Below, piece after piece: positions 1 to 64,000 of a stretch of DNA of 64,000 nt. Each line of letters begins with the position of its first letter. Position 1 is the first letter of the stretch. The notes below the pieces were generated by a model that worked only from the letters and a program-made list of their open reading frames with translations, was not told the origin of the DNA and did not search any database. Source of the stretch: an uncultured Armatimonadota bacterium (lineage in GTDB: Bacteria > Armatimonadota > Fimbriimonadia > Fimbriimonadales > Fimbriimonadaceae); contig CAILEM010000060.1 of NCBI GenBank assembly GCA_903833215.1, forward strand, positions 1 to 64,000, given 5' to 3'. A program made the translations under genes and the position numbers.

Positions 1-355
1 AATCTCAACCGTACGAGACTCCTCGTTCAAAACCACCGAAGACACTGACCATGAAGATGTCAGACCCAACAACGAAGAGAAAAGATCTGTGTCACGCACG
101 CAAGAAGATTACGCGAACCCACACGATTCTTCATAGACCCCACTTTGTTGAGGGATTCTGACTTTCTTTATCAACACTCGTTTCTGGCGTACCAAATCTG
201 ATGCCAATATGTGATTTTCGGGCAATGCTTTTGAGTTCTCTGCTCCTAAAATTCTGCACGATCAGTGCATATCGTCATGTCAAGAATGAATGGCAGGCAG
301 CGGCGAACAGCAAGCAGCAGCGAGAACTAGCTGCTAATAAACTTGGCAAGGAACG
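1..355. other. Left edge without a confident gene
   Basis: Frames 2 and 3 of the plus strand are open from the window edge (frame 2 to a TAG at about 136, frame 3 to a TGA at about 170), so the end of a gene entering from the left is possible. The frame-2 tail would be hydrophilic and acidic. Nothing distinguishes the two frames and neither shows a recognisable motif, so no CDS is called. Confidence 0.4.
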
Positions 356-643
356 TCACCCCTCTTGTGGTCGAGAGGTCCGGATAGCCGTAGCGAATAC
401 CTCAAGGGGATCAACACCGATGGCATCGCAGATATCGAGGAATTCTGCGAACTCAAGCGTTCTGCGGGCGTTGAGTATCCGGTTGATATACACAAAGGGT
501 TTGTTCAGTTTGCGGGAAAGCTCACGCTGACCGATGCCAGATCTCACCATCGCAGCCTCAATGGCCTCGCGCAGCGCTTGGTATTCGGCGCGGTCGATTT
601 GGGTTCGCCGCCCTTCTCGCGAATAGAGGACCTTGTCATTCAC
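356..643 (-). CDS. XRE-family helix-turn-helix regulator
   Basis: A 95-residue protein that is almost entirely one Cro/C1-type helix-turn-helix domain. After a basic N-terminus (about residues 1-20), the segment from about 24 to 85 contains the repressor pattern: helices around GIGQRELSRKLNK and FVYINRILNARR, followed by FLDICDAIGVDPLEVF. The start is a GTG and its ribosome binding site is weak. No RelE/HigB-like partner lies next to it, so it is either a lone regulator or a TA antitoxin that has lost its toxin. A perfect inverted repeat begins 18 bp upstream of the start and is the obvious candidate operator. Confidence 0.85.
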   Translation of the reverse strand: MNDKVLYSREGRRTQIDRAEYQALREAIEAAMVRSGIGQRELSRKLNKPFVYINRILNARRTLEFAEFLDICDAIGVDPLEVFATAIRTSRPQEG

Positions 644-660
644 AGGAACAACGTGGCAAC

Positions 661-690
661 AGAGGTGTAGTCTTAAATGTCTACACCTCT
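661..690. promoter_or_regulatory. Perfect inverted repeat upstream of the XRE gene
   Basis: Two perfect 10-bp arms, AGAGGTGTAG (661-670) and CTACACCTCT (681-690), are separated by a 10-bp AT-rich spacer. The position just upstream of the minus-strand XRE gene suggests an autoregulatory operator. There is no T-tract on either side, which argues against an intrinsic terminator. Its role is inferred. Confidence 0.6.
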
Positions 691-845
691 CCGGTTCTCC
701 CGTGCTGCGGACTTCTGGGCCGGGAAACTGCCATTACAAGCTGCTTGAGTACCGACTCAAAGCGATCCATTCAGGCTCAACCTGATCTACAAACCACCTC
801 GCGGTATCCCTACCGCCCTGACCGACCGATTGAAGGTGAATCACT
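691..845. other. Intergenic region upstream of the lipoprotein gene
   Basis: No coding frame is supported here. It must hold the promoter for the lipoprotein gene. A good ribosome binding site, GAAGGTGA, sits about 7 bp before its ATG. Confidence 0.4.
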
Positions 846-1649
846 ATGACTGTGCGATGTTCGTTTCCCAACCGACGGGTTTTTCCGGGTATTGGCGTGA
901 TTATGTGTCTGGTTGCGCTGGTGGGCTGTGGCGGGGGTGGAGCCTCGTCCGGATCGGGGGGCGGCGGTGGATCGACTGCCGGAACCCTTGAACATTCCAG
1001 CCCAACGGCTCTCTTTGTTGACGGGGGAATCTTTAGTGTGAATAGGACTGACAGTTTGAACCTCAGCTATACCGTCGCCAACAACAAACTCAATGGTTCC
1101 GGTATGTTTTCCGGCCCTGGCATGCTCAGTGCCATGGCACTCTCCGGTAACGTAGCGTTTGATGGATCGATCCTCGGTTCCCTAACGGCGATTTCCGGTG
1201 AAACGGTCTCGCTCACCGGAAATTGGGACGGCACGACCTTAACCCTCAATGCCGTCTACGGTTCTGACTTAGGCTCGATCCCCTTTGGAACTGCGCAGAC
1301 CTACAAGCCGTTACTCCTTCGTTCAACGTATACGGGTTCGCTCAACACCATGTCGGGCTCCTTGCCAGCAACTCTGCACGTGACATCGCAGTCTCTAGGG
1401 CTCCTCAAGGGGACCTTCACAATTACGTCACAAGGTTCTCCAGTCACCTATCAAGCCCAAGGAACCACCCAAAACCCAAGTGCATCGGTGAATGGGAGCG
1501 TGACTTGGTCGTTGATTCACACCAACGGATCAAGCTCGGAAGGGGGCGTCATGCAACTCTCAACCCAAGGCAATGGCGAGTGGGTGGGGGACTGCAACGT
1601 CTTCATCAATGGAACCGCCGTCGATGCCAACACGGTGATTACCGGCTAG
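846..1649 (+). CDS. Exported lipoprotein of unknown function
   Basis: A 267-residue protein with a lipoprotein signal peptide: basic N-terminus, hydrophobic stretch (about residues 14-27) and lipobox LVGC with the acceptor cysteine at residue 28, followed by a flexible Gly/Ser-rich linker (about 29-45). The rest is rich in Ser, Thr, Gly and short beta-like segments (SGNVAFDG, LTGNWDGTTLTLNAVYG), suggesting a beta-sandwich or beta-barrel fold on the outer face of a membrane. The ATG is supported by GAAGGTGA about 7 bp upstream. I recognise no specific family, and a strong hairpin follows the stop. Confidence 0.85.
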   Translation: MTVRCSFPNRRVFPGIGVIMCLVALVGCGGGGASSGSGGGGGSTAGTLEHSSPTALFVDGGIFSVNRTDSLNLSYTVANNKLNGSGMFSGPGMLSAMALSGNVAFDGSILGSLTAISGETVSLTGNWDGTTLTLNAVYGSDLGSIPFGTAQTYKPLLLRSTYTGSLNTMSGSLPATLHVTSQSLGLLKGTFTITSQGSPVTYQAQGTTQNPSASVNGSVTWSLIHTNGSSSEGGVMQLSTQGNGEWVGDCNVFINGTAVDANTVITG

Positions 1650-1685
1650 TATTTCTTGCGAAAGAGTAAGGTCACGGAAAAGAGA

Positions 1686-1715
1686 AGCGCCTCGATCAGC
1701 ATTGATCGGGGCGCT
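1686..1715 (+). terminator. Hairpin after the lipoprotein gene
   Basis: A 13-bp stem AGCGCCTCGATCA / TGATCGGGGCGCT (one T-G wobble) with a GCAT loop lies about 36 bp after the stop codon. The T-run after it is weak (ATTGCTTC), so it may be an intrinsic terminator or an mRNA-stabilising 3' hairpin. Confidence 0.65.
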
Positions 1716-1768
1716 ATTGCTTCAAATCAAGGCATCGTTCTGGACAGGGGGGGGAACTAGCTGGCATT

Positions 1769-2005
1769 GTGGAAGCATCACCACTAACGCCCTTAGCCAT
1801 GCAAGTAATGTCTCCAGCGACGATAGAGAACTTCAAAGTTAAGGTTCCCAATTTTGTAGAGTCGGTCAAATCCGCTTCTGCTGACACCATAATCTTAATG
1901 CTTGATGCTTTCGCCGGTGAACCTGCGCTGCTCTACGATTCCATCTGGTACGCCACCAAGGCTGGGAAGAGCGTAGAATTCGTACCGGACGAAGAGCAAG
2001 GGTAA
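1769..2005 (+). CDS. Small hypothetical protein
   Basis: A 78-residue reading frame with a GTG start and a G-rich stretch about 14 bp upstream that is a poor but possible ribosome binding site. The sequence is mildly acidic with an alternating hydrophobic pattern (ADTIILMLDAFAGEPALLYDSIWYATKAGKSVEF) and no signal peptide or membrane segment. I do not recognise the family. Coding status is uncertain: codon usage looks plausible, and the neighbouring minus-strand gene ends 88 bp further on without overlap. Confidence 0.4.
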   Translation: MEASPLTPLAMQVMSPATIENFKVKVPNFVESVKSASADTIILMLDAFAGEPALLYDSIWYATKAGKSVEFVPDEEQG

Positions 2006-2092
2006 CTAATGTCCATGCTTCGAATAGCCGTGGCTCGGCACCTTGGTCCATCATCGGATTCTCGCCGGGTGGCGGTCACGTAGCACTCTAAC

Positions 2093-3373
2093 CTAGAAGC
2101 GCCATTCTCCAAACAGACCAGTCCGCACGGCTCTCCAGCGACGCTCAATAATTCGTGTGAACGCTTCATCGGAAAAACCGAGTTGGTGGAGAACGGCGAT
2201 CTCAAAAACCATGGTCAGGCGTCGGTAGATGTAGTAGAGCTCCGAGCTTGGCACGGCTTTTCGCTTCAGCTCAGGCGTTTGATGGGCAAGATAATTTCGC
2301 GTATCTGCAATCGACTTGCACTCACCCTTCTTCAATAGGTCTTGAATTGAGGGTCCAAGTTTGACCACCAGATCTTCAAGGCGAGCTTGAAGTGTGACAG
2401 CTGGTGCTCTTTTCGGTTTCCCACTTGTTTGGGGTAGTGGTGAATAGTAAGTGCGGTGAAAACTCTCAAGCGCCGAGACCATGCTGAAGAAGCGGAACTC
2501 GACGTGTAAGCCCGACGTTCGTTTGCTTTCGCGGTAAAGATCGAGCGCCAGGGGGATGGCTTCATAGAGAGAGAACCACCTGTCGAGTTGTGTCTCTAGA
2601 CTGTCGCGAACTTCCCAGAACTCAACCAAGGGATATGGGTTTCGGAAGTCTTGGCGGCCTGCTTTCTTCCAATTTGCCATGACATAGATCAAGTCATCTG
2701 ATCCGGTGTTGGGACTCTTGACGTGAACGTGCTCTAAGGTTGCCGGACAGTCCCGCGCAAACTCCACGAACGACTCGAACTTCTGCGAGTAGCGCAGTAA
2801 CTCGGAAAGCACGACCGGCTGTGGGGGTACCAGCGCAAACTTGCTCTGCTGAATTAGTTCAAGGCGAGCGACCGGCGTCCGGCTGTGCGAGTACCGCATG
2901 AAAACGCAGTATTGGATTGCCATGCCGCTTCCGAACGACCAAGTCAGCGCCGGTGGAATCTCGTAATGAGCATCGAACACGCCACCGTCAGACCTTCGGT
3001 CAACGCCGGAAAAATTTCCGTATTGAAACCAATCGTGTAACTCCGGGATAGAGCATTCCATAGTTGGAAAGCTGGCCGACGGTTCAAAGTGCCCCCCGAC
3101 AAGGATCGTGTCGGGGATCAGTTCAACTTCGTCCTCAAATGCTGCGAACAAACTTCCTAAGACCTTGACTCCCCATATGGAAACTGGGTCGTCTCCATCG
3201 CCAAACAGGCAGGCAAGTTGCTTCTGACTCAGGAATGCTGGCCGGTCATCAGGAAGATTGAAAGCAACCAACCGCAGACTGTCTTCTTCTTTGACAATCC
3301 GAGCACGGCATTTTTCTTCGGGCCTTGCTGGGTCATAGATCCAAAATGGAGCAAAATCGGTTTCGGCACGCAC
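2093..3373 (-). CDS. ApeA-like HEPN domain protein (candidate anti-phage RNase)
   Basis: A 426-residue protein laid out like the ApeA family of abortive-infection proteins: an N-terminal beta-rich region (about 1-190, beginning DFAPFWIYDP), and a helical C-terminal HEPN domain. The HEPN catalytic signature Rx4-6H is present as RNYLAH, with Arg 359 and His 364, preceded by a helix containing LEDLVVKLGPSI. In the family, such a motif cleaves RNA, typically tRNA or rRNA, on phage sensing. The start is a GTG with a weak ribosome binding site. A second minus-strand gene lies 78 bp upstream and could be co-transcribed. The family assignment rests on the N-terminal layout plus the HEPN motif; function in defence is inferred. 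Confidence 0.72.
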   Translation of the reverse strand: MRAETDFAPFWIYDPARPEEKCRARIVKEEDSLRLVAFNLPDDRPAFLSQKQLACLFGDGDDPVSIWGVKVLGSLFAAFEDEVELIPDTILVGGHFEPSASFPTMECSIPELHDWFQYGNFSGVDRRSDGGVFDAHYEIPPALTWSFGSGMAIQYCVFMRYSHSRTPVARLELIQQSKFALVPPQPVVLSELLRYSQKFESFVEFARDCPATLEHVHVKSPNTGSDDLIYVMANWKKAGRQDFRNPYPLVEFWEVRDSLETQLDRWFSLYEAIPLALDLYRESKRTSGLHVEFRFFSMVSALESFHRTYYSPLPQTSGKPKRAPAVTLQARLEDLVVKLGPSIQDLLKKGECKSIADTRNYLAHQTPELKRKAVPSSELYYIYRRLTMVFEIAVLHQLGFSDEAFTRIIERRWRAVRTGLFGEWRF

Positions 3374-3451
3374 TCCGTAACATTACCAAGTCGGTTGGAT
3401 GCTCGAAGGAGGACCTACCGCTTTAAATTTGCCGGTGAAGTTTCCCGGACA

Positions 3452-4012
3452 CTATTCGAGGTCTTCGCCATTTTCAAGGTGGTCGAGATAACAGCCTAAA
3501 TTGCCAGCAATCTTGCCAAGCACGCGCGGTAGGAACGTAGCAAATTCTTGGAAGGTTGGCTTGTCTCCGGAGGGACCGCCGTGGTAGTACCGCATATGAT
3601 CCATGACCTGGCGTCGTTCCTCAGTTGACAGCAGATCCAGAGGGTTGCGATGATTCCAATCATGGAATGACGACAGGTGAATGAATGAGCAGCCGAATTG
3701 GTACACGGATTTTGCCCAGCCGTGCAAGATTTGGCCAAGGTCAACCATCTCCTTGTCCGTGACCCGTTTCCCATTGGCGTGGCGCATTACTACACCATTG
3801 ACAAGGCTCGCGACAAGAGTGCTCCGGGCCGCATGATCAGAAAGCGAAAGGAGATACATGACGCGAACCATCGAGTCAAGCTCCTGTCGAAGGATCGCTA
3901 CTGCTTGGCCATAGGCAGCCACGCCCATAACGGCATCCATCGATCTCCGGTGTTCCTCAGATCGATTTCTCACCTGTCGGCAAAACATTTGTAGCTCTTC
4001 TGTCGAATTCAT
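3452..4012 (-). CDS. Hypothetical helical protein upstream of the ApeA-like gene
   Basis: A protein of 186 residues from the ATG at 4012, which has AGG about 6 bp upstream; an ATG seven codons earlier is also open. The sequence is mostly alpha-helical and contains a distinctive aromatic and histidine-rich segment, VYQFGCSFIHLSSFHDW, then RRQVMDHMRYYHGG. I have a weak recollection of this segment in uncharacterised bacterial proteins with HEPN-like folds, but there is no canonical Rx4H motif. The same-strand arrangement with the HEPN nuclease gene suggests a two-gene unit. Function unknown. Confidence 0.7.
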   Translation of the reverse strand: MNSTEELQMFCRQVRNRSEEHRRSMDAVMGVAAYGQAVAILRQELDSMVRVMYLLSLSDHAARSTLVASLVNGVVMRHANGKRVTDKEMVDLGQILHGWAKSVYQFGCSFIHLSSFHDWNHRNPLDLLSTEERRQVMDHMRYYHGGPSGDKPTFQEFATFLPRVLGKIAGNLGCYLDHLENGEDLE

Positions 4013-4207
4013 CACACCTGAGCTACAATACACCTACTTACCCGTCAAGGTTTGAAAACTGTCCAGGACGGGCAGCCACTCACTTCCTCTTGAGAACGCA
4101 CCAAAAATGAGTGACCTACAGGTCCTCAAACCAGGCTCCGTTACATTTATTCCTGATAACGTGGTTACCCGTGTTTCTGTGGGCGCCGCTCCTCCAACAG
4201 GAACGCA

Positions 4208-5443
4208 CTACCCGCCGGTGTGTGTGCGAAGGGCGAGTTGTTTTTGGACTCGAATATTGTGGTTGGTTACTTCTGAAAAGTTTCCTTGATCGCCGATCGT
4301 GTTGAGTTCGTTTGCACTGGCGTTTAGGTACTCAATCGCGACCTGCAAATGTCCGACTGCTTCTTCAGCCAGGGCAAGGTTCATCTTCGCAATGGCAATC
4401 CAGCGGGCGTGGTGCTTACCTTCCCAATACTCTAGACATAATTTCAACTGGTCGCGGGCGGCATTGGCGCGACCCTGCTTGATCCACAGGAGGCCTTGTC
4501 GGCCCTGTATATCGGCGACGATATCTGGCTTCACTTCCTTTCGGGCGAGCTGCAATGCCAACTCGAACCATTGGGTTGCCTCATCGAAATGCTCTTGTCG
4601 GTAGGCGAGTGATCCCAGATCGCGCTTCACGAGAGATACCCCCACCGAGTCCTGCAATCCTTGATATCCTTCAAGAGCCGCATTGAGCGACTTTCTTGCT
4701 TCCGGATACTTGCCCCTCAAGGTTTGCACATCACCGAGGGACTCCTGGACCGACGGTTCCATTCTTGTTTTCTTGAAGTCCAAACATAGTCGGAGTGCTT
4801 TGCGGAACTGAGTCTCTGCATCCTCGTAGGATCCCCTCACGATGGCAAGATTGCCCGATATCAAAAGGGCGTTGGCGAGATCGTCAGCGGAAACGTGCCT
4901 CGTCGCCATGTCGACAGCAGTGTCAATATGAGCGCGGGATTTGGCGTAATCACCCGAGTAGTACTCATCGGTCCCAGACTTAAGAATTTCGTAGAACCGT
5001 TTTCGCCAAGGTTGTTCCAATTCTACATCTGGAGCCAAACGGGCGTGGTCTCTCGAGGCAATCAAAACGAATGCCGTGAAGAATGCGGCCACACCAACCA
5101 TAGAGGCAACAAGAATTGAGGGCCATCGACGGGCCGTTCTTTCGATAACGGGCTGGACGGATACCTCAGTCGTAGGTGGTGCCGTTTCCGAAACTGGATT
5201 GCTCCATGTAAGCCCTACTCGCTTGAACGCCATCGACACGGTGGTTCGGTCGACAGGCTCGCCAGCTCGCATGCGCTTCAAAGTGGGTACCGCGATCCCG
5301 AGAAGGTCGGCTTGCACTTCTTGAGTCAGCTTGCCTGCGTGGTTTTCCTGACTCCACTTTTCATGAATGGCCTGGGACAACTGCTCAAGTTGCTCACGGG
5401 AAAGCCTAACCGAGCGGCTCTTCGGTTTCTCTTGATTCTGCAT
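4208..5443 (-). CDS. Membrane-anchored HTH-like/TPR protein
   Basis: From the ATG at 5443 the protein is 411 residues: an N-terminal cytoplasmic helical domain (about 10-75; REQLEQLSQAI, KLTQEVQADLLGI and VPTLKRMRAGEPVDRTTV resemble a winged or lambda-type HTH), one transmembrane segment (about 107-130, PSILVASMVGVAAFFTAFVL) and five or more tetratricopeptide repeats (about 145-400) with typical GxxxxA spacing. The start is ambiguous. Upstream in-frame ATGs at 5569 and 5680 would lengthen it and reduce or overlap the divergent neighbour's promoter space. The codons before 5443 repeat QNQEK, found again just after the start. It could be a one-component sensor that binds DNA while anchored in the membrane. 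The partner of the TPR domain is unknown. Confidence 0.75.
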   Translation of the reverse strand: MQNQEKPKSRSVRLSREQLEQLSQAIHEKWSQENHAGKLTQEVQADLLGIAVPTLKRMRAGEPVDRTTVSMAFKRVGLTWSNPVSETAPPTTEVSVQPVIERTARRWPSILVASMVGVAAFFTAFVLIASRDHARLAPDVELEQPWRKRFYEILKSGTDEYYSGDYAKSRAHIDTAVDMATRHVSADDLANALLISGNLAIVRGSYEDAETQFRKALRLCLDFKKTRMEPSVQESLGDVQTLRGKYPEARKSLNAALEGYQGLQDSVGVSLVKRDLGSLAYRQEHFDEATQWFELALQLARKEVKPDIVADIQGRQGLLWIKQGRANAARDQLKLCLEYWEGKHHARWIAIAKMNLALAEEAVGHLQVAIEYLNASANELNTIGDQGNFSEVTNHNIRVQKQLALRTHTGG

Positions 5444-5613
5444 GTCTGGGGCGATCGCAACGACGGCTGATGGTTCGAAGCGAGTTCCGGAAGTATAAAC
5501 GAAATTCGGCAAGTTCGGCTCAAAAGGAAGTGATCCGATCTTTTCTTGATTCTGAATTTGGGTCCGCATACACTCGCCCAGCGGAGTCAAGAAAGGCTCC
5601 TGGGAAGGAGTAA

Positions 5614-8118
5614 ATGAAGAATCAATCAAGTAGTTATTGGCCGCGACTGTGTCTGCTGGCCCTGTTTCTTTTGATGCCAATGTTGGGGATCTGCCAAGTC
5701 GTTGGCTCGTTTAGCCCCGCACGAGCCGGCGACGCCGGATACTCGAGCCAGGATAGCTTTAAGGCAATGGTTCTGGATGCTTTGCCAAACGCGACATTCT
5801 CCCAGACCGACACATTAACGTCTGACTACCTTAAGACGGTCGATGTGCTTGTTCTTGGAGTTACGTATGACGGTGGTGGCAGCCAAGTTGTCCTTTCCTA
5901 TCCGGAGCAATGCGTGTTGCGAGACTATGTTTTGCAAGGAAAAGGGGCGATCCTTTTCGGTGAAAACAGTGCCTATTCTGCTGGCAATAGTGCGCTCCTG
6001 GGAACGTTTGGAGTGAGTGTGGTCTCCGGTTTCGTGTTTGGCGCGGTACCCATCCTTGACCCGAACAATCCGGTAACGGGCAATTCGGACGTCGATCCGG
6101 TGGGGTCCTTGGATCTGGCCTACGCCGGAGGTTTGAGCTATGGATCGAACTCGATTCCTCTGGCGACTCTGCCCGATGGAAACGCAGCCGCCGTTTATCT
6201 ACCCTACGGTGCCCTCTTTCCTGGGAGCGGTGGCGTAGTCGCGTTCGGCGACTCGCTCCCGTACAACTTTACTGACGGCAATGTCCGTATCTTCGAAAAT
6301 TCTTTGAAATACGTGGCCCAAGGTCAGATCCTTCCCTCCAACCCCAACGCAGTACGCATCGGCACGTGGGATGTATTTCGCGGAGACCGGGCTGGCCTGT
6401 TCCAATATCCTGAGTTCCAGGATGCTATCCGCGAAACATTCGCATTTGCGTCGCTTGATGTGCAATTCGTGCCATTTAACCGCCTCGATTCAAACCTGGT
6501 CGACAGGGTGGATGTCCTGCTTATGGACAGCGTATCCAACGGCAATACCGGTGGTCAGGTACCTCCGCTTGATTCAGACGAGCAACAAGCGCTTGTGTCG
6601 GCAGTGGCCCAGGGCAAGGGTGTTTTGCTCGGGACGGATAGCGACGGCTACTATGCGAGCAGCCAGTCCCTTTTAGCGCCTTTAGGTTTTTCCTCAGCGG
6701 GGAACTACAACGCCGTCTTCGACTACATCTTTGCGCAGCCACTTGGAAACCCGCTTTCCAACGGACCGTTCGGCCAAATCTCGAACGAAATTGCTGGCTA
6801 TAGCGCGTGGTTCACGGGATATCCATCCAACGCAATTCCCATTGCTTACCTCCCGAACGGCCAATTGGGAGTCATGATGATTCCCTCGATCGGAGGGTCC
6901 GGGGTTGTAGCGGCATTTTCCGATATCAACGTTTACGACGTTGTTGACTCGCAGAACCGAGCGTTCTTCCAAAACACTCTATTTGCCTTGGCACCGCAGA
7001 CGCGTGATGTGACGCCACCAACCACGATTCTGTCCTATGCGGCGTCCGGGTCGAACTTCGTAGTAACGTTGGTTTCCCATGATTCGCAATCGGGCGTCTA
7101 CGAGACCTACTACAAAATCGATAGTGACGACAAGGTCACCTATTCGACGCCGTTTAGTGTGTCGAATTCGGTGCCGCATACCATAAGCTACTGGAGCAGG
7201 GACGTCGCAAACAATGTAGAGACACCGATTCATTCAGTAACGCTTCTCGCCGCCATCACTACCAACTTGACCCTGACAGCCCCCGATGGAATCGTCGATG
7301 AGAAGTCGAAGATAAGCATTTTGCTTAAACAGGCATCGGGAGCGGTCGTGGCAGGCCGAACCGTTCGGATCATGATCGATGGGACCCTTGTTAAGACGGT
7401 GACAACAAACACTGCGGGCAAAGCGTCTGCCACTGTTGTCTATCCCGAACCGGCGGGAACTCACGTGATCGCCGCGAGTTTTGACGGCGACACCACATAT
7501 GCTCCGTCGAATGCGTCGGCGAATGTGTCGGTCAGTTCCGTCGATACGGTGGTCATACCCGCTGCTATCACCGGTCCTACCGGGAAGAAGCTAAGGTTGA
7601 CGGCCAAACTTACGCGTGCCAATGATGGCGGCGCAGTGGTTAATCGCACCCTCGTGTTCTCCGTGGACGGCATCGCGGTTGGCATGGCCCAGACCAGCAC
7701 CGGAGGAGTGGCTTCGCTAGCCTATCAATTGCCCAGCGTAGGCACTCACAACCTGAGCGTCGAATTCGCTGGTGATTCCTCCTTTCATGCGAGTTCGGGA
7801 GCTTCGATCATGACGGTAGACGTCTCCGCCACGAGCCTTAAGGTCACGAACGTGGTAGGAACGGCTGGCCGCCAAGTCAAGTTGACCGCCCACCTAACGA
7901 GGACAAGCGACAACGCGAAGCTACTTGGCGAGAGCATCAACCTGATCGTAAACGGAGTTGCCATTCCCACGACCCCTACTGATGCGAACGGCAATGTGAC
8001 AGCGTTCTATGTGATCCCGCTGGGCACCCCCACGGGTCCTCTAGCCATCTCTGCCTCCTACAACGGTTCGAGTTCCTATTTGCTTTCCACGGGCACCGGA
8101 ATCCTAACCGTCCGCTAA
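5614..8118 (+). CDS. Exported Ig-like repeat protein
   Basis: An 834-residue exported protein. GGAAGGAG lies just upstream of the ATG, a strong ribosome binding site. The signal peptide is residues 1-28, ending GICQ. The N-terminal half (about 30-455) holds two related alpha/beta segments: VLVLGVTYDGGG with GKGAILFGEN, and VLLMDSVSNGN with GKGVLLGTDSDG. They look like a duplicated ThuA or glutamine-amidotransferase-like fold without obvious catalytic residues. From about 460 to 834 come beta-sandwich modules of bacterial Ig-like type, with the pattern GxxVxxRTVRIMIDGTLVKTVTTN and AGTHVIAASFDGDTTY repeated three times. Probably a surface or secreted binding protein; no specific ligand is suggested by the sequence. 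Confidence 0.88.
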   Translation: MKNQSSSYWPRLCLLALFLLMPMLGICQVVGSFSPARAGDAGYSSQDSFKAMVLDALPNATFSQTDTLTSDYLKTVDVLVLGVTYDGGGSQVVLSYPEQCVLRDYVLQGKGAILFGENSAYSAGNSALLGTFGVSVVSGFVFGAVPILDPNNPVTGNSDVDPVGSLDLAYAGGLSYGSNSIPLATLPDGNAAAVYLPYGALFPGSGGVVAFGDSLPYNFTDGNVRIFENSLKYVAQGQILPSNPNAVRIGTWDVFRGDRAGLFQYPEFQDAIRETFAFASLDVQFVPFNRLDSNLVDRVDVLLMDSVSNGNTGGQVPPLDSDEQQALVSAVAQGKGVLLGTDSDGYYASSQSLLAPLGFSSAGNYNAVFDYIFAQPLGNPLSNGPFGQISNEIAGYSAWFTGYPSNAIPIAYLPNGQLGVMMIPSIGGSGVVAAFSDINVYDVVDSQNRAFFQNTLFALAPQTRDVTPPTTILSYAASGSNFVVTLVSHDSQSGVYETYYKIDSDDKVTYSTPFSVSNSVPHTISYWSRDVANNVETPIHSVTLLAAITTNLTLTAPDGIVDEKSKISILLKQASGAVVAGRTVRIMIDGTLVKTVTTNTAGKASATVVYPEPAGTHVIAASFDGDTTYAPSNASANVSVSSVDTVVIPAAITGPTGKKLRLTAKLTRANDGGAVVNRTLVFSVDGIAVGMAQTSTGGVASLAYQLPSVGTHNLSVEFAGDSSFHASSGASIMTVDVSATSLKVTNVVGTAGRQVKLTAHLTRTSDNAKLLGESINLIVNGVAIPTTPTDANGNVTAFYVIPLGTPTGPLAISASYNGSSSYLLSTGTGILTVR

Positions 8119-8130
8119 GACCACATTCAT

Positions 8131-8157
8131 GGGAGGGGACCTCACGGCTCCTCTCCC
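8131..8157 (+). terminator. Hairpin after the Ig-like protein gene
   Basis: GGGAGGGGACC pairs imperfectly with GGCTCCTCTCCC 13 bp after the stop codon. No T-tract follows, so termination is only a possibility. Confidence 0.4.
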
Positions 8158-8162
8158 ACGAA

Positions 8163-8618
8163 TGTTCCTAGGTCCAGGCGGGAATCTGCATTCGAATCTT
8201 GAGGCAAAGCAAAGCCCTTCATTAGCCCAACGGCTGAAGAGAATCGGCACTCGTCCGTTAGCCACGTTTGCACCTTCGGTTGCCCTGCATGTGTTGTCTG
8301 GCTTTCTTGCTTCGCACCACTTGAAGGCCCTTCTGACGGCAACAGACATACACTGTGCAAAGCCTTAGCCCACGAGAATTGGATCGGCCTAACCATTCGA
8401 AATGCACTTCGTCCAGTGGACAAACAATCCAGGGCCGGCCTACTCAACTTGGGAAATCCTGTTTGACCTTTTGGGCGGCCACTACTTTTCGGCAACCTGA
8501 ATATAGGCCGAATACCCAATTATGCAAGTATAAATACGGGCATTAGTATAGACCCTCAACAATTTGATTTGCGAGGCTAGATAATGCTACAGGCCAGAAA
8601 TTGGCCTAAGACAACATT
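8163..8618 (+). promoter_or_regulatory. Leader and promoter region with a hairpin just before the start codon
   Basis: About 450 bp contain no supported gene. A TAGATAAT block at about 8577-8584 could be a -10 element for the next gene. Immediately after it AGGCCA and TGGCCT (8591-8608) form a small hairpin with a GAAAT loop ending about 11 bp before the ATG. No Shine-Dalgarno sequence is visible, so the hairpin occupies the place where ribosomes would bind. Confidence 0.35.
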
Positions 8619-11564
8619 ATGTGCCAGCAACGCAGCTTTCATAAACTTATCAACCTAAAATTACTGCTCACAATCTCCATCTGCCTGTTTTCTCTGGCAG
8701 CAAGAGCTCAACTCAGCGCGGTGGAATGGCCAAAATCCCGCGCGACTTACGGAAACACTGCGGTTGGCAACGGCGCAGGAACTGTTGGACTATTGAAATG
8801 GACCTCCCAGGCCCTCGCTAAACAAGGGTTGACCGCCCCCGCTGTTGTCACCGACGTGTTTGGCAAGCCGCAACTCGTCGTTGGTGACAAGTCCGGCACC
8901 GTATATTATCTCGATGCTGACACGGGTAACCAAATGTGGACGGGTCAAGTGCCTCAAGCCATACTTGGGGGCGGAATTCAGGCGACGCCGGTCCAGATGA
9001 CCCATGGGGGCATCTTGGTCGAGACGAATGCCGGAGTTGCGACCTTTGATGCGATCGGCAACCTTCTAGCTTCGGCGCCGTTTGATATCAGCAGTCAGTG
9101 TCCGCCAGCGGTAACGACCAACGGTTCAGTTCTTATTCCTGGATACATCGGTTTGACTGCCATTGACCCGGTTACGTTGGCGGTCCAATGGGTTTCCACA
9201 ATTGGTGGAGTGAACTTTTCGCCAGCGATAGATGCCACCAACGGGGATATTTATGCCTGCACTGGCAGCTCGCTTTACTGTCTCGATAAAACTGGAAAGT
9301 TTGTTTGGACGACTTCGATAGATGCTGGCACGATTTCATTTGCTCCGATCCTCACACCAAACCGCATCGTTCTATGCAACGGGGTTGACATCATTGCGGT
9401 GGACAAAACGACCCATCAAATAACAAGCGATTTTTCGATTTCAAAGCAACTCAATACTCCAACCCAGGTTGCAAAGCCTTTGGCGGTAAGTCCCGACGGA
9501 AAGACAGCCTATCTCGATTTGCAGGGAATTCTTCTCGCAATCGACTTAGAGACAGGCACGCTTGCTTGGAAGTCTCCGGTTCTAACGAACAGAAATAACG
9601 CAGGAATGGTCATTGTCGGCGCAGACGGCACCATTTATGATGGCCTAGATGATCCTTCCCTCGTAGCATTCAGCCCAACAGGATCTCAGCTCTGGTCAAT
9701 AAAGGGACTTTATGAAGGTGGCGAGACAACTGCGGATCTCTCAATGGGTTCTGATGGAAAGATCTATCTAGTCACGTATAGCGTATACGGCAATGGGACA
9801 CCCGTTCGAGCAATTTGGGGAGGCAACTATACTTCACTCAAATTTAGTCCGAACCCGGTCGTGGGAGGAAACTCTACTACGGCCACCATTACTTTGACCA
9901 ATCCGGCACCTGCTGGAGGTCTCACGTTCGCTTTTCCTGCCCCTCAAGGACCCATCACCTCTTACAACCCAAACACAGTCACCATCGAGGCTGGAGCTTT
10001 GACCGCAACTTCGACTGTATCGACTGCCCCCGTTGCCACCGATCAAAATATGACCCTAACTGCCACGTGCACGACTAAGGGCTCGCCTATCGTTTCAGTC
10101 TCAGGGTCTTTGGGTGTCCTCGCGCCAAGCGTTGCGTCCGTAAACATCTATGACCCGACTGCAAATTTGAAGTTTGTCGGCGGAGCCGTATTGAATGGAA
10201 CAGTCTATCTCAACGGCAAAGCTCCGGCAAATGGAACGAAAATCACGGTTACCGTCGATAATTTGACGGGCGCTGGACCGGCAAGTCAGACAATAACAGT
10301 GGCCGCGAACCAGCTGTCGGGTACGTTCAACCTCCAGTCAAACATCGTCACCACGGAACAGACTGTAAAGGTCACAGTCACGGCACCCAATGGAAGTTCT
10401 GTGACCAAGGTCGTTAAAATTGAGCCGATCCAGCTGTCAGCGATGAGCGTTCCCTCGCCTCTCGGTAGCGGTGCAAGCGGCAATGCGTATGTATACATAA
10501 ATGCGCAAGTACCGGCAGGGCAGGATTGGACCATCCCCATCACTGCGACAAGCAACGGTTCAGCAATCAAAATGAAAGGCACTCCTGTGGTCATTCACGG
10601 GGGAAGTAGTTCAGGCTCCTTCGTCATCGTCGCAAACGCGGTTTCGAAACCGACCAACGTCACGTTGTCAGCATCCTACAAGGAAGTTACGGTAACGGGG
10701 TCAACAACCATCGTACCGTTGCAGCTCAAATCCATCTCGGTGAACCCGTCATCGGTTAACGGCTATGCTTCAGCGAAAGGCATCGTTACTCTGAACGGCC
10801 AAGCTCCACTTGGTGGATTCACAGTAACACTGTCAAGCAGCAATAAGGGCGCCGCCGCAGTTCCGGCATCTGTTCACGTGAACACTGGCAATTCATCGGC
10901 GGAGTTCAAGATAACAACCGTTGGTGTTGCGACTGACACGTTGGTTACCTTTACTGGGTCGGGGAACGGATCAGCGACAGGAAATCTCACGGTCTTAGCC
11001 CCCACATTAACGTCCCTAAAGGTAATTTCATCCTTCGTAACCGGTGGGATAAGTACGACCGGCAAAGTGACTCTTAGCGCCACAGCTCCAGCCGCTGGGT
11101 TCAAAGTGACACTGTCCAGCAGCAAAAAGACCGCCGCCACAGTTCCAGCATCAGTTACCGTGCTCGCTGCCAATTCAACGGCAGTGTTCACGATAGCGAC
11201 CATTGCTGTTGCGACCGACACATCGGTTACCATTTCCGGGTCGGGCAACGGATCAACGACAGGAACTTTCACGGTGTTAGCCCCCGTGTTGAAATCCGTC
11301 AGCCTGGCTCCATCCTCGGTAACGGGTGGGTCAAACACGGCTGGTACGGTGACTCTTAACGGCCCTGCGCCGATCGGTGGGATAAAGGTAGCCCTCCAAT
11401 CTAGTGACCCTTCCGTAGCCGTTCCACTCAGCGTGACGATCAATGGGAACACAAAGTCCGCAACCTTCAAGGTGACCACAACGAAAGGGTCGCCGAAGAA
11501 GACAGTAACTATCACCGCGACCCTAAATGGAGTCCCCAGGTCTGCACTGCTGACGATCAAATAG
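8619..11564 (+). CDS. Exported beta-propeller protein with tandem Ig-like domains
   Basis: A 981-residue protein with a signal peptide (about 1-31, cleavage after ARA). Residues about 60-400 form a PQQ-type propeller: repeats of GTVYYLDADTGNQMW, GDIYACTGSSLYCLD and KTAYLDLQGILLAIDLETG are the classic W- or D-ended PQQ blades. After that come multiple Ig-like modules sharing GGxSTTGxVTLxxxAPxGG followed by VTLSSSxxxxAxVPASVxV. The last three modules are near-identical tandem repeats of about 93 residues. Likely an exported, surface-held adhesive or scaffold protein. There is no catalytic signature, and the PQQ-type blades do not by themselves show quinoprotein enzyme activity. Confidence 0.88.
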   Translation: MCQQRSFHKLINLKLLLTISICLFSLAARAQLSAVEWPKSRATYGNTAVGNGAGTVGLLKWTSQALAKQGLTAPAVVTDVFGKPQLVVGDKSGTVYYLDADTGNQMWTGQVPQAILGGGIQATPVQMTHGGILVETNAGVATFDAIGNLLASAPFDISSQCPPAVTTNGSVLIPGYIGLTAIDPVTLAVQWVSTIGGVNFSPAIDATNGDIYACTGSSLYCLDKTGKFVWTTSIDAGTISFAPILTPNRIVLCNGVDIIAVDKTTHQITSDFSISKQLNTPTQVAKPLAVSPDGKTAYLDLQGILLAIDLETGTLAWKSPVLTNRNNAGMVIVGADGTIYDGLDDPSLVAFSPTGSQLWSIKGLYEGGETTADLSMGSDGKIYLVTYSVYGNGTPVRAIWGGNYTSLKFSPNPVVGGNSTTATITLTNPAPAGGLTFAFPAPQGPITSYNPNTVTIEAGALTATSTVSTAPVATDQNMTLTATCTTKGSPIVSVSGSLGVLAPSVASVNIYDPTANLKFVGGAVLNGTVYLNGKAPANGTKITVTVDNLTGAGPASQTITVAANQLSGTFNLQSNIVTTEQTVKVTVTAPNGSSVTKVVKIEPIQLSAMSVPSPLGSGASGNAYVYINAQVPAGQDWTIPITATSNGSAIKMKGTPVVIHGGSSSGSFVIVANAVSKPTNVTLSASYKEVTVTGSTTIVPLQLKSISVNPSSVNGYASAKGIVTLNGQAPLGGFTVTLSSSNKGAAAVPASVHVNTGNSSAEFKITTVGVATDTLVTFTGSGNGSATGNLTVLAPTLTSLKVISSFVTGGISTTGKVTLSATAPAAGFKVTLSSSKKTAATVPASVTVLAANSTAVFTIATIAVATDTSVTISGSGNGSTTGTFTVLAPVLKSVSLAPSSVTGGSNTAGTVTLNGPAPIGGIKVALQSSDPSVAVPLSVTINGNTKSATFKVTTTKGSPKKTVTITATLNGVPRSALLTIK
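10726..11560 (+). repeat. Three tandem Ig-like domain repeats
   Basis: Units begin near 10726, 11006 and 11288 and are each about 280 bp, encoding the same domain plan (PSSVTGG, GTVTLNGPAPIGG, VTLSSS, VPASV, ATDTSVTISGSGNGS). DNA similarity between units 1 and 2 is visible by eye in the GCGACYGACACRTYGGTTACC and GGGTCGGGSAACGGATCA blocks, so the array is a recent amplification. Confidence 0.75.
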
Positions 11565-11570
11565 CAGCCT

Positions 11571-11607
11571 TTTCTTCCCGAGAGCCCATTGAGCTCTCGG
11601 GAAGAAA
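11571..11607. terminator. Strong perfect hairpin, bidirectional terminator
   Basis: TTTCTTCCCGAGAGC and GCTCTCGGGAAGAAA form a perfect 15-bp stem with a 7-nt loop just after the stop of the plus-strand gene. Each strand ends in a short A/T run, so it can act in both directions. Confidence 0.8.
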
Positions 11608-11914
11608 CAACGTAATCAAGTCTCAATGATGCGAGGCTTGCTTGCCGCAAGGTCAACGCCACGGAATCGCCATAAGGTGGCCCCATCAGGATCTCGCGGA
11701 TAGATGAATATCCAGTCCCAGGGCGATGGATGATGGGTGCAGGCAGGTCTTCGGTAACTACACGAATTGGAGAGGATCCGAAAGCTCCTCTCTCATTAAT
11801 CCTGATCAACCGCGCACTTTCGCATGTGACGACCACTAGGCAGTTCATTTCTGTGGAGCACTCTTCTCACGCAGATGAACGACTTAAGAGGGAGCGCGCA
11901 GGGCAAAGTCGGCA
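11608..11914. other. Intergenic region between convergent genes
   Basis: No gene is supported. A second hairpin, GAGAGGA / TCCTCTC at 11770-11792 followed on the plus strand by ATTAAT, could serve as an additional terminator. The long frame on the minus strand through this region is a by-product of the neighbouring repeat gene. Confidence 0.4.
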
Positions 11915-13783
11915 CTATACTCGAGAGCCGACGATCGTCCAGGTGTTCGTGACTCCGTCAATCCGCATGTAGGTTCCTTCCCCTTTCACCGACGTAACCG
12001 ACTTCAACGACAACCTTCCCGAGTAGGAGGTGGCGATTGAGAAGCCATTGGCAAAGTGGGTTGTCGAAATGATCCGAATCGTGCCGTCGGCAAAGACACC
12101 TCCGGTCACAACGGTGTTTCCTGTGCCGGTTCCGGAAATGGAACCGTGTTCGTTGACCGTAAACCACAGGCTTCCGCCGATTGAACTCAAATTGTAGGTT
12201 CCTGCATACACCAGGCCAGCGTATGCTTTGCCTGCCGAGGTCCAAGTGTGTTCGGGGCCGTTATGCGTACCACTGCCAGTCGTCCCGCCAAGCACGGCGA
12301 GAACTGTCCCCGTCAACTGGAGAGTCTGGAAAATCGTGCTGTTCACCGACGTCACCGTGACATTCAACGTACCGGAGGCTGATACAGTCCCACTCAGCAG
12401 GCACGGCGTGACCCCTAAAATGGATCCTCCCGTGACTATCCCATTGTCCGATACGGCGATCTCCACGTTGGCTCTGCCAGGGCCAAATGTGATTTTGTGA
12501 ACGCCGGCATAAGACTTGGAGAGGGCGAATACGTAACCGCTGGTGAGAAAAATGACAAGTTGACCAGAAGGTGTTAGGGCCGCATAAGCCTCGCTCGTAA
12601 AGCTCGAATAGCCCGGGGCAGTACTCGTGAACGTCAGGCTCCCTACTCCGTCGGAATCCAACGTGCCGTCGTAGCTACCCGATGTGGAATCGGACAGCGG
12701 CGCTGCAGTTCCGGTGGCCAAACCCGCAGAACTGATGCTGAAGCTTGGAAGGAACGGACCGGTGCCATAGGCGCTAACCATGCTGCCCGTGTAGTCCCCT
12801 ACATACGGCGATACATGGCCGCTTGGGACAAGGGTGATATAGAGGAAATCCGAACTGTCCCTTATATTCACTGCCTGCATGACGAGTTCACCGCTGGAGT
12901 TGAATCCCCAAACTCCCACATAAGCTCGAATGGTGCGGGGCCCCGTCGTAGTGATCGTCAACTGACCGTCGCTCTTCGCAGATCCGCTAAGTTTCGCTTG
13001 TGCCGCATTTGTCTTGGGACCATATCCGGTCAAGGCTCCGGTGATCACTCCGGTGGTCGAGATCTTCATTCCCATCGGCCCAAGATTGAACGCGGAACTA
13101 TCGAAATCTCCGTTGAAGAATGATCCTGAATAGGGGCCCGCCAGCGCCTGCTGGGGTTGAAGTACTAGGCTCTTTGCAACGGATTTTGTCCGATATTTTG
13201 CCGTGATCTTGGCCGTCGTCGGGGAGGCGACGGGCCGGGTGGAAACCCAAAAACTGGCGGTAGTGGCACCACCCAAAACCGTAACTCTCGCCGGCACCGA
13301 TGCGGATGGTGAACTGCTGCTCAGGATAATCGGGCATCCCCCTTCCGGAGCTGCTGAGGCGATTGTTACCGTCCCCATTACAGCGGAGGCACCCGTCGCA
13401 GAATTCGCTCCGAGAGTTAAGCCCGCTAATGTCGGAGGTTCCAAGGTCATGGAGGCCGTCTTGGTGCTCTTTTCAAGTTTCGCCATGAAACTTGTAGTTA
13501 TGACGTCCCCGACTGGGGATGTCGACACTGGGAACGTGGCCGCAGTTGCGCCAGATGGTACGGTAACCGACTTTGGCACCGTCGCTGCTGAGTAGTACCA
13601 GAACAGCTTAACGAGGACCCCGGATGGTCCAGCGTTGGCCGACAACGTGACCGTTCCCGTCGCGCTCTGTCCACCCACCACGTCGGTCGGAGATACTGTC
13701 AACTTCGTAATCGTCTGAGCCGCAGCAAAGGCGGTTGCGAGGACGGCAAGCACACACAACGTACATCGTCGCATCCACTGCAC
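11915..13783 (-). CDS. Exported Ig-like repeat protein with beta-rich C-terminus
   Basis: A 622-residue protein with a signal peptide (about 1-23, ending AFAAAQ). Two Ig-like modules (about 24-215; SPTDVVGGQSATGTVTLSAN and GANSATGASAVMGTVTI) are of the same type as those in the convergent 981-residue protein. The remainder (about 216-622) contains repeated short beta motifs of the form GxYxGxxxxxxG and TGxVTxG (AGPYSGSFFNGDF, VGDYTGSMVSAYG, AGVYAGTYNLSSIGG), suggesting a beta-solenoid or lipoprotein-like barrel of weakly related blades. Function unknown. Confidence 0.85.
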   Translation of the reverse strand: MQWMRRCTLCVLAVLATAFAAAQTITKLTVSPTDVVGGQSATGTVTLSANAGPSGVLVKLFWYYSAATVPKSVTVPSGATAATFPVSTSPVGDVITTSFMAKLEKSTKTASMTLEPPTLAGLTLGANSATGASAVMGTVTIASAAPEGGCPIILSSSSPSASVPARVTVLGGATTASFWVSTRPVASPTTAKITAKYRTKSVAKSLVLQPQQALAGPYSGSFFNGDFDSSAFNLGPMGMKISTTGVITGALTGYGPKTNAAQAKLSGSAKSDGQLTITTTGPRTIRAYVGVWGFNSSGELVMQAVNIRDSSDFLYITLVPSGHVSPYVGDYTGSMVSAYGTGPFLPSFSISSAGLATGTAAPLSDSTSGSYDGTLDSDGVGSLTFTSTAPGYSSFTSEAYAALTPSGQLVIFLTSGYVFALSKSYAGVHKITFGPGRANVEIAVSDNGIVTGGSILGVTPCLLSGTVSASGTLNVTVTSVNSTIFQTLQLTGTVLAVLGGTTGSGTHNGPEHTWTSAGKAYAGLVYAGTYNLSSIGGSLWFTVNEHGSISGTGTGNTVVTGGVFADGTIRIISTTHFANGFSIATSYSGRLSLKSVTSVKGEGTYMRIDGVTNTWTIVGSRV

Positions 13784-13831
13784 ACACTGATTCTAGCAGG
13801 GACTATCGCCACTCCCAGATCCATGGCTCCC

Positions 13832-14524
13832 TCAAAAGTCATGGATCAGCGGGAGATTCAGCGAAAGCGCCTGCTGAACTAATCTCGCGTAGATCGTAGT
13901 GCCGTAAAGGGCCGCCTCGGCAAACGTCGCATTTTCGTCAACCTGATCCAAATCGGTTTGGATGAGCATGTTTCGGTCAAGTGAGCTGTGGTCGCAAATA
14001 GCCGCCAAAGCACGATCTAGCAGATCGAGTGGGGCAACTCCATAGTCTCCTAAACTGAATACGTAAGAGAAGGTGCCGGGCAGAAAGAACCGGGTTGACA
14101 TGATTGCGACCACCGGAGAGCCTTCTTTTTCTACCTCCACCATAAACGCAGGATCTTCAGATAGCTCCGGCATCGACAACGCCTTGGCAGGAGGTGTCAA
14201 TTCGGGGTTTCGCGCATAAGCATATTGGGCAACGAAGGCGACGAGGCCCTCCCACCCCGGTCGATCTGTAACGTACTCCCGATCCGGCGAGTCATCCCAA
14301 ATGGGATCGCTAAAGCCAGCCAGTATGAGCCTATTCCGGATTCCCTCGCGCAAGACGCGATACACCTCTTCACGTTTTGGTTCAAAGAGCCGACTCAGCA
14401 GGGACTTTTTCGGCCCGATTTTCACAAAGGTCAATCCCTCTTGCTCAGCTATCTGCTGAGCAATGCTCTTCCAATCACCGGCAATATATCGTGAGAGGGG
14501 TCCGACATATATATCAAAAGCCAT
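13832..14524 (-). CDS. Hypothetical cytoplasmic protein beginning FDIYVGPLSRY
   Basis: From the ATG at 14524 the product is 230 residues. Earlier in-frame codons exist, but MAFDIYVGPLSRYIAGDW is the natural start: conserved proteins with this opening are known as uncharacterised families. No signal peptide or membrane segment is present. It is acidic, with Asp/Glu-rich loops and a C-terminal helical region ending near HDF. It looks like the small cytoplasmic immunity-type or SMI1-like proteins in size and composition, but I cannot assign a family. Confidence 0.75.
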   Translation of the reverse strand: MAFDIYVGPLSRYIAGDWKSIAQQIAEQEGLTFVKIGPKKSLLSRLFEPKREEVYRVLREGIRNRLILAGFSDPIWDDSPDREYVTDRPGWEGLVAFVAQYAYARNPELTPPAKALSMPELSEDPAFMVEVEKEGSPVVAIMSTRFFLPGTFSYVFSLGDYGVAPLDLLDRALAAICDHSSLDRNMLIQTDLDQVDENATFAEAALYGTTIYARLVQQALSLNLPLIHDF

Positions 14525-14829
14525 AAAACTGTATACCACGGTTCTTGATACAGCCGTCGCGCGCTCCTTGGACAACCGGACGCCAGCCAAGCCTGTGGCT
14601 GGCTTTCTCATAAACGAGCTCGGATCCGTCTCAACTTTCCGCTGACGCGCAAGTTGGATGCAAAAGAGATCTGGAACCACAACCGGCTCAAACTCACGTG
14701 CCGAGCTATTCGGCGGATTTGGTTTCTACGTGCTTCTCCTATCATCGACCTCTCGCCAGAGCCCATAGAAGAAAATTAAGCCCAAAAGACCAAGCTCAAT
14801 CAGAGTTGCTCCAGAGGTATTCGACGAGT
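14525..14829 (-). other. Intergenic region upstream of the FDIYVGPL gene
   Basis: About 300 bp with no supported CDS. A minus-strand frame near 14740-14830 would encode a hydrophobic segment but has no standard start codon. The promoter of the gene that starts at 14524 must be here. Confidence 0.35.
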
Positions 14830-15336
14830 CTAGAACGAGAGGCCGAGACCAACAATCTGCTTCATGGGTAGATACATATGCAGAGGATTGTCGAGAAGAG
14901 CAACGAATCCGTATCGCTCGTAGAACGCCTTCGCTCCATCGTCAATGGCATCGACCTCAACTGCATGCACCGCAACGTCACGGTTGATCTCGCTGCACCG
15001 CCAAAGTGCGTGCATGAGAAGATACTCGCCGAGTCGGAGCCCTCTCCAGTTGAGATCCACTGCGAGGCGTCCCAGCAAGATAACCGGCATGGGCATGTTT
15101 GGAGGGAGCTTCTTCACATCCGGTAAGTGCTGAAATGAAACACGTCCAGAAGCCAAGGTGTAGTAGCCGATTACGGTTAATGAGCCCTCTTCGACTGCGA
15201 CAAAGGTGCGACCAATGTTTCGCTCATCGTTTTGAACAGCAAGTTGCTGAATGTAGCGATCAAGCGATTGCTCGCCGCATTTGAAGTGTTTCCTCTCGTG
15301 GGATCTCGTCAGACGTTCAATCCGAATCGGATTCAC
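14830..15336 (-). CDS. tacT: GNAT acetyltransferase toxin of a TacAT-type system
   Basis: A 168-residue GNAT-fold protein: beta strand TFVAVEEGSLTVIGYYTLASG, the acetyl-CoA loop in RLAVDLNWRGLRLGEYLLMHAL (Q/R-x-x-G-x-G/A variant), and the C-terminal YERYGFVALLDNPLHMYLPM. GNAT toxins of the TacT family acetylate the amino group of aminoacyl-tRNAs and so block translation. Its start codon overlaps the end of the DUF1778 antitoxin gene by 4 bp (ATGA). That gene order, antitoxin first, is typical. Assignment to the TA family is from fold plus neighbour. Confidence 0.87.
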   Translation of the reverse strand: MNPIRIERLTRSHERKHFKCGEQSLDRYIQQLAVQNDERNIGRTFVAVEEGSLTVIGYYTLASGRVSFQHLPDVKKLPPNMPMPVILLGRLAVDLNWRGLRLGEYLLMHALWRCSEINRDVAVHAVEVDAIDDGAKAFYERYGFVALLDNPLHMYLPMKQIVGLGLSF

Positions 15337-15629
15337 GGACGAATATTGCCCGCCTCGACGGCCCCGCGAAATCTCATTGCTGCAGCTTTCAATGTCTCGT
15401 TGGCATTGCCCGGCTCATCCAACAGCAAAAGGAATCGGTCCCGATCTCGGTCGGTCATGATGCGAGTCTCGAACGCCTCAACAACCTTCTCTGCCGCTGG
15501 CACGACTGTAGCTCGGAGGTATGAACTCACGTCCATTCCCATGATCGAGGCAGCGTGCTCGATTAGTTGCTTTATGTCAGGCGTCGCCCGAAAGTCGACC
15601 CGCTCGGTGTTTTGCGTTTGATTTCGCAT
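15333..15629 (-). CDS. tacA: DUF1778 antitoxin (TacA-like)
   Basis: A 98-residue ribbon-helix-helix antitoxin of the DUF1778/TacA family. It starts with the RHH DNA-binding strand RVDFRATPDIKQLIEHAASIMGMDVSSYLRATVV, and the C-terminal tail (about 65-98, FLLLLDEPGNANETLKAAAMRF) carries the neutralising segment that in the family wraps around the GNAT toxin. It overlaps the toxin gene by 4 bp and is transcribed first. Autoregulation is known for the family, but no clear palindrome is visible upstream. Confidence 0.87.
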   Translation of the reverse strand: MRNQTQNTERVDFRATPDIKQLIEHAASIMGMDVSSYLRATVVPAAEKVVEAFETRIMTDRDRDRFLLLLDEPGNANETLKAAAMRFRGAVEAGNIRP

Positions 15630-15725
15630 AATCAGAAGTTCCTACACCATTGTACGTCAAGTTGCCACACAATCTTGAGGTTTTCTGTCGTAAGCTACCA
15701 AACTGCTCGCCCCCTAAAGAAGCGC

Positions 15726-16463
15726 CTAAAAAGGCATTCCCCAGTTCAGCAGCGGGTTCTCGGGGAGTACGATCCACTCTGGGGGCCAGTGCTCGCCTGG
15801 AAAGACTTCGTACGGGGCCCTGAATTCTGGATTATTTGGCACCTGCGTCATGTCGCCATCGGAACGGGTCCAAACGTCTTTGCCATCCTTCCAGGAATAA
15901 TCCATCTGGGCCACTTCCTGGACATTCACTTTACTGACACTTCCCTCGATACGTAGCGCCAAATAGAGACCACGCCGCTCACTCGCTGGCTGTATGCTCT
16001 GGAAGCCCGGGCGCCCAGTCCATCCGACATCCAAGTGGTGCATACACCTAGCGAGGACCAACCCTGGCTCGGGAACCATGACTCGCGTCTGATCCAAGAC
16101 TGGAGAAAACGACTGGATCCACCTCGCCGTGAACCCTTCGTTGTTCTCGGGGCAGGTCATAACGGGATCACTGTGCGTGTAGCGCAACAGCGGCTTCAAC
16201 AGATCTCGGGTTGACTGCACCTTTCCTTTCGACCCGTCCCCCATCGTGTTCTGCCAGCTTAGGATCTCCCCTACTGGCAACATACCGTTCGAGTCATCCT
16301 GGTACATCTGAACTGCCAGGCCAAGTTGCCGAAGGTTGGATAGGCATTGGGTGCGACGGGCTTCGCGCTTAGCCCGGGCAAAAACGGGGAAGAGTAACGC
16401 GGCGAGGAGTGAGATGATTGCGGTGACGACAAGCAATTCGAGAAGCGAGAACCCCTTTTTCAC
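15726..16463 (-). CDS. Type II secretion/prepilin-type pseudopilin
   Basis: From the GTG at 16463 (GGAGA about 7 bp upstream) the product is 245 residues. It starts KKGFSLLELLVVTAIISLLAALLFPVFARAK, a class III signal sequence with cleavage before Phe and the conserved Glu at +5. Then comes a helix with CLSNLRQLGLAVQMYQDDSNGMLP, typical of DUF1559-like pseudopilins in Armatimonadota and Planctomycetota, and a globular C-terminal domain. Its GTG overlaps the stop codon of the upstream membrane protein gene. It is the last gene of a PadR-led operon, an unusual regulator for a pilin. Confidence 0.85.
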   Translation of the reverse strand: MKKGFSLLELLVVTAIISLLAALLFPVFARAKREARRTQCLSNLRQLGLAVQMYQDDSNGMLPVGEILSWQNTMGDGSKGKVQSTRDLLKPLLRYTHSDPVMTCPENNEGFTARWIQSFSPVLDQTRVMVPEPGLVLARCMHHLDVGWTGRPGFQSIQPASERRGLYLALRIEGSVSKVNVQEVAQMDYSWKDGKDVWTRSDGDMTQVPNNPEFRAPYEVFPGEHWPPEWIVLPENPLLNWGMPF

Positions 16464-17140
16464 TGGAGAATCTCCTTGGATGGAAATACGGGGTGATACA
16501 GCGGCCGATGACGGCGAAGCCACGCGGTCCCGACCAGCGCCAATGCCCCGACCGGAGCCCACCAGACGACAAACTGCACCGGAAACCCCGGACCATTATT
16601 GAATGGACTAAAGAGGATATTCGCCGCGACGGCATGACAAGTCAGCGGTAACGCGGCAAGACCGAGAGCACGAAGGTTGCCGGTCGGGACGCAGTAACCG
16701 ACGGCTATTCCTGCCATTATCGGGGCGATCATCGAGAGAAACCGGGCCACAGGCTCCTCAAGAATTGGATTCGACCACATGTTGGCAACTTCGATGGCAA
16801 GCAGCGAAAGCCCCGATGCGATTCCAAAGCACGCAAAGGACCACCAGACTGCAGAGGCCGACGAGCGACAAAAGGCGGACGGCTTTCGCCCCCGGCACCA
16901 CTCGTCCAGCATCGCCATCGCAGCCTTATCGGCTGGGCCGAATGCCTCGATCGCCATCGCAACCGAGACAGCTTCTGGATTGCCCGAGCTTCGAAACTCA
17001 TCGACAAGGCAATCGAGATGGAACAGGGAGTTGTTTCGAAATTCGGAAAGGCTCAACGCATCGAGCGTTCGCTCCAATGGTCCGGTCAGTCGGAAAACGA
17101 AATCGTCAATACTCTCTGCCCTCGGCTTAGCCTGGTTCAA
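16460..17140 (-). CDS. Membrane protein of PadR-linked type
   Basis: A 226-residue protein with a soluble N-terminal helical domain (about 1-85, resembling the permease-prefix or DUF1700-type domain; SIDDFVFRLTGPLERTL) followed by four hydrophobic segments (about 92-115, 125-150, 152-180, 184-205). These proteins are commonly encoded next to PadR repressors, which control them. It overlaps the PadR gene by 14 bp at one end and the pilin gene by 4 bp at the other, so all three form one transcript. Substrate or role unknown. Confidence 0.8.
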   Translation of the reverse strand: MNQAKPRAESIDDFVFRLTGPLERTLDALSLSEFRNNSLFHLDCLVDEFRSSGNPEAVSVAMAIEAFGPADKAAMAMLDEWCRGRKPSAFCRSSASAVWWSFACFGIASGLSLLAIEVANMWSNPILEEPVARFLSMIAPIMAGIAVGYCVPTGNLRALGLAALPLTCHAVAANILFSPFNNGPGFPVQFVVWWAPVGALALVGTAWLRRHRPLYHPVFPSKEILQ

Positions 17141-17480
17141 AGCTCACCCCCAAAATCGTATTGACTGACGCAGCAAACTGCTTCCACTCTCGTGTGCGCC
17201 TTGCCAGCTCGGCTTTGCCAGACGGAGTGATCACGTAGACCTTACGCGGCCGTTCCCTCTCCGGATGCTCCCATTCCCCGGTTACAAAGCCGTCGCGCTC
17301 AAGCCCATGCAGGACGGGATAGAGCGTTCCTTGCTTGAGTTGCAGAGGGCTATTCGCCGTCTCATTGATCCTCTTAGCAATGGCGTAGCCATGAGCCGGC
17401 CCCTCTTCTAGGACGGCGAGAACGAGAGATGGCGTGCTGCCGCGAAGGAGATCGCTTCCGATATCGGTGGGTGTTTCCAT
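17127..17480 (-). CDS. PadR-family transcriptional repressor
   Basis: A 117-residue winged-helix protein: SLVLAVLEEGPAHGYAIAKRINE, LKQGTLYPVLHGLERDGFVTGEW and RKVYVITPSGKAELARR give the complete PadR signature. Typically such proteins are small-molecule-responsive repressors of membrane genes, often their own operon. It leads an operon with the overlapping membrane protein and a pseudopilin. A consensus-like promoter lies directly upstream with an unusually short leader. Confidence 0.92.
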   Translation of the reverse strand: METPTDIGSDLLRGSTPSLVLAVLEEGPAHGYAIAKRINETANSPLQLKQGTLYPVLHGLERDGFVTGEWEHPERERPRKVYVITPSGKAELARRTREWKQFAASVNTILGVSFEPG

Positions 17481-17493
17481 AGCCTCGATAGAC

Positions 17494-17522
17494 AGTATAT
17501 ACGATCTGATAGACTATGCCAA
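17494..17522 (-). promoter_or_regulatory. Sigma70-like promoter of the PadR operon
   Basis: On the minus strand TTGGCA (17522-17517) is separated by 17 bp from TATACT (17499-17494). Transcription would start about 7-10 bp downstream, leaving a leader of only about 8 nt before the ATG at 17480. A perfect palindrome GTATATAC (17495-17502) overlaps the -10 and is a plausible PadR operator, with GATAGAC repeated on both sides. Confidence 0.65.
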
Positions 17523-17623
17523 CACGCAGATGATAATTCGAGAAATTCGAATTGTATTTGGGCCGAAGATCCAGCAGTATCCCTGCCGTTAACCTGTCCT
17601 TGAGCCAAGACTGCGACGAGGAG

Positions 17624-18043
17624 CTATTCTCGCCACGGGTTTATCACCCGAATGCCGCAATCCACGAAGTCATCGATATTCCGCGTTGCCAGCGACGCGC
17701 CTCGGGATCGTGCGATGGCGGCGATTTGAGCATCAAATTGCATGATTGGACGGCCCGCTCTTCGGCGGTCGGCGACGATCTGCGCATATGCGGTCGCAGC
17801 AGTTTGATCAAACGGCAGAACCCGGCCTGCGAAATCTTCAGTCAACACCAGTTCTAGAGCCACCTCTAATCCATCGCGACGTTTGCCAGGCGGCAATATC
17901 TGTAACCCCAAACGAAGTTCAGCTTCGGTCACGGCGCATATGAACAATGCTGTGGGCGACTGGGTCCTCATCCATGACTGAACTTCAGGAGCCGGCGAAA
18001 GTCGCATAAACTCCGAAATCACATTCGTGTCGAGCAGAATCAT
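17624..18043 (-). CDS. fitB: PIN-domain toxin, FitB-type
   Basis: A 139-residue PIN nuclease. The acidic metal-binding residues are visible in order: Asp 5 (LLDTNVISE), Glu 41 (TEAELRLGL), Asp 104 (MQFDAQIAAIA) and Asp 122 (TRNIDDF). PIN toxins cut RNA, commonly tRNA or mRNA. The neighbouring antitoxin overlaps by 4 bp and starts upstream, the usual arrangement for FitAB/VapBC systems. The FitB name reflects the FMRLSP and PRKRRDGLE-like pattern; VapC is an equally acceptable label. Confidence 0.88.
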   Translation of the reverse strand: MILLDTNVISEFMRLSPAPEVQSWMRTQSPTALFICAVTEAELRLGLQILPPGKRRDGLEVALELVLTEDFAGRVLPFDQTAATAYAQIVADRRRAGRPIMQFDAQIAAIARSRGASLATRNIDDFVDCGIRVINPWRE

Positions 18044-18288
18044 TGCTCGAATCCTGGAGGCTCACGGACAGGGTCTCTCGGAATCTCGGGGAGATCCACA
18101 CCACCTAAAGCGTGAAATCTACTGTGGATGGCAGATCCAAGGTCGGTGGTCAGGACAGATTCTCGGTTAAGCGCGTTCCTGAGGATTTCTCTCGCCTCTT
18201 CTTCCATCGACCACCCGTGGGTCGCAGCTTGAACCCTCAGACGGGTTTTCAACTGCTCCTCAAGGTTACGAATCGTTATGCTTGCCAC
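18040..18288 (-). CDS. fitA: RHH antitoxin, FitA-type
   Basis: An 82-residue protein beginning with a ribbon-helix-helix domain (MASITIRNLEEQLKTRLRVQAATHGWSMEEEAREILRNAL), the standard FitA/VapB pattern with the DNA-binding strand TIRNL. The C-terminal tail would mask the PIN active site. It is transcribed ahead of the toxin and overlaps it by 4 bp. A repeated ATTGCA operator lies just upstream. Confidence 0.88.
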   Translation of the reverse strand: MASITIRNLEEQLKTRLRVQAATHGWSMEEEAREILRNALNRESVLTTDLGSAIHSRFHALGGVDLPEIPRDPVREPPGFEQ

Positions 18289-18302
18289 TAATCACCTGAA
18301 CG

Positions 18303-18328
18303 ATTGCATTGATTGCAATGCATGCAAT
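18303..18328. promoter_or_regulatory. Operator-like ATTGCA repeat upstream of fitAB
   Basis: ATTGCA occurs at 18303-18308 and 18312-18317, and its reverse complement TGCAAT at 18323-18328. The last two form an inverted repeat with a 5-bp spacer. The cluster is 15-40 bp upstream of the antitoxin start, fitting autoregulation by an RHH antitoxin. Confidence 0.6.
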
Positions 18329-18612
18329 GATAGCACTCTACCACGCAGGTTTTGTAATGAGAGTCGTCTCGACCCGGATACCTTTCAGTCGGTCTTGAGG
18401 AATCCAAGGTGAACACCAGTTCTACGCGTTTCAAACTTCCTGCGGCTTAACTCGTTAACATCGGGCCAGCCGGTGGAGTAGCCTCGGATCGGCTTGCACG
18501 AACACGTGCTTGGCATGTCTGACAAGCAGGATGATTGTCCTTTGGGGACAGAACGCCAGTCCCTTGATCGCAGAACTGGCGGTTCGCATTGTGCCAAGTA
18601 ATCTCTACTAAC
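18329..18612. other. Intergenic region between sulfatase and fitAB
   Basis: About 280 bp in which I see no supported gene. Short open frames on the minus strand have no recognisable motif. Confidence 0.4.
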
Positions 18613-20115
18613 CTACTTTGAGCCTGCCCCGACGCGTTTAGCGGCGGCTTCTACCTGCCGAATCAGATCTGGATCCTCTTTAAGCTGGTGCATGTTTGCG
18701 AGCAGCTTTCTCACGAGCTCGGCTCGCACAGGGCGCGTAACTCCGCTCAGCCATAGATTCCTCGTCTCATGAGTGTCTTGAGAAAGGTCGAAAAGCTCCC
18801 ACTCGTTCAGCTCGTAATAGTAAATCAACTTGTGTCTTTCTGTCGTGATCGCTACGTACTTCGGCGCCTGGTGATCTCCATCATCACTTTCATAGAAGTG
18901 GCCGTAGACCGCCGACTTCCCAGTAACGCCCCCTCTACCGCCGAGGAACGGCGCGAGCGAGTTCCCTTGCATTGCTTTCGGCGGCGTAACGCCGGCAAGC
19001 TCAAGGAACGTGGGCGCAAGGTCGATATTCGTCGTCAGCGACGTCACCGCTCGGGCGGCCTTTGCACCGCCTGCGGGACGGATGAGCAGGGGTGTACCCG
19101 AAGAGGGTTCGTAGAACCACCGTTTGTCGTACCAGGCGTTCTCTCCCAAGAAAAACCCCTGGTCCGAGGCATAGATCACCACAGTGTTCTCAAGCAACTT
19201 TTTCTTCTTCAGGTAGCCATATATCTGGCCGACGCTCTCGTCGATACCCGCTACGCACCGGAGATACTCCTGGAGATAGCGCTGGTAGTTGGTACCAAGA
19301 AGATCCCCCGTCTCGGCAAGCCGTCGATGGTAGGCAGCATCCTGAGGGGCCATCGCCTTCTTCCATGCGGCCCGCTGGTTGGCGTCCATTCGAGGCGGAA
19401 CATAATCGACCATCAGATCCTCTGCGAGCCGAATGTTCTTGTCGAGGCGCATTTTCACGGTTTTTGCGGCGGTGGTAAGGCTCGCGTAATCCGTCCGCAG
19501 GGTCGCTGGCTCGGGGAAGATCCGATCGCTGAACAGTGTCATCTGTCTGGGGCCCGGCATCCAGTTTCGGTGAGGCGCCTTATGCCCAACGAGCAAGAAG
19601 AAGGGCTTGCCTTTCTGCTGCCCGAGCCAGTTAAGCACCTTGTTAGTGATGATCTCCGTCACGTAGCCGTGCTCGACCACTTTCCCAGTAGGTGTGAGGA
19701 AAGCGGGGTTATAGTAATCGCCCTGTCCTGGAAGCACCTCCCAATCATTGAAGCCGGTCGGGTTGGAAACCAGATGCCACTTGCCTATGACGGCGGTTCG
19801 ATATCCCGCGGCCTGAAGGAGTTTTGGAAACGTCTCTTGGGAACCATCAAACGTGGAAGCATTGTCCTTCATCCCGTTCACATGGCTGTATTTGCCTGTA
19901 AGCAGTGATGCACGACTTGGCGCGCAGAGAGGGTTGGTCGTGTAGTGCCGGTCAAAGCGAACACCCTCCCTGGCCAGGCGATCGATTTCAGGAGTGGATA
20001 TCAACTTTGGACCATAGGCTGAAATTGCCTGCCGCCCATGGTCATCCGAGAAGATCATGACGATGTTTGGCCTAGACTTTGCCTGAAACAACGCGGCTGC
20101 GGCAAGACTAAGCAT
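18613..20115 (-). CDS. Arylsulfatase-type exported sulfatase
   Basis: A 500-residue type I sulfatase. It shows RPNIVMIFSDDHG near the N-terminus with metal-binding aspartates, and the formylglycine motif CAPSR at residues 64-68, where Cys 64 would be converted to formylglycine by a sulfatase-modifying enzyme encoded elsewhere. Further on are GKWHLVSNP, APHRNW and SDQGFFLGENAWYDKRWFYEPS. It hydrolyses sulfate esters, probably from algal or animal polysaccharides. A short hydrophobic N-terminus (SLAAAALFQAK) suggests export. It is transcribed divergently from the DUF2911-bacillithiol operon. Confidence 0.92.
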   Translation of the reverse strand: MLSLAAAALFQAKSRPNIVMIFSDDHGRQAISAYGPKLISTPEIDRLAREGVRFDRHYTTNPLCAPSRASLLTGKYSHVNGMKDNASTFDGSQETFPKLLQAAGYRTAVIGKWHLVSNPTGFNDWEVLPGQGDYYNPAFLTPTGKVVEHGYVTEIITNKVLNWLGQQKGKPFFLLVGHKAPHRNWMPGPRQMTLFSDRIFPEPATLRTDYASLTTAAKTVKMRLDKNIRLAEDLMVDYVPPRMDANQRAAWKKAMAPQDAAYHRRLAETGDLLGTNYQRYLQEYLRCVAGIDESVGQIYGYLKKKKLLENTVVIYASDQGFFLGENAWYDKRWFYEPSSGTPLLIRPAGGAKAARAVTSLTTNIDLAPTFLELAGVTPPKAMQGNSLAPFLGGRGGVTGKSAVYGHFYESDDGDHQAPKYVAITTERHKLIYYYELNEWELFDLSQDTHETRNLWLSGVTRPVRAELVRKLLANMHQLKEDPDLIRQVEAAAKRVGAGSK

Positions 20116-20603
20116 GTTTTAACCTTACCCCCATGCCACGATTGCGCAACACGCAATGCAAGACCATAACGTCAGGCGGGAAGGGGGGCACCTCAGCCCG
20201 GAGCGGCGCTACCGTACGATTCTCCCAAGAGATCCTATGCGCTAACGAGTTCACTGTCAATGTTTCGTTCGTTTAGCTCCGCTGCAATAGTCACGCATCA
20301 GGCCGGCTTCGATGTTGACCCTCTTGAGAATCAAAACAGAATCCTGGCCGAATTTTGAATAGCAGCCTTTTGCATCGTTAGGCAGATCGGTGAATACAGT
20401 GAAGACTTTTCTGTCAGTTAACTTATTCAACTATCAGAATTAGGCCCATTATAGGTATATCTACCGGAGTAGCCGATCTTGCCCGGAGGCTGTAAGGCCT
20501 TACCGTGCCGAATGCGGTTGCGACTGTCGTCGACGCAAACCCTTATCACACTTACAGGAAATCCAACTCCTGCGCGGCAGCCACTCGAAACAAAGGAAAT
20601 CGC
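20116..20603. promoter_or_regulatory. Divergent promoter region
   Basis: About 490 bp without a gene between the divergent sulfatase and DUF2911 genes, so both promoters must lie here. AT-rich blocks occur around 20410-20460 (TTATTCAACTATCAGAATTAGG ... CCATTATAGGTATAT), and a 12-bp palindrome GTAAGGCCTTAC lies at 20492-20503. No known riboswitch was recognised. Confidence 0.4.
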
Positions 20604-21155
20604 ATGCTTAGATCCCGTTATTTGCTCACTTCTCTATTTTGTTTGGCCGTTAGCGCAAGCGCCGTCTTTGCTCAAGCCCCCCGCGTTAGCCCGCCGGACG
20701 TTGCCGGAGCCGTCGTCGACGGAAATCGCGTGACGATTTATTACAGCCGACCGAAGACCAAAGACCCTCAAACCGGCGCGGTCCGCAAAATCTGGGGCGG
20801 ACTCGTCCCCTACGGTAAGGTTTGGCGGGTCGGTGCCAACGAGGCCACACTCATCGTTACGCAGGGACCTATTGAACTGGCTGGCAAAACGATTCCTGCC
20901 GGTGCACACACGCTTTTTGTGATTCCGGCCGAAGATGGCACAGCCCAGCTCATTGTCAATAATCAGATTGGTCAGTGGGGGCTTACGTACGACGAGAAGC
21001 AGGATGTGGCGCGCGTGGCGCTGAAAAAAGAAGATATCACCGCGCCCGTGGACCAATTCACGATGGCGGTTCAGCGCGTTCCCGCCGGCGGCGGCGTTAT
21101 CAAGCTGATGTGGGAAAACACCCAATTCAGCGTGCCGTTCACGGTCAAAAAGTAG
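20604..21155 (+). CDS. DUF2911 exported protein
   Basis: From the ATG at 20604, with AAAGGAAAT just upstream, the product is 183 residues. A signal peptide covers about residues 1-25 (ending AVFAQA). The mature part carries the DUF2911 pattern: VTIYYSRPKTKDPQ, WGGLVPYGKVWRVGANEATLI and AGAHTLFVIPAEDG. Function of the family is unknown; these periplasmic or extracellular proteins are common in Bacteroidota, Acidobacteriota and Armatimonadota. First gene of the operon that runs to bshA, 8 bp before the next start. Confidence 0.9.
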   Translation: MLRSRYLLTSLFCLAVSASAVFAQAPRVSPPDVAGAVVDGNRVTIYYSRPKTKDPQTGAVRKIWGGLVPYGKVWRVGANEATLIVTQGPIELAGKTIPAGAHTLFVIPAEDGTAQLIVNNQIGQWGLTYDEKQDVARVALKKEDITAPVDQFTMAVQRVPAGGGVIKLMWENTQFSVPFTVKK

Positions 21156-21163
21156 CGCACCTT

Positions 21164-23707
21164 ATGCCCCCAGAGGATCACGAATCAGCATGGTCCCGGC
21201 TTTCACGCCGGGACCTTTTGGCTCAGACAGGGATTGTCCTGGCTGGGTCGGTCCTTTCGGGCGTACCCTTTTTGGGTTCCAGACGAGGCCACGGGGTAGG
21301 TTGGAATCTTCCTTGGGTCGGAGCGTCCGAGATTCTCCAAGAGATGCGGCGCTTCCAATCGATGGGACGGGTTTTATACGTTGCTGCTCACCCGGACGAT
21401 GAGAACACCGAGCTCATTGCTTACTTTGCCCGAGGCCTCAATTGCCGGACGGCTTATCTGTCGCTAACACGCGGCGATGGCGGCCAGAACGTTATTGGGG
21501 GAGAGATCGGTGCTGACCTGGGAGCGATTCGCACGCAGGAACTCCTTTCCGCAAGACGGCTGGATGGGGGACTTCAATTCTTCACGCGAGCCCTCGACTT
21601 CGGGTTTTCCAAAGACTTTCGCGAAACCCTTACGATCTGGGACAAACAGCAGGTACTAGCCGATATTGTTCGTGTTATCCGGACGTTCCGGCCCGACGTC
21701 ATGATCACTCGATTCGCCCCAGAACCGAGCGGAACCCACGGCCATCACACCGCCTCGGCCGTACTCGCCGTCGAAGCCTTCAAGCTAGCGGGAGACCCGA
21801 ACGCTTTCCCCGATCAGCTCAAGCGGCTAACGCCATGGCAACCGAAGCGCATCCTACAGAATGGTGGGGGCGGGCCGGATTCGCCTTCCCTCGAAATCGG
21901 AGGCACCGATCCCGTCCTCGGAGTCTCCTATAGCGAGATCGCGGGACGAAGCCGTGGAATGCACCAAAGCCAGTTTGGAACGAGCGGCTTTATCGGTGGC
22001 AGAGGCGGCACCACGAGACGTGAAGCGTTTCGTTTGCTGGCTGGTGACCCTGCTACAAAGGATATTTTCGAGGGCATCGACCTTACTTGGGGGCGTCTCG
22101 GCAAAGGCGGAGACGCGATTGCCTCACTCGTGTCCAAGCTCATCAGCGAATTCACGGACTCAAATCCAGAAGCCAGTTTGCCTCTGCTCTTGGAGATTCA
22201 CACCAAGCTCACTGCTCTTCCGTTGGACCCACTCATTGCAGAGAAGAGGAAGAGTCTGGACCTCCTCATCCAGCACTGCCTAGGGCTGGTCGTGGAGACA
22301 ACGATTCCCGATGCGGAGGTGGTCGCTGGCGAGAAGCTTCGGCTTCGACACAGTGCCAAGTTGTCTGCAAACTATCCCGTCCGCTGGCTTGGTGTACACA
22401 ATCCCGAGTCGAGCGGCGCAATGGGCACGTCCATCATCGCGTTGCGAAGCGGAGAGGCGGCAGTTCAGGAGGAGACCCGGGTTCTTGCTTCGACCACTCC
22501 GGTGAGTCAGTCTTACTGGCTTAGAAAGGAGCCAACCGCCGGCATGTTTGTCGTCGACAATCCGATGGTTATTGGATTGCCCGAAAACCCACCCGTATTT
22601 CCTGTTGCCTATACTTTTTCGGTTGGCGACCATGTGATCAGCGTGCCGACCGAACCCGTGCAGCGTATAGCGAACGCCGTCGGAATTAAGGCCACGAGGA
22701 GACTCGAGGTCATTGCTCCCGTTTCGATCCTTCCCGAAACCGATGTCAAGCTCTTTACCCCTGGTACGTCGAAGACGATCTCCATCGCTATTACTGCCAA
22801 TCGGCCCGGAGTCAAAGGAGTCTTGGGGCTGGATGTGCCTTCCGGATGGTCGGTCAAACCTGCTAAAAAGGCTTTCGAACTCAAGGCCGCTGGCGACAAA
22901 CTGAAGGTCGAGGTCACCGTCCAAGCGCCGCCAAAGGCGGAAGTCGGAGTCATGGCCGCTCATGCTGTCGTGAACGGCAAGAGCTACGGGGTCGAACGCA
23001 AAATCATCGACTACCCGCACATACCCACCCTTCTATTACAACCCAATGCAACCGTCAAAGCGGTGGCGCTCAACTGCGAACTCGCAGCCAAAAACGTGGG
23101 ATATCTCCCCGGTGCAGGAGACGGCGTCGCAGCCGCATTGACAGAGGTGGGATGCGCAGTCACCCTGCTGTCGGGTGCCGACTTGGTCGACGACAAGCTG
23201 AAGGGGTTCGACGCGATCGTTACCGGAGTGAGGGCTTTCAACGTCCGCGCCGACCTGTCGGAGAAGTCCGCCGATGCCCTTGCCGCTTTTGCCGAGCGGG
23301 GCGGAACCGTCATTATTCAGTACAACCGACCTGAGGGCCTGAAAGCCAAGCTGCTTCCCTATTCGCTGCGACTGTCCACCCTTCGCATCACCGACGAACA
23401 TGCACCCGTGACGATTCTGACGCCAGATCATCCCGCCTTCAACAAGCCGAACAAGATAGCGCAGGCGGACTTTGATGGATGGGTTCAAGAGCGAGGCACC
23501 TACTTTGCAAGCGAATGGGACCCCCATTTCACCCCGCTACTCTCAAGCGCAGACGCCGGCGAAGCACCACTGAAGGGTGGCCTTCTGGTTGCCTCCCATG
23601 GCAAGGGCTACGTCGTCTACACCGGATTGACCTTCTTCCGCCAGCTTCCCGCCGGGGTTCCTGGCGCTTATCGGTTGTTCGCCAACCTCGTGTCGCTTGG
23701 CCGATGA
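21164..23707 (+). CDS. Exported PIG-L family deacetylase, large multidomain form
   Basis: Starting at the ATG at 21164 the protein is 847 residues. A Tat-like signal (SRRDLLAQTGIVLAGSVLSG, about 14-33) precedes a LmbE/PIG-L deacetylase domain: AHPDDE at 75-80 binds zinc, followed by SLTRGDGGQN and GTHGHHTAS. PIG-L enzymes deacetylate N-acetylglucosaminyl or related substrates. The C-terminal half contains an NEW3-like beta domain (about 530-620) and a glutamine-amidotransferase-like region with FDAIVTGVRAFN and GGTVIIQYNRP. Different from the cytoplasmic BshB in the same operon: much larger and exported, so it probably acts on an extracellular amino-sugar compound. Confidence 0.88.
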   Translation: MPPEDHESAWSRLSRRDLLAQTGIVLAGSVLSGVPFLGSRRGHGVGWNLPWVGASEILQEMRRFQSMGRVLYVAAHPDDENTELIAYFARGLNCRTAYLSLTRGDGGQNVIGGEIGADLGAIRTQELLSARRLDGGLQFFTRALDFGFSKDFRETLTIWDKQQVLADIVRVIRTFRPDVMITRFAPEPSGTHGHHTASAVLAVEAFKLAGDPNAFPDQLKRLTPWQPKRILQNGGGGPDSPSLEIGGTDPVLGVSYSEIAGRSRGMHQSQFGTSGFIGGRGGTTRREAFRLLAGDPATKDIFEGIDLTWGRLGKGGDAIASLVSKLISEFTDSNPEASLPLLLEIHTKLTALPLDPLIAEKRKSLDLLIQHCLGLVVETTIPDAEVVAGEKLRLRHSAKLSANYPVRWLGVHNPESSGAMGTSIIALRSGEAAVQEETRVLASTTPVSQSYWLRKEPTAGMFVVDNPMVIGLPENPPVFPVAYTFSVGDHVISVPTEPVQRIANAVGIKATRRLEVIAPVSILPETDVKLFTPGTSKTISIAITANRPGVKGVLGLDVPSGWSVKPAKKAFELKAAGDKLKVEVTVQAPPKAEVGVMAAHAVVNGKSYGVERKIIDYPHIPTLLLQPNATVKAVALNCELAAKNVGYLPGAGDGVAAALTEVGCAVTLLSGADLVDDKLKGFDAIVTGVRAFNVRADLSEKSADALAAFAERGGTVIIQYNRPEGLKAKLLPYSLRLSTLRITDEHAPVTILTPDHPAFNKPNKIAQADFDGWVQERGTYFASEWDPHFTPLLSSADAGEAPLKGGLLVASHGKGYVVYTGLTFFRQLPAGVPGAYRLFANLVSLGR

Positions 23708-23711
23708 GCAG

Positions 23712-23861
23712 ATGACGACGCCTGAGCCCGCCGTGGATACCGAACAGGAAACGACTGGATTGCCAGCGTTCCCGACCTGGCGTGGGGTCTATGTATTCGT
23801 TGTCGTCTACTTCGCCGTCGTCGTGACGCTGTTGCTTCTCCTTGAGAGGACCTTCGCATGA
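23712..23861 (+). CDS. Small single-pass membrane protein coupled to the symporter
   Basis: A 49-residue protein whose TGA overlaps the ATG of the symporter gene (ATGA), 4 bp after the stop of the deacetylase. A short acidic N-terminus (EPAVDTEQETTG) is followed by one strongly hydrophobic helix, VYVFVVVYFAVVVTLLLLL, and the basic ending ERTFA. The size, topology and translational coupling suggest an accessory subunit of the sodium:solute symporter, analogous in position to the DUF4212 or DUF3311 small subunits of other symporters; no homology to them is claimed. Confidence 0.7.
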   Translation: MTTPEPAVDTEQETTGLPAFPTWRGVYVFVVVYFAVVVTLLLLLERTFA

Positions 23862-25555
23862 CTTGGCCCGACTACCTGGTTCTCTTTATTGCGATCCTCG
23901 GGATCGCCTTGTACGGGGTGTGGCGGAGTCGAAAAAACCGCGATCTTGGCAGCTATTTGAGGGGTGCTGGAGACACGAACTGGCTGGTCATCGGCCTGAG
24001 TGTGATGGCAACTCAAGCCAGTGCCATCACATTTCTATCGACTCCTGGTCAAGGCTTTGAGGGAGGCTTGGGGTTCGTTCAAAACTACTTCGGCGCTCCT
24101 TTTGCACTGATCCTCATTGCCGCCGTTTTCCTTCCCATCTATCGACGCTTCAAGGTCTACACCGCCTACGAATATCTTGGGACGCGGTTCGACGCCAAGA
24201 CTCGCTTGCTTGGCGCTGGACTATTCTTATTCCACCGGGGACTTGGTGCAGGAATCACCATCTACGCTCCTGCCATCGTACTTTCGACGGTGATGGGATG
24301 GCGACTGGACTACACGATTATCGGGAGCGGCCTCGTTGCGACGGGCTACACAATGACCGGCGGCAGCGATGCCGTTACTCACACTCAAAAGGTTCAGCTC
24401 GCCGTGATCTTCGCCGGGATGGCGGCCGCGTTCGGAGTGCTCGTTTCGAGGCTGCCGGCAAACGTCTCCACGCACGACGTGATGACGGTGGCTGGTGGAT
24501 TTCATAAGCTGGAAGCCGTCGATTTCTCGTTCAGTTCTGGAAAGCGATACACGTTCTGGTCGGGAATGATCGGGGGGCTGTTTCTGGCTCTATCGTATTT
24601 CGGGGCTGACCAATCTCAAGTTCAGCGCTATATTTCAGGTGCCTCCCTGCGCGAGAGCCGAATGGGGCTGATGTTCAATGCGATCTGCAAAATCCCGATG
24701 CAGTTCTTCATCCTCTTGTTAGGCGTCTACCTTTTTGTTTTCTATCAGTTCGCGCGTCCCCCGGTTCTATTCAATGAGACAGCGTGGAAACAAGCTCTGA
24801 CAACGTCCGCCGGGCCGCGCCTGACTGAATTGGAAAGGCAATTCCAAACTGCTCACGATGAGAAACAGGCTGCCATCGGTCGATGGCTGGATGCCTCACA
24901 CCGTGGCGATTCCACGAAGGCAGCAACATCCCGCGCCGAAGCCGCCTCTGCAAATGACCGCGAGACTCAGGCCAAAAAAAATGCGAGCAAAGCGCTTAAG
25001 GCGGCTGGCTTCAAATCCTCCAATGATGCCGATTATGTGTTCATACGATTCATTCTTCGGGAGCTTCCCCACGGGCTGATTGGCCTCCTTGTTGCCGCAT
25101 TTTTCGCGGCTGCGCTATCGAGCAAAGCAGCTGAGTTGAACGCACTCAGTTCCACCACGACCATCGACATCTATCGCCATTTGGTCAAGCGAGATGATGC
25201 CCACTACTATAAAGCCTCTCGTCTATTCACTGGTCTTTGGGGATTGGTGGCGATAGGGTTTGCCTTGTTTGCGAACCTCTCCGAGAATCTGATTCAAGCG
25301 GCGAACATCGTCGGGTCCATTTTCTACGGGGTCATCCTTGGAATCTTCCTCGCCGCATTCTTTTTCAAGAGGATCCAAGGGACCGCGATCTTCTTTGGCG
25401 CGATTGTCGCTCAGCTGATCGTATTTGTTTCCTACTTTCGACTTGGCGAAACTGTCGGCTATCTTTGGTACAACGTCATAGGGTGTGGATTGTGCCTCGC
25501 CCTCGCCAGTGGTTTACAATCGGCTCTCGGCCAGCGAAAGGAGTTGGCTTCGTGA
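23858..25555 (+). CDS. Sodium:solute symporter (SSS family)
   Basis: A 565-residue polytopic protein with 13 or so hydrophobic segments. SSS landmarks: LVIGLSVMATQASAITFLSTPGQGFEGGLGF in TM1-2, YEYLGTRFDAKTRLLGAGLFL, and FGADQSQVQRYISG in the TM6-7 region, with an AALSSKAAELNALSSTTTIDIYR block near the Na+ site. A hydrophilic, Ala/Lys-rich insertion (about 320-385, including ASHRGDSTKAATSRAE) lies in a cytoplasmic loop and looks coiled-coil. Substrate unknown; sugars or amino-sugar products are suggested by the adjacent exported deacetylase. Its stop overlaps the start of the BshC-like gene (GTGA). Confidence 0.92.
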   Translation: MTWPDYLVLFIAILGIALYGVWRSRKNRDLGSYLRGAGDTNWLVIGLSVMATQASAITFLSTPGQGFEGGLGFVQNYFGAPFALILIAAVFLPIYRRFKVYTAYEYLGTRFDAKTRLLGAGLFLFHRGLGAGITIYAPAIVLSTVMGWRLDYTIIGSGLVATGYTMTGGSDAVTHTQKVQLAVIFAGMAAAFGVLVSRLPANVSTHDVMTVAGGFHKLEAVDFSFSSGKRYTFWSGMIGGLFLALSYFGADQSQVQRYISGASLRESRMGLMFNAICKIPMQFFILLLGVYLFVFYQFARPPVLFNETAWKQALTTSAGPRLTELERQFQTAHDEKQAAIGRWLDASHRGDSTKAATSRAEAASANDRETQAKKNASKALKAAGFKSSNDADYVFIRFILRELPHGLIGLLVAAFFAAALSSKAAELNALSSTTTIDIYRHLVKRDDAHYYKASRLFTGLWGLVAIGFALFANLSENLIQAANIVGSIFYGVILGIFLAAFFFKRIQGTAIFFGAIVAQLIVFVSYFRLGETVGYLWYNVIGCGLCLALASGLQSALGQRKELAS

Positions 25556-26316
25556 AAGAACCGATCATTTGCTTCGGGCAGCAACCCTGCGGATTTTTCC
25601 CAAAGCGGTTCCTTGTTTCAAAATTCGCGACAGCCAAACGGTTACAGCAAGAAATTGGGGGCAAAGTTGTGTTCTTCCTCCACGACAGCGACCACGACTT
25701 CCGCGAAACGAGGACCGTTCTTCGCCACCGCAAAACAGATGAACCGTTCGAGTTCAATTTCAGTTTTGAGAATCAAATTCAGCGAAAGCACTCGCCCCTG
25801 TACTTGAAACGGGTCGTTCGTGAATGGCACGAGTTGACGGCTCGCCAAATGACTGGCTATCTCGACCGACCAACACTGGCATCCTTCTCCAGTGTCGTCG
25901 CCCCGAACGTCGCCGACTTCTGCCTAGAAATGTACGAGCAAATGGGACTGCTCGAAGGCATTCAAGTTGTGCGATCTAGCGATCCAGAATTCCGCCGAGA
26001 TGCTTGCTCGGTTTCCGATTACTTCGTGGATGTCCCTTATCAAGGCGAGATTGTACGTGCTCGTTTGAAAGGCGAAAAGCTCATCCTATTCAAGGGTGGG
26101 GATGTCTCGATCGAACTGCCGCCCACTGAATTTGGCAAAGAGCATATCAGCCCCTCGCGTGACACACGATTTCTCTGGATGCAGTCGGTGGTCGGTTGCA
26201 CCCACTACGTTTGCGGCCTTGGGGAAAAGGGATACATGAATATGGATGAGGCACCGGATGTCAATTTCGTCATACGGGACATCATCGATCGATCGGACGA
26301 GGCTTATGTCGGATAA
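25552..26316 (+). CDS. bshC: Short BshC-like bacillithiol synthase (cysteine addition step)
   Basis: A 254-residue protein with GTG start (AAAGGAG upstream) overlapping the symporter stop. It sits directly before bshB and bshA, and its sequence shows the landmarks of BshC in order: FGQQPCGFF corresponding to the GQQxGLLTGP loop, FFLHDSDHDFRE to the GEDHDLDE loop, MGLLEGIQVVRSSDPEF to the LVLLNSGDP region, TRFLWMQSVVGC to TRPLMQEFLIP, and CGLGEKGYM to AGPGEINYW. Known BshC proteins are about 540 residues; this one has roughly half that and lacks the C-terminal coiled-coil and the N-terminal extension. If functional, it adds Cys to GlcN-malate to finish bacillithiol. The correspondence is from motif order by eye, not a computed alignment. 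Confidence 0.75.
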   Translation: MKEPIICFGQQPCGFFPKRFLVSKFATAKRLQQEIGGKVVFFLHDSDHDFRETRTVLRHRKTDEPFEFNFSFENQIQRKHSPLYLKRVVREWHELTARQMTGYLDRPTLASFSSVVAPNVADFCLEMYEQMGLLEGIQVVRSSDPEFRRDACSVSDYFVDVPYQGEIVRARLKGEKLILFKGGDVSIELPPTEFGKEHISPSRDTRFLWMQSVVGCTHYVCGLGEKGYMNMDEAPDVNFVIRDIIDRSDEAYVG

Positions 26317-27022
26317 CTTTCCACTTCTGGTGTTTGGAGCCCATCCCGACGACATCGAATTCGGCTGCGGAGGCGTTGTCGCGAAGGAAGCACATGCCGG
26401 TCGCCCGGTGCATATGGTCGTTTGTTCTCGAGGCGAAGCGGGCACTATGGGGACGCCTGAAATCCGAGAAGCCGAGTCGCGCAACGCCGCCGCCATCCTT
26501 GGCGCGACGATTGAGTTCATCGAATTGGACGGCGACGCTCACCTGCGGGCGAGTGCCGCAAATGCGATTACACTGGCCAGCGTCATCCGGCGGATTCGTC
26601 CTGGCGTGTTGATCGCACCGAGTTTGTGTGAGAACCAGCATCCAGATCACGCTCAGTTGGGCGGCTTGGTACGAGACGCAGCCCGCTTGTCGCGATACGG
26701 AGGCATCTCCGAGTTGAAGGCGTTACCTCCTCATTCGATCAAGAGCCTGTTCTACTATGCGCTGTCACTGGAAGCCGAACCTCGCGACCTTTCGGCGATC
26801 CTATACGATGTCTCCGATGAGGGGATTTATGCGAAGTGGGTTGCTGCAATGGAAGCCCACTCATCTCAAGTACGAGCCAAGCCATACGTCGAGATGCAAC
26901 TCACTCGGGCACGATTACGCGGACTGAGCGCGGGCATTGGCCATGCCATCGCTCTGTTTCCAGCGGATCCCATCGTCGTCGATCAGCTCGAACCTGTGTC
27001 GGCGGCAAGTCGGTGTTTTTAG
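26306..27022 (+). CDS. bshB1: BshB1-type N-acetylglucosaminyl-malate deacetylase
   Basis: A 238-residue cytoplasmic PIG-L enzyme. The zinc motif AHPDDIEFGCGG starts at residue 12, followed by CSRGEAGTMGTPEIREAESRNAAAILGA, and PDH in ENQHPDHAQLG. These are the BshB1 hallmarks. It hydrolyses the N-acetyl group of GlcNAc-malate, the second step of bacillithiol synthesis. The ATG at 26306 overlaps the BshC-like gene by 11 bp with GACGAGG just ahead, and bshA starts 5 bp after its stop. Confidence 0.92.
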   Translation: MSDNFPLLVFGAHPDDIEFGCGGVVAKEAHAGRPVHMVVCSRGEAGTMGTPEIREAESRNAAAILGATIEFIELDGDAHLRASAANAITLASVIRRIRPGVLIAPSLCENQHPDHAQLGGLVRDAARLSRYGGISELKALPPHSIKSLFYYALSLEAEPRDLSAILYDVSDEGIYAKWVAAMEAHSSQVRAKPYVEMQLTRARLRGLSAGIGHAIALFPADPIVVDQLEPVSAASRCF

Positions 27023-27026
27023 CTTG

Positions 27027-28169
27027 ATGGTATTGACGCCCCTCAGGATTGGAATTGTCTGTTACCCAACCATCGGTGGAAGTGGGATCCTGGCGACTTC
27101 ACTTGGGATTGAGCTCGCCCTTCGTGGCCACGAAGTCCACTTTATCAGTTACGAGCGCCCCTTTCGGTTGCCCCTAGAGCACACCAGCATCCAGTTCCAC
27201 CCGGTGGATATCGGCGATCACGAGCTTTTCAAGTACCCGGACTACACGTTGCCGCTTTCGGTGAAGCTAGCCGAAGTCAGCCGTGATCACCGGTTGGATA
27301 TTCTCCACGTCCACTATGCGGTTCCCCACGCGACGGCTGCCATTCTGGCCCTGTCGATGCTGGACCCTTCACAACGTCCAAGGGTCATCACCACGCTTCA
27401 CGGTACCGATACCACGTTGTTGGGAAGTCACCCAGCCTACGGTCCGGCGATCCGGCATGCTTTGGAGTGTTCGGACGCGGTCACTGCTGTCTCCACCTAT
27501 CTCGAAGGGGAAACCAGACGGCTCTTGCAGACCACTCAACCGATCGAGGTGATCCACAACTTCGTCTCGCCGGTTTTGCCGCGGCGCTCCAGACTAGAAA
27601 CCAGGCTCGAGTTAGGCGTCGGGGAAGACGAAGTGCTGCTCATTCACTCGTCGAATCTTCGACCGGTGAAGCGCATTGACCTGCTGCTCCAGGTCGCCGC
27701 CCGTCTCAAGGAACAGAGCCGCTTCCGCCTTCTCATTTTGGCGGGAGAATCCTTCGCTCCCTATGAGGCGGAGGTCCGCCGTCTAGGTCTCGAAGATCGA
27801 ATCATCGTGCGAGGTAGAACCCAGAATGTCGAGGAGTACTACTCCGCCGCCGACATCGGCCTGATCACGTCCGACTCGGAGAGTTTCTGCCTGAGCATCC
27901 TCGAAGCCATGTTCTACGGCTGTCCAACCGTCTCAACCCGAGTAGGCGGCATTCCCGAAGTCATCCAAACCGATTCTACAGGCTTACTGGTTTCGCCAGG
28001 AGACGTCGAGGCATTGGCCTCTCAAGTAAGCGAACTCATCGTCAATCCCGAACGAAGGAAAGCAATGGGCCAAGCCGCCAAGCAATTTGCAGAATCCCAC
28101 TTCACCGCCGAGATCATCGTGCCCATGTACGAAAACCTCTATTATCGCAAGACTGAAAAAGCGCGATAA
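27027..28169 (+). CDS. bshA: GlcNAc-malate synthase BshA (GT4 glycosyltransferase)
   Basis: A 380-residue GT-B glycosyltransferase of family 4. IGIVCYPTIGGSGILATSLG at the N-terminus is the BshA-specific GGSG donor-side loop, with VHFISYERPFR, HVHYAVPHATAAIL and TTLHGTDTTLLGSHP. The C-terminal half holds IHSSNLRPVKR and the GT4 EAMFYGCPTVSTRVGGIPEVI signature. It transfers GlcNAc from UDP-GlcNAc to L-malate, the first step of bacillithiol synthesis. Last gene of the operon; the first-step enzyme is encoded last. Confidence 0.93.
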   Translation: MVLTPLRIGIVCYPTIGGSGILATSLGIELALRGHEVHFISYERPFRLPLEHTSIQFHPVDIGDHELFKYPDYTLPLSVKLAEVSRDHRLDILHVHYAVPHATAAILALSMLDPSQRPRVITTLHGTDTTLLGSHPAYGPAIRHALECSDAVTAVSTYLEGETRRLLQTTQPIEVIHNFVSPVLPRRSRLETRLELGVGEDEVLLIHSSNLRPVKRIDLLLQVAARLKEQSRFRLLILAGESFAPYEAEVRRLGLEDRIIVRGRTQNVEEYYSAADIGLITSDSESFCLSILEAMFYGCPTVSTRVGGIPEVIQTDSTGLLVSPGDVEALASQVSELIVNPERRKAMGQAAKQFAESHFTAEIIVPMYENLYYRKTEKAR

Positions 28170-28257
28170 TTTGCCTTCAGAATCGGGAAGTTGGTACTAC
28201 GCCCAAGGTGGGCAATCCCAAGGCTTCATCGGGCTTTGGCTGTCGTATACTAACAAC

Positions 28258-28479
28258 ATGATTACGGCTTCTTTGGCAAAGGCAGTGGACCGGGCCAGCG
28301 AAAGGTCGCCCGAAGAGCAGGAACTGATCGCTTCACTCATCATGGAGGAGCTGGAATCCGAAAAAAAATGGGACGATTTGTTCTCTAGCTCTAAAACCAA
28401 GCTCGCCATGCTTGCGAACAAGGCTATTGCCGAGCATCGAGCCGGAAAGACGATCCCTCTTCCAGATTTTCAAACGTGA
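28258..28479 (+). CDS. Antitoxin of a RelE/ParE-type pair
   Basis: A 73-residue acidic protein from the ATG at 28258 (ITASLAKAVDRASERSPEEQELIASLIMEELESEKKWDDLF). The pattern of a helical N-terminus with EEQ, followed by ELESE+xWDDLF and a short tail ending LPDF, is that of small antitoxins encoded ahead of RelE-fold toxins. Overlap with the toxin start by 4 bp (GTGA) supports it. No operator was clear by eye. Confidence 0.8.
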   Translation: MITASLAKAVDRASERSPEEQELIASLIMEELESEKKWDDLFSSSKTKLAMLANKAIAEHRAGKTIPLPDFQT

Positions 28480-28745
28480 AGTCGGCCACGACGTCGGACT
28501 TCCGAGACAGCTTACGGCAGTTGCCTCTACCTATACAGCGGCAGGCTGTTCGTAACTACCGTACATGGCGCTCAAATTCTCACCATCCGGGAATCCAGTT
28601 CAAAAAAGTTAACGATAATCCTCAAACCTGGTCTGCAAGGATCGGAATACACTACAGGGCACTTGCTGCCCTAGATGGCGAAACATTTGTGTGGTTCTGG
28701 ATAGGCAGTCACTCGGAGTACGACCAAATCCTGAAGGCCATTTGA
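28476..28745 (+). CDS. RelE/ParE-fold toxin
   Basis: An 89-residue basic protein beginning FRDSLRQLPLPIQRQAVRNYRTWRSNSHHPGIQFKKVNDNPQTWSARIGIHYRALAALDG, ending FVWFWIGSHSEYDQIL. This is the RelE/ParE pattern: an N-terminal helical hairpin of PxxIQxxA type, then the four-strand sheet with WSVRIGxxYRAL and the catalytic-area HxxYDxIL. Such toxins cleave mRNA in the ribosome or act on gyrase. Paired with the preceding overlapping antitoxin. Confidence 0.85.
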   Translation: MKSATTSDFRDSLRQLPLPIQRQAVRNYRTWRSNSHHPGIQFKKVNDNPQTWSARIGIHYRALAALDGETFVWFWIGSHSEYDQILKAI

Positions 28746-28955
28746 CCAATGGGCTCCGATGATTGACTTATCTTAGCAAAGCAGCCACCCAAAGCAAATT
28801 CGTGTAAACGCTTCGTCGTGGTACCACCATGCCTGTAATTTTGGAGGCCCCATTGCTGGCGCTATGCAAAGCCGGTATTTTTCGCAATAGTATGCGATCT
28901 AGTCCGACAAGAGGATCGTTGTTGCTGAGGTCTGCGATCAAATGGAGACGAGATG

Positions 28956-29198
28956 TCAAATTAATTCGCTTTCATTAAGCCGCTCAACCAACTGCGAGTT
29001 TACAGTGACGCCTCGTGCGGGTATTGGCTTGAATCCAAGGAATTCCTCCCCCGAATCAAGGTTGGATATCCCATTCGAAACCGCCAGCCCTTTTCTTGCC
29101 AACTCCGATAGAACCTGCCCCACGCTTTTACGCTCCTGTTTTCCAAGTGTTCTGGCCGCCAGAAGCACGTCTTCCGCAATATCAAGCGTGGTTCGCAT
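28956..29198 (-). CDS. vapB: Orphan VapB-type antitoxin
   Basis: An 80-residue RHH antitoxin: MRTTLDIAEDVLLAARTLGKQERKSVGQVLSELARKGL is the classic VapB start. The C-terminal region ends with VTVNSQLVERLNESEL, resembling the VapC-neutralising tail. A VapC gene would be expected immediately after it on the minus strand. The frame that follows (28959-28768) is open for only 63 codons without the PIN acidic residues, so the toxin appears lost or decayed. Confidence 0.8.
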   Translation of the reverse strand: MRTTLDIAEDVLLAARTLGKQERKSVGQVLSELARKGLAVSNGISNLDSGEEFLGFKPIPARGVTVNSQLVERLNESELI

Positions 29199-29279
29199 GC
29201 ACCCGATGCTACTGCATCTCTTCGGTTCGTCGTCGTACGCCGCTTTGTGTTCTTCTTGAACTAGCGTATTCTTGATGTA

Positions 29280-30191
29280 ATGAAGCTGTACGTCGGGATT
29301 ACCGACTCAAGTTGGTACAACCGCCTGTCCGCGGCTCGTCCGGACGAAGTGAACTTCTGGAAGCCGGGTGAAGGCGGTTCGTTCGGCGTCCTTCAGCCTG
29401 GCGATCTCTTCCTATTCAAGCTCCATTCGCCTCAAGACTTCATTGTTGGTGGCGGCACGTTTGTCAAGTTCTCAAAGTTTCCCGCATCGATGGCATGGCT
29501 GGCGTTCGGAGAGAAGAACGGCGTTGGGACATTCGCAGAGTTCCTTCAACGAATCCGCAAATATCGAAAAGACGATCCCGGCCACGACCCGATTATTGGC
29601 AACATCATCCTCACCCAGCCGTTTTGGCTCGGGCGAAACGATTGGATTCCCGCTCCCGCTGATTGGCCGAAAAGTACGGTGCAAGGCAAGGGATACGATG
29701 CCCTAGAGGGACGCGGCTACGAGCTCTTGGCCCGGGTTGAAGAGCGTTTAGCCGACAAGGCAGGAAGCCATGCAATACAGGAAACCATTGCTAGATACGG
29801 AATCACAGAAACAACCTATCGGCTCGGACAAGGCGGATTTAGGGTCCTCGTCACCGACGCCTACCAACGTCGATGCGCGATCACCGGCGAATCAACCCTA
29901 CCCGTGCTAGAAGCTGCCCATATAAAGCCGTATGGCACGGATGGCCCCCACGATATCCGAAACGGGTTATTGCTTCGATCCGACATGCACAAACTCTTCG
30001 ATCAAGGTCTGCTCACCGTCACCCCCGACCTACGCCTCGAAGTCAGTTCCCAGATCAGAGAACAGTACTCGAACGGAAAGCTCTACTACAGCTATCAAGG
30101 CTCAGACCTGCGGTCGGTCCCCACTAGCGACCGAGATCGACCTGATCCGGAGTTCTTGAGTTGGCACAACGACAACGTTTTCAGACCATAG
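29280..30191 (+). CDS. PUA/EVE-like plus HNH endonuclease (modification-sensing type)
   Basis: A 303-residue two-domain protein. The N-terminal 1-110 region (LYVGITDSSWYNRLSA, FWKPGEGGSFGVLQPGDLFLFKLHSP, GGGTFVKFSKFP) has the outline of an EVE/PUA-like base-sensing domain. The C-terminal 170-260 region is an HNH_2 nuclease: AYQRRCAITGE, VLEAAHIKPYG, DIRNGLLLRSDMHKLFDQGLL. Such fusions occur in modification-dependent restriction, where the first domain binds modified DNA. The name 'modification-sensing' is inference from architecture. Confidence 0.82.
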   Translation: MKLYVGITDSSWYNRLSAARPDEVNFWKPGEGGSFGVLQPGDLFLFKLHSPQDFIVGGGTFVKFSKFPASMAWLAFGEKNGVGTFAEFLQRIRKYRKDDPGHDPIIGNIILTQPFWLGRNDWIPAPADWPKSTVQGKGYDALEGRGYELLARVEERLADKAGSHAIQETIARYGITETTYRLGQGGFRVLVTDAYQRRCAITGESTLPVLEAAHIKPYGTDGPHDIRNGLLLRSDMHKLFDQGLLTVTPDLRLEVSSQIREQYSNGKLYYSYQGSDLRSVPTSDRDRPDPEFLSWHNDNVFRP

Positions 30192-30454
30192 TATCCACCG
30201 GACGGTTGCAGCCCACGACAAAGAACTAACATCGTCCCGGGCCATGTCGGCGATTTAGGCATCTTATCTTTAGAACCCTTCTGAACTCCAGCGGCGATTC
30301 GTCTTGTTATCGGGTTGATCGGTCCAATCTAGTGAGACTTCGCTTAAAAGACTTACCGCTATTCAGGCGCCAGAGGCCCACTAACACTAACGACTCGTCA
30401 CCCACTTACCGAAAACACAGGTCATTAACAAAGCAGGAACACGGTCTAGCCAAC
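30192..30454. other. Intergenic region between convergent genes
   Basis: About 260 bp. No coding frame is supported on either strand and I see no clear hairpin terminator. Confidence 0.4.
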
Positions 30455-31939
30455 TCAAGAGTTCGTGCCGCAGGGTGTTGTGGATGCATTGATGAAATTC
30501 TCGGCGGCTGCGAAGATCCGTTCGCGGCGGGTGGGATCAAGGCGGTCAACGCCGTTAACCATTACGGAAAGTCGGGGGTTTGCTGCGAAGAAACTTCGGT
30601 TTTTGGCGATGAATCGCCAATACAGACCATCCCAAACATCACACCAGGACCCCTTCTCATAATCGGACATCTTCAGGATGTAGCTCGAACCACAGATATA
30701 GGGCTTTGTCGCGAAATACCCGCCATCTGCAAACTGAGACATGCCTAGCACGTTGGGGCGCATTACCCATTCGGCGGAATCGATAAACATCTCCATGAAC
30801 CAGCGATGCGCTTGCTCGGGCGACACCTCGCACATTAGCATCGAGGCACCAAGCACCATCAACCGCTCGATGTGATGACAATAGCCGTGGTCCAGAGCTC
30901 TTCGGATCGCAACGTCAAGTGGAGGCAATCCGGTCGAGCCGTCGTACCAGCAGTGGTTGAGCTGACGTGAATGACGGAACGGGCCCGCGGGTAAAGGCAT
31001 GGTTTCGTAGTCGCGATCTATTCCTCTGATGAACTCGCGCCAACCGATGACCTGCCTCAAGAATCCTTCTAGCGAATTCAATGGGACCGGCCTGGTTCGG
31101 TGCCTGTCCAATACCCTCTCGATCACCTGTTTCGGCGTGAGTAACCCAATATTCAACATGGGAGTCAGGAGGCTGTGAAAAATCACTCCGTTGTGTTTGG
31201 AAATGGCGTCTTCATAAGATCCAAAGAGGTCTAGGCGTTCCTCGACGAAAGTATTGAGCCAAACCTTGGCTTGTTCATGGTTCACCGGGTAGCCAAATCC
31301 ATTGGGAGACCCCAGATGGTCAGAGAACTCTGAACGTACCAAGTCAACGACGGCAACGGTCGCCTCATCCGGCGGGCAAAATGAAATCTTAGGCAAGCGG
31401 ACCTGAGGTGGCAATCGACGCCGATTCTCAGCATCAAAGCTCCACTGTCCGCCCTCCGGATTTCCACTATCCGTCAGGAGAATCCCCAGCCGTCTTCGCT
31501 GCCAAATATAGAACTCGGCCATCAATCGCCTACGGTGGCGACGACCATACGCCTCCCAATCTTCCTTTGAAGTGAGAAACATAGGGTTATCGTGCAGGAT
31601 CAGTTGCACAGGCAACTCTGACGCGAACTCAACCAATGCTTCCTTGAAAAAGTGGTCGGCAGGCTCATATGTGTGTAGTTCAGTGGCATGATGCCGTCCA
31701 AGTTCTTCTTTCACAACGTCGAAGATGTTCCGAGCCTGATCGGCGCGGGCATAGTGACACCTATCCCCCAGTCTCGCGGCAAAGTGACGCATGGCCGAGA
31801 AGGTTAAGACAAGCTTCTGGGGGTGGTATCGGGCGTGTGAGGCAAGTTCACGATCTTCCACCATCACGATTGGACCGGGCGGGAGCGTGCTCAAATCCTC
31901 AAAGAGCTGATCTCCCAAAATAAGGTTCAAGGCGGCCAT
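30455..31939 (-). CDS. FeS-type bacterial cryptochrome/photolyase-like protein
   Basis: A 494-residue protein of the deoxyribodipyrimidine photolyase-related (FeS-BCP, PhrB-like) group: LNLILGDQLFEDL at the start of the Rossmann domain, VEDRELASHARYHPQKLVLTFSAMRHFA, and a C-terminal helical FAD domain with FLRQVIGWREFIRG, NHCWYDGSTGLPPLD, VLGASMLMCEV and DGGYFATKPYICGSSYILKMSDY. The cysteines around MLMCEV, YICGSSY and SWCDVWDG fit iron-sulfur ligands. Members repair (6-4) photoproducts with blue light or act as blue-light sensors. Confidence 0.9.
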   Translation of the reverse strand: MAALNLILGDQLFEDLSTLPPGPIVMVEDRELASHARYHPQKLVLTFSAMRHFAARLGDRCHYARADQARNIFDVVKEELGRHHATELHTYEPADHFFKEALVEFASELPVQLILHDNPMFLTSKEDWEAYGRRHRRRLMAEFYIWQRRRLGILLTDSGNPEGGQWSFDAENRRRLPPQVRLPKISFCPPDEATVAVVDLVRSEFSDHLGSPNGFGYPVNHEQAKVWLNTFVEERLDLFGSYEDAISKHNGVIFHSLLTPMLNIGLLTPKQVIERVLDRHRTRPVPLNSLEGFLRQVIGWREFIRGIDRDYETMPLPAGPFRHSRQLNHCWYDGSTGLPPLDVAIRRALDHGYCHHIERLMVLGASMLMCEVSPEQAHRWFMEMFIDSAEWVMRPNVLGMSQFADGGYFATKPYICGSSYILKMSDYEKGSWCDVWDGLYWRFIAKNRSFFAANPRLSVMVNGVDRLDPTRRERIFAAAENFINASTTPCGTNS

Positions 31940-32032
31940 CGGCGATTCTACGTAAAACCAAGGAAGGTGTTCCTGTTACCCTCCAAATCGCTTGATGAAG
32001 GATCTGCCCACCACCATTGGGATCGATGGCAC

Positions 32033-33409
32033 TCAGTCCTTCTTTGGGATCGTAATCGTCCAGTACGCCGTAGCGGACTTGCGGTCGATGGGGGTTTGGA
32101 CTAGTTGGGAATCACCAGGACGGAGGGATTCGTAGCCGGCAATTTGAGGGGTGAAGTTGAATTTCGCAAACGGTGGGTCGTAGACCCATTCCTGTGTCAC
32201 GGCCACAGCCAGGATGACGAGGAGGCCTCGGAAGCCCCACCTGATTAGGGCGCTTCGGGCTTGCTGGCTGATGGCGAAGAGGCCGTAGACGAAGACGATA
32301 TCGAGGTACAAGAAATATCGCTCGCCGACCCCAGGGCAGCCGAGGAGATTCCAAGAGGCTTTTGAGATGAGGCTCGTCACCAGGCAGTAGAGCCCAAGCC
32401 AACCGAGGGCACGGAGGAAGGGTGGGGCTTTCCACAGCCCGAAGAGGATAACGGCGACGCCGAAAATGGCGCACCCAAATTCACGGGCGTTGAACGCTGG
32501 GTCGCTGACGGTGTGATACGCGTAGTGAAATCCGCGAAGGACACCGTAGAGGATTTGGTTCGTGAGGATTCGGAAGAAATGGGTGGCGCTTGCGTCTTCA
32601 TGGATCCCACTTCGCGGGTGCTGGATCATCGAGATAGCAGTCACAACGGCCGTAACTGCGGATACGGCCAAAACGACCCAACGGGAGCGTAGCTGCTTGA
32701 GTCGTAATGCACCGAAGATCGCCATGACGGGGGCAAAGGGTCCGGTGAGGCCGGTGAGCAACAGCAGAACGCCATCGCCTATTGAGGAGGCGGCTCTGCG
32801 ACCAGGTTCTGAAAAGAGGATGGCGAGGCTCAGGATTCCCAAATACCATTGGCTGTGGGAGACGTTGGCAAATAGCTCCGTCGAGTTGGGATTGGCGATG
32901 ACGGAGAACGCGAGTCCGAAGCGGACGAGCTTGGACGGTAACTGCTTTGCCATCCGTCGAGACAACAGGAAAGCGGAGACACTGGCTTGAACGGCGAGGG
33001 CGGCTACCTCAAGGACGAGGGGCCCATTGCGCAGAGGGAACGCTACCGCCAACATCGATAGGATCCGTGGGATGACGTGGTAGTAGGACGCGTATTCGCG
33101 GGAAATGCTGTGCAGACCCTGATTGATGGCGGAAAGGTAGAACTCTTGGCCGTCCTCAATATAGAACTGCGGGTTTGTCAGCCAGTGAATGGCACGGCTG
33201 GAGACGAGCACGAAGAACAAGAGGAAGGCGATGATCCAGTGGTTCTGCAGCAGGTTTAGGATGCGATTGATTCCGCGAAGGACCGGTTTCGGGATTCGAG
33301 ACGGGAGGGTGGTCTCGAGTTTCTCTGCCGCATGATCGAACCGATGGAATGTCTCATCGATGGAACGCTCCCAAGATCGAAAGATGGCAAACGGATCTTG
33401 AGTCTTCAT
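32033..33409 (-). CDS. Polytopic membrane protein, glycosyltransferase-like
   Basis: From the ATG at 33409 the protein is 458 residues. A charged N-terminal region (1-60) is followed by about ten hydrophobic helices, the first near IIAFLLFFVLVSSRAIHW. The first loop contains FYIEDGQEFYLSAINQGLHS, and the Asp-rich motif EDGQEF after the first helix resembles the acidic catalytic loop of GT-C glycosyltransferases. Uncharacterised; no operon partner. Confidence 0.75.
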   Translation of the reverse strand: MKTQDPFAIFRSWERSIDETFHRFDHAAEKLETTLPSRIPKPVLRGINRILNLLQNHWIIAFLLFFVLVSSRAIHWLTNPQFYIEDGQEFYLSAINQGLHSISREYASYYHVIPRILSMLAVAFPLRNGPLVLEVAALAVQASVSAFLLSRRMAKQLPSKLVRFGLAFSVIANPNSTELFANVSHSQWYLGILSLAILFSEPGRRAASSIGDGVLLLLTGLTGPFAPVMAIFGALRLKQLRSRWVVLAVSAVTAVVTAISMIQHPRSGIHEDASATHFFRILTNQILYGVLRGFHYAYHTVSDPAFNAREFGCAIFGVAVILFGLWKAPPFLRALGWLGLYCLVTSLISKASWNLLGCPGVGERYFLYLDIVFVYGLFAISQQARSALIRWGFRGLLVILAVAVTQEWVYDPPFAKFNFTPQIAGYESLRPGDSQLVQTPIDRKSATAYWTITIPKKD

Positions 33410-33919
33410 ACGGCGGCGATGCAAGTATAACCAGGGTGCGGTTTGTGGGTGGCGAAATGTCAGGTGCCACCTATTGCTTCTGCGGAGCCGGGATTACGTT
33501 TCGCTGGTTCTAGGAAAGACATTAGGAGTCTCGACTCCGTCTCGACACAGCTTTTGGCCGGATAACCCCCACCTTTTCCTCCCCCGCTCAGACGCTGGAG
33601 AGGAACCCATTTGGGCGGCTCTGACTCGCGCGGAGTGCGCGTATCGCTGGCTGATACAGGGCGGGGACGTTTCCGCAGCACTCGAAAACGATGAGCCAAG
33701 CTTGCGAATCACCGGATCGAATTTCGCCTTTCCTTCGCGTCCCTTTGCGGACTTTGCGTGATGAAATGCCTGGAGACGCCCAGTGGTGAAATCTTCGTAA
33801 GGGTTATTTCGGAGATGGATGGAAAGCGTTTTGGCCCGAGTTTGGGGTTGGTGCGCAGCTTCGGCAGTTTATGTGAGCGCACACAGTTCACCGAGGCACT
33901 GGTGGGTAATCTCGCGTTC
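33410..33919. other. Intergenic region with repeat-like sequence
   Basis: About 500 bp. The part at 33518-33640 (ATTAGGAGTCTCGACTCC ... CTCCCCCGCT ... GCTGGAGAGG) is a degenerate relative of the hairpin repeat at 46592-46674 and 55733-55830. A block near 33731-33760 (CGCGTCCCTTTGCGGACTTTGCGTGATG) resembles one near 46735-46765. Short open frames here look like readings of repeats, not genes. Confidence 0.45.
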
Positions 33920-36313
33920 GTGAAATTCTTCCCCGTTGCCGGGCTTGCTACTGCCTTAGCTACCACCTCTTGGGCGCAGGTGGCTCCGCCTCGACTGCAC
34001 TATGCGCCAGACCGGATGTACCATTTGGTGCGCACCGTCACCGCGCTGAGCGTTGATGCGGAACATCAGAAGGCGAGCGGTTCGGTGGTCGCCACGATCT
34101 CGATGCTGCGCGACGGGGTTAAGTCAGTTCATTTCGACACCAGCGCGGATAAGGTCGATGGCGTTCAACTCGACGGGAAGCAAGCAAAATTCACTCGCTC
34201 CGGGGGGAGCCTGGAAATCGATGTGCCCGCTGGAAAAAGGAACGACGTTCATCGACTGACGTTCCAGATCGAAGGGAGATTGTTCCGCTGGACGAACCCC
34301 ACGGCTGAGGAGCCGAACCGAGTTGGATTCTGTGCCGAGGGCCAGCCCGCTCAGCCAGTAGGTTGGGCACCACCCAACGACTTCTCGTCAACAGAGATCC
34401 AAATGACAGTTCCCGCCGCTTGGACGGTCATCAGCAACGGAACGCAAATTTCGGACACGCCAACCAAAGGTGGCCGCCACACGGTTGTATGGCGATGCGA
34501 CCAGCCCCACGCGGGTTACCTCAACTGCTTGGCAGTCGGACCATTCGACGTCTACCACGACACCTGGCGAGGCAAGCCGCTGATCATGACGTGCCCGAAG
34601 GGAATGGGCGACCGGCTGGCAACGACTTTCGCCCCGACTAAAGACGTCCTCAGCTTCTTTTCCGATATCCTCGGCTTCCCATATCCGTGGCCGAAGTACG
34701 GCCAGGAGATCGTGTATGAACATGAGGGTTATGCCGAAGAAGATGTCAGCGCGACCGAGTATCCGATCTACTGGCGACAAGACGGCGACTTCATGTCGAC
34801 GCCCCGCGAAGGCATGGGCCCTTCGGATTGGGTCATCGCCCACGAGACCGCCCACCAGTGGTTCGGCGACACCGTAACCTGCAAGGACTGGAACGACACT
34901 TGGCTGAACGAGGGGATGGCGACATTCATGGAGATGATGTACACACTCCACAGTCGTGGCCAACTCGAATCCCTTCGCCAATACGAGGCTTACAGCCAGC
35001 GATACTTTGGCGCGAGCAAGAGTGACTTTCGGCCGATCGCGACGAACTACTATTCGGATTCAATCGGCATGGGTGGCTGGACCACGTACATGAAAGGTGG
35101 CACCGTGCTCGATTCGCTCCGTCGACAGCTTGGCGATGACGCTTTCTATCACGGCCTCAACCGTTATCTGACCCGCCATCAATTTTCGAACGTCGAGTCG
35201 AACGACTTGTGCGAAGACCTCAGCGAAGCCAGCGGCATCAACTTGCACCCTTGGTTCGAACAGTGGATCTACAAGCCCGGTCACCCGATCATCGACTGGA
35301 GTTGGACGTATGACGCCGCACGAAAGGTGGCGGTGGTGCACGTTCGCCAGACCCAGGACACTTCGCGCGGGGTACCGATTTACGATGTCCCGACCCATGT
35401 CGCTCTTATCGATGCAAACGGCCTTCGACGAGCCCCGATTCACCTTAATGCGGCAGATCAGACGTTTGAAGTTGCAGCGACCACCGCTCCAAAAGCGGTG
35501 GTCTTCGACCCCGACCACGAGTTTGTGCGCGAACTGCCCACGCAACCTTGGGCGGCAGGCGAATTGCCATACATCTTCCTCCACGCACCGAACCCAACCG
35601 ATGTGGAAATGGCGATGAATCGGCTGTTGGATGCATCTCCTACCAATGAAATCCTCAATATGATCGCGGGCAGATTGCGGCAGGACACCAAACCCTTCCC
35701 TGCTATCCTGAACACGGCTCGGCTCGCCCAACTCGGCAGCGATGTGTTACACGACTTCTTCCTCGCCGAAACCAACCATCCGAACTACGACCGACGGACC
35801 CAAGCGGTCAACGGGTTAGCTCGCCTAGCCACTGCAAAATCGGACGAAAAGAGGCTGTCTCAGATGCTTGGTGACGATCAGCCTTACGACGTGGTTGCGG
35901 CGGCGCTGAGAGGTTTGGCAACGATTGATTTTCCATCCATCCGCGCTTTTGCAAAGACACAAGCGGCGAAGGCGACGTTCCCCAACCTCAGACGGGCAGC
36001 GTTGGAAGTGTTGGCAGATCACAAAGAACCCGGTTGGGATGCCGCGATTCTGGAGACGGCAACGGAGCATCACCGACCGCTGGTTCGCGAAGTCGGTCTA
36101 CGGGCACTGGCTCTGCTGCCGCACGACGATCCACGAGTCGCTGCTTCGCTGCGGAGCGGGCTGGCAAGCCGAGACTCTAGGATCTTTGCCGACACGATCG
36201 GTCTGGTCGGACAATTGAAGGCAAAGGCCCTCGAGCCCGACCTCAAGCGCATGAAGGCTCAGGGACAGCACGCCGCAGAAGCGGATGCCGCGCTAAAAGC
36301 GATCGGATCGTGA
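33920..36313 (+). CDS. M1-like zinc aminopeptidase with C-terminal HEAT repeats
   Basis: From the GTG at 33920 the product is 797 residues with a signal peptide (FFPVAGLATALATTSWAQ). The zinc site HETAHQWFGD starts at about residue 308 and is followed by the downstream glutamate in LNEGMATFMEMM: HExxH-x18-E. The usual exopeptidase GxMEN motif is not found upstream; in its place is YEHEGYAEED (about 266-275). The C-terminal 200 residues show helical repeats of HEAT type (VAAALRGLATIDFPSIRAFA, RRAALEVLADH, VREVGLRALALLPHDD). Probably an exported peptidase with an altered substrate pocket. An earlier in-frame ATG at 33758 is less likely because it lacks a signal sequence. Confidence 0.88.
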   Translation: MKFFPVAGLATALATTSWAQVAPPRLHYAPDRMYHLVRTVTALSVDAEHQKASGSVVATISMLRDGVKSVHFDTSADKVDGVQLDGKQAKFTRSGGSLEIDVPAGKRNDVHRLTFQIEGRLFRWTNPTAEEPNRVGFCAEGQPAQPVGWAPPNDFSSTEIQMTVPAAWTVISNGTQISDTPTKGGRHTVVWRCDQPHAGYLNCLAVGPFDVYHDTWRGKPLIMTCPKGMGDRLATTFAPTKDVLSFFSDILGFPYPWPKYGQEIVYEHEGYAEEDVSATEYPIYWRQDGDFMSTPREGMGPSDWVIAHETAHQWFGDTVTCKDWNDTWLNEGMATFMEMMYTLHSRGQLESLRQYEAYSQRYFGASKSDFRPIATNYYSDSIGMGGWTTYMKGGTVLDSLRRQLGDDAFYHGLNRYLTRHQFSNVESNDLCEDLSEASGINLHPWFEQWIYKPGHPIIDWSWTYDAARKVAVVHVRQTQDTSRGVPIYDVPTHVALIDANGLRRAPIHLNAADQTFEVAATTAPKAVVFDPDHEFVRELPTQPWAAGELPYIFLHAPNPTDVEMAMNRLLDASPTNEILNMIAGRLRQDTKPFPAILNTARLAQLGSDVLHDFFLAETNHPNYDRRTQAVNGLARLATAKSDEKRLSQMLGDDQPYDVVAAALRGLATIDFPSIRAFAKTQAAKATFPNLRRAALEVLADHKEPGWDAAILETATEHHRPLVREVGLRALALLPHDDPRVAASLRSGLASRDSRIFADTIGLVGQLKAKALEPDLKRMKAQGQHAAEADAALKAIGS

Positions 36314-36334
36314 GGGTTAGCCCTCACGATCCGA
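36303..36334 (+). terminator. Perfect hairpin over the M1 gene stop codon
   Basis: TCGGATCGTGAGGG and CCCTCACGATCCGA form a perfect 14-bp stem with a 4-nt TTAG loop. The stop codon TGA is inside the first arm. No T-tract follows. Confidence 0.65.
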
Positions 36335-36407
36335 CCCTGTGCGAATGGTCCTAACTCAACGCCGGGGTTCTCTGGTCGACAGCGTGGCTGCAAGGTAAAA
36401 TGGTTCG

Positions 36408-36590
36408 GTGAAGCGAATTACTGAGGTGATGACACCCGAGGAAGCGGATCGCTTGGACAGTCTAGAGAACCTGGAGCGGAGTCCTAACGAAAGGGTGCAA
36501 GCCCTGCTGGAGTTGCGAAATGCCTGCATACCCGCTGATCAGCGAAGAATTGAACGAATTTGTCAGTTTGTTGAACTCCCACCGCATTAA
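36408..36590 (+). CDS. Small partner protein of a nucleotidyltransferase
   Basis: A 60-residue, highly charged protein (KRITEVMTPEEADRLDSLENLERSPNERVQALLELRNAC). It overlaps the following broken nucleotidyltransferase gene by 71 bp in another frame. This layout of a small acidic ORF ahead of a nucleotidyltransferase is common in MNT/HEPN- or AbiE-like modules. Start is a GTG. Function unknown. Confidence 0.6.
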   Translation: MKRITEVMTPEEADRLDSLENLERSPNERVQALLELRNACIPADQRRIERICQFVELPPH

Positions 36591-36999
36591 GATCATCGTG
36601 GTTGGTTGCCGTGCCGTAGCCTTCCACGGGGTTCCGTGATTCACCCAAGGTATAGACCTCTTCGTAGCCAAAACCAGCCAGAACATAGCGAATCTATCGA
36701 GAGCGCTTGAAGCTTTTGGCATATCTGTTCCACTTCACTCTCAAGAGGAACTGCTAACTAAAGACCGGGGAATGATCTTTATCGGCCACAAACCAAATCG
36801 TGCCGACTTCCTAAATTTCCTCGATGGCGTCGAATACGATTCTGCAAATAAATCAAAGTTGGTCGGCTCTCTTGCCGGAGAACCTGTTTATTTTATTTCA
36901 CTTGCCGACTACGTTGCGACCAAAAAGGCGTCTGGTCGGGCTAAAGACTTCAGCGACTTAGCAATGCTTCGATCGGCGAGACCGGACCTAGTGATGTAA
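36520..36999 (+). pseudogene. Nucleotidyltransferase-like gene with an in-frame TGA
   Basis: Reading from the ATG at 36520 gives a continuous 159-codon frame interrupted once by TGA at 36637-36639. Before the stop: IIVVGCRAVAFHGVP; after it: FTQGIDLFVAKTSQN. In intact family members this region reads GG-x-AVxxHGxPRFTxDIDxFV, so the stop is in place of the Arg codon (CGA to TGA, a single transition) and the GG is GC. The frame after the stop continues intact to FSDLAMLRSARPDL. Probably inactivated recently, or read through by suppression. Coding similarity is from recall of the motif, not a search. Confidence 0.75.
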
Positions 37000-37075
37000 T
37001 CCAGGATTCCTTGAGGATCGAAAAGTATCTCTGCACCCTCATTGAAGAGTGTGCAGACTGGCATAGAATAGGACA

Positions 37076-37369
37076 GTGAGTAGCCAGAGCGACTTTCGTT
37101 GGTACACGGGCAGGCCACATTTGGAGCAGCTGTACCTTGACCTGCGTGCGGCTGAGCTGTTCCGCGAGGCACCGAGGCTTTCGGTTCCGGAGAGGGAGTA
37201 CAAGGCGATGTTTCGAGACTGCGTCCGTGAAGGCGGCAAGATCTACACGTTCGTCGACGATCGGAAATCCGCCTCCGTCGCATCAAGTGAAGCCACACTT
37301 TGGCGTCGCACCTTGGGCACATTCAAGTTGGAATCCGGCGGGTTAGCCTTCTTTGTCCTGAACACTTGA
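37076..37369 (+). CDS. Small hypothetical protein
   Basis: A 97-residue charged protein with a GTG start and an imperfect ribosome binding site (AGGAC). No signal or membrane segment. Contains LYLDLRAAELFREAPRL and RDCVREGGKIYTFVDDRKSASV. No family is recognised; codon pattern is plausible. Independent of the neighbours. Confidence 0.5.
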   Translation: MSSQSDFRWYTGRPHLEQLYLDLRAAELFREAPRLSVPEREYKAMFRDCVREGGKIYTFVDDRKSASVASSEATLWRRTLGTFKLESGGLAFFVLNT

Positions 37370-37446
37370 ACTGAAGGCACTTCCTTTTGAAGGCGCGTTT
37401 TAGCCCTAACGCCCTATACTGCGACCATGGATAGGATGGGCGAATT

Positions 37447-39750
37447 TTGATCGCGGCATGTTGCGTTCTGCTGGCGGCGGTAAGCGGCAATGGACCATTG
37501 CTTAAAGCGGGGAACTTTGAACTTCAACTTGACGAGCGAGGCTTTGTCACCTCTGCACGGATCCATGGAAGTGCGAATTTAGTCCACGCCGGGAGTCAGT
37601 CACCGCTGTTGAGTTTACGGACAGACGGAAAGCTCTTAGCTCCACTTTCGGCGCGCTGGAATCAAGGCAAAAATTCCCTCAGCCTCGATTTCGGGGGCCA
37701 TCGTGCCCAGGTAAGGGTGTTCCAGAAATCAACCCATATCGTATTCGAGCTTGCCAAGGTCACTCCATCTTCAGATGTTGATGTCGCGGTTTGGGGGAGT
37801 TATTCCACAACACTCGGGACCGAGATCGGCGAGACGATTGGCGTCGTTCAAGGCGATGGATATGCCTTCGGACTGCAAGTGCTCAATCCCAAAACCCTCG
37901 GTGGATGGCCAAATGGCGACGACGATGTCGAGCATGGGTTTCGCTATCCTGACTCCGCCCCGAGTCCAGACATTCATGTCGAAGGCTATCGAAGCGACAC
38001 CGCCAAACCAACTTCCTTTGGTTCCGTGCTTCAGGCGTACGTCAGAAATCGCTCCAAGACCCGAACGATTGCCATGTGGGGGCATCGATCTTACATCGCT
38101 CCAGGATTCCGCGATGGTGGACTGATTGGAAGCAAGATCGCGCTTTTCGGTTGCCCTTCGACGGATGCGTTGGCCACGATTGGCAAGATCGAGCTTGCCG
38201 AGGGTCTTCCCCACCCAATGATGGACGGCGTCTGGGCAAAGATGAGCCCCACCGCACACGAGTCCTATCTCATCATGCCCTTCGAAGTCAAAAACTTGGA
38301 CGAGTGCATGTCGATCACCAAAGCGGCAGGACTGCGCTATCTCTACTGCCCCGACGATGGTTTCGAGACGTGGGGCCACTTCAACCTTCGTAAAGAGCGC
38401 TTTCCCGAGAACTGGACAAGCCTGAAGGAGTGTGTCGAACGAGCGAAGGCACACGGAATCCGACTGGGCATCCATACCTTATCGAATTTCATCACGCCAA
38501 ACGATCCCTATGTCACGCCAGTGCCGGATCGTCGATTGGCAGAAGTGGGTTCGTCTAGGCTCACTCAAGGCATCAATCAAGCCGACGGTGAGGTTGTGGT
38601 TGAAGATCCCAAGTTCTTCAACCAGATGGAGAACAACACTTTGAAGACGGTGCGCGTCGGTGACGAACTCATTCAGTACGACTCCGTATCCACAACCGCA
38701 CCATGGAAACTTCTGAAGTGCAAGCGCAGCGCTTTTGGCACCCAAGCCCAAAGTCACCGTAAGGGTTCGACCATCGCGAAACTGATGGACCACGGGTACG
38801 GCACGTTCCTCACCAATGCTGAACTCAGCGTGGAAGTCGCATCAAACATCGCCAAGCTCTTCCGCGAAACCGGCCTGCAGCAATTGTCGATGGATGGTCT
38901 TGAGGGGAATTGGTCAACAGGAATGGGGCAGTACGGCCCGGCGCTCTTTGCCAAGACTTGGTATGACCAACTCTCGCCGTCACTTCGGGGCCAAGTTATT
39001 AACGACGCGAGTATGCCCGGCGCCTATATCTGGCACATCCAAACCCGAGACAATTGGGGCGAGCCATGGTACGCCGGGTTCCGGCAGAGCCAGACCCAAT
39101 ACCGGTTGGACAACCAACGGTATTTCCATCGAAATCTCATGCCCGGCATGCTCGGGTGGTTTAGCCTCACTTCTGAAACAACCCTCGAAGATATTCAATG
39201 GCTGTTGGCCCGAGCCGCCGGTTTCGATGCCGGCTTCTGCCTGGTCACCAACCTCAAGGCGATCAAGGGCAATCCGCAATCGAAGGAAATCCTGAAGGCA
39301 GTAAAGGCATGGGAATCAGCGCGCCGAGCGCATGTATTCAAACCCGAGCATCTCAAAGGCCTTCAATCCGTGGAGGAGGAATTCGAGCTTTCGCACACCG
39401 GTACCGGTCGATGGTCTCTGCAGGGCATCGATTCTGTCAAGTCGTCGGTCGAATCGCTGCCGTTCGAAAAGACATTCAATGTCTCCACGGCAGGTGATGT
39501 TTCGAAGCTGATTGTGCAGATCCCTGACGAGGTTTCGATCGCTAACTGGAAGGTCCTGATCGACGGAGAGCCTATTAAGAGCAGCGATGTCCACCAAGGT
39601 CCACACCGCATTACTTTCAGCCTTTCCCACCTTGCTGTTGGAGAGCATAGACTGCGGATCGAAGGCAAGGTTCCGAGCAAGAAAAAGGGGTCCGTAACTA
39701 TGGAGATCAGGAGCGCGCTCGGAACGCCGACGGAGCTCACATCGCCTTAA
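37447..39750 (+). CDS. Exported TIM-barrel glycoside-hydrolase-like protein
   Basis: A 767-residue protein from a TTG at 37447 (AGGATGGG about 8 bp upstream) with a short signal peptide (IAACCVLLAAVSG). The N-terminal beta-sandwich (about 20-250) resembles the super-sandwich of GH31/36/97-type enzymes. A TIM-barrel follows: YLYCPDDGFETWGHF, HGIRLGIHTLSNFI, LQQLSMDGLEGNW with the DG-LE motif, VINDASMPGAYIWH. The C-terminal part is beta-rich. Aspartate and glutamate in these loops are catalytic candidates. The exact CAZy family is not clear; a sugar polymer target is inferred from the fold. Confidence 0.75.
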   Translation: MIAACCVLLAAVSGNGPLLKAGNFELQLDERGFVTSARIHGSANLVHAGSQSPLLSLRTDGKLLAPLSARWNQGKNSLSLDFGGHRAQVRVFQKSTHIVFELAKVTPSSDVDVAVWGSYSTTLGTEIGETIGVVQGDGYAFGLQVLNPKTLGGWPNGDDDVEHGFRYPDSAPSPDIHVEGYRSDTAKPTSFGSVLQAYVRNRSKTRTIAMWGHRSYIAPGFRDGGLIGSKIALFGCPSTDALATIGKIELAEGLPHPMMDGVWAKMSPTAHESYLIMPFEVKNLDECMSITKAAGLRYLYCPDDGFETWGHFNLRKERFPENWTSLKECVERAKAHGIRLGIHTLSNFITPNDPYVTPVPDRRLAEVGSSRLTQGINQADGEVVVEDPKFFNQMENNTLKTVRVGDELIQYDSVSTTAPWKLLKCKRSAFGTQAQSHRKGSTIAKLMDHGYGTFLTNAELSVEVASNIAKLFRETGLQQLSMDGLEGNWSTGMGQYGPALFAKTWYDQLSPSLRGQVINDASMPGAYIWHIQTRDNWGEPWYAGFRQSQTQYRLDNQRYFHRNLMPGMLGWFSLTSETTLEDIQWLLARAAGFDAGFCLVTNLKAIKGNPQSKEILKAVKAWESARRAHVFKPEHLKGLQSVEEEFELSHTGTGRWSLQGIDSVKSSVESLPFEKTFNVSTAGDVSKLIVQIPDEVSIANWKVLIDGEPIKSSDVHQGPHRITFSLSHLAVGEHRLRIEGKVPSKKKGSVTMEIRSALGTPTELTSP

Positions 39751-39752
39751 AC

Positions 39753-40607
39753 GTGATTCGTATTTTCGGAATCGACTTCACCAGTGCTCCGTCAAGTCGA
39801 AAGCCGATCACGGTTGCCCGTGCCGAGCTTGATGGCAACCACTTGCTTATAGAGAGAGTTGAACGCCTCGAAAACTGGGAAGAGTTTGAAGCGTTTCTGA
39901 ACGAGCCCGGTCCTTGGAGGGCAGGGTTCGACTTCCCGTTTAGCCAACCCCTTCAACTGTTTGACGACTACGGCATCAGTGGGAGTTGGGAACATCTCGT
40001 TTGCCAGCTAACCTCGGCCGGCCGGGCCGCATTTGAAAGTCGTCTGCGAAACTACAAGCTAAATCAGCCTGCCGGCAAGAAGCATCACTTTCGTGCCACT
40101 GACCGCGCAGCGCGGGCATGCAGCCCGATGACGCTCGACTTCACTCCCGTTGGCAAGATGTTTTTCGAGGGTGCTCCCCGCCTCATCAAGGCCAATCTGT
40201 CGATCCTCCCAGGTCGGCCGACCGGTGATCTCAGGGTCGCAGTCGAGGCGTATCCAAAGCTTGTGGCCATAAAATGCGTAGGCAACGCCAGCTATAAGGC
40301 GGACAGCAAGCCAAAGCAAGCCGAGCAGCAGCGCACAACCCGGTGCGAAATCTTGCGGTCGATCGAGGAGGTCGCCAGCCAACAATACGGGATATCAATC
40401 CATCTCTCCCAGGAGCTAACTCAAGCAGCAGTTTCGGATCCAACTGGCGATACCTTGGATTCCATCTTGTGCGCGCTTCAAGCCGCCTGGTCACAAAACT
40501 GCTCGAATCCGCCACACGGCATTCCGGCCAATGCCGACCCACGAGAAGGTTGGATCGTCGATCCCGCCCTACTCGACCTGCACAAACCGACAAAACAGCG
40601 TGCTTGA
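39753..40607 (+). CDS. DUF429 family protein (RNase H-like fold)
   Basis: A 284-residue protein that starts at GTG 3 bp after the glycosidase stop: IFGIDFTSAPSSRKPI at the N-terminus gives the first acidic strand, WRAGFDFPFSQPLQLF the second, VAVEAYPKL and DPTGDTLDSILCALQAAW the third and fourth. These are the landmarks of DUF429, predicted to be a nuclease-like RNase H fold with unknown substrate. Co-transcribed with the glycosidase by position, though no functional link is obvious. Confidence 0.85.
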   Translation: MIRIFGIDFTSAPSSRKPITVARAELDGNHLLIERVERLENWEEFEAFLNEPGPWRAGFDFPFSQPLQLFDDYGISGSWEHLVCQLTSAGRAAFESRLRNYKLNQPAGKKHHFRATDRAARACSPMTLDFTPVGKMFFEGAPRLIKANLSILPGRPTGDLRVAVEAYPKLVAIKCVGNASYKADSKPKQAEQQRTTRCEILRSIEEVASQQYGISIHLSQELTQAAVSDPTGDTLDSILCALQAAWSQNCSNPPHGIPANADPREGWIVDPALLDLHKPTKQRA

Positions 40608-40655
40608 ATTTCGTTCGGACCAAGCTAAACCGGTGACTCTCGCCAGTTGGAAGTA

Positions 40656-40691
40656 GGATGCGTGCAAATCACAATGGAATTGCACGCATCC
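40656..40691. terminator. Bidirectional terminator between convergent genes
   Basis: GGATGCGTGCAA (40656-40667) pairs perfectly with TTGCACGCATCC (40680-40691) across a 12-nt loop, and the pairing continues imperfectly outwards. It lies between the ends of the DUF429 and DUF2330 genes and can serve both. Confidence 0.7.
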
Positions 40692-40740
40692 CGACTCCAA
40701 AGAACCTGAGTAGGATCTCGGGTGACGTACGAAAGCCAAA

Positions 40741-41796
40741 CTACCGTCTTCTTCTGACAACCGCGAACAAACCAACGCCACCCAACATCGAAAGCGCGAC
40801 AGGAGCTGGGAACTGACGAGTCGGCGAGCTTGCCGGTTTATGCGGGATTGCTGCCACCTTCCTCTTTACAAAGTAGATGTCTTCTGCGGCGGGCCGTGGG
40901 AAGTTGTTATCGACGAAAGTCTCCACTTGACAGTTGTCGGGAACGGCATCGAATGGCAATTCGACCTGCTTGGCGAGAAGGGCGGCGGACGATTCCGGGA
41001 TTTGTGCGGTCCATTGCGGTGTTTGCCAAGTCTCTTTGCGACCAATGTGGGCATCGTAGTCGCCCACAGATACGAAGTAGACGCGCAATGTTCCTCCTCC
41101 ATTGATCGGGATGTTCGTCTTCGGAACATAGAATGGGTTGAACGGTTTGTTAGTCTTGAAAGACATTCGGACCGTGCCGGTCGAGGCGATCAGCTTTGAC
41201 TTATCGACGACCTTAAATGCGGTGAGGTACCAACCTCTGGAGCAATAGCGTTCGGCCCACTTCTCAACCTCAGGAGTTGAAACATAGCCGTGGTTGTTCA
41301 TCCAGTCATTAATGGCATGGGCATCTGGGCACTTGAGAGTCGTGGCATGGTAACCAGCAACGTCAGCTTCTTGGATAACCTGGACCACAGCGGATTTTGC
41401 GCTGTCTTCAAATCGTCCAGAGCCACCACGTGCGCCTTTATATAGGACCACCGGTGCGAGGGCAGCAAGTGTATAGAAGGCCCGATTGGATGCCTTATTC
41501 AACTCTGGCTTCCCCGGAGTTGGTGCAATGAACCCAAAATCGGCGGCTCCAGATTTGAAACTTGCATTCCGGATGAAATGCTCCATGTGATGGGCTTCAT
41601 CCCAGATCACGATGTTTGTCTGGTCGCCAAAGACCACCGGTTGGCCGCGAGGCCCGACGCCGGAGCATGCCCAAGCCCCACCCAAAGTAACGAGAGTAGC
41701 TACACCCAAGCCCCATGCTCTTGTTCGGAGAAGATAGGCACAGGATGCACTGCGGTTGTGACGGCGTGAATAACGAGGAAGGTTTGGTAGTTTCAT
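40741..41796 (-). CDS. DUF2330 protein with PEP-CTERM-like C-terminus
   Basis: From the ATG at 41796 (GGAGC about 6 bp upstream) the product is 351 residues with an N-terminal signal region (about 24-44, GLGVATLVTLGGAWACS). The mature part carries the DUF2330 outline: TNIVIWDEAHHMEHFIRNASF, FGFIAPTPGKPEL and WLTAFKVVDKSKLIASTGTVRMSFKT. The C-terminus PAPVALSMLGGVGLFAVVRRRR, a short hydrophobic helix followed by Arg4, looks like a sorting tag of the PEP-CTERM kind. Role unknown; the outside of the cell is indicated. Confidence 0.8.
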   Translation of the reverse strand: MKLPNLPRYSRRHNRSASCAYLLRTRAWGLGVATLVTLGGAWACSGVGPRGQPVVFGDQTNIVIWDEAHHMEHFIRNASFKSGAADFGFIAPTPGKPELNKASNRAFYTLAALAPVVLYKGARGGSGRFEDSAKSAVVQVIQEADVAGYHATTLKCPDAHAINDWMNNHGYVSTPEVEKWAERYCSRGWYLTAFKVVDKSKLIASTGTVRMSFKTNKPFNPFYVPKTNIPINGGGTLRVYFVSVGDYDAHIGRKETWQTPQWTAQIPESSAALLAKQVELPFDAVPDNCQVETFVDNNFPRPAAEDIYFVKRKVAAIPHKPASSPTRQFPAPVALSMLGGVGLFAVVRRRR

Positions 41797-42025
41797 TTCT
41801 GCTCCAATGCACGCGCCTTCGTTTTGCCAGAGGCGAAGGTACGTGCTTAAGTTCAGAAAGTTGGTGACCACCCATTCGCAAAGAGTTCAAAAGAAGCGTG
41901 GAAAGTCGGAATCCAGAAGCTCTTCAAATTCCAGCGAGGTTTGAGCGAAATGGCTCAGGGTGTCACTCAATGCACGAAACGTTGGAGCTCGAAAAATTCA
42001 AACTCCATACTCGTAGCAAATTGGG

Positions 42026-42835
42026 CTACATATTGTCCCACAGATACTTGGAGCGATCCTCCACGACGGCCTCTCCGAACTTGCTGCTGCTCGTCCAGTT
42101 TGTGCCACCTGTAAGGCTACCGATGTTCAGTAATTTTGCGTGTCCGTCCATGAAGCCGATAACACCGCCGTTCTCTCGAGGCCTGAAGAAGCCTTGGTGC
42201 GTCACTCCGGTGTTACCCTTCAAGCCGTAGTACAGGCTATTCGTCGCTCCCCAATCCCCATAGGTGCATACGTCATTCGACGTCTGCATTCCAGGTCCGT
42301 AGACGATATGAGCTCCGACGTTGTCTTCGGGAGCATCCTGTCCCGTCTCTGCAAACTCGATGGTAGCGGCGGGATCCTGAACAGAGGTCGACGAGATCGG
42401 AGTGCCGAACGGGTTACCGTTCGCCTGAAAAGAGCCAGGGGAGCAATCTGGGGACCGATTCATATAGCTCGCGTTGTAGCCGTACTGGACGAAATACTTC
42501 CAATTGTCCGGCACCAATGGCTTTCCACTCCAAGCGGCAATCATACGGTTACCTCCGAGCGGACTGAAGAAGACGTCCCAATTCTTGATGTAAGGCTGAA
42601 CACCGTCGGCCCAGGTGTGGAATGTGTTGACCTCCATCGCAAGCGGAACGACATCATCATTGTCATTGGCATACATGCCTGACCCAAGTGTGATTTGCTT
42701 CACATTATTGAGACTCGCCGTCTTCTTCGCCGCGAGTTTCGCTTGCGCGAAGACCGGGAAAAGGATGGCGGCAAGGATCGCAATGATTGCGATGACAACT
42801 AACAATTCAATCAGAGTAAAAGCGTGACGCTTCAT
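42026..42835 (-). CDS. Prepilin-like DUF1559 family protein with H-X9-DG tail
   Basis: From the ATG at 42835 (GGAGG in the leader) the protein is 269 residues. It begins RHAFTLIELLVVIAIIAILAAILFPVFAQAKLAAKK, a type IV prepilin leader with the F/E motif, followed by SLNNVKQITLGSGMYANDNDDVVPLA. Near the C-terminus is RENGGVIGFMDGHAKLLNIG, the DUF1559-type H-X9-DG region. These are highly multiplied in Planctomycetota and Armatimonadota and probably make pseudopilus or surface structures. An earlier in-frame ATG is less likely because it precedes the leader. Confidence 0.92.
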   Translation of the reverse strand: MKRHAFTLIELLVVIAIIAILAAILFPVFAQAKLAAKKTASLNNVKQITLGSGMYANDNDDVVPLAMEVNTFHTWADGVQPYIKNWDVFFSPLGGNRMIAAWSGKPLVPDNWKYFVQYGYNASYMNRSPDCSPGSFQANGNPFGTPISSTSVQDPAATIEFAETGQDAPEDNVGAHIVYGPGMQTSNDVCTYGDWGATNSLYYGLKGNTGVTHQGFFRPRENGGVIGFMDGHAKLLNIGSLTGGTNWTSSSKFGEAVVEDRSKYLWDNM

Positions 42836-43197
42836 GGAAATCGATAACCTCCGGGAATGGGACATGCACTGCCTGGAAACGTCCGCAGAGGAATCAGTGG
42901 AATCGCACCGGGGCATGGCCAACATGATGCGTTAACGAATGTGACGAGACTGTGACGGGCTCACGACCAGGTCATTCTCAAAGGCCCGAAAGGCTGAAAC
43001 GGATACGCCCACCACATCGTTCTTTACTCAACGCTCGCATGGGATACCGCTTGGTGTATGATCACTCAAATCGAAATCATCCGGCTCAGGCACCGATGCC
43101 TTTGCGTTTTCGTATTTAAGGCGTAAGATGGCAGCCTCCGTCTTTTCCTTTGTTTGAACTCATTGTTCGGCCCTAACCGCTTATCTGAAATCTGTCT
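42836..43197. other. Intergenic region between divergent genes
   Basis: About 360 bp between the DUF1559 and sortilin-like genes. No coding frame is supported; promoters for both must be here. Confidence 0.4.
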
Positions 43198-46100
43198 ATG
43201 AACCACAAAGTTTTCGCGACCACGTCCCTGATTCTTGCTTTGGCCGCTGTGTCCTTGGCAACGGGCCTTAACACTGCAAACCACATCAAACGCGCCCCAA
43301 GTGGGATATCGGGAACGGTGGACCCGAGCAAATACGCTGGTCTCGTTTGGCGCAACATCGGACCCTTCCGAGGTGGACGCGTGTCCGCCGTCGGCGGAGC
43401 GGTCGGCCAACCTGGCGTGTATTACGCGGGAATGCCTGGGGGAGGCGTTTGGAAGAGCACCAATGCTGGAATCAGCTGGGATCCAATCTTTGATGACGTT
43501 AAGACGGCAAGTGCAGTAGGTGCTGTCACCGTCGCCCCGAGTGACCCGAATATCGTCTATGTCGGTCTGGGAGATGGGACAACCGGCGGCGGGAAGAACG
43601 AAGGCGACGGCGTTTATAAATCGACCGATGCCGGAAAGACTTGGACCCATGTTGGCCTCGAATTTGCCAAACAGATCCCATGCATTATCGTTGACCCCCA
43701 CGATCCCAACATTGTCATGGCTGCTGTGCTCGGAGATATCAAGACTCCTGGTCAAAAGCGTGGTGGCTATCGTAGCACCGATGGTGGCAAGACTTGGACC
43801 AAGACCCTCGTTACCGACAACGTTACGGGTGTGCAGTTTATGTCGTATGCGTTCGACAACCCGAGCGTCATCTTGGCGGTTACCAACCGGCACTGCAATG
43901 CTAGCACCGGTGGCACCGACAAGAACCCTGAGAACGGCATCAAGGGCACATCATTGGTCAAGTCGACTGATGGCGGGGTTACTTGGAAGCAACTAAAGGG
44001 TGATTCGCTACCGGGTGGCATGTTTGGCCGGTCCTGCGTTGCCGTCGCCATGCACACAAACTCCCAGAGGATGTTCTTTGTCGGCAATTCTGGCTTGTGG
44101 CGCTCCGATGACGGCGGCACAACCTGGAAGCAGATGGATAAGGAAGACGGGCGAATCCGCAATGGTCAGGGTGGCTACAACTGCGGCGTTTACGTCAACA
44201 GCAAGGACCCCGACACCGTTTACGTCCTCAATACGTGCTCCTATATCTCCCACGACGGAGGCAAGACCTTTACCGGATTCAAGGGCGCTCCCGGCGGCGA
44301 TGACCCCCAACAGATGTGGGTGGATCCGACCGACGGGAACCGACTGTTCTTGGGCGTCGATCAAGGCCCAGCGGTATCACTGGATGGCGGACGAAGCTGG
44401 AGCGGTTGGTACAACATCGCCAACGGCCAGTTCTATCACATCGCGGTCAGCAACTCCTGGCCCTACTGGATCTATGCGACCATGCAGGATTCTGGCTCAA
44501 TCGGGATGAGCAGCCGCGGGAACTACGGTGAGATTACGCCGCTCGACTGGAGTCCAAACCCCGGCTGGGAGTGGGGATCGATCACCGTCGATCCACTTGA
44601 CCCTCACACTCTCTATTCGACCGGTCAATCCAACGATATCATCAAGCAGAGCTTCCCAACTGCTCAATTTGTAAGTGTTGGCCCAGATAACGACCCCAAG
44701 CTGAAGCTGCGACACGACTTTAATCAGCCGATCATGTTCTCGCCGGTCAATCCGCACGAGCTGTTCCTCGGTTATCAGTACCTGATGTCGTCAACCGACG
44801 GAGGCCGAAGCTGGCACAAGCTCAGCCCCGACATGGCGTTCCCGGCGGGCTACGTTCCACCCAAGCCCAAGCCTGCGGAAAAACCCAAGCCAGCGCCGAA
44901 GAAAGACGCCAAGAAGGAGGCTCACAAGCCGAAGGCGAACGAGCGCGAGCCAGATCACGACCGCGACATCGATGACCTTGACGACCAGTTCATCAGCCGA
45001 AAGGACGCCATGGAACGTGCCCAAGAGCGGATGGATGAGGAAGAAGCGCAACGCGGAGGTGGTGGAGGTGTCATTTCGTCCCTCTCACCAAGCAGTATTG
45101 ATGGCGGAGTGATTTGGGCTGGCATTGGAAACGGCACTATCAAACTCACCAAAGACCATGGCAAGACCTGGTCAGATGTAAACATTCCCGACAACAAGCG
45201 ATCGATCCTTAGTATCGACTCGAGCCACACCGACGTCGCTTCGGCTTACGTGGTTCTCTCTACCAACGCTGAGCCAATCGTTTACCGCACGAAGGACTTC
45301 GGCAAGAGCTGGAAGAAGATCGTAAAGGGTCTGCCAACCGACGAGGTGACGGGCAGTTGGGCGAACGTAATTCGCGCCGACACCAAGAAGGATGGATTGC
45401 TCTTCCTCGGCACCGAAAGCTCGATGTACGTCAGCTTTGATGACGGAGACAACTGGCAATCGCTTCGACTGAACTCACCCAACACGTCGTACCGCGACAT
45501 GGTGGTCAAGGACAACGACCTGGTCGTCGGAACCTATGGCCGCAGTTTCTGGATTCTGGATGACATCTCGCCGCTTCGGCAGGTAACCGCCAACCTCGGC
45601 AATGCGACCTTGTTCGCGCCGGGTGATGCCGTTCGGGCTCGCCGCAACGTGAACCAGGATACGCCGATGCCGCCAGAAGTGCCACATGCGCTCAACGCAC
45701 CTCCCGGCGCGATTATTTACTACTACTTGGGCACGAAGCCTTCGAGTGATATCACGCTAGATGTAACCGACAGCACTGGCCGTCTCGTTCGCCACTACTC
45801 CAGTGCACCGATTCCTCCGAGCAAAGAGGGACTGCAACCGATTCCAGATTTCTGGAAAGAGGTGCTCAAGCCAATGCCGACCGAAATTGGTACGAATCGC
45901 ATCAACTGGGACCTGCGCTACGAGAACCCTCCTGCCCGGTCGCACGGCTACGACATTAGCGCGACGCCTTATCTCACGCCACTCACGCCACAAGGCCCCT
46001 TGGTGCTGCCCGGCGTTTACACCCTGACGCTAACCGTCGATGGGAAGAAGATGACGCAACAGGTGACCGTGAAGAATGACCCACGTTCTCCCGGCTCCGC

Positions 46101-46551
46101 CCGCGACCTGAAGGAGCAGCATGAGCTGCAAATCGGGCTTTATGATGCCGACGTCACCGCCACTGCCGGCATGGCAGCGACGACAGCCTTGAAGGCGAAG
46201 ATCGAGGAAATCCAGAAGCAGAAACTGCCCAAAGAGATCTCCGACGCCCTGTCCAAGCTCAACGACAAAATCGACGATCTCGGCAAGAAGCCGGAGCCGA
46301 AGGGTAGTACCACCTTCGTTTCGACACCCACCTTCAGCGGCATCCAAGGCCAAACGATCCCCTTTCTCACCAAGATGGATTACGGCGACCTGCCGCCCAG
46401 CCAACCGATGAAAGACGCCGTCCACGCCGTCCTCGCGAACCTGAAACAACTCACCGACGCTTGGAAAGAGCTAGAGTCCAAAGACATCAAGTCCCTAAAC
46501 CAAACCCTAACCAAAGCCAACCTCCCTACTCTGCCCACCACGGCAAAGTAG
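43198..46551 (+). CDS. Exported sortilin/BNR-repeat protein (VPS10-like propeller)
   Basis: A 1117-residue protein with a signal peptide (about 1-25). It carries the VPS10/BNR propeller: Asp-box repeats such as KSTNAGISWDPIF, STDAGKTWTHVG, STDGGKTWTKT, SDDGGTTWKQM and DHGKTWSDV. GLVWRNIGPFRGGRVSAVGG near the N-terminus is a hallmark of these bacterial 'glycosyl hydrolase' BNR proteins. At about 555-605 is a Pro/Lys-rich linker. The C-terminus (about 800-1117) is a beta domain plus a helical tail (KIEEIQKQKLPKEISDALSKLNDKID). Probably an exported enzyme or ligand-binding protein. Confidence 0.9.
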   Translation: MNHKVFATTSLILALAAVSLATGLNTANHIKRAPSGISGTVDPSKYAGLVWRNIGPFRGGRVSAVGGAVGQPGVYYAGMPGGGVWKSTNAGISWDPIFDDVKTASAVGAVTVAPSDPNIVYVGLGDGTTGGGKNEGDGVYKSTDAGKTWTHVGLEFAKQIPCIIVDPHDPNIVMAAVLGDIKTPGQKRGGYRSTDGGKTWTKTLVTDNVTGVQFMSYAFDNPSVILAVTNRHCNASTGGTDKNPENGIKGTSLVKSTDGGVTWKQLKGDSLPGGMFGRSCVAVAMHTNSQRMFFVGNSGLWRSDDGGTTWKQMDKEDGRIRNGQGGYNCGVYVNSKDPDTVYVLNTCSYISHDGGKTFTGFKGAPGGDDPQQMWVDPTDGNRLFLGVDQGPAVSLDGGRSWSGWYNIANGQFYHIAVSNSWPYWIYATMQDSGSIGMSSRGNYGEITPLDWSPNPGWEWGSITVDPLDPHTLYSTGQSNDIIKQSFPTAQFVSVGPDNDPKLKLRHDFNQPIMFSPVNPHELFLGYQYLMSSTDGGRSWHKLSPDMAFPAGYVPPKPKPAEKPKPAPKKDAKKEAHKPKANEREPDHDRDIDDLDDQFISRKDAMERAQERMDEEEAQRGGGGGVISSLSPSSIDGGVIWAGIGNGTIKLTKDHGKTWSDVNIPDNKRSILSIDSSHTDVASAYVVLSTNAEPIVYRTKDFGKSWKKIVKGLPTDEVTGSWANVIRADTKKDGLLFLGTESSMYVSFDDGDNWQSLRLNSPNTSYRDMVVKDNDLVVGTYGRSFWILDDISPLRQVTANLGNATLFAPGDAVRARRNVNQDTPMPPEVPHALNAPPGAIIYYYLGTKPSSDITLDVTDSTGRLVRHYSSAPIPPSKEGLQPIPDFWKEVLKPMPTEIGTNRINWDLRYENPPARSHGYDISATPYLTPLTPQGPLVLPGVYTLTLTVDGKKMTQQVTVKNDPRSPGSARDLKEQHELQIGLYDADVTATAGMAATTALKAKIEEIQKQKLPKEISDALSKLNDKIDDLGKKPEPKGSTTFVSTPTFSGIQGQTIPFLTKMDYGDLPPSQPMKDAVHAVLANLKQLTDAWKELESKDIKSLNQTLTKANLPTLPTTAK

Positions 46552-46591
46552 GGTCGAGAGAAGCAGGATCGACCAGGAACATCGCTCCTCA

Positions 46592-46674
46592 ATCAAGCCA
46601 GAGCATGATAGCGTCGCCCTCTCTTTCCATATTATGGAAGGAGAGGGTAGGGTGAGGATGGCCCCCGGTTTGCG
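46592..46674 (-). repeat. Dispersed hairpin repeat, copy 1
   Basis: CCCTCTCTTTCCAT (46617-46630) pairs with ATGGAAGGAGAGGG (46634-46647) over a 14-bp stem with a 3-nt loop. The flank GGTGAGGATGGCCCCCGG extends the similarity. Reverse-complemented, it matches the copy at 55733-55830 along nearly its whole length. Confidence 0.75.
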
Positions 46675-46914
46675 TGCCCCTGGCACCATTGTTTCTGGAA
46701 CTTCCGCCTGGTGAAGCCTTCTTTACGCTTTGAAGGGCATCACGCAGAGAGGACGCAAAGGGACGCAACCGGAGGGAAAATACATTCCGTCCAACGGAGT
46801 GAGTTAACAAGCCAACCACCGATTATCAAAGAGCGATGGAGTGAATTACGAGCCGATCGTAAGGCGAGTGATCCTTAAACTCTGACTCAAGACAATGAAA
46901 CCTGCCAGCCCTGA
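46675..46914. other. Intergenic region with repeat fragments
   Basis: No gene is supported. A block near 46735-46765 (GCATCACGCAGAGAGGACGCAAAGGGACGC) resembles, inverted, a block near 33731-33760. Confidence 0.4.
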
Positions 46915-47114
46915 GTACCCGCAGGGTCCGGAAAAGAACAGTTCAACTCGTCTCCCCCCGACGTCCATAATCGTCGCCGGTCGCTTGGCTTTGGGCAGTC
47001 AGCGCGCCACTGTTTGAGCCCGAAGGGGCGAGTTTGGCGCGCGCCCAAAGACGACGAACGAAAAAGCGAGGGTTCGGGACGACGGGGGGAGACAGCACCA
47101 AGCGGTGTGAGCGC
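46915..47114 (-). ncRNA. Dispersed structured element, copy A
   Basis: Read on the minus strand: a small CACC-GCTT-GGTG hairpin, then a long imperfect hairpin closed by 46950-46966 with 47076-47093, with central stem GCGCGCCA / TGGCGCGC (47002-47009 with 47035-47042) and inner GCCC / GGGC with a CTTC loop, then a linker AGTTGAACT and a second small hairpin (ACCC TGC GGGT). The same parts occur in copies B and C with paired differences. It lies between convergent genes and ends 133 bp from the lysine aminotransferase stop. An RNA is inferred; a folded DNA or transposon relic is possible. Confidence 0.6.
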
Positions 47115-47246
47115 CTGTACCGACTTTCGATTGAACCCAAATCGGGAACAAGCAGCAGCCATTCGCAGGAGAAACCATGCGAATGAAATTGACCTCCGAA
47201 TAGCTTTACCGCGAATGAGTTTAGGTTCGCCGAAGCCGCGGGGAAC
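47115..47246. other. Intergenic region downstream of the aminotransferase gene
   Basis: About 130 bp without gene or hairpin that I can support. Confidence 0.3.
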
Positions 47247-48581
47247 CTACCCTTCAACCGCCCCCAAAACCCGATCCATCAACCCCAAAAACTTCTCAAT
47301 ATCCTGTGCCGTCACCGAAAGATTCGGACGCGTCCGAATCGACCGCTGACCCGCCCCAAGCAGCAGCAGCCCAAACTCATTTCGGGCAACCTGCTGAACC
47401 TTCGACCGCCGCTCCGGCGTGTCCAGTGAGAACCCTTGGTACAGCCCCAACCCGCGCACATTCGATGCGATCGTCGAATGCTTCGCGACCACCTGCCGCA
47501 ACCCAGCCGCGAGCAACTCCCCGTTTGTCGCCGCCATCTCGATCAATCCCTCTTCCTCCACGATCTCCATTTCGCGGACCACTCGGACCATGTCAGCCAG
47601 GGTTCCGCCCCAAGTCGAGTCGAGGACACCGACATCGAGAAGCGGCTCCAGCATGAACACCACTCCACAGCCAAACTTCTTGCCCGCTGCCACCGCATTC
47701 GGTGGGTAGGGCAGATCAAAGTGGTCGATCGCCCACATCTTGCCGGTTGCGCCGAGCGATGTTTGGACTTCATCGAACGCGAGATAAACACCGTGGTCGT
47801 GGGCCAATCGGCTTAGCCCTTGCCAAAACTCCTTCAGAGCAACCCGTTGTCCACCCGCGCCCTGGATCGGCTCAACGATGATGCCAACGATCTCGTCTCG
47901 CATCAGGGTGAGGGCGCTTTCCACTTGGTGCAGCACCATTTCCGCGTTCTTGCGGTTCTGCTCCTCGGGTGCGTCGCTGTTGAACGCAGGGAACGGGAGC
48001 ATGATGTTGCCGCCCGAGGTCAGTCCGTGAAAGTCCTTCGTCGCGACGGGGTCGATCGTCTCGGTGACGCCGAGGGCGAACACGGTACGGCCATGGAACG
48101 CCTTGTCGAAGTAAACGAACCGTCGGTTACCGGTATTCAGCCCCTTCTCCATCCGCTTGAGGTTGAACTTGGCGATGAGGTACTTCATCATGTTCTCGAC
48201 CGCTTCCGCTCCCGAGTTGACCGCGTAAACCTCAAGTTCCTCGCTACGCATGATCTCCGGCGCGACCCGATAGAGCATCCGGTAGTAGTCGAGGCATTCC
48301 TTGGTGAGAAAGTCCGGGTTGGCCACCTTGTTGTTCGCCGCTAGCACCAGTCGCTTGGTGTATTCGGGTTCGTAGAGCCCCGCGTGGTTATGTCCAATCA
48401 GCTTCGACCCAAAGTACCCCGCCCAATCAAACAACTCCTGCCCATCCACCGTGACCAGATACATCCCATGGCACCGTTCGAGGTCCAGTACGAACGGATA
48501 AGGGGTCGCAATCACATACTTCCCCAACTCCTCCAACATAGCCGCCGAAACAGGTCCAGGAAATTTCATAGGAGTACTCAT
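47247..48581 (-). CDS. lat: L-lysine 6-aminotransferase (class III)
   Basis: A 444-residue PLP enzyme of class III. VDGQELFDWAGYFGSKLIGHNH at the N-terminus, VYAVNSGAEAVENMMKYL in the PLP phosphate-binding part, RFVYFDKAFHGRTVFALGVTE, GIIVEPIQGAGGQR, LAFDEVQTSLGATGKMW with the cofactor Asp, and PLP lysine in AAGKKFGCG at about residue 300. Sequence layout and length match LAT of the L-lysine to alpha-aminoadipate-semialdehyde reaction, not the shorter ornithine or GABA forms. Last gene on its side; 66 bp separate it from the AbiE-like pair's end. Confidence 0.88.
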   Translation of the reverse strand: MSTPMKFPGPVSAAMLEELGKYVIATPYPFVLDLERCHGMYLVTVDGQELFDWAGYFGSKLIGHNHAGLYEPEYTKRLVLAANNKVANPDFLTKECLDYYRMLYRVAPEIMRSEELEVYAVNSGAEAVENMMKYLIAKFNLKRMEKGLNTGNRRFVYFDKAFHGRTVFALGVTETIDPVATKDFHGLTSGGNIMLPFPAFNSDAPEEQNRKNAEMVLHQVESALTLMRDEIVGIIVEPIQGAGGQRVALKEFWQGLSRLAHDHGVYLAFDEVQTSLGATGKMWAIDHFDLPYPPNAVAAGKKFGCGVVFMLEPLLDVGVLDSTWGGTLADMVRVVREMEIVEEEGLIEMAATNGELLAAGLRQVVAKHSTIASNVRGLGLYQGFSLDTPERRSKVQQVARNEFGLLLLGAGQRSIRTRPNLSVTAQDIEKFLGLMDRVLGAVEG

Positions 48582-48647
48582 GGTGGATTAGGGCCGAGGC
48601 GTGATTCGCCGTCGGCGGTCTAGATTATGTCGCTTGAACCTCATCCG

Positions 48648-49493
48648 CTACGGAATTACGACCGTATCGATGCCGAGCGCCTCTCGAAGTCCGTCCCAAA
48701 ACACCGCGTGATCAAGTTCCATTTGAACTTGCCTTTGAGCTTCCAAATAGCCTGGTGAATTAGGATGTGAAAAGAGATTCTTGGCCTCTTGGCATATAGC
48801 ACGAGCAATTGGGTGATCGACGTAATTGGCCGCCATGGCCCTACATTCTTCTAGTTCACCAAAGGTCATAGAGGCCGTGAGGATATATACGTCTAGCGCA
48901 TGTTTCTCACTGAACGGCTTGGGTGCCTCACCTCTCAGGCGACGTTGGAGCCAATCGAAGGCCGCCCGAGTTTTCATATTTAGCATTCCGTAGGTGTGAG
49001 CTACGTTAGCCTTTCGTATCTCGGTGGAAGGACCGTTTCCAAATACCACCTCTATCATCGCCGGGTTCACCTCCACTGCGAACGCCTCCGGCGTGACGTG
49101 CCCATGTAATCGGATCGAAGGCTTCGCTCCCACTCGAGGCTCATTGAGTTTCACACCGCTCTCGCCCGTGGGAATACGAGCGAGAAAATCCACGGTGATA
49201 TCACCTTTCGCAAATTGCCAGAACTCCTGTTTGGGGATGTATTTCAACTCGTCAAGCATCGATCGAATCTCTCTACCCCCATCTCTGCGAACGAACAGGT
49301 CCAAGCTCAGCAAGAAGTCTACATCCTCAGTTGACCTGGCCAACGGTATTGCCGTGATCAAAGTCTTGGCTTGAATCCGCTCCAGCCATCCACGCTTGAC
49401 GAGAATGGCAGCGCCACCAACCAGGATCAGGTGTTCGGCAGCTTCATGCCCAAGGATCTCCTTGAGGCATTGCTCTATGGGACCATAATTCAT
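48648..49493 (-). CDS. Nucleotidyltransferase, AbiEii-like toxin
   Basis: From the ATG at 49493 the protein is 281 residues. The nucleotidyltransferase core is visible: LILVGGAAILVKRG, ARSTEDVDFLLSLDLF with the paired Asp residues, GDITVDFLARIPTGE with a third, and a helical C-terminal half (HALDVYILTAS). In the AbiE type IV system such enzymes modify tRNA or other targets and stop growth. It overlaps the preceding AbiEi-like gene by 4 bp (ATGA). Sequence divergence from AbiEii is large, so the name rests on fold and gene pairing. Confidence 0.78.
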   Translation of the reverse strand: MNYGPIEQCLKEILGHEAAEHLILVGGAAILVKRGWLERIQAKTLITAIPLARSTEDVDFLLSLDLFVRRDGGREIRSMLDELKYIPKQEFWQFAKGDITVDFLARIPTGESGVKLNEPRVGAKPSIRLHGHVTPEAFAVEVNPAMIEVVFGNGPSTEIRKANVAHTYGMLNMKTRAAFDWLQRRLRGEAPKPFSEKHALDVYILTASMTFGELEECRAMAANYVDHPIARAICQEAKNLFSHPNSPGYLEAQRQVQMELDHAVFWDGLREALGIDTVVIP

Positions 49494-50671
49494 CCGATCC
49501 ACCCTCCTGGTGACGCCAGCAGTTTGGCTTCGAGGCGCTGTGCTGCGTCGCGCTCTCGCGGACCACCGGCAGAAAGTTCCAGCAGCGTTTGAATCGGCGA
49601 AGCCCACACCGCCTTGTTCTCATATCGGCAATCGAAGTAAGGAGGTTCATCGGTGGCAACCGTAAGTTCGACATTCGGAAATGCGCGAGTTGGTGTGATT
49701 TGAAGCAATTCAATCGCCAGACCCGCGTTATTCACGCTCAAATTCAGTCGATCCTCAATTGCTAAAGCGTCGTAATGCGCAGCAGACCCGAGACCCGTGG
49801 TAGCTACCTTGAACCGGCCATCCTGCATGGCTGCGGTAAGTCGGCACCAGCATTCACTTGGATTCAGGCTCGTTCGGCCCTGGATAGCAGAACCTTGGGG
49901 TTTCGTGAACTGGGCCTTCAACCTGAAGAGGAGCCCGCCGGGATCGATCAACCTCACACCTATTTCGGTCCGCTCAACGAGTCTATCCTCGACAAGGGCA
50001 GAGATAACCTTTGACGCGGTGGACAGGGTGAGTTTCCTTTCTTCGCTTCCATATCCTTCTGTATTGCCGCCGACTAGGAATCGAGGCTCCATCCTACAAA
50101 GAGCGAACTCCCTTAGCTCTGCCAGAGACGCAAACTCTCGTTTTTCGAGGAAAGATCTTACAAGAATGGAGGCGCGTCCCCGATAGATGTTCTTGATCGG
50201 CCGGGACTCGGGGAAGAAGTTCGGATGACCTCCATTCCATATAAAGAGACCGCCGCCAACGATGATGACGTTGCCGCATAGGTCAAAACCGCTTACCCCG
50301 CTTTCCTGAAGCTGCTCCATTCGTTCCGGGGACAGATACGGCACGACGATCAGCGGTGGATTGTCCGCTGTTGCTTTCGCCTTAGCTTGAAGAATGGCGA
50401 CTTCGACTGCCTTAGGCGTACTACTCGATTTGACCTGTAGAGCGAATCGAGCAAGTTTGCCACCCCAAGATAGCTCAATCAATCCATCCGTAACGGCGTC
50501 TTCGTCGGTCGATTGAGTTTGGCGCCGCCCATCCTTCCGGATGCGGGCTGTTATGATCCTGTATTGGATTGGCGGCACTTTGAGGGCATTCCGGTCTAGG
50601 GCATCGACAATCGATGCTGTCGATGGCAATTTCCCATTTTTCGCCCATTTCTCGTCCGAGAAAATACCCAT
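49490..50671 (-). CDS. AbiEi-like antitoxin/regulator
   Basis: A 393-residue protein. Contains a nuclease-like or restriction-fold region (about 70-115; GGKLARFALQVKSSSTPKAVEVAILQAKAKA), GFDLCGNVIIVGGGLFIWNGG (about 130-150) and a winged-helix-like segment (about 165-250; FASLAELREFAL, RKLTLSTASKVISALVEDRLVERTEIGVRL). The layout and the adjacent nucleotidyltransferase fit AbiEi-type antitoxin/regulators. Start is the ATG at 50671. An operator-like palindrome overlaps codons 3-7 and a second copy lies 75 bp upstream. Confidence 0.7.
   Translation of the reverse strand: MGIFSDEKWAKNGKLPSTASIVDALDRNALKVPPIQYRIITARIRKDGRRQTQSTDEDAVTDGLIELSWGGKLARFALQVKSSSTPKAVEVAILQAKAKATADNPPLIVVPYLSPERMEQLQESGVSGFDLCGNVIIVGGGLFIWNGGHPNFFPESRPIKNIYRGRASILVRSFLEKREFASLAELREFALCRMEPRFLVGGNTEGYGSEERKLTLSTASKVISALVEDRLVERTEIGVRLIDPGGLLFRLKAQFTKPQGSAIQGRTSLNPSECWCRLTAAMQDGRFKVATTGLGSAAHYDALAIEDRLNLSVNNAGLAIELLQITPTRAFPNVELTVATDEPPYFDCRYENKAVWASPIQTLLELSAGGPRERDAAQRLEAKLLASPGGWIG
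50648..50663. promoter_or_regulatory. Operator-like palindrome inside the AbiEi-like gene start
   Basis: TTTCTCGTCCGAGAAA, a TTTCTC-N4-GAGAAA palindrome, lies within codons 3-8 of the antitoxin gene. An identical half-site pair lies at 50724-50739. Confidence 0.65.
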
Positions 50672-50723
50672 CTATAGGAAATAGACGTCCAGTGTTTCTG
50701 TGAAGTTTCCTAAAATCACTCAC

Positions 50724-50739
50724 TTTCTCGGATGAGAAA
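50724..50739. promoter_or_regulatory. Operator-like palindrome upstream of the AbiEi-like gene
   Basis: TTTCTCGGATGAGAAA, the same TTTCTC-N4-GAGAAA pattern, extended by CAC/GTG to a perfect 9-bp arm at 50721-50742. The two copies are 76 bp apart centre to centre and could bind one regulator looping DNA. Confidence 0.7.
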
Positions 50740-50823
50740 GTGGATGCGATGATCTGCCATTTAAGTGTTGTCCGATCGGATATTCAACGTATCGTGATCC
50801 CCCAACTCCCAAACTACAAACGA

Positions 50824-50829
50824 TATAAT
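50824..50829 (+). promoter_or_regulatory. -10 box for the HicB-like gene
   Basis: TATAAT lies 21 bp upstream of the ATG at 50851. No convincing -35 is seen 17 bp further upstream, so recognition may depend on another factor. A short competing frame starting at 50828 is not considered coding. Confidence 0.45.
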
Positions 50830-50850
50830 GAAGAAAGCGGGACCGAAATC

Positions 50851-51036
50851 ATGAGCCAATATCCCATCGTGTTTGCCCTAGAAGAAGACGGCCGCTACTC
50901 CGTCTTTGCCCCCGATTTGCCTGGCTGTACTAGCTGGGGAAACACCCGCGACGAAGCGAGCGAGCACATCAAAGAAGCCATCGAAGCCTGGATCGAGTCG
51001 GCTCTCGCCGACGGCGAGGCTCTTCCGTCTAGTTGA
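50851..51036 (+). CDS. hicB: HicB-like antitoxin (orphan)
   Basis: A 61-residue HicB/UPF0150 domain: YPIVFALEEDGRYSVFAPDLPGCTSWGNTRDEASEHIKEAIEAWIESALADGE. The RNase H-like fold of HicB binds the HicA toxin; here the C-terminal DNA-binding domain is short or absent and no hicA is seen on either side. It may be a standalone antitoxin or a regulatory protein. Confidence 0.85.
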   Translation: MSQYPIVFALEEDGRYSVFAPDLPGCTSWGNTRDEASEHIKEAIEAWIESALADGEALPSS

Positions 51037-51062
51037 CACAATTTATGTTCGGACTGCTTAAT

Positions 51063-52352
51063 CTAGGGCGAGAGAGAGCTGCGAGAAGGCAAGGTGGCAT
51101 CTGGATCTCCGACAACGGCCTTGTACTCCGCGATTAAATCAAATTCCTCGGCAAACCGCCCAAAGCCTGCCGCGTAATGGCAGAGCAGTCTGGCTGCGAG
51201 TTTCTGTTGCCGCACGCCAATTACCATTGACCCGTTCACGGGGTTCCATAGGACGTTGCTCCAGATCGGGTGCTGTACATTGAGCAACTGTTTCGGGAGG
51301 CCATTCCTTATCTCCAACCAGGATTCGTTGATTGCTTGGCTACTGACAGGCTCCCTGTCAGCGAGAAGTCGAACTGCCCGCGCAAAGGACATTTGACCGA
51401 CTGGCAGGGTAATTAATTTCCCTTCAGCCCTGGAAGTTGATACGGCGTCGACTCTAACCAATTCGGAGACATTAGTCCAATAATCCGATGATAGTTCGAA
51501 GATCTTGTCGATGACCATGTCGCTGGGTCGATCTGAGTTAGTTAGCGTCTTACGATCCCAAATCGTTGAGCCATCTCCAAGTGCTTGGCCGTAGGCAGAA
51601 TTTAGGGTCAATATTTCGCAGATTTTGTATATGGCGAGTGGGGTCGTGAAGTGATTGCTCGTTTTACCAAGACTCGAGCTCTTCGGGCTGGAAACCAAAT
51701 CTTTGATCTTGAGGAAGGGATGTTGATGGATGAGCCTCCTCGTCACAATGGCGAGGCCGTCATCTTCGTCCAAAACAACGCGCTCACCGGGGGTGATCTT
51801 TTGTGCATGACGATTAATGGTGGTAGACAGCCGCCAAGAATATTCTGTTCCTCGGTCTGCAACCAATAACACACTAAGGACTTCGTCACCCAAAGAAGGT
51901 GACTTAGACAGCGCTTTCCGCAGCCCGGCTAGCCTCAGTTGACCGTCGACTACAGTTAGAGTTTCGTCTCCAGCAAGTTGAATTACACCAAGGGCCTTAT
52001 TGATCCGGACTAACTCACACCCAGACAAAGAATCAACAGTGAGGTGTTCCGTGTCGACAAGCGATAGGTCAATCCATTTAGGGGTACCGCCGCCAACGCT
52101 AACGACCAAGCTGCTGAAAAATCTTTCCTTGCGTTGGACAAGGTAGTTGCTGATCTTGGCGACCCGTCTGTCTAGCAACCCCCTCTTGGGATCGTGATTG
52201 TCCCGCCAAGTATCTGCCAAATCCTTGGCGGATTTGACCCGCTCAACGATGTCGACAATTCTCATCGTTGCCGAATAATAGGTCCAATCTCCAATAGCAC
52301 AGCGTAAGGCTGGAAGGTGAAGGGCTCGGCTGGACGTCGTTTGTTCTTCCAT
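51063..52352 (-). CDS. DGQHR-domain protein (DndB-like)
   Basis: A 429-residue protein. Residues 136-140 read DGQLR, the DGQHR signature with His replaced by Leu, inside TLTVVDGQLRLAGLRKAL; then VLLVADRGTEYSWRLSTTINRHAQKITPGERVVLDEDDG, typical of the DndB/DptB group. DndB is a transcriptional regulator and accessory of DNA phosphorothioate modification and of DGQHR systems in phage defence. No dndC/D/E genes are nearby; its closest neighbour is an HNH-HIT fusion. Function therefore open. Confidence 0.8.
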   Translation of the reverse strand: MEEQTTSSRALHLPALRCAIGDWTYYSATMRIVDIVERVKSAKDLADTWRDNHDPKRGLLDRRVAKISNYLVQRKERFFSSLVVSVGGGTPKWIDLSLVDTEHLTVDSLSGCELVRINKALGVIQLAGDETLTVVDGQLRLAGLRKALSKSPSLGDEVLSVLLVADRGTEYSWRLSTTINRHAQKITPGERVVLDEDDGLAIVTRRLIHQHPFLKIKDLVSSPKSSSLGKTSNHFTTPLAIYKICEILTLNSAYGQALGDGSTIWDRKTLTNSDRPSDMVIDKIFELSSDYWTNVSELVRVDAVSTSRAEGKLITLPVGQMSFARAVRLLADREPVSSQAINESWLEIRNGLPKQLLNVQHPIWSNVLWNPVNGSMVIGVRQQKLAARLLCHYAAGFGRFAEEFDLIAEYKAVVGDPDATLPSRSSLSP

Positions 52353-52682
52353 TTCTGATGAGGTTCCTTGGCGGTCGATACTACATTTACATCTAATGTT
52401 GTTCTAGCAGATAATTAGTATAGTTTCGCAAACCAGGAAGGTTCCGAAAAGACTGCTTGTTGGGCACAAAAAAGCCTTTGTCAAGGATTTCTTGAATCAA
52501 TAGGCTACAGTACACGTTCCCCATTTACGGTGGTTACGAGTCGTCTAGCCATACAGGTCACTCGAATTCTATAACCGAGTTGCAGGCGGTCGGACTCATG
52601 CACAGATGGGTCTCGTCTGAGCGTGTTTCCTAGCTATTCCAACGTCTGGCTAACCGCTAGCAACGGAGTAGATAAGTGACTT
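52353..52682 (-). other. Intergenic region before the DGQHR gene
   Basis: About 330 bp of AT-richer DNA with no gene. The minus-strand sequence has ACTATACTAATTATC around 52410-52425, a possible -10 region. Confidence 0.35.
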
Positions 52683-53669
52683 CTAACTGTAATAATTCCC
52701 TTTCCCAGGAATGATATTTCGAATGCCCCCAACAGGGTCATCGATGTCACCCTGTCGGCGCGGCATGATGTGAGCGTGGCAATGCATTACTGTCTGACCA
52801 GCAGTGGTTCCGTTGTTGAAACCAATATTGAAACCCTTGATTTTCGGATCCAACCTCATTAACTCATCTCTGGCTTGCTCAATCAGAGAGTGCATACAGT
52901 TTCGCTCTGCGCTTCGTAAGCCGAAATAGTCCGATATATGACGTTTGGGAATAACGAGGAGGTGGCCCGGAACAACGGGGTAATTGTCGTCAAAGGCCAG
53001 ACACAACGAATTCTCGAAGCGGATGGTCCTTCGAGTCGTTTCACAGAAAATACAACCGGTCTCCCTATCATCGTACAAAGCCCGTATCCCCCTAAAATCC
53101 GTGCCATCTCGGTCTCTTTTCATGGCGTTGCACGAATAGCAAAGGGCCTGAAAATTTTCAATCGCATCAGCGCCTCCATGAGATCTTGGCTCAATATGGT
53201 CAACCTCAAGTGCTTTCTCGTCGGCTGAGATTCCGCACAACTCGCAGCGGTATGAAGCTCTCTTCAAGACCTCGTAGCGGACGGTCCCTGGTATGTAGCC
53301 CTCCGACCGCCTGCGGTGGGTCCAGATCTTTTCTCCACGTTTCTTGATGTACGTATCCAGTTTCTCTTCGCATATCGAAACCAGCTCTGACACTTCTTGT
53401 GGGGAATAGGTCTCAAAATTCGGCAATACATACTGAGATCCAACCTTATCAACCACGCCGTTCCTTTTTAGGACAGGCCCAACCATATTCGTGGTTATTT
53501 TTTCGTAGTACTCAATCTGGCTGTCATCGTAGCTGAGAATTGCAGCTGCTATTTCCCTCTTTGAGGCCCTACCATTTCCATTAAGAAGCCGTTTAATCAT
53601 TACCGGCTGGTAAATGTGAGACATTCGCATCGAATGCAAAATGAAAGTACGGAGTTCAAGAAAATTCAT
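52683..53669 (-). CDS. HNH nuclease - HIT domain fusion
   Basis: A 328-residue fusion. Residues 1-125 are helical with a winged-helix-like part. About 140-190 are an HNH domain: YRCELCGISADEKALEVDHI with ERSHGG and LCYSCNAMK (zinc ribbons CxxC at 142-145 and CxxC at 177-180). About 205-328 form a HIT domain: CIFCE, HLLVIPKRHI and the HIT triad HCHAHIM at 296-300. HIT enzymes act on nucleoside phosphates, HNH on nucleic acids. Fusions of these two are found in defence-like contexts. It is same-strand and upstream of the DGQHR gene, possibly one transcript. Confidence 0.85.
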   Translation of the reverse strand: MNFLELRTFILHSMRMSHIYQPVMIKRLLNGNGRASKREIAAAILSYDDSQIEYYEKITTNMVGPVLKRNGVVDKVGSQYVLPNFETYSPQEVSELVSICEEKLDTYIKKRGEKIWTHRRRSEGYIPGTVRYEVLKRASYRCELCGISADEKALEVDHIEPRSHGGADAIENFQALCYSCNAMKRDRDGTDFRGIRALYDDRETGCIFCETTRRTIRFENSLCLAFDDNYPVVPGHLLVIPKRHISDYFGLRSAERNCMHSLIEQARDELMRLDPKIKGFNIGFNNGTTAGQTVMHCHAHIMPRRQGDIDDPVGGIRNIIPGKGNYYS

Positions 53670-54025
53670 TTTAATAAATGTGAATGCTGATCCAGGAGAA
53701 CCAACGGCTTATGACTGACTGGGAGTTTTCGCTTTTGCGAAAACTGGGAAGATTATCAGAACTAGCCTATCACTCTCCCCGGCTGCAAATCTATCAGACC
53801 TTCTCGCGGTTCTCTTGAAGCTCAAATCACGCGGCCTCCCCTGACGATGCAAATGGGCCCGATTACGTGAGCCTAAGGATGCCAGGACAGCATGGATTGG
53901 CTGGCATACCCATCCAGAATTTGAAGATTGGCCTGGCGATTCTGTTCACGTTACCGGCAAAGCCAGAACATCCTGCGACCGAGTCTCGGGCGCAGGATGA
54001 TTCGCAGGTGCGGATTAGGCTGCGC
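53670..54025. other. Intergenic region
   Basis: About 350 bp between minus-strand genes with no supported CDS. A short inverted repeat TTCGCTTTTGCGAA lies at about 53730-53743. Confidence 0.35.
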
Positions 54026-54820
54026 CTAATACCAGCGGCCTTTGCCGCTATAGAGTTTCCAGCCGGCTTTGTCGATGTTGGCGTTGGGGACCCAGTGACG
54101 GCCGATGACTTCGGAATCGGAGACGCCGGACTTGATGGGGAGGTGGCCGTACCCGACGAAGTTGCTGTCCACGACATCCATACCGTCGCCGTTCTTGCCG
54201 ACCACGATGCCGATGTGATTGGCTCCGCTCGATGGGTAGTTGCGGTAGTAGACCACGTCGCCGGCCTGGCTGTTCCGAGCAGATGGTCCGTTGGTTGGAT
54301 AGCTGGACCAGCTAACAGGAAGGTCGTAGCTGAGTGATCGTCGCAGAATTAGGACGGTGAAGAAGAAGCACTGGCCGGTTCTCTCGTATCCGCCTTTCAT
54401 GTCGTATGCGGAGCTAGCCATGTCGGACGAGGTCAACGAAGCATTGCTTCGGTTGATGCGTTTGGTGACGTAGTTCAGAGCACCGATGTCGCTTGCGAGG
54501 TAGGACCAGTCTCCCACCACGCAGCCTCCGTATTGGTTTCCACCAAAGGGGCCGCCTTCATTCGAAGGATGGAGCCAAGCATTTCGGAGTGCGTAATATG
54601 CCTCGAAGAACACGGCTTTCCGCTTATCGTTACCGATCATCAGCTCGGTCATCGTCGTATTCTTCATCTCTTGCGGTTCTGGAATCGCTTCCTTTGCTAG
54701 CATCTCTTTCTGCGAGTTTTGAACCTGTTGCACCTGAGTGCTCATCTGGCTTGAGCCTCCACAACCTGCGAGAACGATGGCGAGCGATGCGATTGCGAAT
54801 CCATTTGTCGATTTATTCAT
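54026..54820 (-). CDS. Lipoprotein with CHAP/NlpC-like amidase domain
   Basis: A 264-residue lipoprotein: lipobox LAGC with Cys at residue 20 after a hydrophobic stretch. The C-terminal part (about 140-260) resembles a CHAP or NlpC/P60-type cysteine peptidase fold: GQCFFFTVLILRRSL around the possible catalytic Cys, GDVVYYRNYPSSGANHIGIVVG with a catalytic-type His, and VVDSNFVGYGHLPIKS. Probably an exported cell wall hydrolase or lysozyme-like effector. Family assignment is tentative. Confidence 0.7.
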   Translation of the reverse strand: MNKSTNGFAIASLAIVLAGCGGSSQMSTQVQQVQNSQKEMLAKEAIPEPQEMKNTTMTELMIGNDKRKAVFFEAYYALRNAWLHPSNEGGPFGGNQYGGCVVGDWSYLASDIGALNYVTKRINRSNASLTSSDMASSAYDMKGGYERTGQCFFFTVLILRRSLSYDLPVSWSSYPTNGPSARNSQAGDVVYYRNYPSSGANHIGIVVGKNGDGMDVVDSNFVGYGHLPIKSGVSDSEVIGRHWVPNANIDKAGWKLYSGKGRWY

Positions 54821-54978
54821 TTCATTTGCCCCCGGATTTCACGGCTTGTTGGCCGCTTATGTGTTCATGAGAGGAGGAGAATTGCCGAACCTCAGCGACT
54901 GTTTCAGGAAATATGAAAAATCAGATTATCGCAATCCGTGTGGGCGAATTGGGATAGCAATCGTAAGTGGAATGACAA

Positions 54979-55003
54979 ATATGGCCATGTATAATGGCCA
55001 TAT
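54979..55003. promoter_or_regulatory. Palindromic operator overlapping the Phd start
   Basis: Arms ATATGGCCAT (54979-54988) and ATGGCCATAT (54994-55003) form a perfect 10-bp inverted repeat around GTATA. TATAAT at 54990-54995 sits inside and the ATG of the antitoxin at 55002 overlaps the end, so operator, -10 box and start codon nearly coincide. Confidence 0.7.
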
Positions 55004-55238
55004 GGTTCAGGTGACCGCGACGGAATATAAACACAACGCTCTGAAGCTGCTAGAGCAGGTACGGGTGTCTGGGGAAACGGTGCAGATCACCAAACGAGGA
55101 CGACCGATTGCGCAGTTGGTGCGATGCGATGATGCGCAATCAACTCGAGAGTTTGGCAAGTTTCGTGGTGATGCGATCATTGTCGGCGATATAGTCGGCC
55201 CGATTTTGGACCCAGAGGAATGGGAATCGGTCGCGTGA
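55002..55238 (+). CDS. Phd/YefM-type antitoxin
   Basis: A 78-residue protein: VQVTATEYKHNALKLLEQVRVSGETVQITKRGRPIAQLVRCDD is the Phd/YefM N-terminal DNA-binding domain. The acidic tail ends ILDPEEWESVA. The ATG at 55002 has no Shine-Dalgarno and lies about 7 bp from a TATAAT box, suggesting a leaderless mRNA. Longer in-frame starts exist but lack support. Overlaps the PIN toxin start by 4 bp (GTGA). Confidence 0.85.
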   Translation: MVQVTATEYKHNALKLLEQVRVSGETVQITKRGRPIAQLVRCDDAQSTREFGKFRGDAIIVGDIVGPILDPEEWESVA

Positions 55239-55624
55239 TCCTTATTGACACTCACGTCTGGATTTGGCTGAATCTGAGTCCAGAAAAGTTCTCTGTTTCG
55301 GCCATGAAAACGTTGCAAAGCGCACCTCGTATCGTTCTTAGCGCGATTTCCATTTACGAGACGATGGTTGCGGTTGAGAAGGGACGCATAGCAACCAGCT
55401 ACTCGGCGGAAGATTTGGTGCGGCGCTGGTTGAAGGCCAGCGACATTGTGCGCGTTCCCGTTCAGGAGGAAATCCTCATCCAAAGTCGTGCTTTGGATTT
55501 CGTTCACGAAGATCCGTTTGATCGGATCATTGCGAGCACCGCGGTGTCTGAGCAGATTCCGTTGCTCACGGCAGACGGGAACCTGCTTAAGCTAGGGTGG
55601 CTCGCGACGATTCCGGCGCAGTGA
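55235..55624 (+). CDS. PIN-domain toxin of a Phd/PIN pair
   Basis: A 129-residue PIN nuclease. Acidic residues: ILIDTHVWIWL (Asp 5), SAISIYETMVAVEKG (Glu), HEDPFDRIIASTA (two Asp) and TADGNLL (Asp). HEDPFDRI is the sequence seen in PIN toxins of the Phd-linked type. Start is the GTG overlapping the antitoxin stop. Confidence 0.87.
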   Translation: MILIDTHVWIWLNLSPEKFSVSAMKTLQSAPRIVLSAISIYETMVAVEKGRIATSYSAEDLVRRWLKASDIVRVPVQEEILIQSRALDFVHEDPFDRIIASTAVSEQIPLLTADGNLLKLGWLATIPAQ

Positions 55625-55732
55625 TCGCGCTGTTTGGGCCAGAGATGGCGAGTCCGTTAGCGCTGGAATTCTGTCTGGATATGGCTGTCATTGAGAGACT
55701 GAACGCAAATTAGGATGTCCCGACTCCGTCGC

Positions 55733-55830
55733 GACCGCAAATCCGGGGGCCATCCTCACCCTTCCCTCTCCTTCCGCTTGCGGAAAGAGAGGGCGACACT
55801 TGGGCAGCCCTGGCTGGATTGACAGGCTGT
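55733..55830 (+). repeat. Dispersed hairpin repeat, copy 2
   Basis: CCCTCTCCTTCCGC (55764-55777) pairs with GCGGAAAGAGAGGG (55780-55793) around a 2-nt loop, with one internal C-A mismatch. Compared with copy 1 at 46592-46674 the loop-closing CAT/ATG is replaced by CGC/GCG on both sides. Flanks CCGGGGGCCATCCTCACCC and CTGGCTGGATTGA match copy 1. Confidence 0.75.
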
Positions 55831-55844
55831 CTCGGGGCCTATTG

Positions 55845-58800
55845 TCACTTGGCGCTTTCCGAATCAGCCATGCCTTTCAACTTGCAGAACAGGTTTACGA
55901 GTTGCATTTCTTCGATGGAACCCGCCGAGGTTTGGGCGATTCGGGGGTCGGCGATGACGATGGCTAGGCATTGGGCTCGGGAAATGGCGACGTTGATTCG
56001 GTTTTTGTCGAGGATGAAAGCGAGTCCTCGGGCACCGTATTCGCCGTAGCTGCTACACAACGAAAGGATGCACACGGGGGCTTCTTGGCCTTGGAAGCGG
56101 TCGACGCTGCCGACTTTGGCACCGGGTGGTAGGGCCAGTTCGAGGCCTCGGACCTGGGAGTTGTAGGGGGAGATGAACATGAAGTCCTTCAGTTCTAGCG
56201 GGCGGGTTTCGCCATGCTTATCGGTGTAAGGCTTGCCGAGCAGTTGGTCTACGATGCGGCGAGCCACCGCGATCTCCTCATCGCTTCGTTGGACGTTTCC
56301 ATCATGCTCAACGCCCAGAAATGAGATCCCTGCGCCTTTGCCCTCCAGCCCGAATTCGGCAGGCAGATCCACGATGTGCTGCCGTTCGCAGTCGGAATGC
56401 GAGCCCAAGCGGCCCTCGTAGATGCTGTCGGAGATGAACGAACACACCGATGGATGCATGCGACGGGTTTCGCCCATGAAGATTCCGAAGTCCGCAGGTA
56501 CCACAGCGTGAAACACTGGTGCATCCGGCGCGCTGGCCTTCGTGTCCTTCAACGCATACTGAAGCACTGAGAGTCCGGCGTCGCCAGGATGGGACCCCTG
56601 AACGGGTTGCTCCAATTGCATCTGGTCACCCAACAACACCAGGTTTCGTGCGCATCGGGAAATGGCAACGGCATTGGCCAATGAGACTTGGCCAGCCTCG
56701 TCGATAAACAGTACATCGAGACCGTCGATCCACTCCGGGCGCGAAAAGAGCCAGGCGGTTCCACCAATTACACCCGTCGTATACTTCTCGCTGGCAATGG
56801 TGTTCGCAGCGACGTAATGAAGGCCTGGATTGCTTTCGTGCAGAGTTTCGTCTTTCTCGCCAGCGGCCTTGATGCCGACAAGTTCGGTCCCGGTTGCTTG
56901 CATCGTCTTTCCGCACGCGGCGAGCAGATTGCCGACCGCCTTGTGGCTATTGCTGCAGACGCCGACCTTCTTTCCTGCTGCCAAAAGCGCTGCGATCATG
57001 TGGGATGCGGTGTATGTTTTTCCGGTGCCGGGAGGACCCTGAATAACAAGGCATTCTCCGTTCATCTCATCAGCGACGCGGATTGCCGCCTCGGTGGGAG
57101 ATTCTTCCGCCTTCCGAAGGCATCTGGAAGGTGCTTTTCGCCAAAGAAGCGCGGATGTTGGAGGATGCAAATTACCGTCAAGCTGCCCTTCCGCAACTGC
57201 GGTCAAGGCTTTGGCGATTTCCTTCGACTCGACGACTTCATAAGGAATCAGAGAGCCTGTTTTCGGAAAATCTCCACCGAATTTGCCGTTGATCGTGGTC
57301 ATTCCCGTCTTTAGCTGAAGTTCGCCTTTACTCAGATCTAGTCCCACCAGCTTGAATTTTGAGTCGAGATCCCAAGGGAACATGACTGTGGACTTTTCTC
57401 CTGGAGAAAGCTTGCATTCCTGATCTGGGTCGAACTTGTAGGTCTGTACCCACGACTTCTTCTCGACGATCTTTTCGCCGATCGCCTTGATGCCTTCGAT
57501 ACACGAAGGGTCCTCTCGCAGGTCCTCGGGGTTGGCGATAGCGCGGTCGAACATCTTCCAGAAAACGGGCTTATTCTCCCGGCGATGGAAGCCGATGAGG
57601 TCTGCTAGAACGGTTGAGACGCCATCTCCCTTCGCGCGTAGATCTCCTACCAGTCTTTGACGGGCAAGGATTTCCTCCGGCAGGATCGGTTCCTCCACGC
57701 TGTCGATTGGGGAAGATTGCGTTGCGGCGATTCCATTGTTGATCGCGAACTGGCGGAGCCAGAACAGGAGGTCGGCGGTGGAACTGCAGTCGTCCTCGTT
57801 GTAGTCGCGAATGCCTTTGAGGATCGGGCTTTGGTGCCAGTCTTTGGGTTCACACGTTTCGATCCATCGTGCGTATTGAACGATGCTATCGACGGCATTA
57901 GCGACATCGGTGGAGCGTTTGGGACGATACAGCCGCTCGACTCGCTTGATGCTGTAACTATCCTCGCCGATGCGCAAACCATGGCGAACAACTTGGTACA
58001 GATCGACAAAAACGTTGTTGCGAAGGAGGATGTCGACCTCCTCCTGGCGGGTGTCATGCCGCGTGCTCAGACGACGAACCGCACTTACTTCATAAGCTGC
58101 GTAGTGATAAATATGCAGGCCTGGATGGGTCTTCCATCGTGCGTAGACCCAGTCGATGAACCCTTCGAATGCCCGTTTTTCCTCATCCCGATCGTGTGCC
58201 CACCAATCGAGAAACTGGGGTGAGTCGGGATCAAGGATCCATACGCCAAAGAGGTATTCCAGGCCACCCTGCACGAGCGGATACCCTTCCATATCGAAAA
58301 ATACGTCGGCGTCATGGGCAGGAGGCAGGGCGGCAAGTCCCACTGGCTGACCACTGGCACCGACCGGTGGCAAGATTTCAACCGCAGGGGGTGCAGCTGG
58401 TTCAACTCTCCGATTGATGTTTGTTTGGACTTGTAGCGAAGCTTGAGCGGCAAGCTTGCGCCTCGATTCCTCAGCGAGTTTGGGAACGGCTCGATCCTCG
58501 GCGGCGGCCAATTCGGTCATGGTGTGAATGCCTGCATTGCGCAGCTTCTTCATTTGACCGACGGTGATTCCGGCGACCTGCACCAAGTGGTCGGTCTCGG
58601 TGAAGTGCCTCTCGGCATAAGAACTCCACTTGCCATGGTTGGCACGCGGAAGCGGCTCCGGTCGCTGGGCCAGATCGGGCTGAAAATTCTCGTGCATCTC
58701 AAGGAAAGCAGACTTGAGTTGCCAGTAGTAGTACAGAAAGTCTTCAACCCGAAACTCGACCTGCTCCTTCGTCCCAAGAATGATCCCGAACTTGGTGGGA

Positions 58801-59273
58801 AGGTCCACACCAGTGGTGTAGGCGAGCATCTCGGAATAACAGCAGAGCTGAATGGCGTAATACGGCTTCGGGGAATTGGCAAGTTTGGTATCCCACACCT
58901 GATACTTGCCATCAGCGTCGTGGATGAGAAAGTCGGAATAGCCCGCGAAATGAGCATCTTCGAGATACGCCTGATAGATGATCGTCGGGTTGAGCGCAAA
59001 CGCCGCCCGAGTTTCGGCTCGTGCGATGGCGACCGACGCTTTGCTCACTTCGACGAGGTCGACGAGTGAGTCCTTATAGGCTTGCAGGACTGCGAGTTCG
59101 TGGGCATCGCCGGTCTTTGCGATAAGCTGCTGGTCTTCCGATTCCTCGTCTGCGAAGACCTCACCCGGACGTTCATGCGAATACCGGTCCATCCACGACG
59201 CGAACGGCGAGTTCGAGTACGTAATCAGGTCGCTCGGAGAAAACACCCACCGCCCATCGCCAGTTCGCTTCAT
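55845..59273 (-). CDS. RecB-like nuclease / DEDD exonuclease-like / SF1 helicase fusion (TM0106 type)
   Basis: From the ATG at 59273 the product is 1142 residues. Region 1-200: RecB/Cas4-like nuclease fold (SPSDLITYSNSPFASWMDRY, FAGYSDFLIHD, YQVWDTKLAN with D and K of the active site). About 235-275: helix-hairpin-helix (LRNAGIHTMTELAAAE). About 320-540: RNase H/DEDD exonuclease-like (ADVFFDMEGYP, LHIYHYAAYEVSAVR, LRDYNEDDCSST-like ending with YNEDDC). About 740-1130: SF1 helicase (GPPGTGKT at about 743, LFIDEAGQ at about 851, SVDRFQGQEAPVCILSL, NVAISRA). The family is common near DNA-repair and Cas/Argonaute-like genes. Processive DNA or RNA end-processing is expected. Confidence 0.9.
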   Translation of the reverse strand: MKRTGDGRWVFSPSDLITYSNSPFASWMDRYSHERPGEVFADEESEDQQLIAKTGDAHELAVLQAYKDSLVDLVEVSKASVAIARAETRAAFALNPTIIYQAYLEDAHFAGYSDFLIHDADGKYQVWDTKLANSPKPYYAIQLCCYSEMLAYTTGVDLPTKFGIILGTKEQVEFRVEDFLYYYWQLKSAFLEMHENFQPDLAQRPEPLPRANHGKWSSYAERHFTETDHLVQVAGITVGQMKKLRNAGIHTMTELAAAEDRAVPKLAEESRRKLAAQASLQVQTNINRRVEPAAPPAVEILPPVGASGQPVGLAALPPAHDADVFFDMEGYPLVQGGLEYLFGVWILDPDSPQFLDWWAHDRDEEKRAFEGFIDWVYARWKTHPGLHIYHYAAYEVSAVRRLSTRHDTRQEEVDILLRNNVFVDLYQVVRHGLRIGEDSYSIKRVERLYRPKRSTDVANAVDSIVQYARWIETCEPKDWHQSPILKGIRDYNEDDCSSTADLLFWLRQFAINNGIAATQSSPIDSVEEPILPEEILARQRLVGDLRAKGDGVSTVLADLIGFHRRENKPVFWKMFDRAIANPEDLREDPSCIEGIKAIGEKIVEKKSWVQTYKFDPDQECKLSPGEKSTVMFPWDLDSKFKLVGLDLSKGELQLKTGMTTINGKFGGDFPKTGSLIPYEVVESKEIAKALTAVAEGQLDGNLHPPTSALLWRKAPSRCLRKAEESPTEAAIRVADEMNGECLVIQGPPGTGKTYTASHMIAALLAAGKKVGVCSNSHKAVGNLLAACGKTMQATGTELVGIKAAGEKDETLHESNPGLHYVAANTIASEKYTTGVIGGTAWLFSRPEWIDGLDVLFIDEAGQVSLANAVAISRCARNLVLLGDQMQLEQPVQGSHPGDAGLSVLQYALKDTKASAPDAPVFHAVVPADFGIFMGETRRMHPSVCSFISDSIYEGRLGSHSDCERQHIVDLPAEFGLEGKGAGISFLGVEHDGNVQRSDEEIAVARRIVDQLLGKPYTDKHGETRPLELKDFMFISPYNSQVRGLELALPPGAKVGSVDRFQGQEAPVCILSLCSSYGEYGARGLAFILDKNRINVAISRAQCLAIVIADPRIAQTSAGSIEEMQLVNLFCKLKGMADSESAK

Positions 59274-59407
59274 GGGATTTATTGTGGGGGAAGGGTGCCC
59301 CAATTCAGCGTATTTTCTGCAAATTGGATGCGTTTCCCTTCTCGCTTCCCTTTTCCGAACGGCTCTTGATTGTTCCTTCGTTCTGTTCTCGGCGATAGCT
59401 GGTTTGT
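59274..59407. other. Promoter region of the nuclease-helicase gene
   Basis: About 130 bp upstream of the minus-strand start, ending where structured element B begins. No clear promoter boxes identified. Confidence 0.3.
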
Positions 59408-59606
59408 GCGCTCACACCGCTGGGTGCTGTCTCTCCCCCACGCCCCGAACCGTCGCTGTTCCGTTCGTCATCGCCGGGCGCGCGCCAAACTCGGCCCTTC
59501 GGCCTCAAACAGTGGCGCGCTGACTGCCCAGCGACGAGCGAACGGCGACGGTTATGGACGTTGAGGAGAGACGAGTTGGACTTTCCTTTTCCGGACCCTT
59601 CGGGTG
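59408..59606 (+). ncRNA. Dispersed structured element, copy B
   Basis: Reads 5' CACC-GCTG-GGTG hairpin; basal stem GTCTCTCC / GGAGAGAC (59429-59436 with 59565-59572); central GCGCGCCA / TGGCGCGC (59480-59487 with 59513-59520); inner GGCC-CTTC-GGCC; then GACGAGTTGGACTTTCC and a final ACCC-TTC-GGGT hairpin. Also TCGCCGGGC / GCCCAGCGA-type pairing on the way. Located between the helicase start and the end of the glycosidase gene. Confidence 0.6.
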
Positions 59607-59635
59607 ATTGGGGGCTGGTCAATGACTTTGTGGGA

Positions 59636-61609
59636 TTATGTCCGCACCCGAAACAACGCGACGCCTTCGTCGGGTGCGAAGGGGTGGTAGGGGGTGATTC
59701 TGCCGGATTGGATCTGGACTTTGGAATCTTTTTCGGCACCGGTTTCTATGTTGAACTGACGCATTTGGTAGGTTCCATCGGGCTGATTGGGAAGGGAGAT
59801 CGACTTCGTCGACGACCCGATCCCGGCGAGCCATTGGATTCGCATCAGGGCATAGCGGTCGGACCTTAGGCTCGCGGCCATGACACCAGAACCCAGTCCG
59901 GGAAGGGTGATGGATTGTAGTTTCACCCAATCAACACCTTGATCATCGATCTTGATCTCGTTCTTTCCGGCTGAGACGGGGATAGGAAAGGTGGCGTCGA
60001 CGTTCTGATCGCCTGTACCCGCTGGCCAGGATTTTGTAGCCACCATCTTGCCATTGAGGCTGATCTCCACGCTCCCGCCCCACTTTGCAACCTGCGAAAT
60101 GCGAACGACGGCAGTACCCGGCTTGCCCAACGAGAATCGAAATCGGATGGGCTCTCGCATCAGGTTGCGGTTGTGACTCTTGCCGCTCTGGATGTAGCTC
60201 GACAGGCCACGTAACGTGCCAGCAACACCCTCAGCAGGAAGGTTGAAGACGAACTTCTGGGTCGTGCCCCAGCCGAGACCAGGTTGTCCCACCCAATCCG
60301 ACTTTGCCGCGCCCATCACCTCGATCGGAGCAGGATTGGCAGTTGGGTTTTCGGCAAAGCCGCATCGCGAGAGAATGCGCGAGCCACGAGCAAACTCTTC
60401 ATGCAGGTGGAACTTGTACGCCTCGTCCCAATACCAATACTGCGAAGGACCAGCTTGACCTGAAAGCAATCCTGCCCAAAAGCCGTCTCGCAGTCCACGC
60501 TTGGCTAGCTTTTCTGTCACCGTCACGTCGTGAATTCCGAATTCTCCGAAGAAACTTGGCTTGTCCGGCGTTGGAGGGAAGCCGAGGATCGCGGTGTAGA
60601 TGTTGGAGGGATAGATGTGTGGCTGCATGTAGTCCATGGTCTCAAACACTTTCGGTGTGAGTTCCTCCGAAGAGCTGCTCGTGACCAGGTGATGGTACGG
60701 ATCGAGCGATCTCATGTATGCCCCCATCTCCTTGTGCCAAGCGATGACATCGCCGACGCGATCCGGGTGGAGCTTAGCGGCATCGACCCATTGGACCTCG
60801 TTGAATAGCTCCCAAGCCATGATCGAGGTCGAATGTCCCCAACGTGCGATTGCATAGCGTAGCCACGCCTTGGTGAGCTTCTTCGCTTTGGGATTAATGA
60901 AAAAGTCGGTCGGGTCGGCGAGGAAGCCGCCGTTCGTGACATTCCATGGATTCTCACCCCAATTGGGGTCGGTGGTTGTGCTGAAAAGGCCGTGATGGAA
61001 GAGTACGAACTGGAATTTTAGGTCGTCCTTTTCACACTCACGGACGATGCCATCCCACCGGTCGAATGCGGGCTCGTTCATCCATCCTTCTTTGAGTTTC
61101 ACTCTTGAATCTTGAGGAATGAACGGACCCTTGCCGTCCCATTTATTCGACCAAATCCGCGTCCATGTGAGCCCCGCCTTGTGCATGTCGGCAAGTTGGG
61201 TTGCATAGGATGCGGCTCCGCCGTACTGCCAGGCGAGGTTGTAGCCATAGGGAATGTACGGCTTGCCGGAACTGAGTTTGAATCTCGTACCCGTCTTGAG
61301 GACGAACTCAGAGTCGGTTGCGGGCTTCAAGTTTACGCGACCTGCCGAGTGGGAATCAGGCTTGCCATTCACGACAAACTGCGTGGTAAACACGCCCCCT
61401 TCGGGTGCAGAAAGCACGGCGTGCCACTGCCCGTGTCCGTAGTAGGCAAGCCTCTCATAGCGGTGCCCAGCGTGGGTGAATACGACACGCACGTCGTTTT
61501 CGTTCGGCGAGAACGGATTGCCGACGGTAGCGAGTTGATGGCTGACGGTCACGGGACCAAACCATTTCGGGCCGGAGAGTGCAGTACAAAGAAGCAAGCT
61601 GGTGATCAT
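59636..61609 (-). CDS. Exported GH5-type glycoside hydrolase
   Basis: A 657-residue protein with a short signal peptide. About 15-115 is a DUF5060-like beta-sandwich (FGPVTVSHQLATVGNPFSPNENDVRV). About 120-430 is a (beta/alpha)8 barrel of GH5 type with acid/base Glu in ELFNEVQW at about 266 and nucleophile Glu in FGEFGIH at about 354. The rest is a beta-rich C-terminal region resembling a carbohydrate-binding or concanavalin-like domain. It hydrolyses beta-linked polysaccharides. It follows the LacI gene by 7 bp on the same strand, so LacI likely controls it. Confidence 0.85.
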   Translation of the reverse strand: MITSLLLCTALSGPKWFGPVTVSHQLATVGNPFSPNENDVRVVFTHAGHRYERLAYYGHGQWHAVLSAPEGGVFTTQFVVNGKPDSHSAGRVNLKPATDSEFVLKTGTRFKLSSGKPYIPYGYNLAWQYGGAASYATQLADMHKAGLTWTRIWSNKWDGKGPFIPQDSRVKLKEGWMNEPAFDRWDGIVRECEKDDLKFQFVLFHHGLFSTTTDPNWGENPWNVTNGGFLADPTDFFINPKAKKLTKAWLRYAIARWGHSTSIMAWELFNEVQWVDAAKLHPDRVGDVIAWHKEMGAYMRSLDPYHHLVTSSSSEELTPKVFETMDYMQPHIYPSNIYTAILGFPPTPDKPSFFGEFGIHDVTVTEKLAKRGLRDGFWAGLLSGQAGPSQYWYWDEAYKFHLHEEFARGSRILSRCGFAENPTANPAPIEVMGAAKSDWVGQPGLGWGTTQKFVFNLPAEGVAGTLRGLSSYIQSGKSHNRNLMREPIRFRFSLGKPGTAVVRISQVAKWGGSVEISLNGKMVATKSWPAGTGDQNVDATFPIPVSAGKNEIKIDDQGVDWVKLQSITLPGLGSGVMAASLRSDRYALMRIQWLAGIGSSTKSISLPNQPDGTYQMRQFNIETGAEKDSKVQIQSGRITPYHPFAPDEGVALFRVRT

Positions 61610-61616
61610 GATTTAC

Positions 61617-62624
61617 TTAGCGGCGCGGTGGAGCACAAGACTCACGAAGGATGAGTTCTGGGGAGACAACGATTCGCTTTGGATTCGCATCGTCGTCGGC
61701 GTTTTGCGTTCTGGCGAGAACGAGGTTGACTGCCTCCGCCGCAATTTGGTCGGCGGGAAGATCGACGGTGGTGAGTTGGGGACAGATGTAAGTGCCGAGA
61801 TCAAGATTGTCGAAACCGACTACTGAGATTTGATCAGGAATCGAAATGCACGCGGCACCGAGGTGTTTGAAGACCAATGCGGCAACAAAATCCTGATACG
61901 CGAAAATCGCCGTCGGCGGCTTGGGCAGGCTGACCAAGTCATGGATGACTGCTTGGACTTCTTCATCGGATCGAGCGGAAGAAACGAGGTTTGGGGTGAT
62001 GCCGCTCTCGTTAAGCGCCTTCTGAAAACCAGAAAGACGATCGAAGGGGCCGCGGTGCGGTCTGGCTCCAATCACGGCAATATCCCTATGCCCGAGGTCA
62101 ACAAGGTGCTTACCCACCATGTATCCACCTCGGGCGTCATCAGCCATCACCAAATCAAGATGTTCGGCCCCTTCGACCCAGCCGAGCAACACCACGGGCG
62201 TGCCCGAAGCAACCAGGCTCTCCACTTGGGACTTGGTGACGAGTCCATTTACCGCGGTGACAAGTAGCACACCATCCGCCCGATGCTCATAGAGTGAGGT
62301 TAGGCAATCGCTTTCCGATTCTTGATCGGCCCCACTCAGATGAAGTTGCAGGCGGTAGCCAGCCTCCTTGACGCGGTCAGCAACGAGCTGGATCAGCTTT
62401 GGGTAGTACGGGTTGGCGACTTGAGGAACGACGAGCCCAATCGTTCGAGTGGATTGAACCCGAAGATTTCGAGCGACGAGGTTGACCTTATATCCCGCCT
62501 CTCTTGCCAACTGCTGGACGAGGTCCTTGGTCTTTTGATTGACCAATGGGCTGTCGGCAAGCGCACGAGAAACCGTGGACTCTGAAACCCCAGCCTTTGC
62601 GGCAATATCGGATAACTTTATCAT
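61617..62624 (-). CDS. LacI-family transcriptional regulator
   Basis: From the ATG at 62624 the protein is 335 residues. IKLSDIAAKAGVSESTVSRALADSPLVNQKTKDLVQQLAREAGY is the LacI HTH; then IGLVVPQVANPYYPKLIQLVADRVKEAGY, DGVLLVTAVNG and DQISVVGFDNLDLGTYICPQLTTVD, the periplasmic-binding fold that senses a sugar. An earlier in-frame ATG is less likely since the family starts here. It sits upstream of a GH5 gene and divergent from an aldo/keto reductase, with two identical operators in between. Confidence 0.93.
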   Translation of the reverse strand: MIKLSDIAAKAGVSESTVSRALADSPLVNQKTKDLVQQLAREAGYKVNLVARNLRVQSTRTIGLVVPQVANPYYPKLIQLVADRVKEAGYRLQLHLSGADQESESDCLTSLYEHRADGVLLVTAVNGLVTKSQVESLVASGTPVVLLGWVEGAEHLDLVMADDARGGYMVGKHLVDLGHRDIAVIGARPHRGPFDRLSGFQKALNESGITPNLVSSARSDEEVQAVIHDLVSLPKPPTAIFAYQDFVAALVFKHLGAACISIPDQISVVGFDNLDLGTYICPQLTTVDLPADQIAAEAVNLVLARTQNADDDANPKRIVVSPELILRESCAPPRR

Positions 62625-62635
62625 TTTGTCCCGCG

Positions 62636-62651
62636 TTGCAATCGATTGTAA
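62636..62651. promoter_or_regulatory. LacI-type operator 1
   Basis: TTGCAATCGATTGTAA, a near-perfect palindrome, 12 bp upstream of the lacI-like gene's start. An identical 16-mer lies 33 bp away. Confidence 0.85.
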
Positions 62652-62668
62652 CACGACGTCTTAATGTT

Positions 62669-62684
62669 TTGCAATCGATTGTAA
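62669..62684. promoter_or_regulatory. LacI-type operator 2
   Basis: TTGCAATCGATTGTAA again, 33 bp (about three helical turns) from operator 1 and 34 bp upstream of the reductase ATG. Both operators lie on the same face of DNA. They likely repress both divergent transcripts. Confidence 0.85.
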
Positions 62685-62717
62685 TAATCGCTTCGGTTCT
62701 GGTAAACCTACGGCATC

Positions 62718-63617
62718 ATGCAACCAAAGCTGACTGATCTGACCCGATTCGTATACGGAACTACGCGCCTGGGGGATCAGAGCATCTCCTTTGAGGACAG
62801 GGTTGCAATTGTCACCGAGGCGATTGATGCGGGGTGTTGGCTTCACACCAGTAACCAATATGGTGAGGCCCTTAGCGTGCTGAATGCTGTTTACGAGGCG
62901 AACCCTTCCAAGTTCCCTTCGACCATCTACAAGCTGGGTCATAACTCCCCAGACGAGGTTCGGGAGCAAGCCACCAAGCAGTTAGCCGTGGTCGGAACGC
63001 CAAGTATGGCGATTGGCCAAGTATTCCCAAGCGGTCAGCTAGCTGAAGATCTATGCACCGGTGGACCCGGAATCGCTGGGTTGGCCAAGCTGAAGGAAGA
63101 AGGTCTCATCGGACGGTTTGAGATGGAAGTCTGGCCATGGAGTTCGGACATCGCATTGCGAACGATTCAGGGTGGGCATGCCGATGACGTCATCGACGCC
63201 TACACCTTCTACTTGAATCCATTGCAGCGGTTCGTCACCAACGAAGTGTGGGACTTGATGCTCGAGAAGAACGTCTCCATCGTCGCGATGCGAACAGTAG
63301 CTGGTGGCGACGTTCGACACACCTTAGTCAAGCCAGATGCTCCCGACTACTTAAAGTTCCGGGCTGGTCAAATTGCCCCAATCTTCGAACGATCTGGCAT
63401 TGAGTCTTGGACCGAATTCGCCACCCGCTACGCGCTTGGCTTCTCCCAGGTCCGCGCGACGGTGGGTTCGACCGCGCGAAGCAGCAACCTGTCCGAGTTC
63501 TTAGCAGCTTCGAAAGACGCGCAACCGTTGCCAGCCGACATCGTTGGGGAGATTCTAGCGCTCCAGCGTCAGTGGTCCGACGACCACGACCGCCACGCTC
63601 CGCAGTGGTCGATGTAG
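62718..63617 (+). CDS. Aldo/keto reductase-family protein
   Basis: A 299-residue (beta/alpha)8 protein of aldo/keto reductase type: FVYGTTRLGDQSISFEDRV at the N-terminus, CWLHTSNQYGEAL (the usual D-A-x-x-Y-G with changed residues but the Tyr kept), and AGLAKLKEEGLIGRFEMEVWP. The expected Asp and catalytic Lys are not obvious, so NADPH-dependent reduction is uncertain. It is divergent from LacI and shares the two operators, so it may act on the same sugar as the GH5 product. Confidence 0.75.
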   Translation: MQPKLTDLTRFVYGTTRLGDQSISFEDRVAIVTEAIDAGCWLHTSNQYGEALSVLNAVYEANPSKFPSTIYKLGHNSPDEVREQATKQLAVVGTPSMAIGQVFPSGQLAEDLCTGGPGIAGLAKLKEEGLIGRFEMEVWPWSSDIALRTIQGGHADDVIDAYTFYLNPLQRFVTNEVWDLMLEKNVSIVAMRTVAGGDVRHTLVKPDAPDYLKFRAGQIAPIFERSGIESWTEFATRYALGFSQVRATVGSTARSSNLSEFLAASKDAQPLPADIVGEILALQRQWSDDHDRHAPQWSM

Positions 63618-63735
63618 CTAATTTCCTCTCTACTTTGCGTTGGAGTGTGACATCAACGTGCCACACCTTCCAACGGTCTCCCTGATCGGCCCGCAGTTTC
63701 GTTCCGAATTACGCCCTCGGCGAAGTCTGGGTAAG

Positions 63736-63938
63736 GCGCTCACACCGCTAGGTGCTGTCTCCCCTCGCCGTCCCGAACCATCGCTTAATCGTTCGTCATC
63801 GCTGGGCGCACGATCAACTCGCGCCTTCGCGCTCAAACAGGATCGTGCTGAATGCCCAGCGACGAGCGAACGGCGACGGTTATGGACGGCGAGGGGAGAC
63901 GAGTTGAACTTTCCTTTCCGGAACACTGCGTGTGTTCC
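63736..63938 (+). ncRNA. Dispersed structured element, copy C
   Basis: Best-preserved copy. CACC-GCTA-GGTG; a perfect 17-bp basal stem (63757-63773 with 63884-63900); central GCACGATC / GATCGTGC (63808-63815 with 63841-63848); inner GCGC-CTTC-GCGC (63821-63832); then GACGAGTTGAACTTTCC and a hairpin GGAACAC / GTGTTCC (63920-63926 with 63932-63938). Located 119 bp after the reductase stop. Confidence 0.65.
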
Positions 63939-64000
63939 TCGTCTAAGCTGTTTCGACAAACGGCGTGCGTACCCAGAGGGTTCAAGAATACGGAAGATTG

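Follow-up and report, generated by a model that had tools for sequence, protein, structure and literature searches.

Background

The closest described counterpart of the locus considered here is ApeA, which has been described mainly as a single-gene system, is listed by PADLOC as Cas13-ApeA and is recognised by the Pfam domains PF18862 and PF18739. Deoxydinucleotides are reported as activators of ApeA in the title of a 2026 preprint cited in PMC13405049 and this points, as far as a title goes, to ApeA as its own sensor of infection. Two further families bear on the second gene of the locus, namely DUF6988, which is one of the domains that DefensePredictor newly links to defence (PMC13092281) and has lately been reported as part of a validated defence system, and MtlR, which the literature describes as a HEPN family often without the RNase motif (PMC3710099). 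Together they raise the question of how HEPN-like proteins that lack the motif work in immunity.

The window analysed is a stretch of 64,000 nucleotides from an uncultured Armatimonadota bacterium (contig CAILEM010000060.1), in which an ApeA-type gene lies next to a gene for a 186-aa protein. An earlier note on this DNA had suggested that the 186-aa protein might serve ApeA as a sensor or inhibitor. The reading that we prefer, with a probability of about 0.6, is that the locus consists of two independent single-gene defence-type modules lying side by side, and not of a sensor-effector pair.

The gene pair and its surroundings

The features of the locus are the following:

2093..3373, minus strand: apeA, 426 aa, GTG start, with ApeA_NTD1 and a C-terminal Apea-type HEPN domain (Pfam and PADLOC matches, alignments, model of the HEPN part)
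2282..2299, minus strand: codons of the RNYLAH active-site motif, apeA residues 359-364 (position computed from the translation)
3374..3451, minus strand: intergenic gap of 78 nt between apeA and the 186-aa gene (sequence)
3452..4012, minus strand: 186-aa all-helical protein of an unnamed mobile, putatively stand-alone family, probably a distant relative of DUF6988 (homologues, alignment, AlphaFold2 model, hhalign)

The same-strand pairing of the two genes that had been described earlier is borne out by both ORFs, and their being on one strand with only 78 nt between them means that they may be co-transcribed. A consensus scan, which is weak evidence, detected no promoter- or terminator-like site on the minus strand in this region. 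Both genes resemble the next gene in GC and GC3, and their composition carries no foreign signature. The TPR gene flanking the locus had no DNA match in 19 congeners. A 78-aa ORF without a Pfam match adjoins apeA (window 1769-2005, plus strand), and may be a remnant.

Several other genes of the window, all on the minus strand, were noted in passing. These include a DndB-like, DNA-sulfur modification-associated protein (51063-52352; Pfam DndB, 98 bits), a 1152-aa protein in which an RNase_H_2 domain is combined with AAA domains of the helicase type (55845-59303) and a 328-aa protein in which a HIT domain comes after an HNH endonuclease domain, an unusual-looking combination (52683-53669). Two genes of the size of toxin-antitoxin components encode a PIN-domain protein (17624-18043) and a GNAT acetyltransferase (14830-15336).

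The 426-aa protein is a diverged ApeA

Pfam searches recovered the beta-rich ApeA_NTD1 domain (PF18862) at residues 10-266 with 57.5 bits against a cut-off of 25.5, and HEPN_Apea (PF18739) at residues 297-403 with 61.6 bits against a cut-off of 24.4, thereby upholding the ApeA layout proposed for this protein. Its best PADLOC match was the candidate model PDC-S58 (115.6 bits), and Cas13-ApeA was matched with 65.3 bits. The GTG start is preceded by an in-frame stop and aligns with residue 1 of other ApeA proteins. The previously given numbering of the RNYLAH site is correct, and R359 and H364, the two ends of the RxxxxH signature, are invariant in all 13 distinct ApeA proteins that were aligned (alignments of 9 and 5 proteins).

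The closest ApeA relatives that we found are only about 20% identical to the window protein, and its sequence alone, used as a query, drew in no relatives from species genomes or IMG/VR. Nine diverged ApeA proteins, when aligned, showed too little conservation in any one stretch to serve for the search, and a tighter set took their place. We also observed that part of the HEPN domain of the window protein is missing (the CPExHxxWLxGRLxxGNE region, at about residues 312-325), a stretch that most full-length aligned relatives have. The AlphaFold2 model has a mean pLDDT of 54 overall and its N-terminal half is poor, and structural comparison was therefore limited to the HEPN part. This part superimposed on the HEPN toxin 7ae9 with a Z of 9.1 (rmsd 4.1, 120 residues), above the unrelated structures in the same comparison. 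Judged by its sequence, the 426-aa protein is a diverged yet ordinary ApeA, and as such adds little that is new.

A small helical protein family

The 186-aa ORF starts at an ATG, and would reach 193 aa if read from a GTG that lies 21 nt before it. Homologues with 39-52% identity in several phyla indicate that it encodes a real protein; they were found in a congener, another member of the phylum, Acidobacteriota (Terriglobia), Planctomycetota, Alpha- and Gammaproteobacteria and Bacteroidetes, as well as on plasmids and IMG/VR contigs. An annotated phage collection returned no match, although contigs in IMG/VR carry the family. The alignment revealed a set of invariant residues that includes R17, R42, E44, S47, R63, W99, Y104 and the run F110-I111-H112. 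The Rx4-6H nuclease motif is absent from the aligned family, as the invariant H112 has no arginine 5-7 positions upstream.

None of the curated models searched, Pfam and PADLOC among them, matched the 186-aa protein above its cut-off. However, Pfam DUF6988 (PF22491) scored 17.0 bits with the window protein, under the cut-off of 27, and such sub-threshold matches recurred in 9 of 14 family members. When the family profile was compared by hhalign with an alignment of seven DUF6988 proteins found in Pseudomonadota, a probability of 86.5 and an E of 4.5e-6 over 95 columns were obtained in this single comparison; the reversed control gave 0.2 and the ApeA alignment 0.5. Such a profile comparison links the family weakly to DUF6988.

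The protein had been called helical in the earlier note, and the AlphaFold2 model agrees in being confident (mean pLDDT 91, pTM 0.86) and essentially all helical. Foldseek alone, run against the PDB and BFVD, gave nothing significant. In a structural second look the ranking was led by MtlR (3brj; Z 7.7, rmsd 4.2, 136 residues) and the HEPN protein AF_0298 (2hsb; Z 7.7, rmsd 3.4, 117 residues), a Z value that helical bundles can reach by chance. Sequence matches in the PDB proved to be designed helical repeats and were rejected as reflecting composition.

Genomic contexts of the family

Loci carrying the family elsewhere were compiled as a plain listing of neighbours, and the names of prophage genes outside the scans are readings by eye of the translations. 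Prophage copies have as neighbours a DNA adenine methylase (L021, L038) or tail genes (L040, L041/L042). Others sit among defence genes: in L024 (3192-7152) a CBASS cyclase, Cap15, an uncharacterised gene, the family member and a TIR protein form one same-strand run, and in L031 the gene lies between the MzaE/AIPR and LmuA genes. HEPN proteins also occur as neighbours, since L023 carries the family near a Swt1-like HEPN protein and, on a Falsirhodobacter plasmid (L032, 3984-5495), an AbiJ-type HEPN gene is followed after 12 nt by a distant family member. Yet other copies are alone among unrelated chromosomal genes, either between leuA and an amidohydrolase gene (L008) or solo (L009). The same-strand arrays of L023 and L024 hinted at the attC sites of integron cassettes, and no repeated family fitting attC was found there.

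No linkage of ApeA and the 186-aa family at the other loci examined

The linkage of the two genes was examined from both sides. The HMM of the 186-aa family found no match in the six-frame translations of 20 ApeA-type loci, which came from other genomes, plasmids and viral contigs; 18 of these loci passed the Pfam cut-off or aligned as full-length ApeA, and two scored under the cut-off. Conversely, the ApeA HMM found nothing at 21 other loci of the 186-aa family. As some of these loci were on short contigs, whole genomes were examined too, and the ApeA HEPN domain was absent from all nine that hold the family. In a sample of 398 Pseudomonadota genomes six had ApeA, four had the 186-aa family and none had both. 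Within the window's phylum, one genome out of 291 combines the two, namely that of the window itself, and the plasmids with ApeA (10) and those with the 186-aa family (5) do not overlap.

The earlier note had called for the co-occurrence of the pair across genomes to be checked, and had held that absence of the 186-aa gene beside most ApeA homologues would count against a sensor or inhibitor role. No such co-occurrence emerged from the other loci and genomes examined, and by that note's own measure the sensor or inhibitor reading fails. On the strength of these sequence comparisons, the 186-aa protein belongs to a family of its own and is probably not an ApeA partner.

Interpretation of the locus

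A two-gene ApeA system specific to this lineage, in which the 186-aa protein binds the short window ApeA as an inhibitor, antitoxin or added sensor, would fit the common strand and the 78-nt gap with no terminator-like site between the genes, the divergence of an ApeA that lacks the HEPN stretch of most full-length relatives, and the position of a distant companion relative 12 nt from an AbiJ HEPN gene. We nevertheless regard it as quite improbable, given that no other locus or genome examined shows the linkage and that the family keeps 39-52% identity where ApeA is missing, so that something other than ApeA shaped its conserved core. What speaks against the favoured reading of independent modules, besides the shared strand and short gap, is that a close ApeA lineage with the companion could exist outside the collections, the closest ApeA relatives found being only about 20% identical. 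The L032 arrangement likewise leaves room for a loose tendency of the family to lie beside HEPN effectors. Were the 186-aa protein a catalytically dead HEPN-like regulatory subunit, pairing promiscuously with the HEPN effectors of defence islands (AbiJ, Swt1-like, ApeA), both the HEPN neighbours in L023 and L032 and the lead of HEPN and MtlR structures in the second look would be explained. However, most neighbours of the family are not HEPN proteins, several prophage and chromosomal copies have no defence-gene neighbour at all, and the Z of 7.7 is within the chance range of helical bundles, all of which makes this idea very improbable.

Somewhat more weight is due to the notion, which we still think unlikely, that ApeA is an independent defence gene beside which a mobile accessory gene without a defence role has come to lie by chance. 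The 186-aa protein does lack a match above any curated cut-off, and some copies stand between housekeeping genes or solo, as in L008 and L009; against this, the family recurs in prophages and beside known defence systems, and its profile is linked to that of DUF6988. We favour two independent modules because relatives of the 186-aa protein spread on their own, as passengers of phages, plasmids and defence islands.

Under the reading of two independent single-gene modules, which would presumably also be independent in vivo, ApeA would be a self-contained sensor-effector. Its beta-rich N-terminal domain would sense a product of phage infection, and this trigger would release the HEPN RNase (R359/H364), whose cleavage of RNA would stop phage production by dormancy or cell death. 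As to the activity of the 186-aa protein, we infer that it most likely acts alone, as a small anti-phage or superinfection-exclusion protein whose helical fold is HEPN/MtlR-like and which has no classical HEPN active site. More specifically, we tentatively propose, at somewhat less than even odds, that its family is a so far undescribed group of stand-alone anti-phage proteins, related to DUF6988 and with a HEPN/MtlR-like fold that lacks the motif, which has been spread by prophages, plasmids and defence islands over at least five phyla.

The result guards against a false two-component reading of ApeA. The modest novelty of the locus would be the unnamed 186-aa family, a candidate stand-alone defence or superinfection gene. 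It is small and widely transferred, no curated model covers it above its cut-off, and it offers a cheap single-gene test. If the protein were to defend alone, it would shed light on the part played in immunity by HEPN-like proteins without the motif.

Comparison with known systems

The PADLOC candidate PDC-S52 gave weak matches in 8 of 14 members of the 186-aa family (best E 0.00069), but the window protein matches it over only about 60 residues, with 15.7 bits. To the MtlR/HEPN fold the resemblance is one of predicted structure, with 3brj and 2hsb leading the ranking at a Z that is reachable by chance for helical bundles; the 186-aa protein differs in having no Rx4-6H motif and in being 7-12% identical in sequence. 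With respect to DUF6988, it falls below the Pfam cut-off and its C-terminal third is unaligned, but the profile alignment spans its residues 18-112, with a shared S-x-E-H, an R...E...R pattern and a conserved F-[IV]-H. The 426-aa protein is set apart from known ApeA by its low identity to the relatives found (about 20%), its shorter HEPN insert and a PDC-S58 score above that of Cas13-ApeA, but shares with ApeA both domains (PF18862 and PF18739), their order, the length class and the RNYxxH motif.
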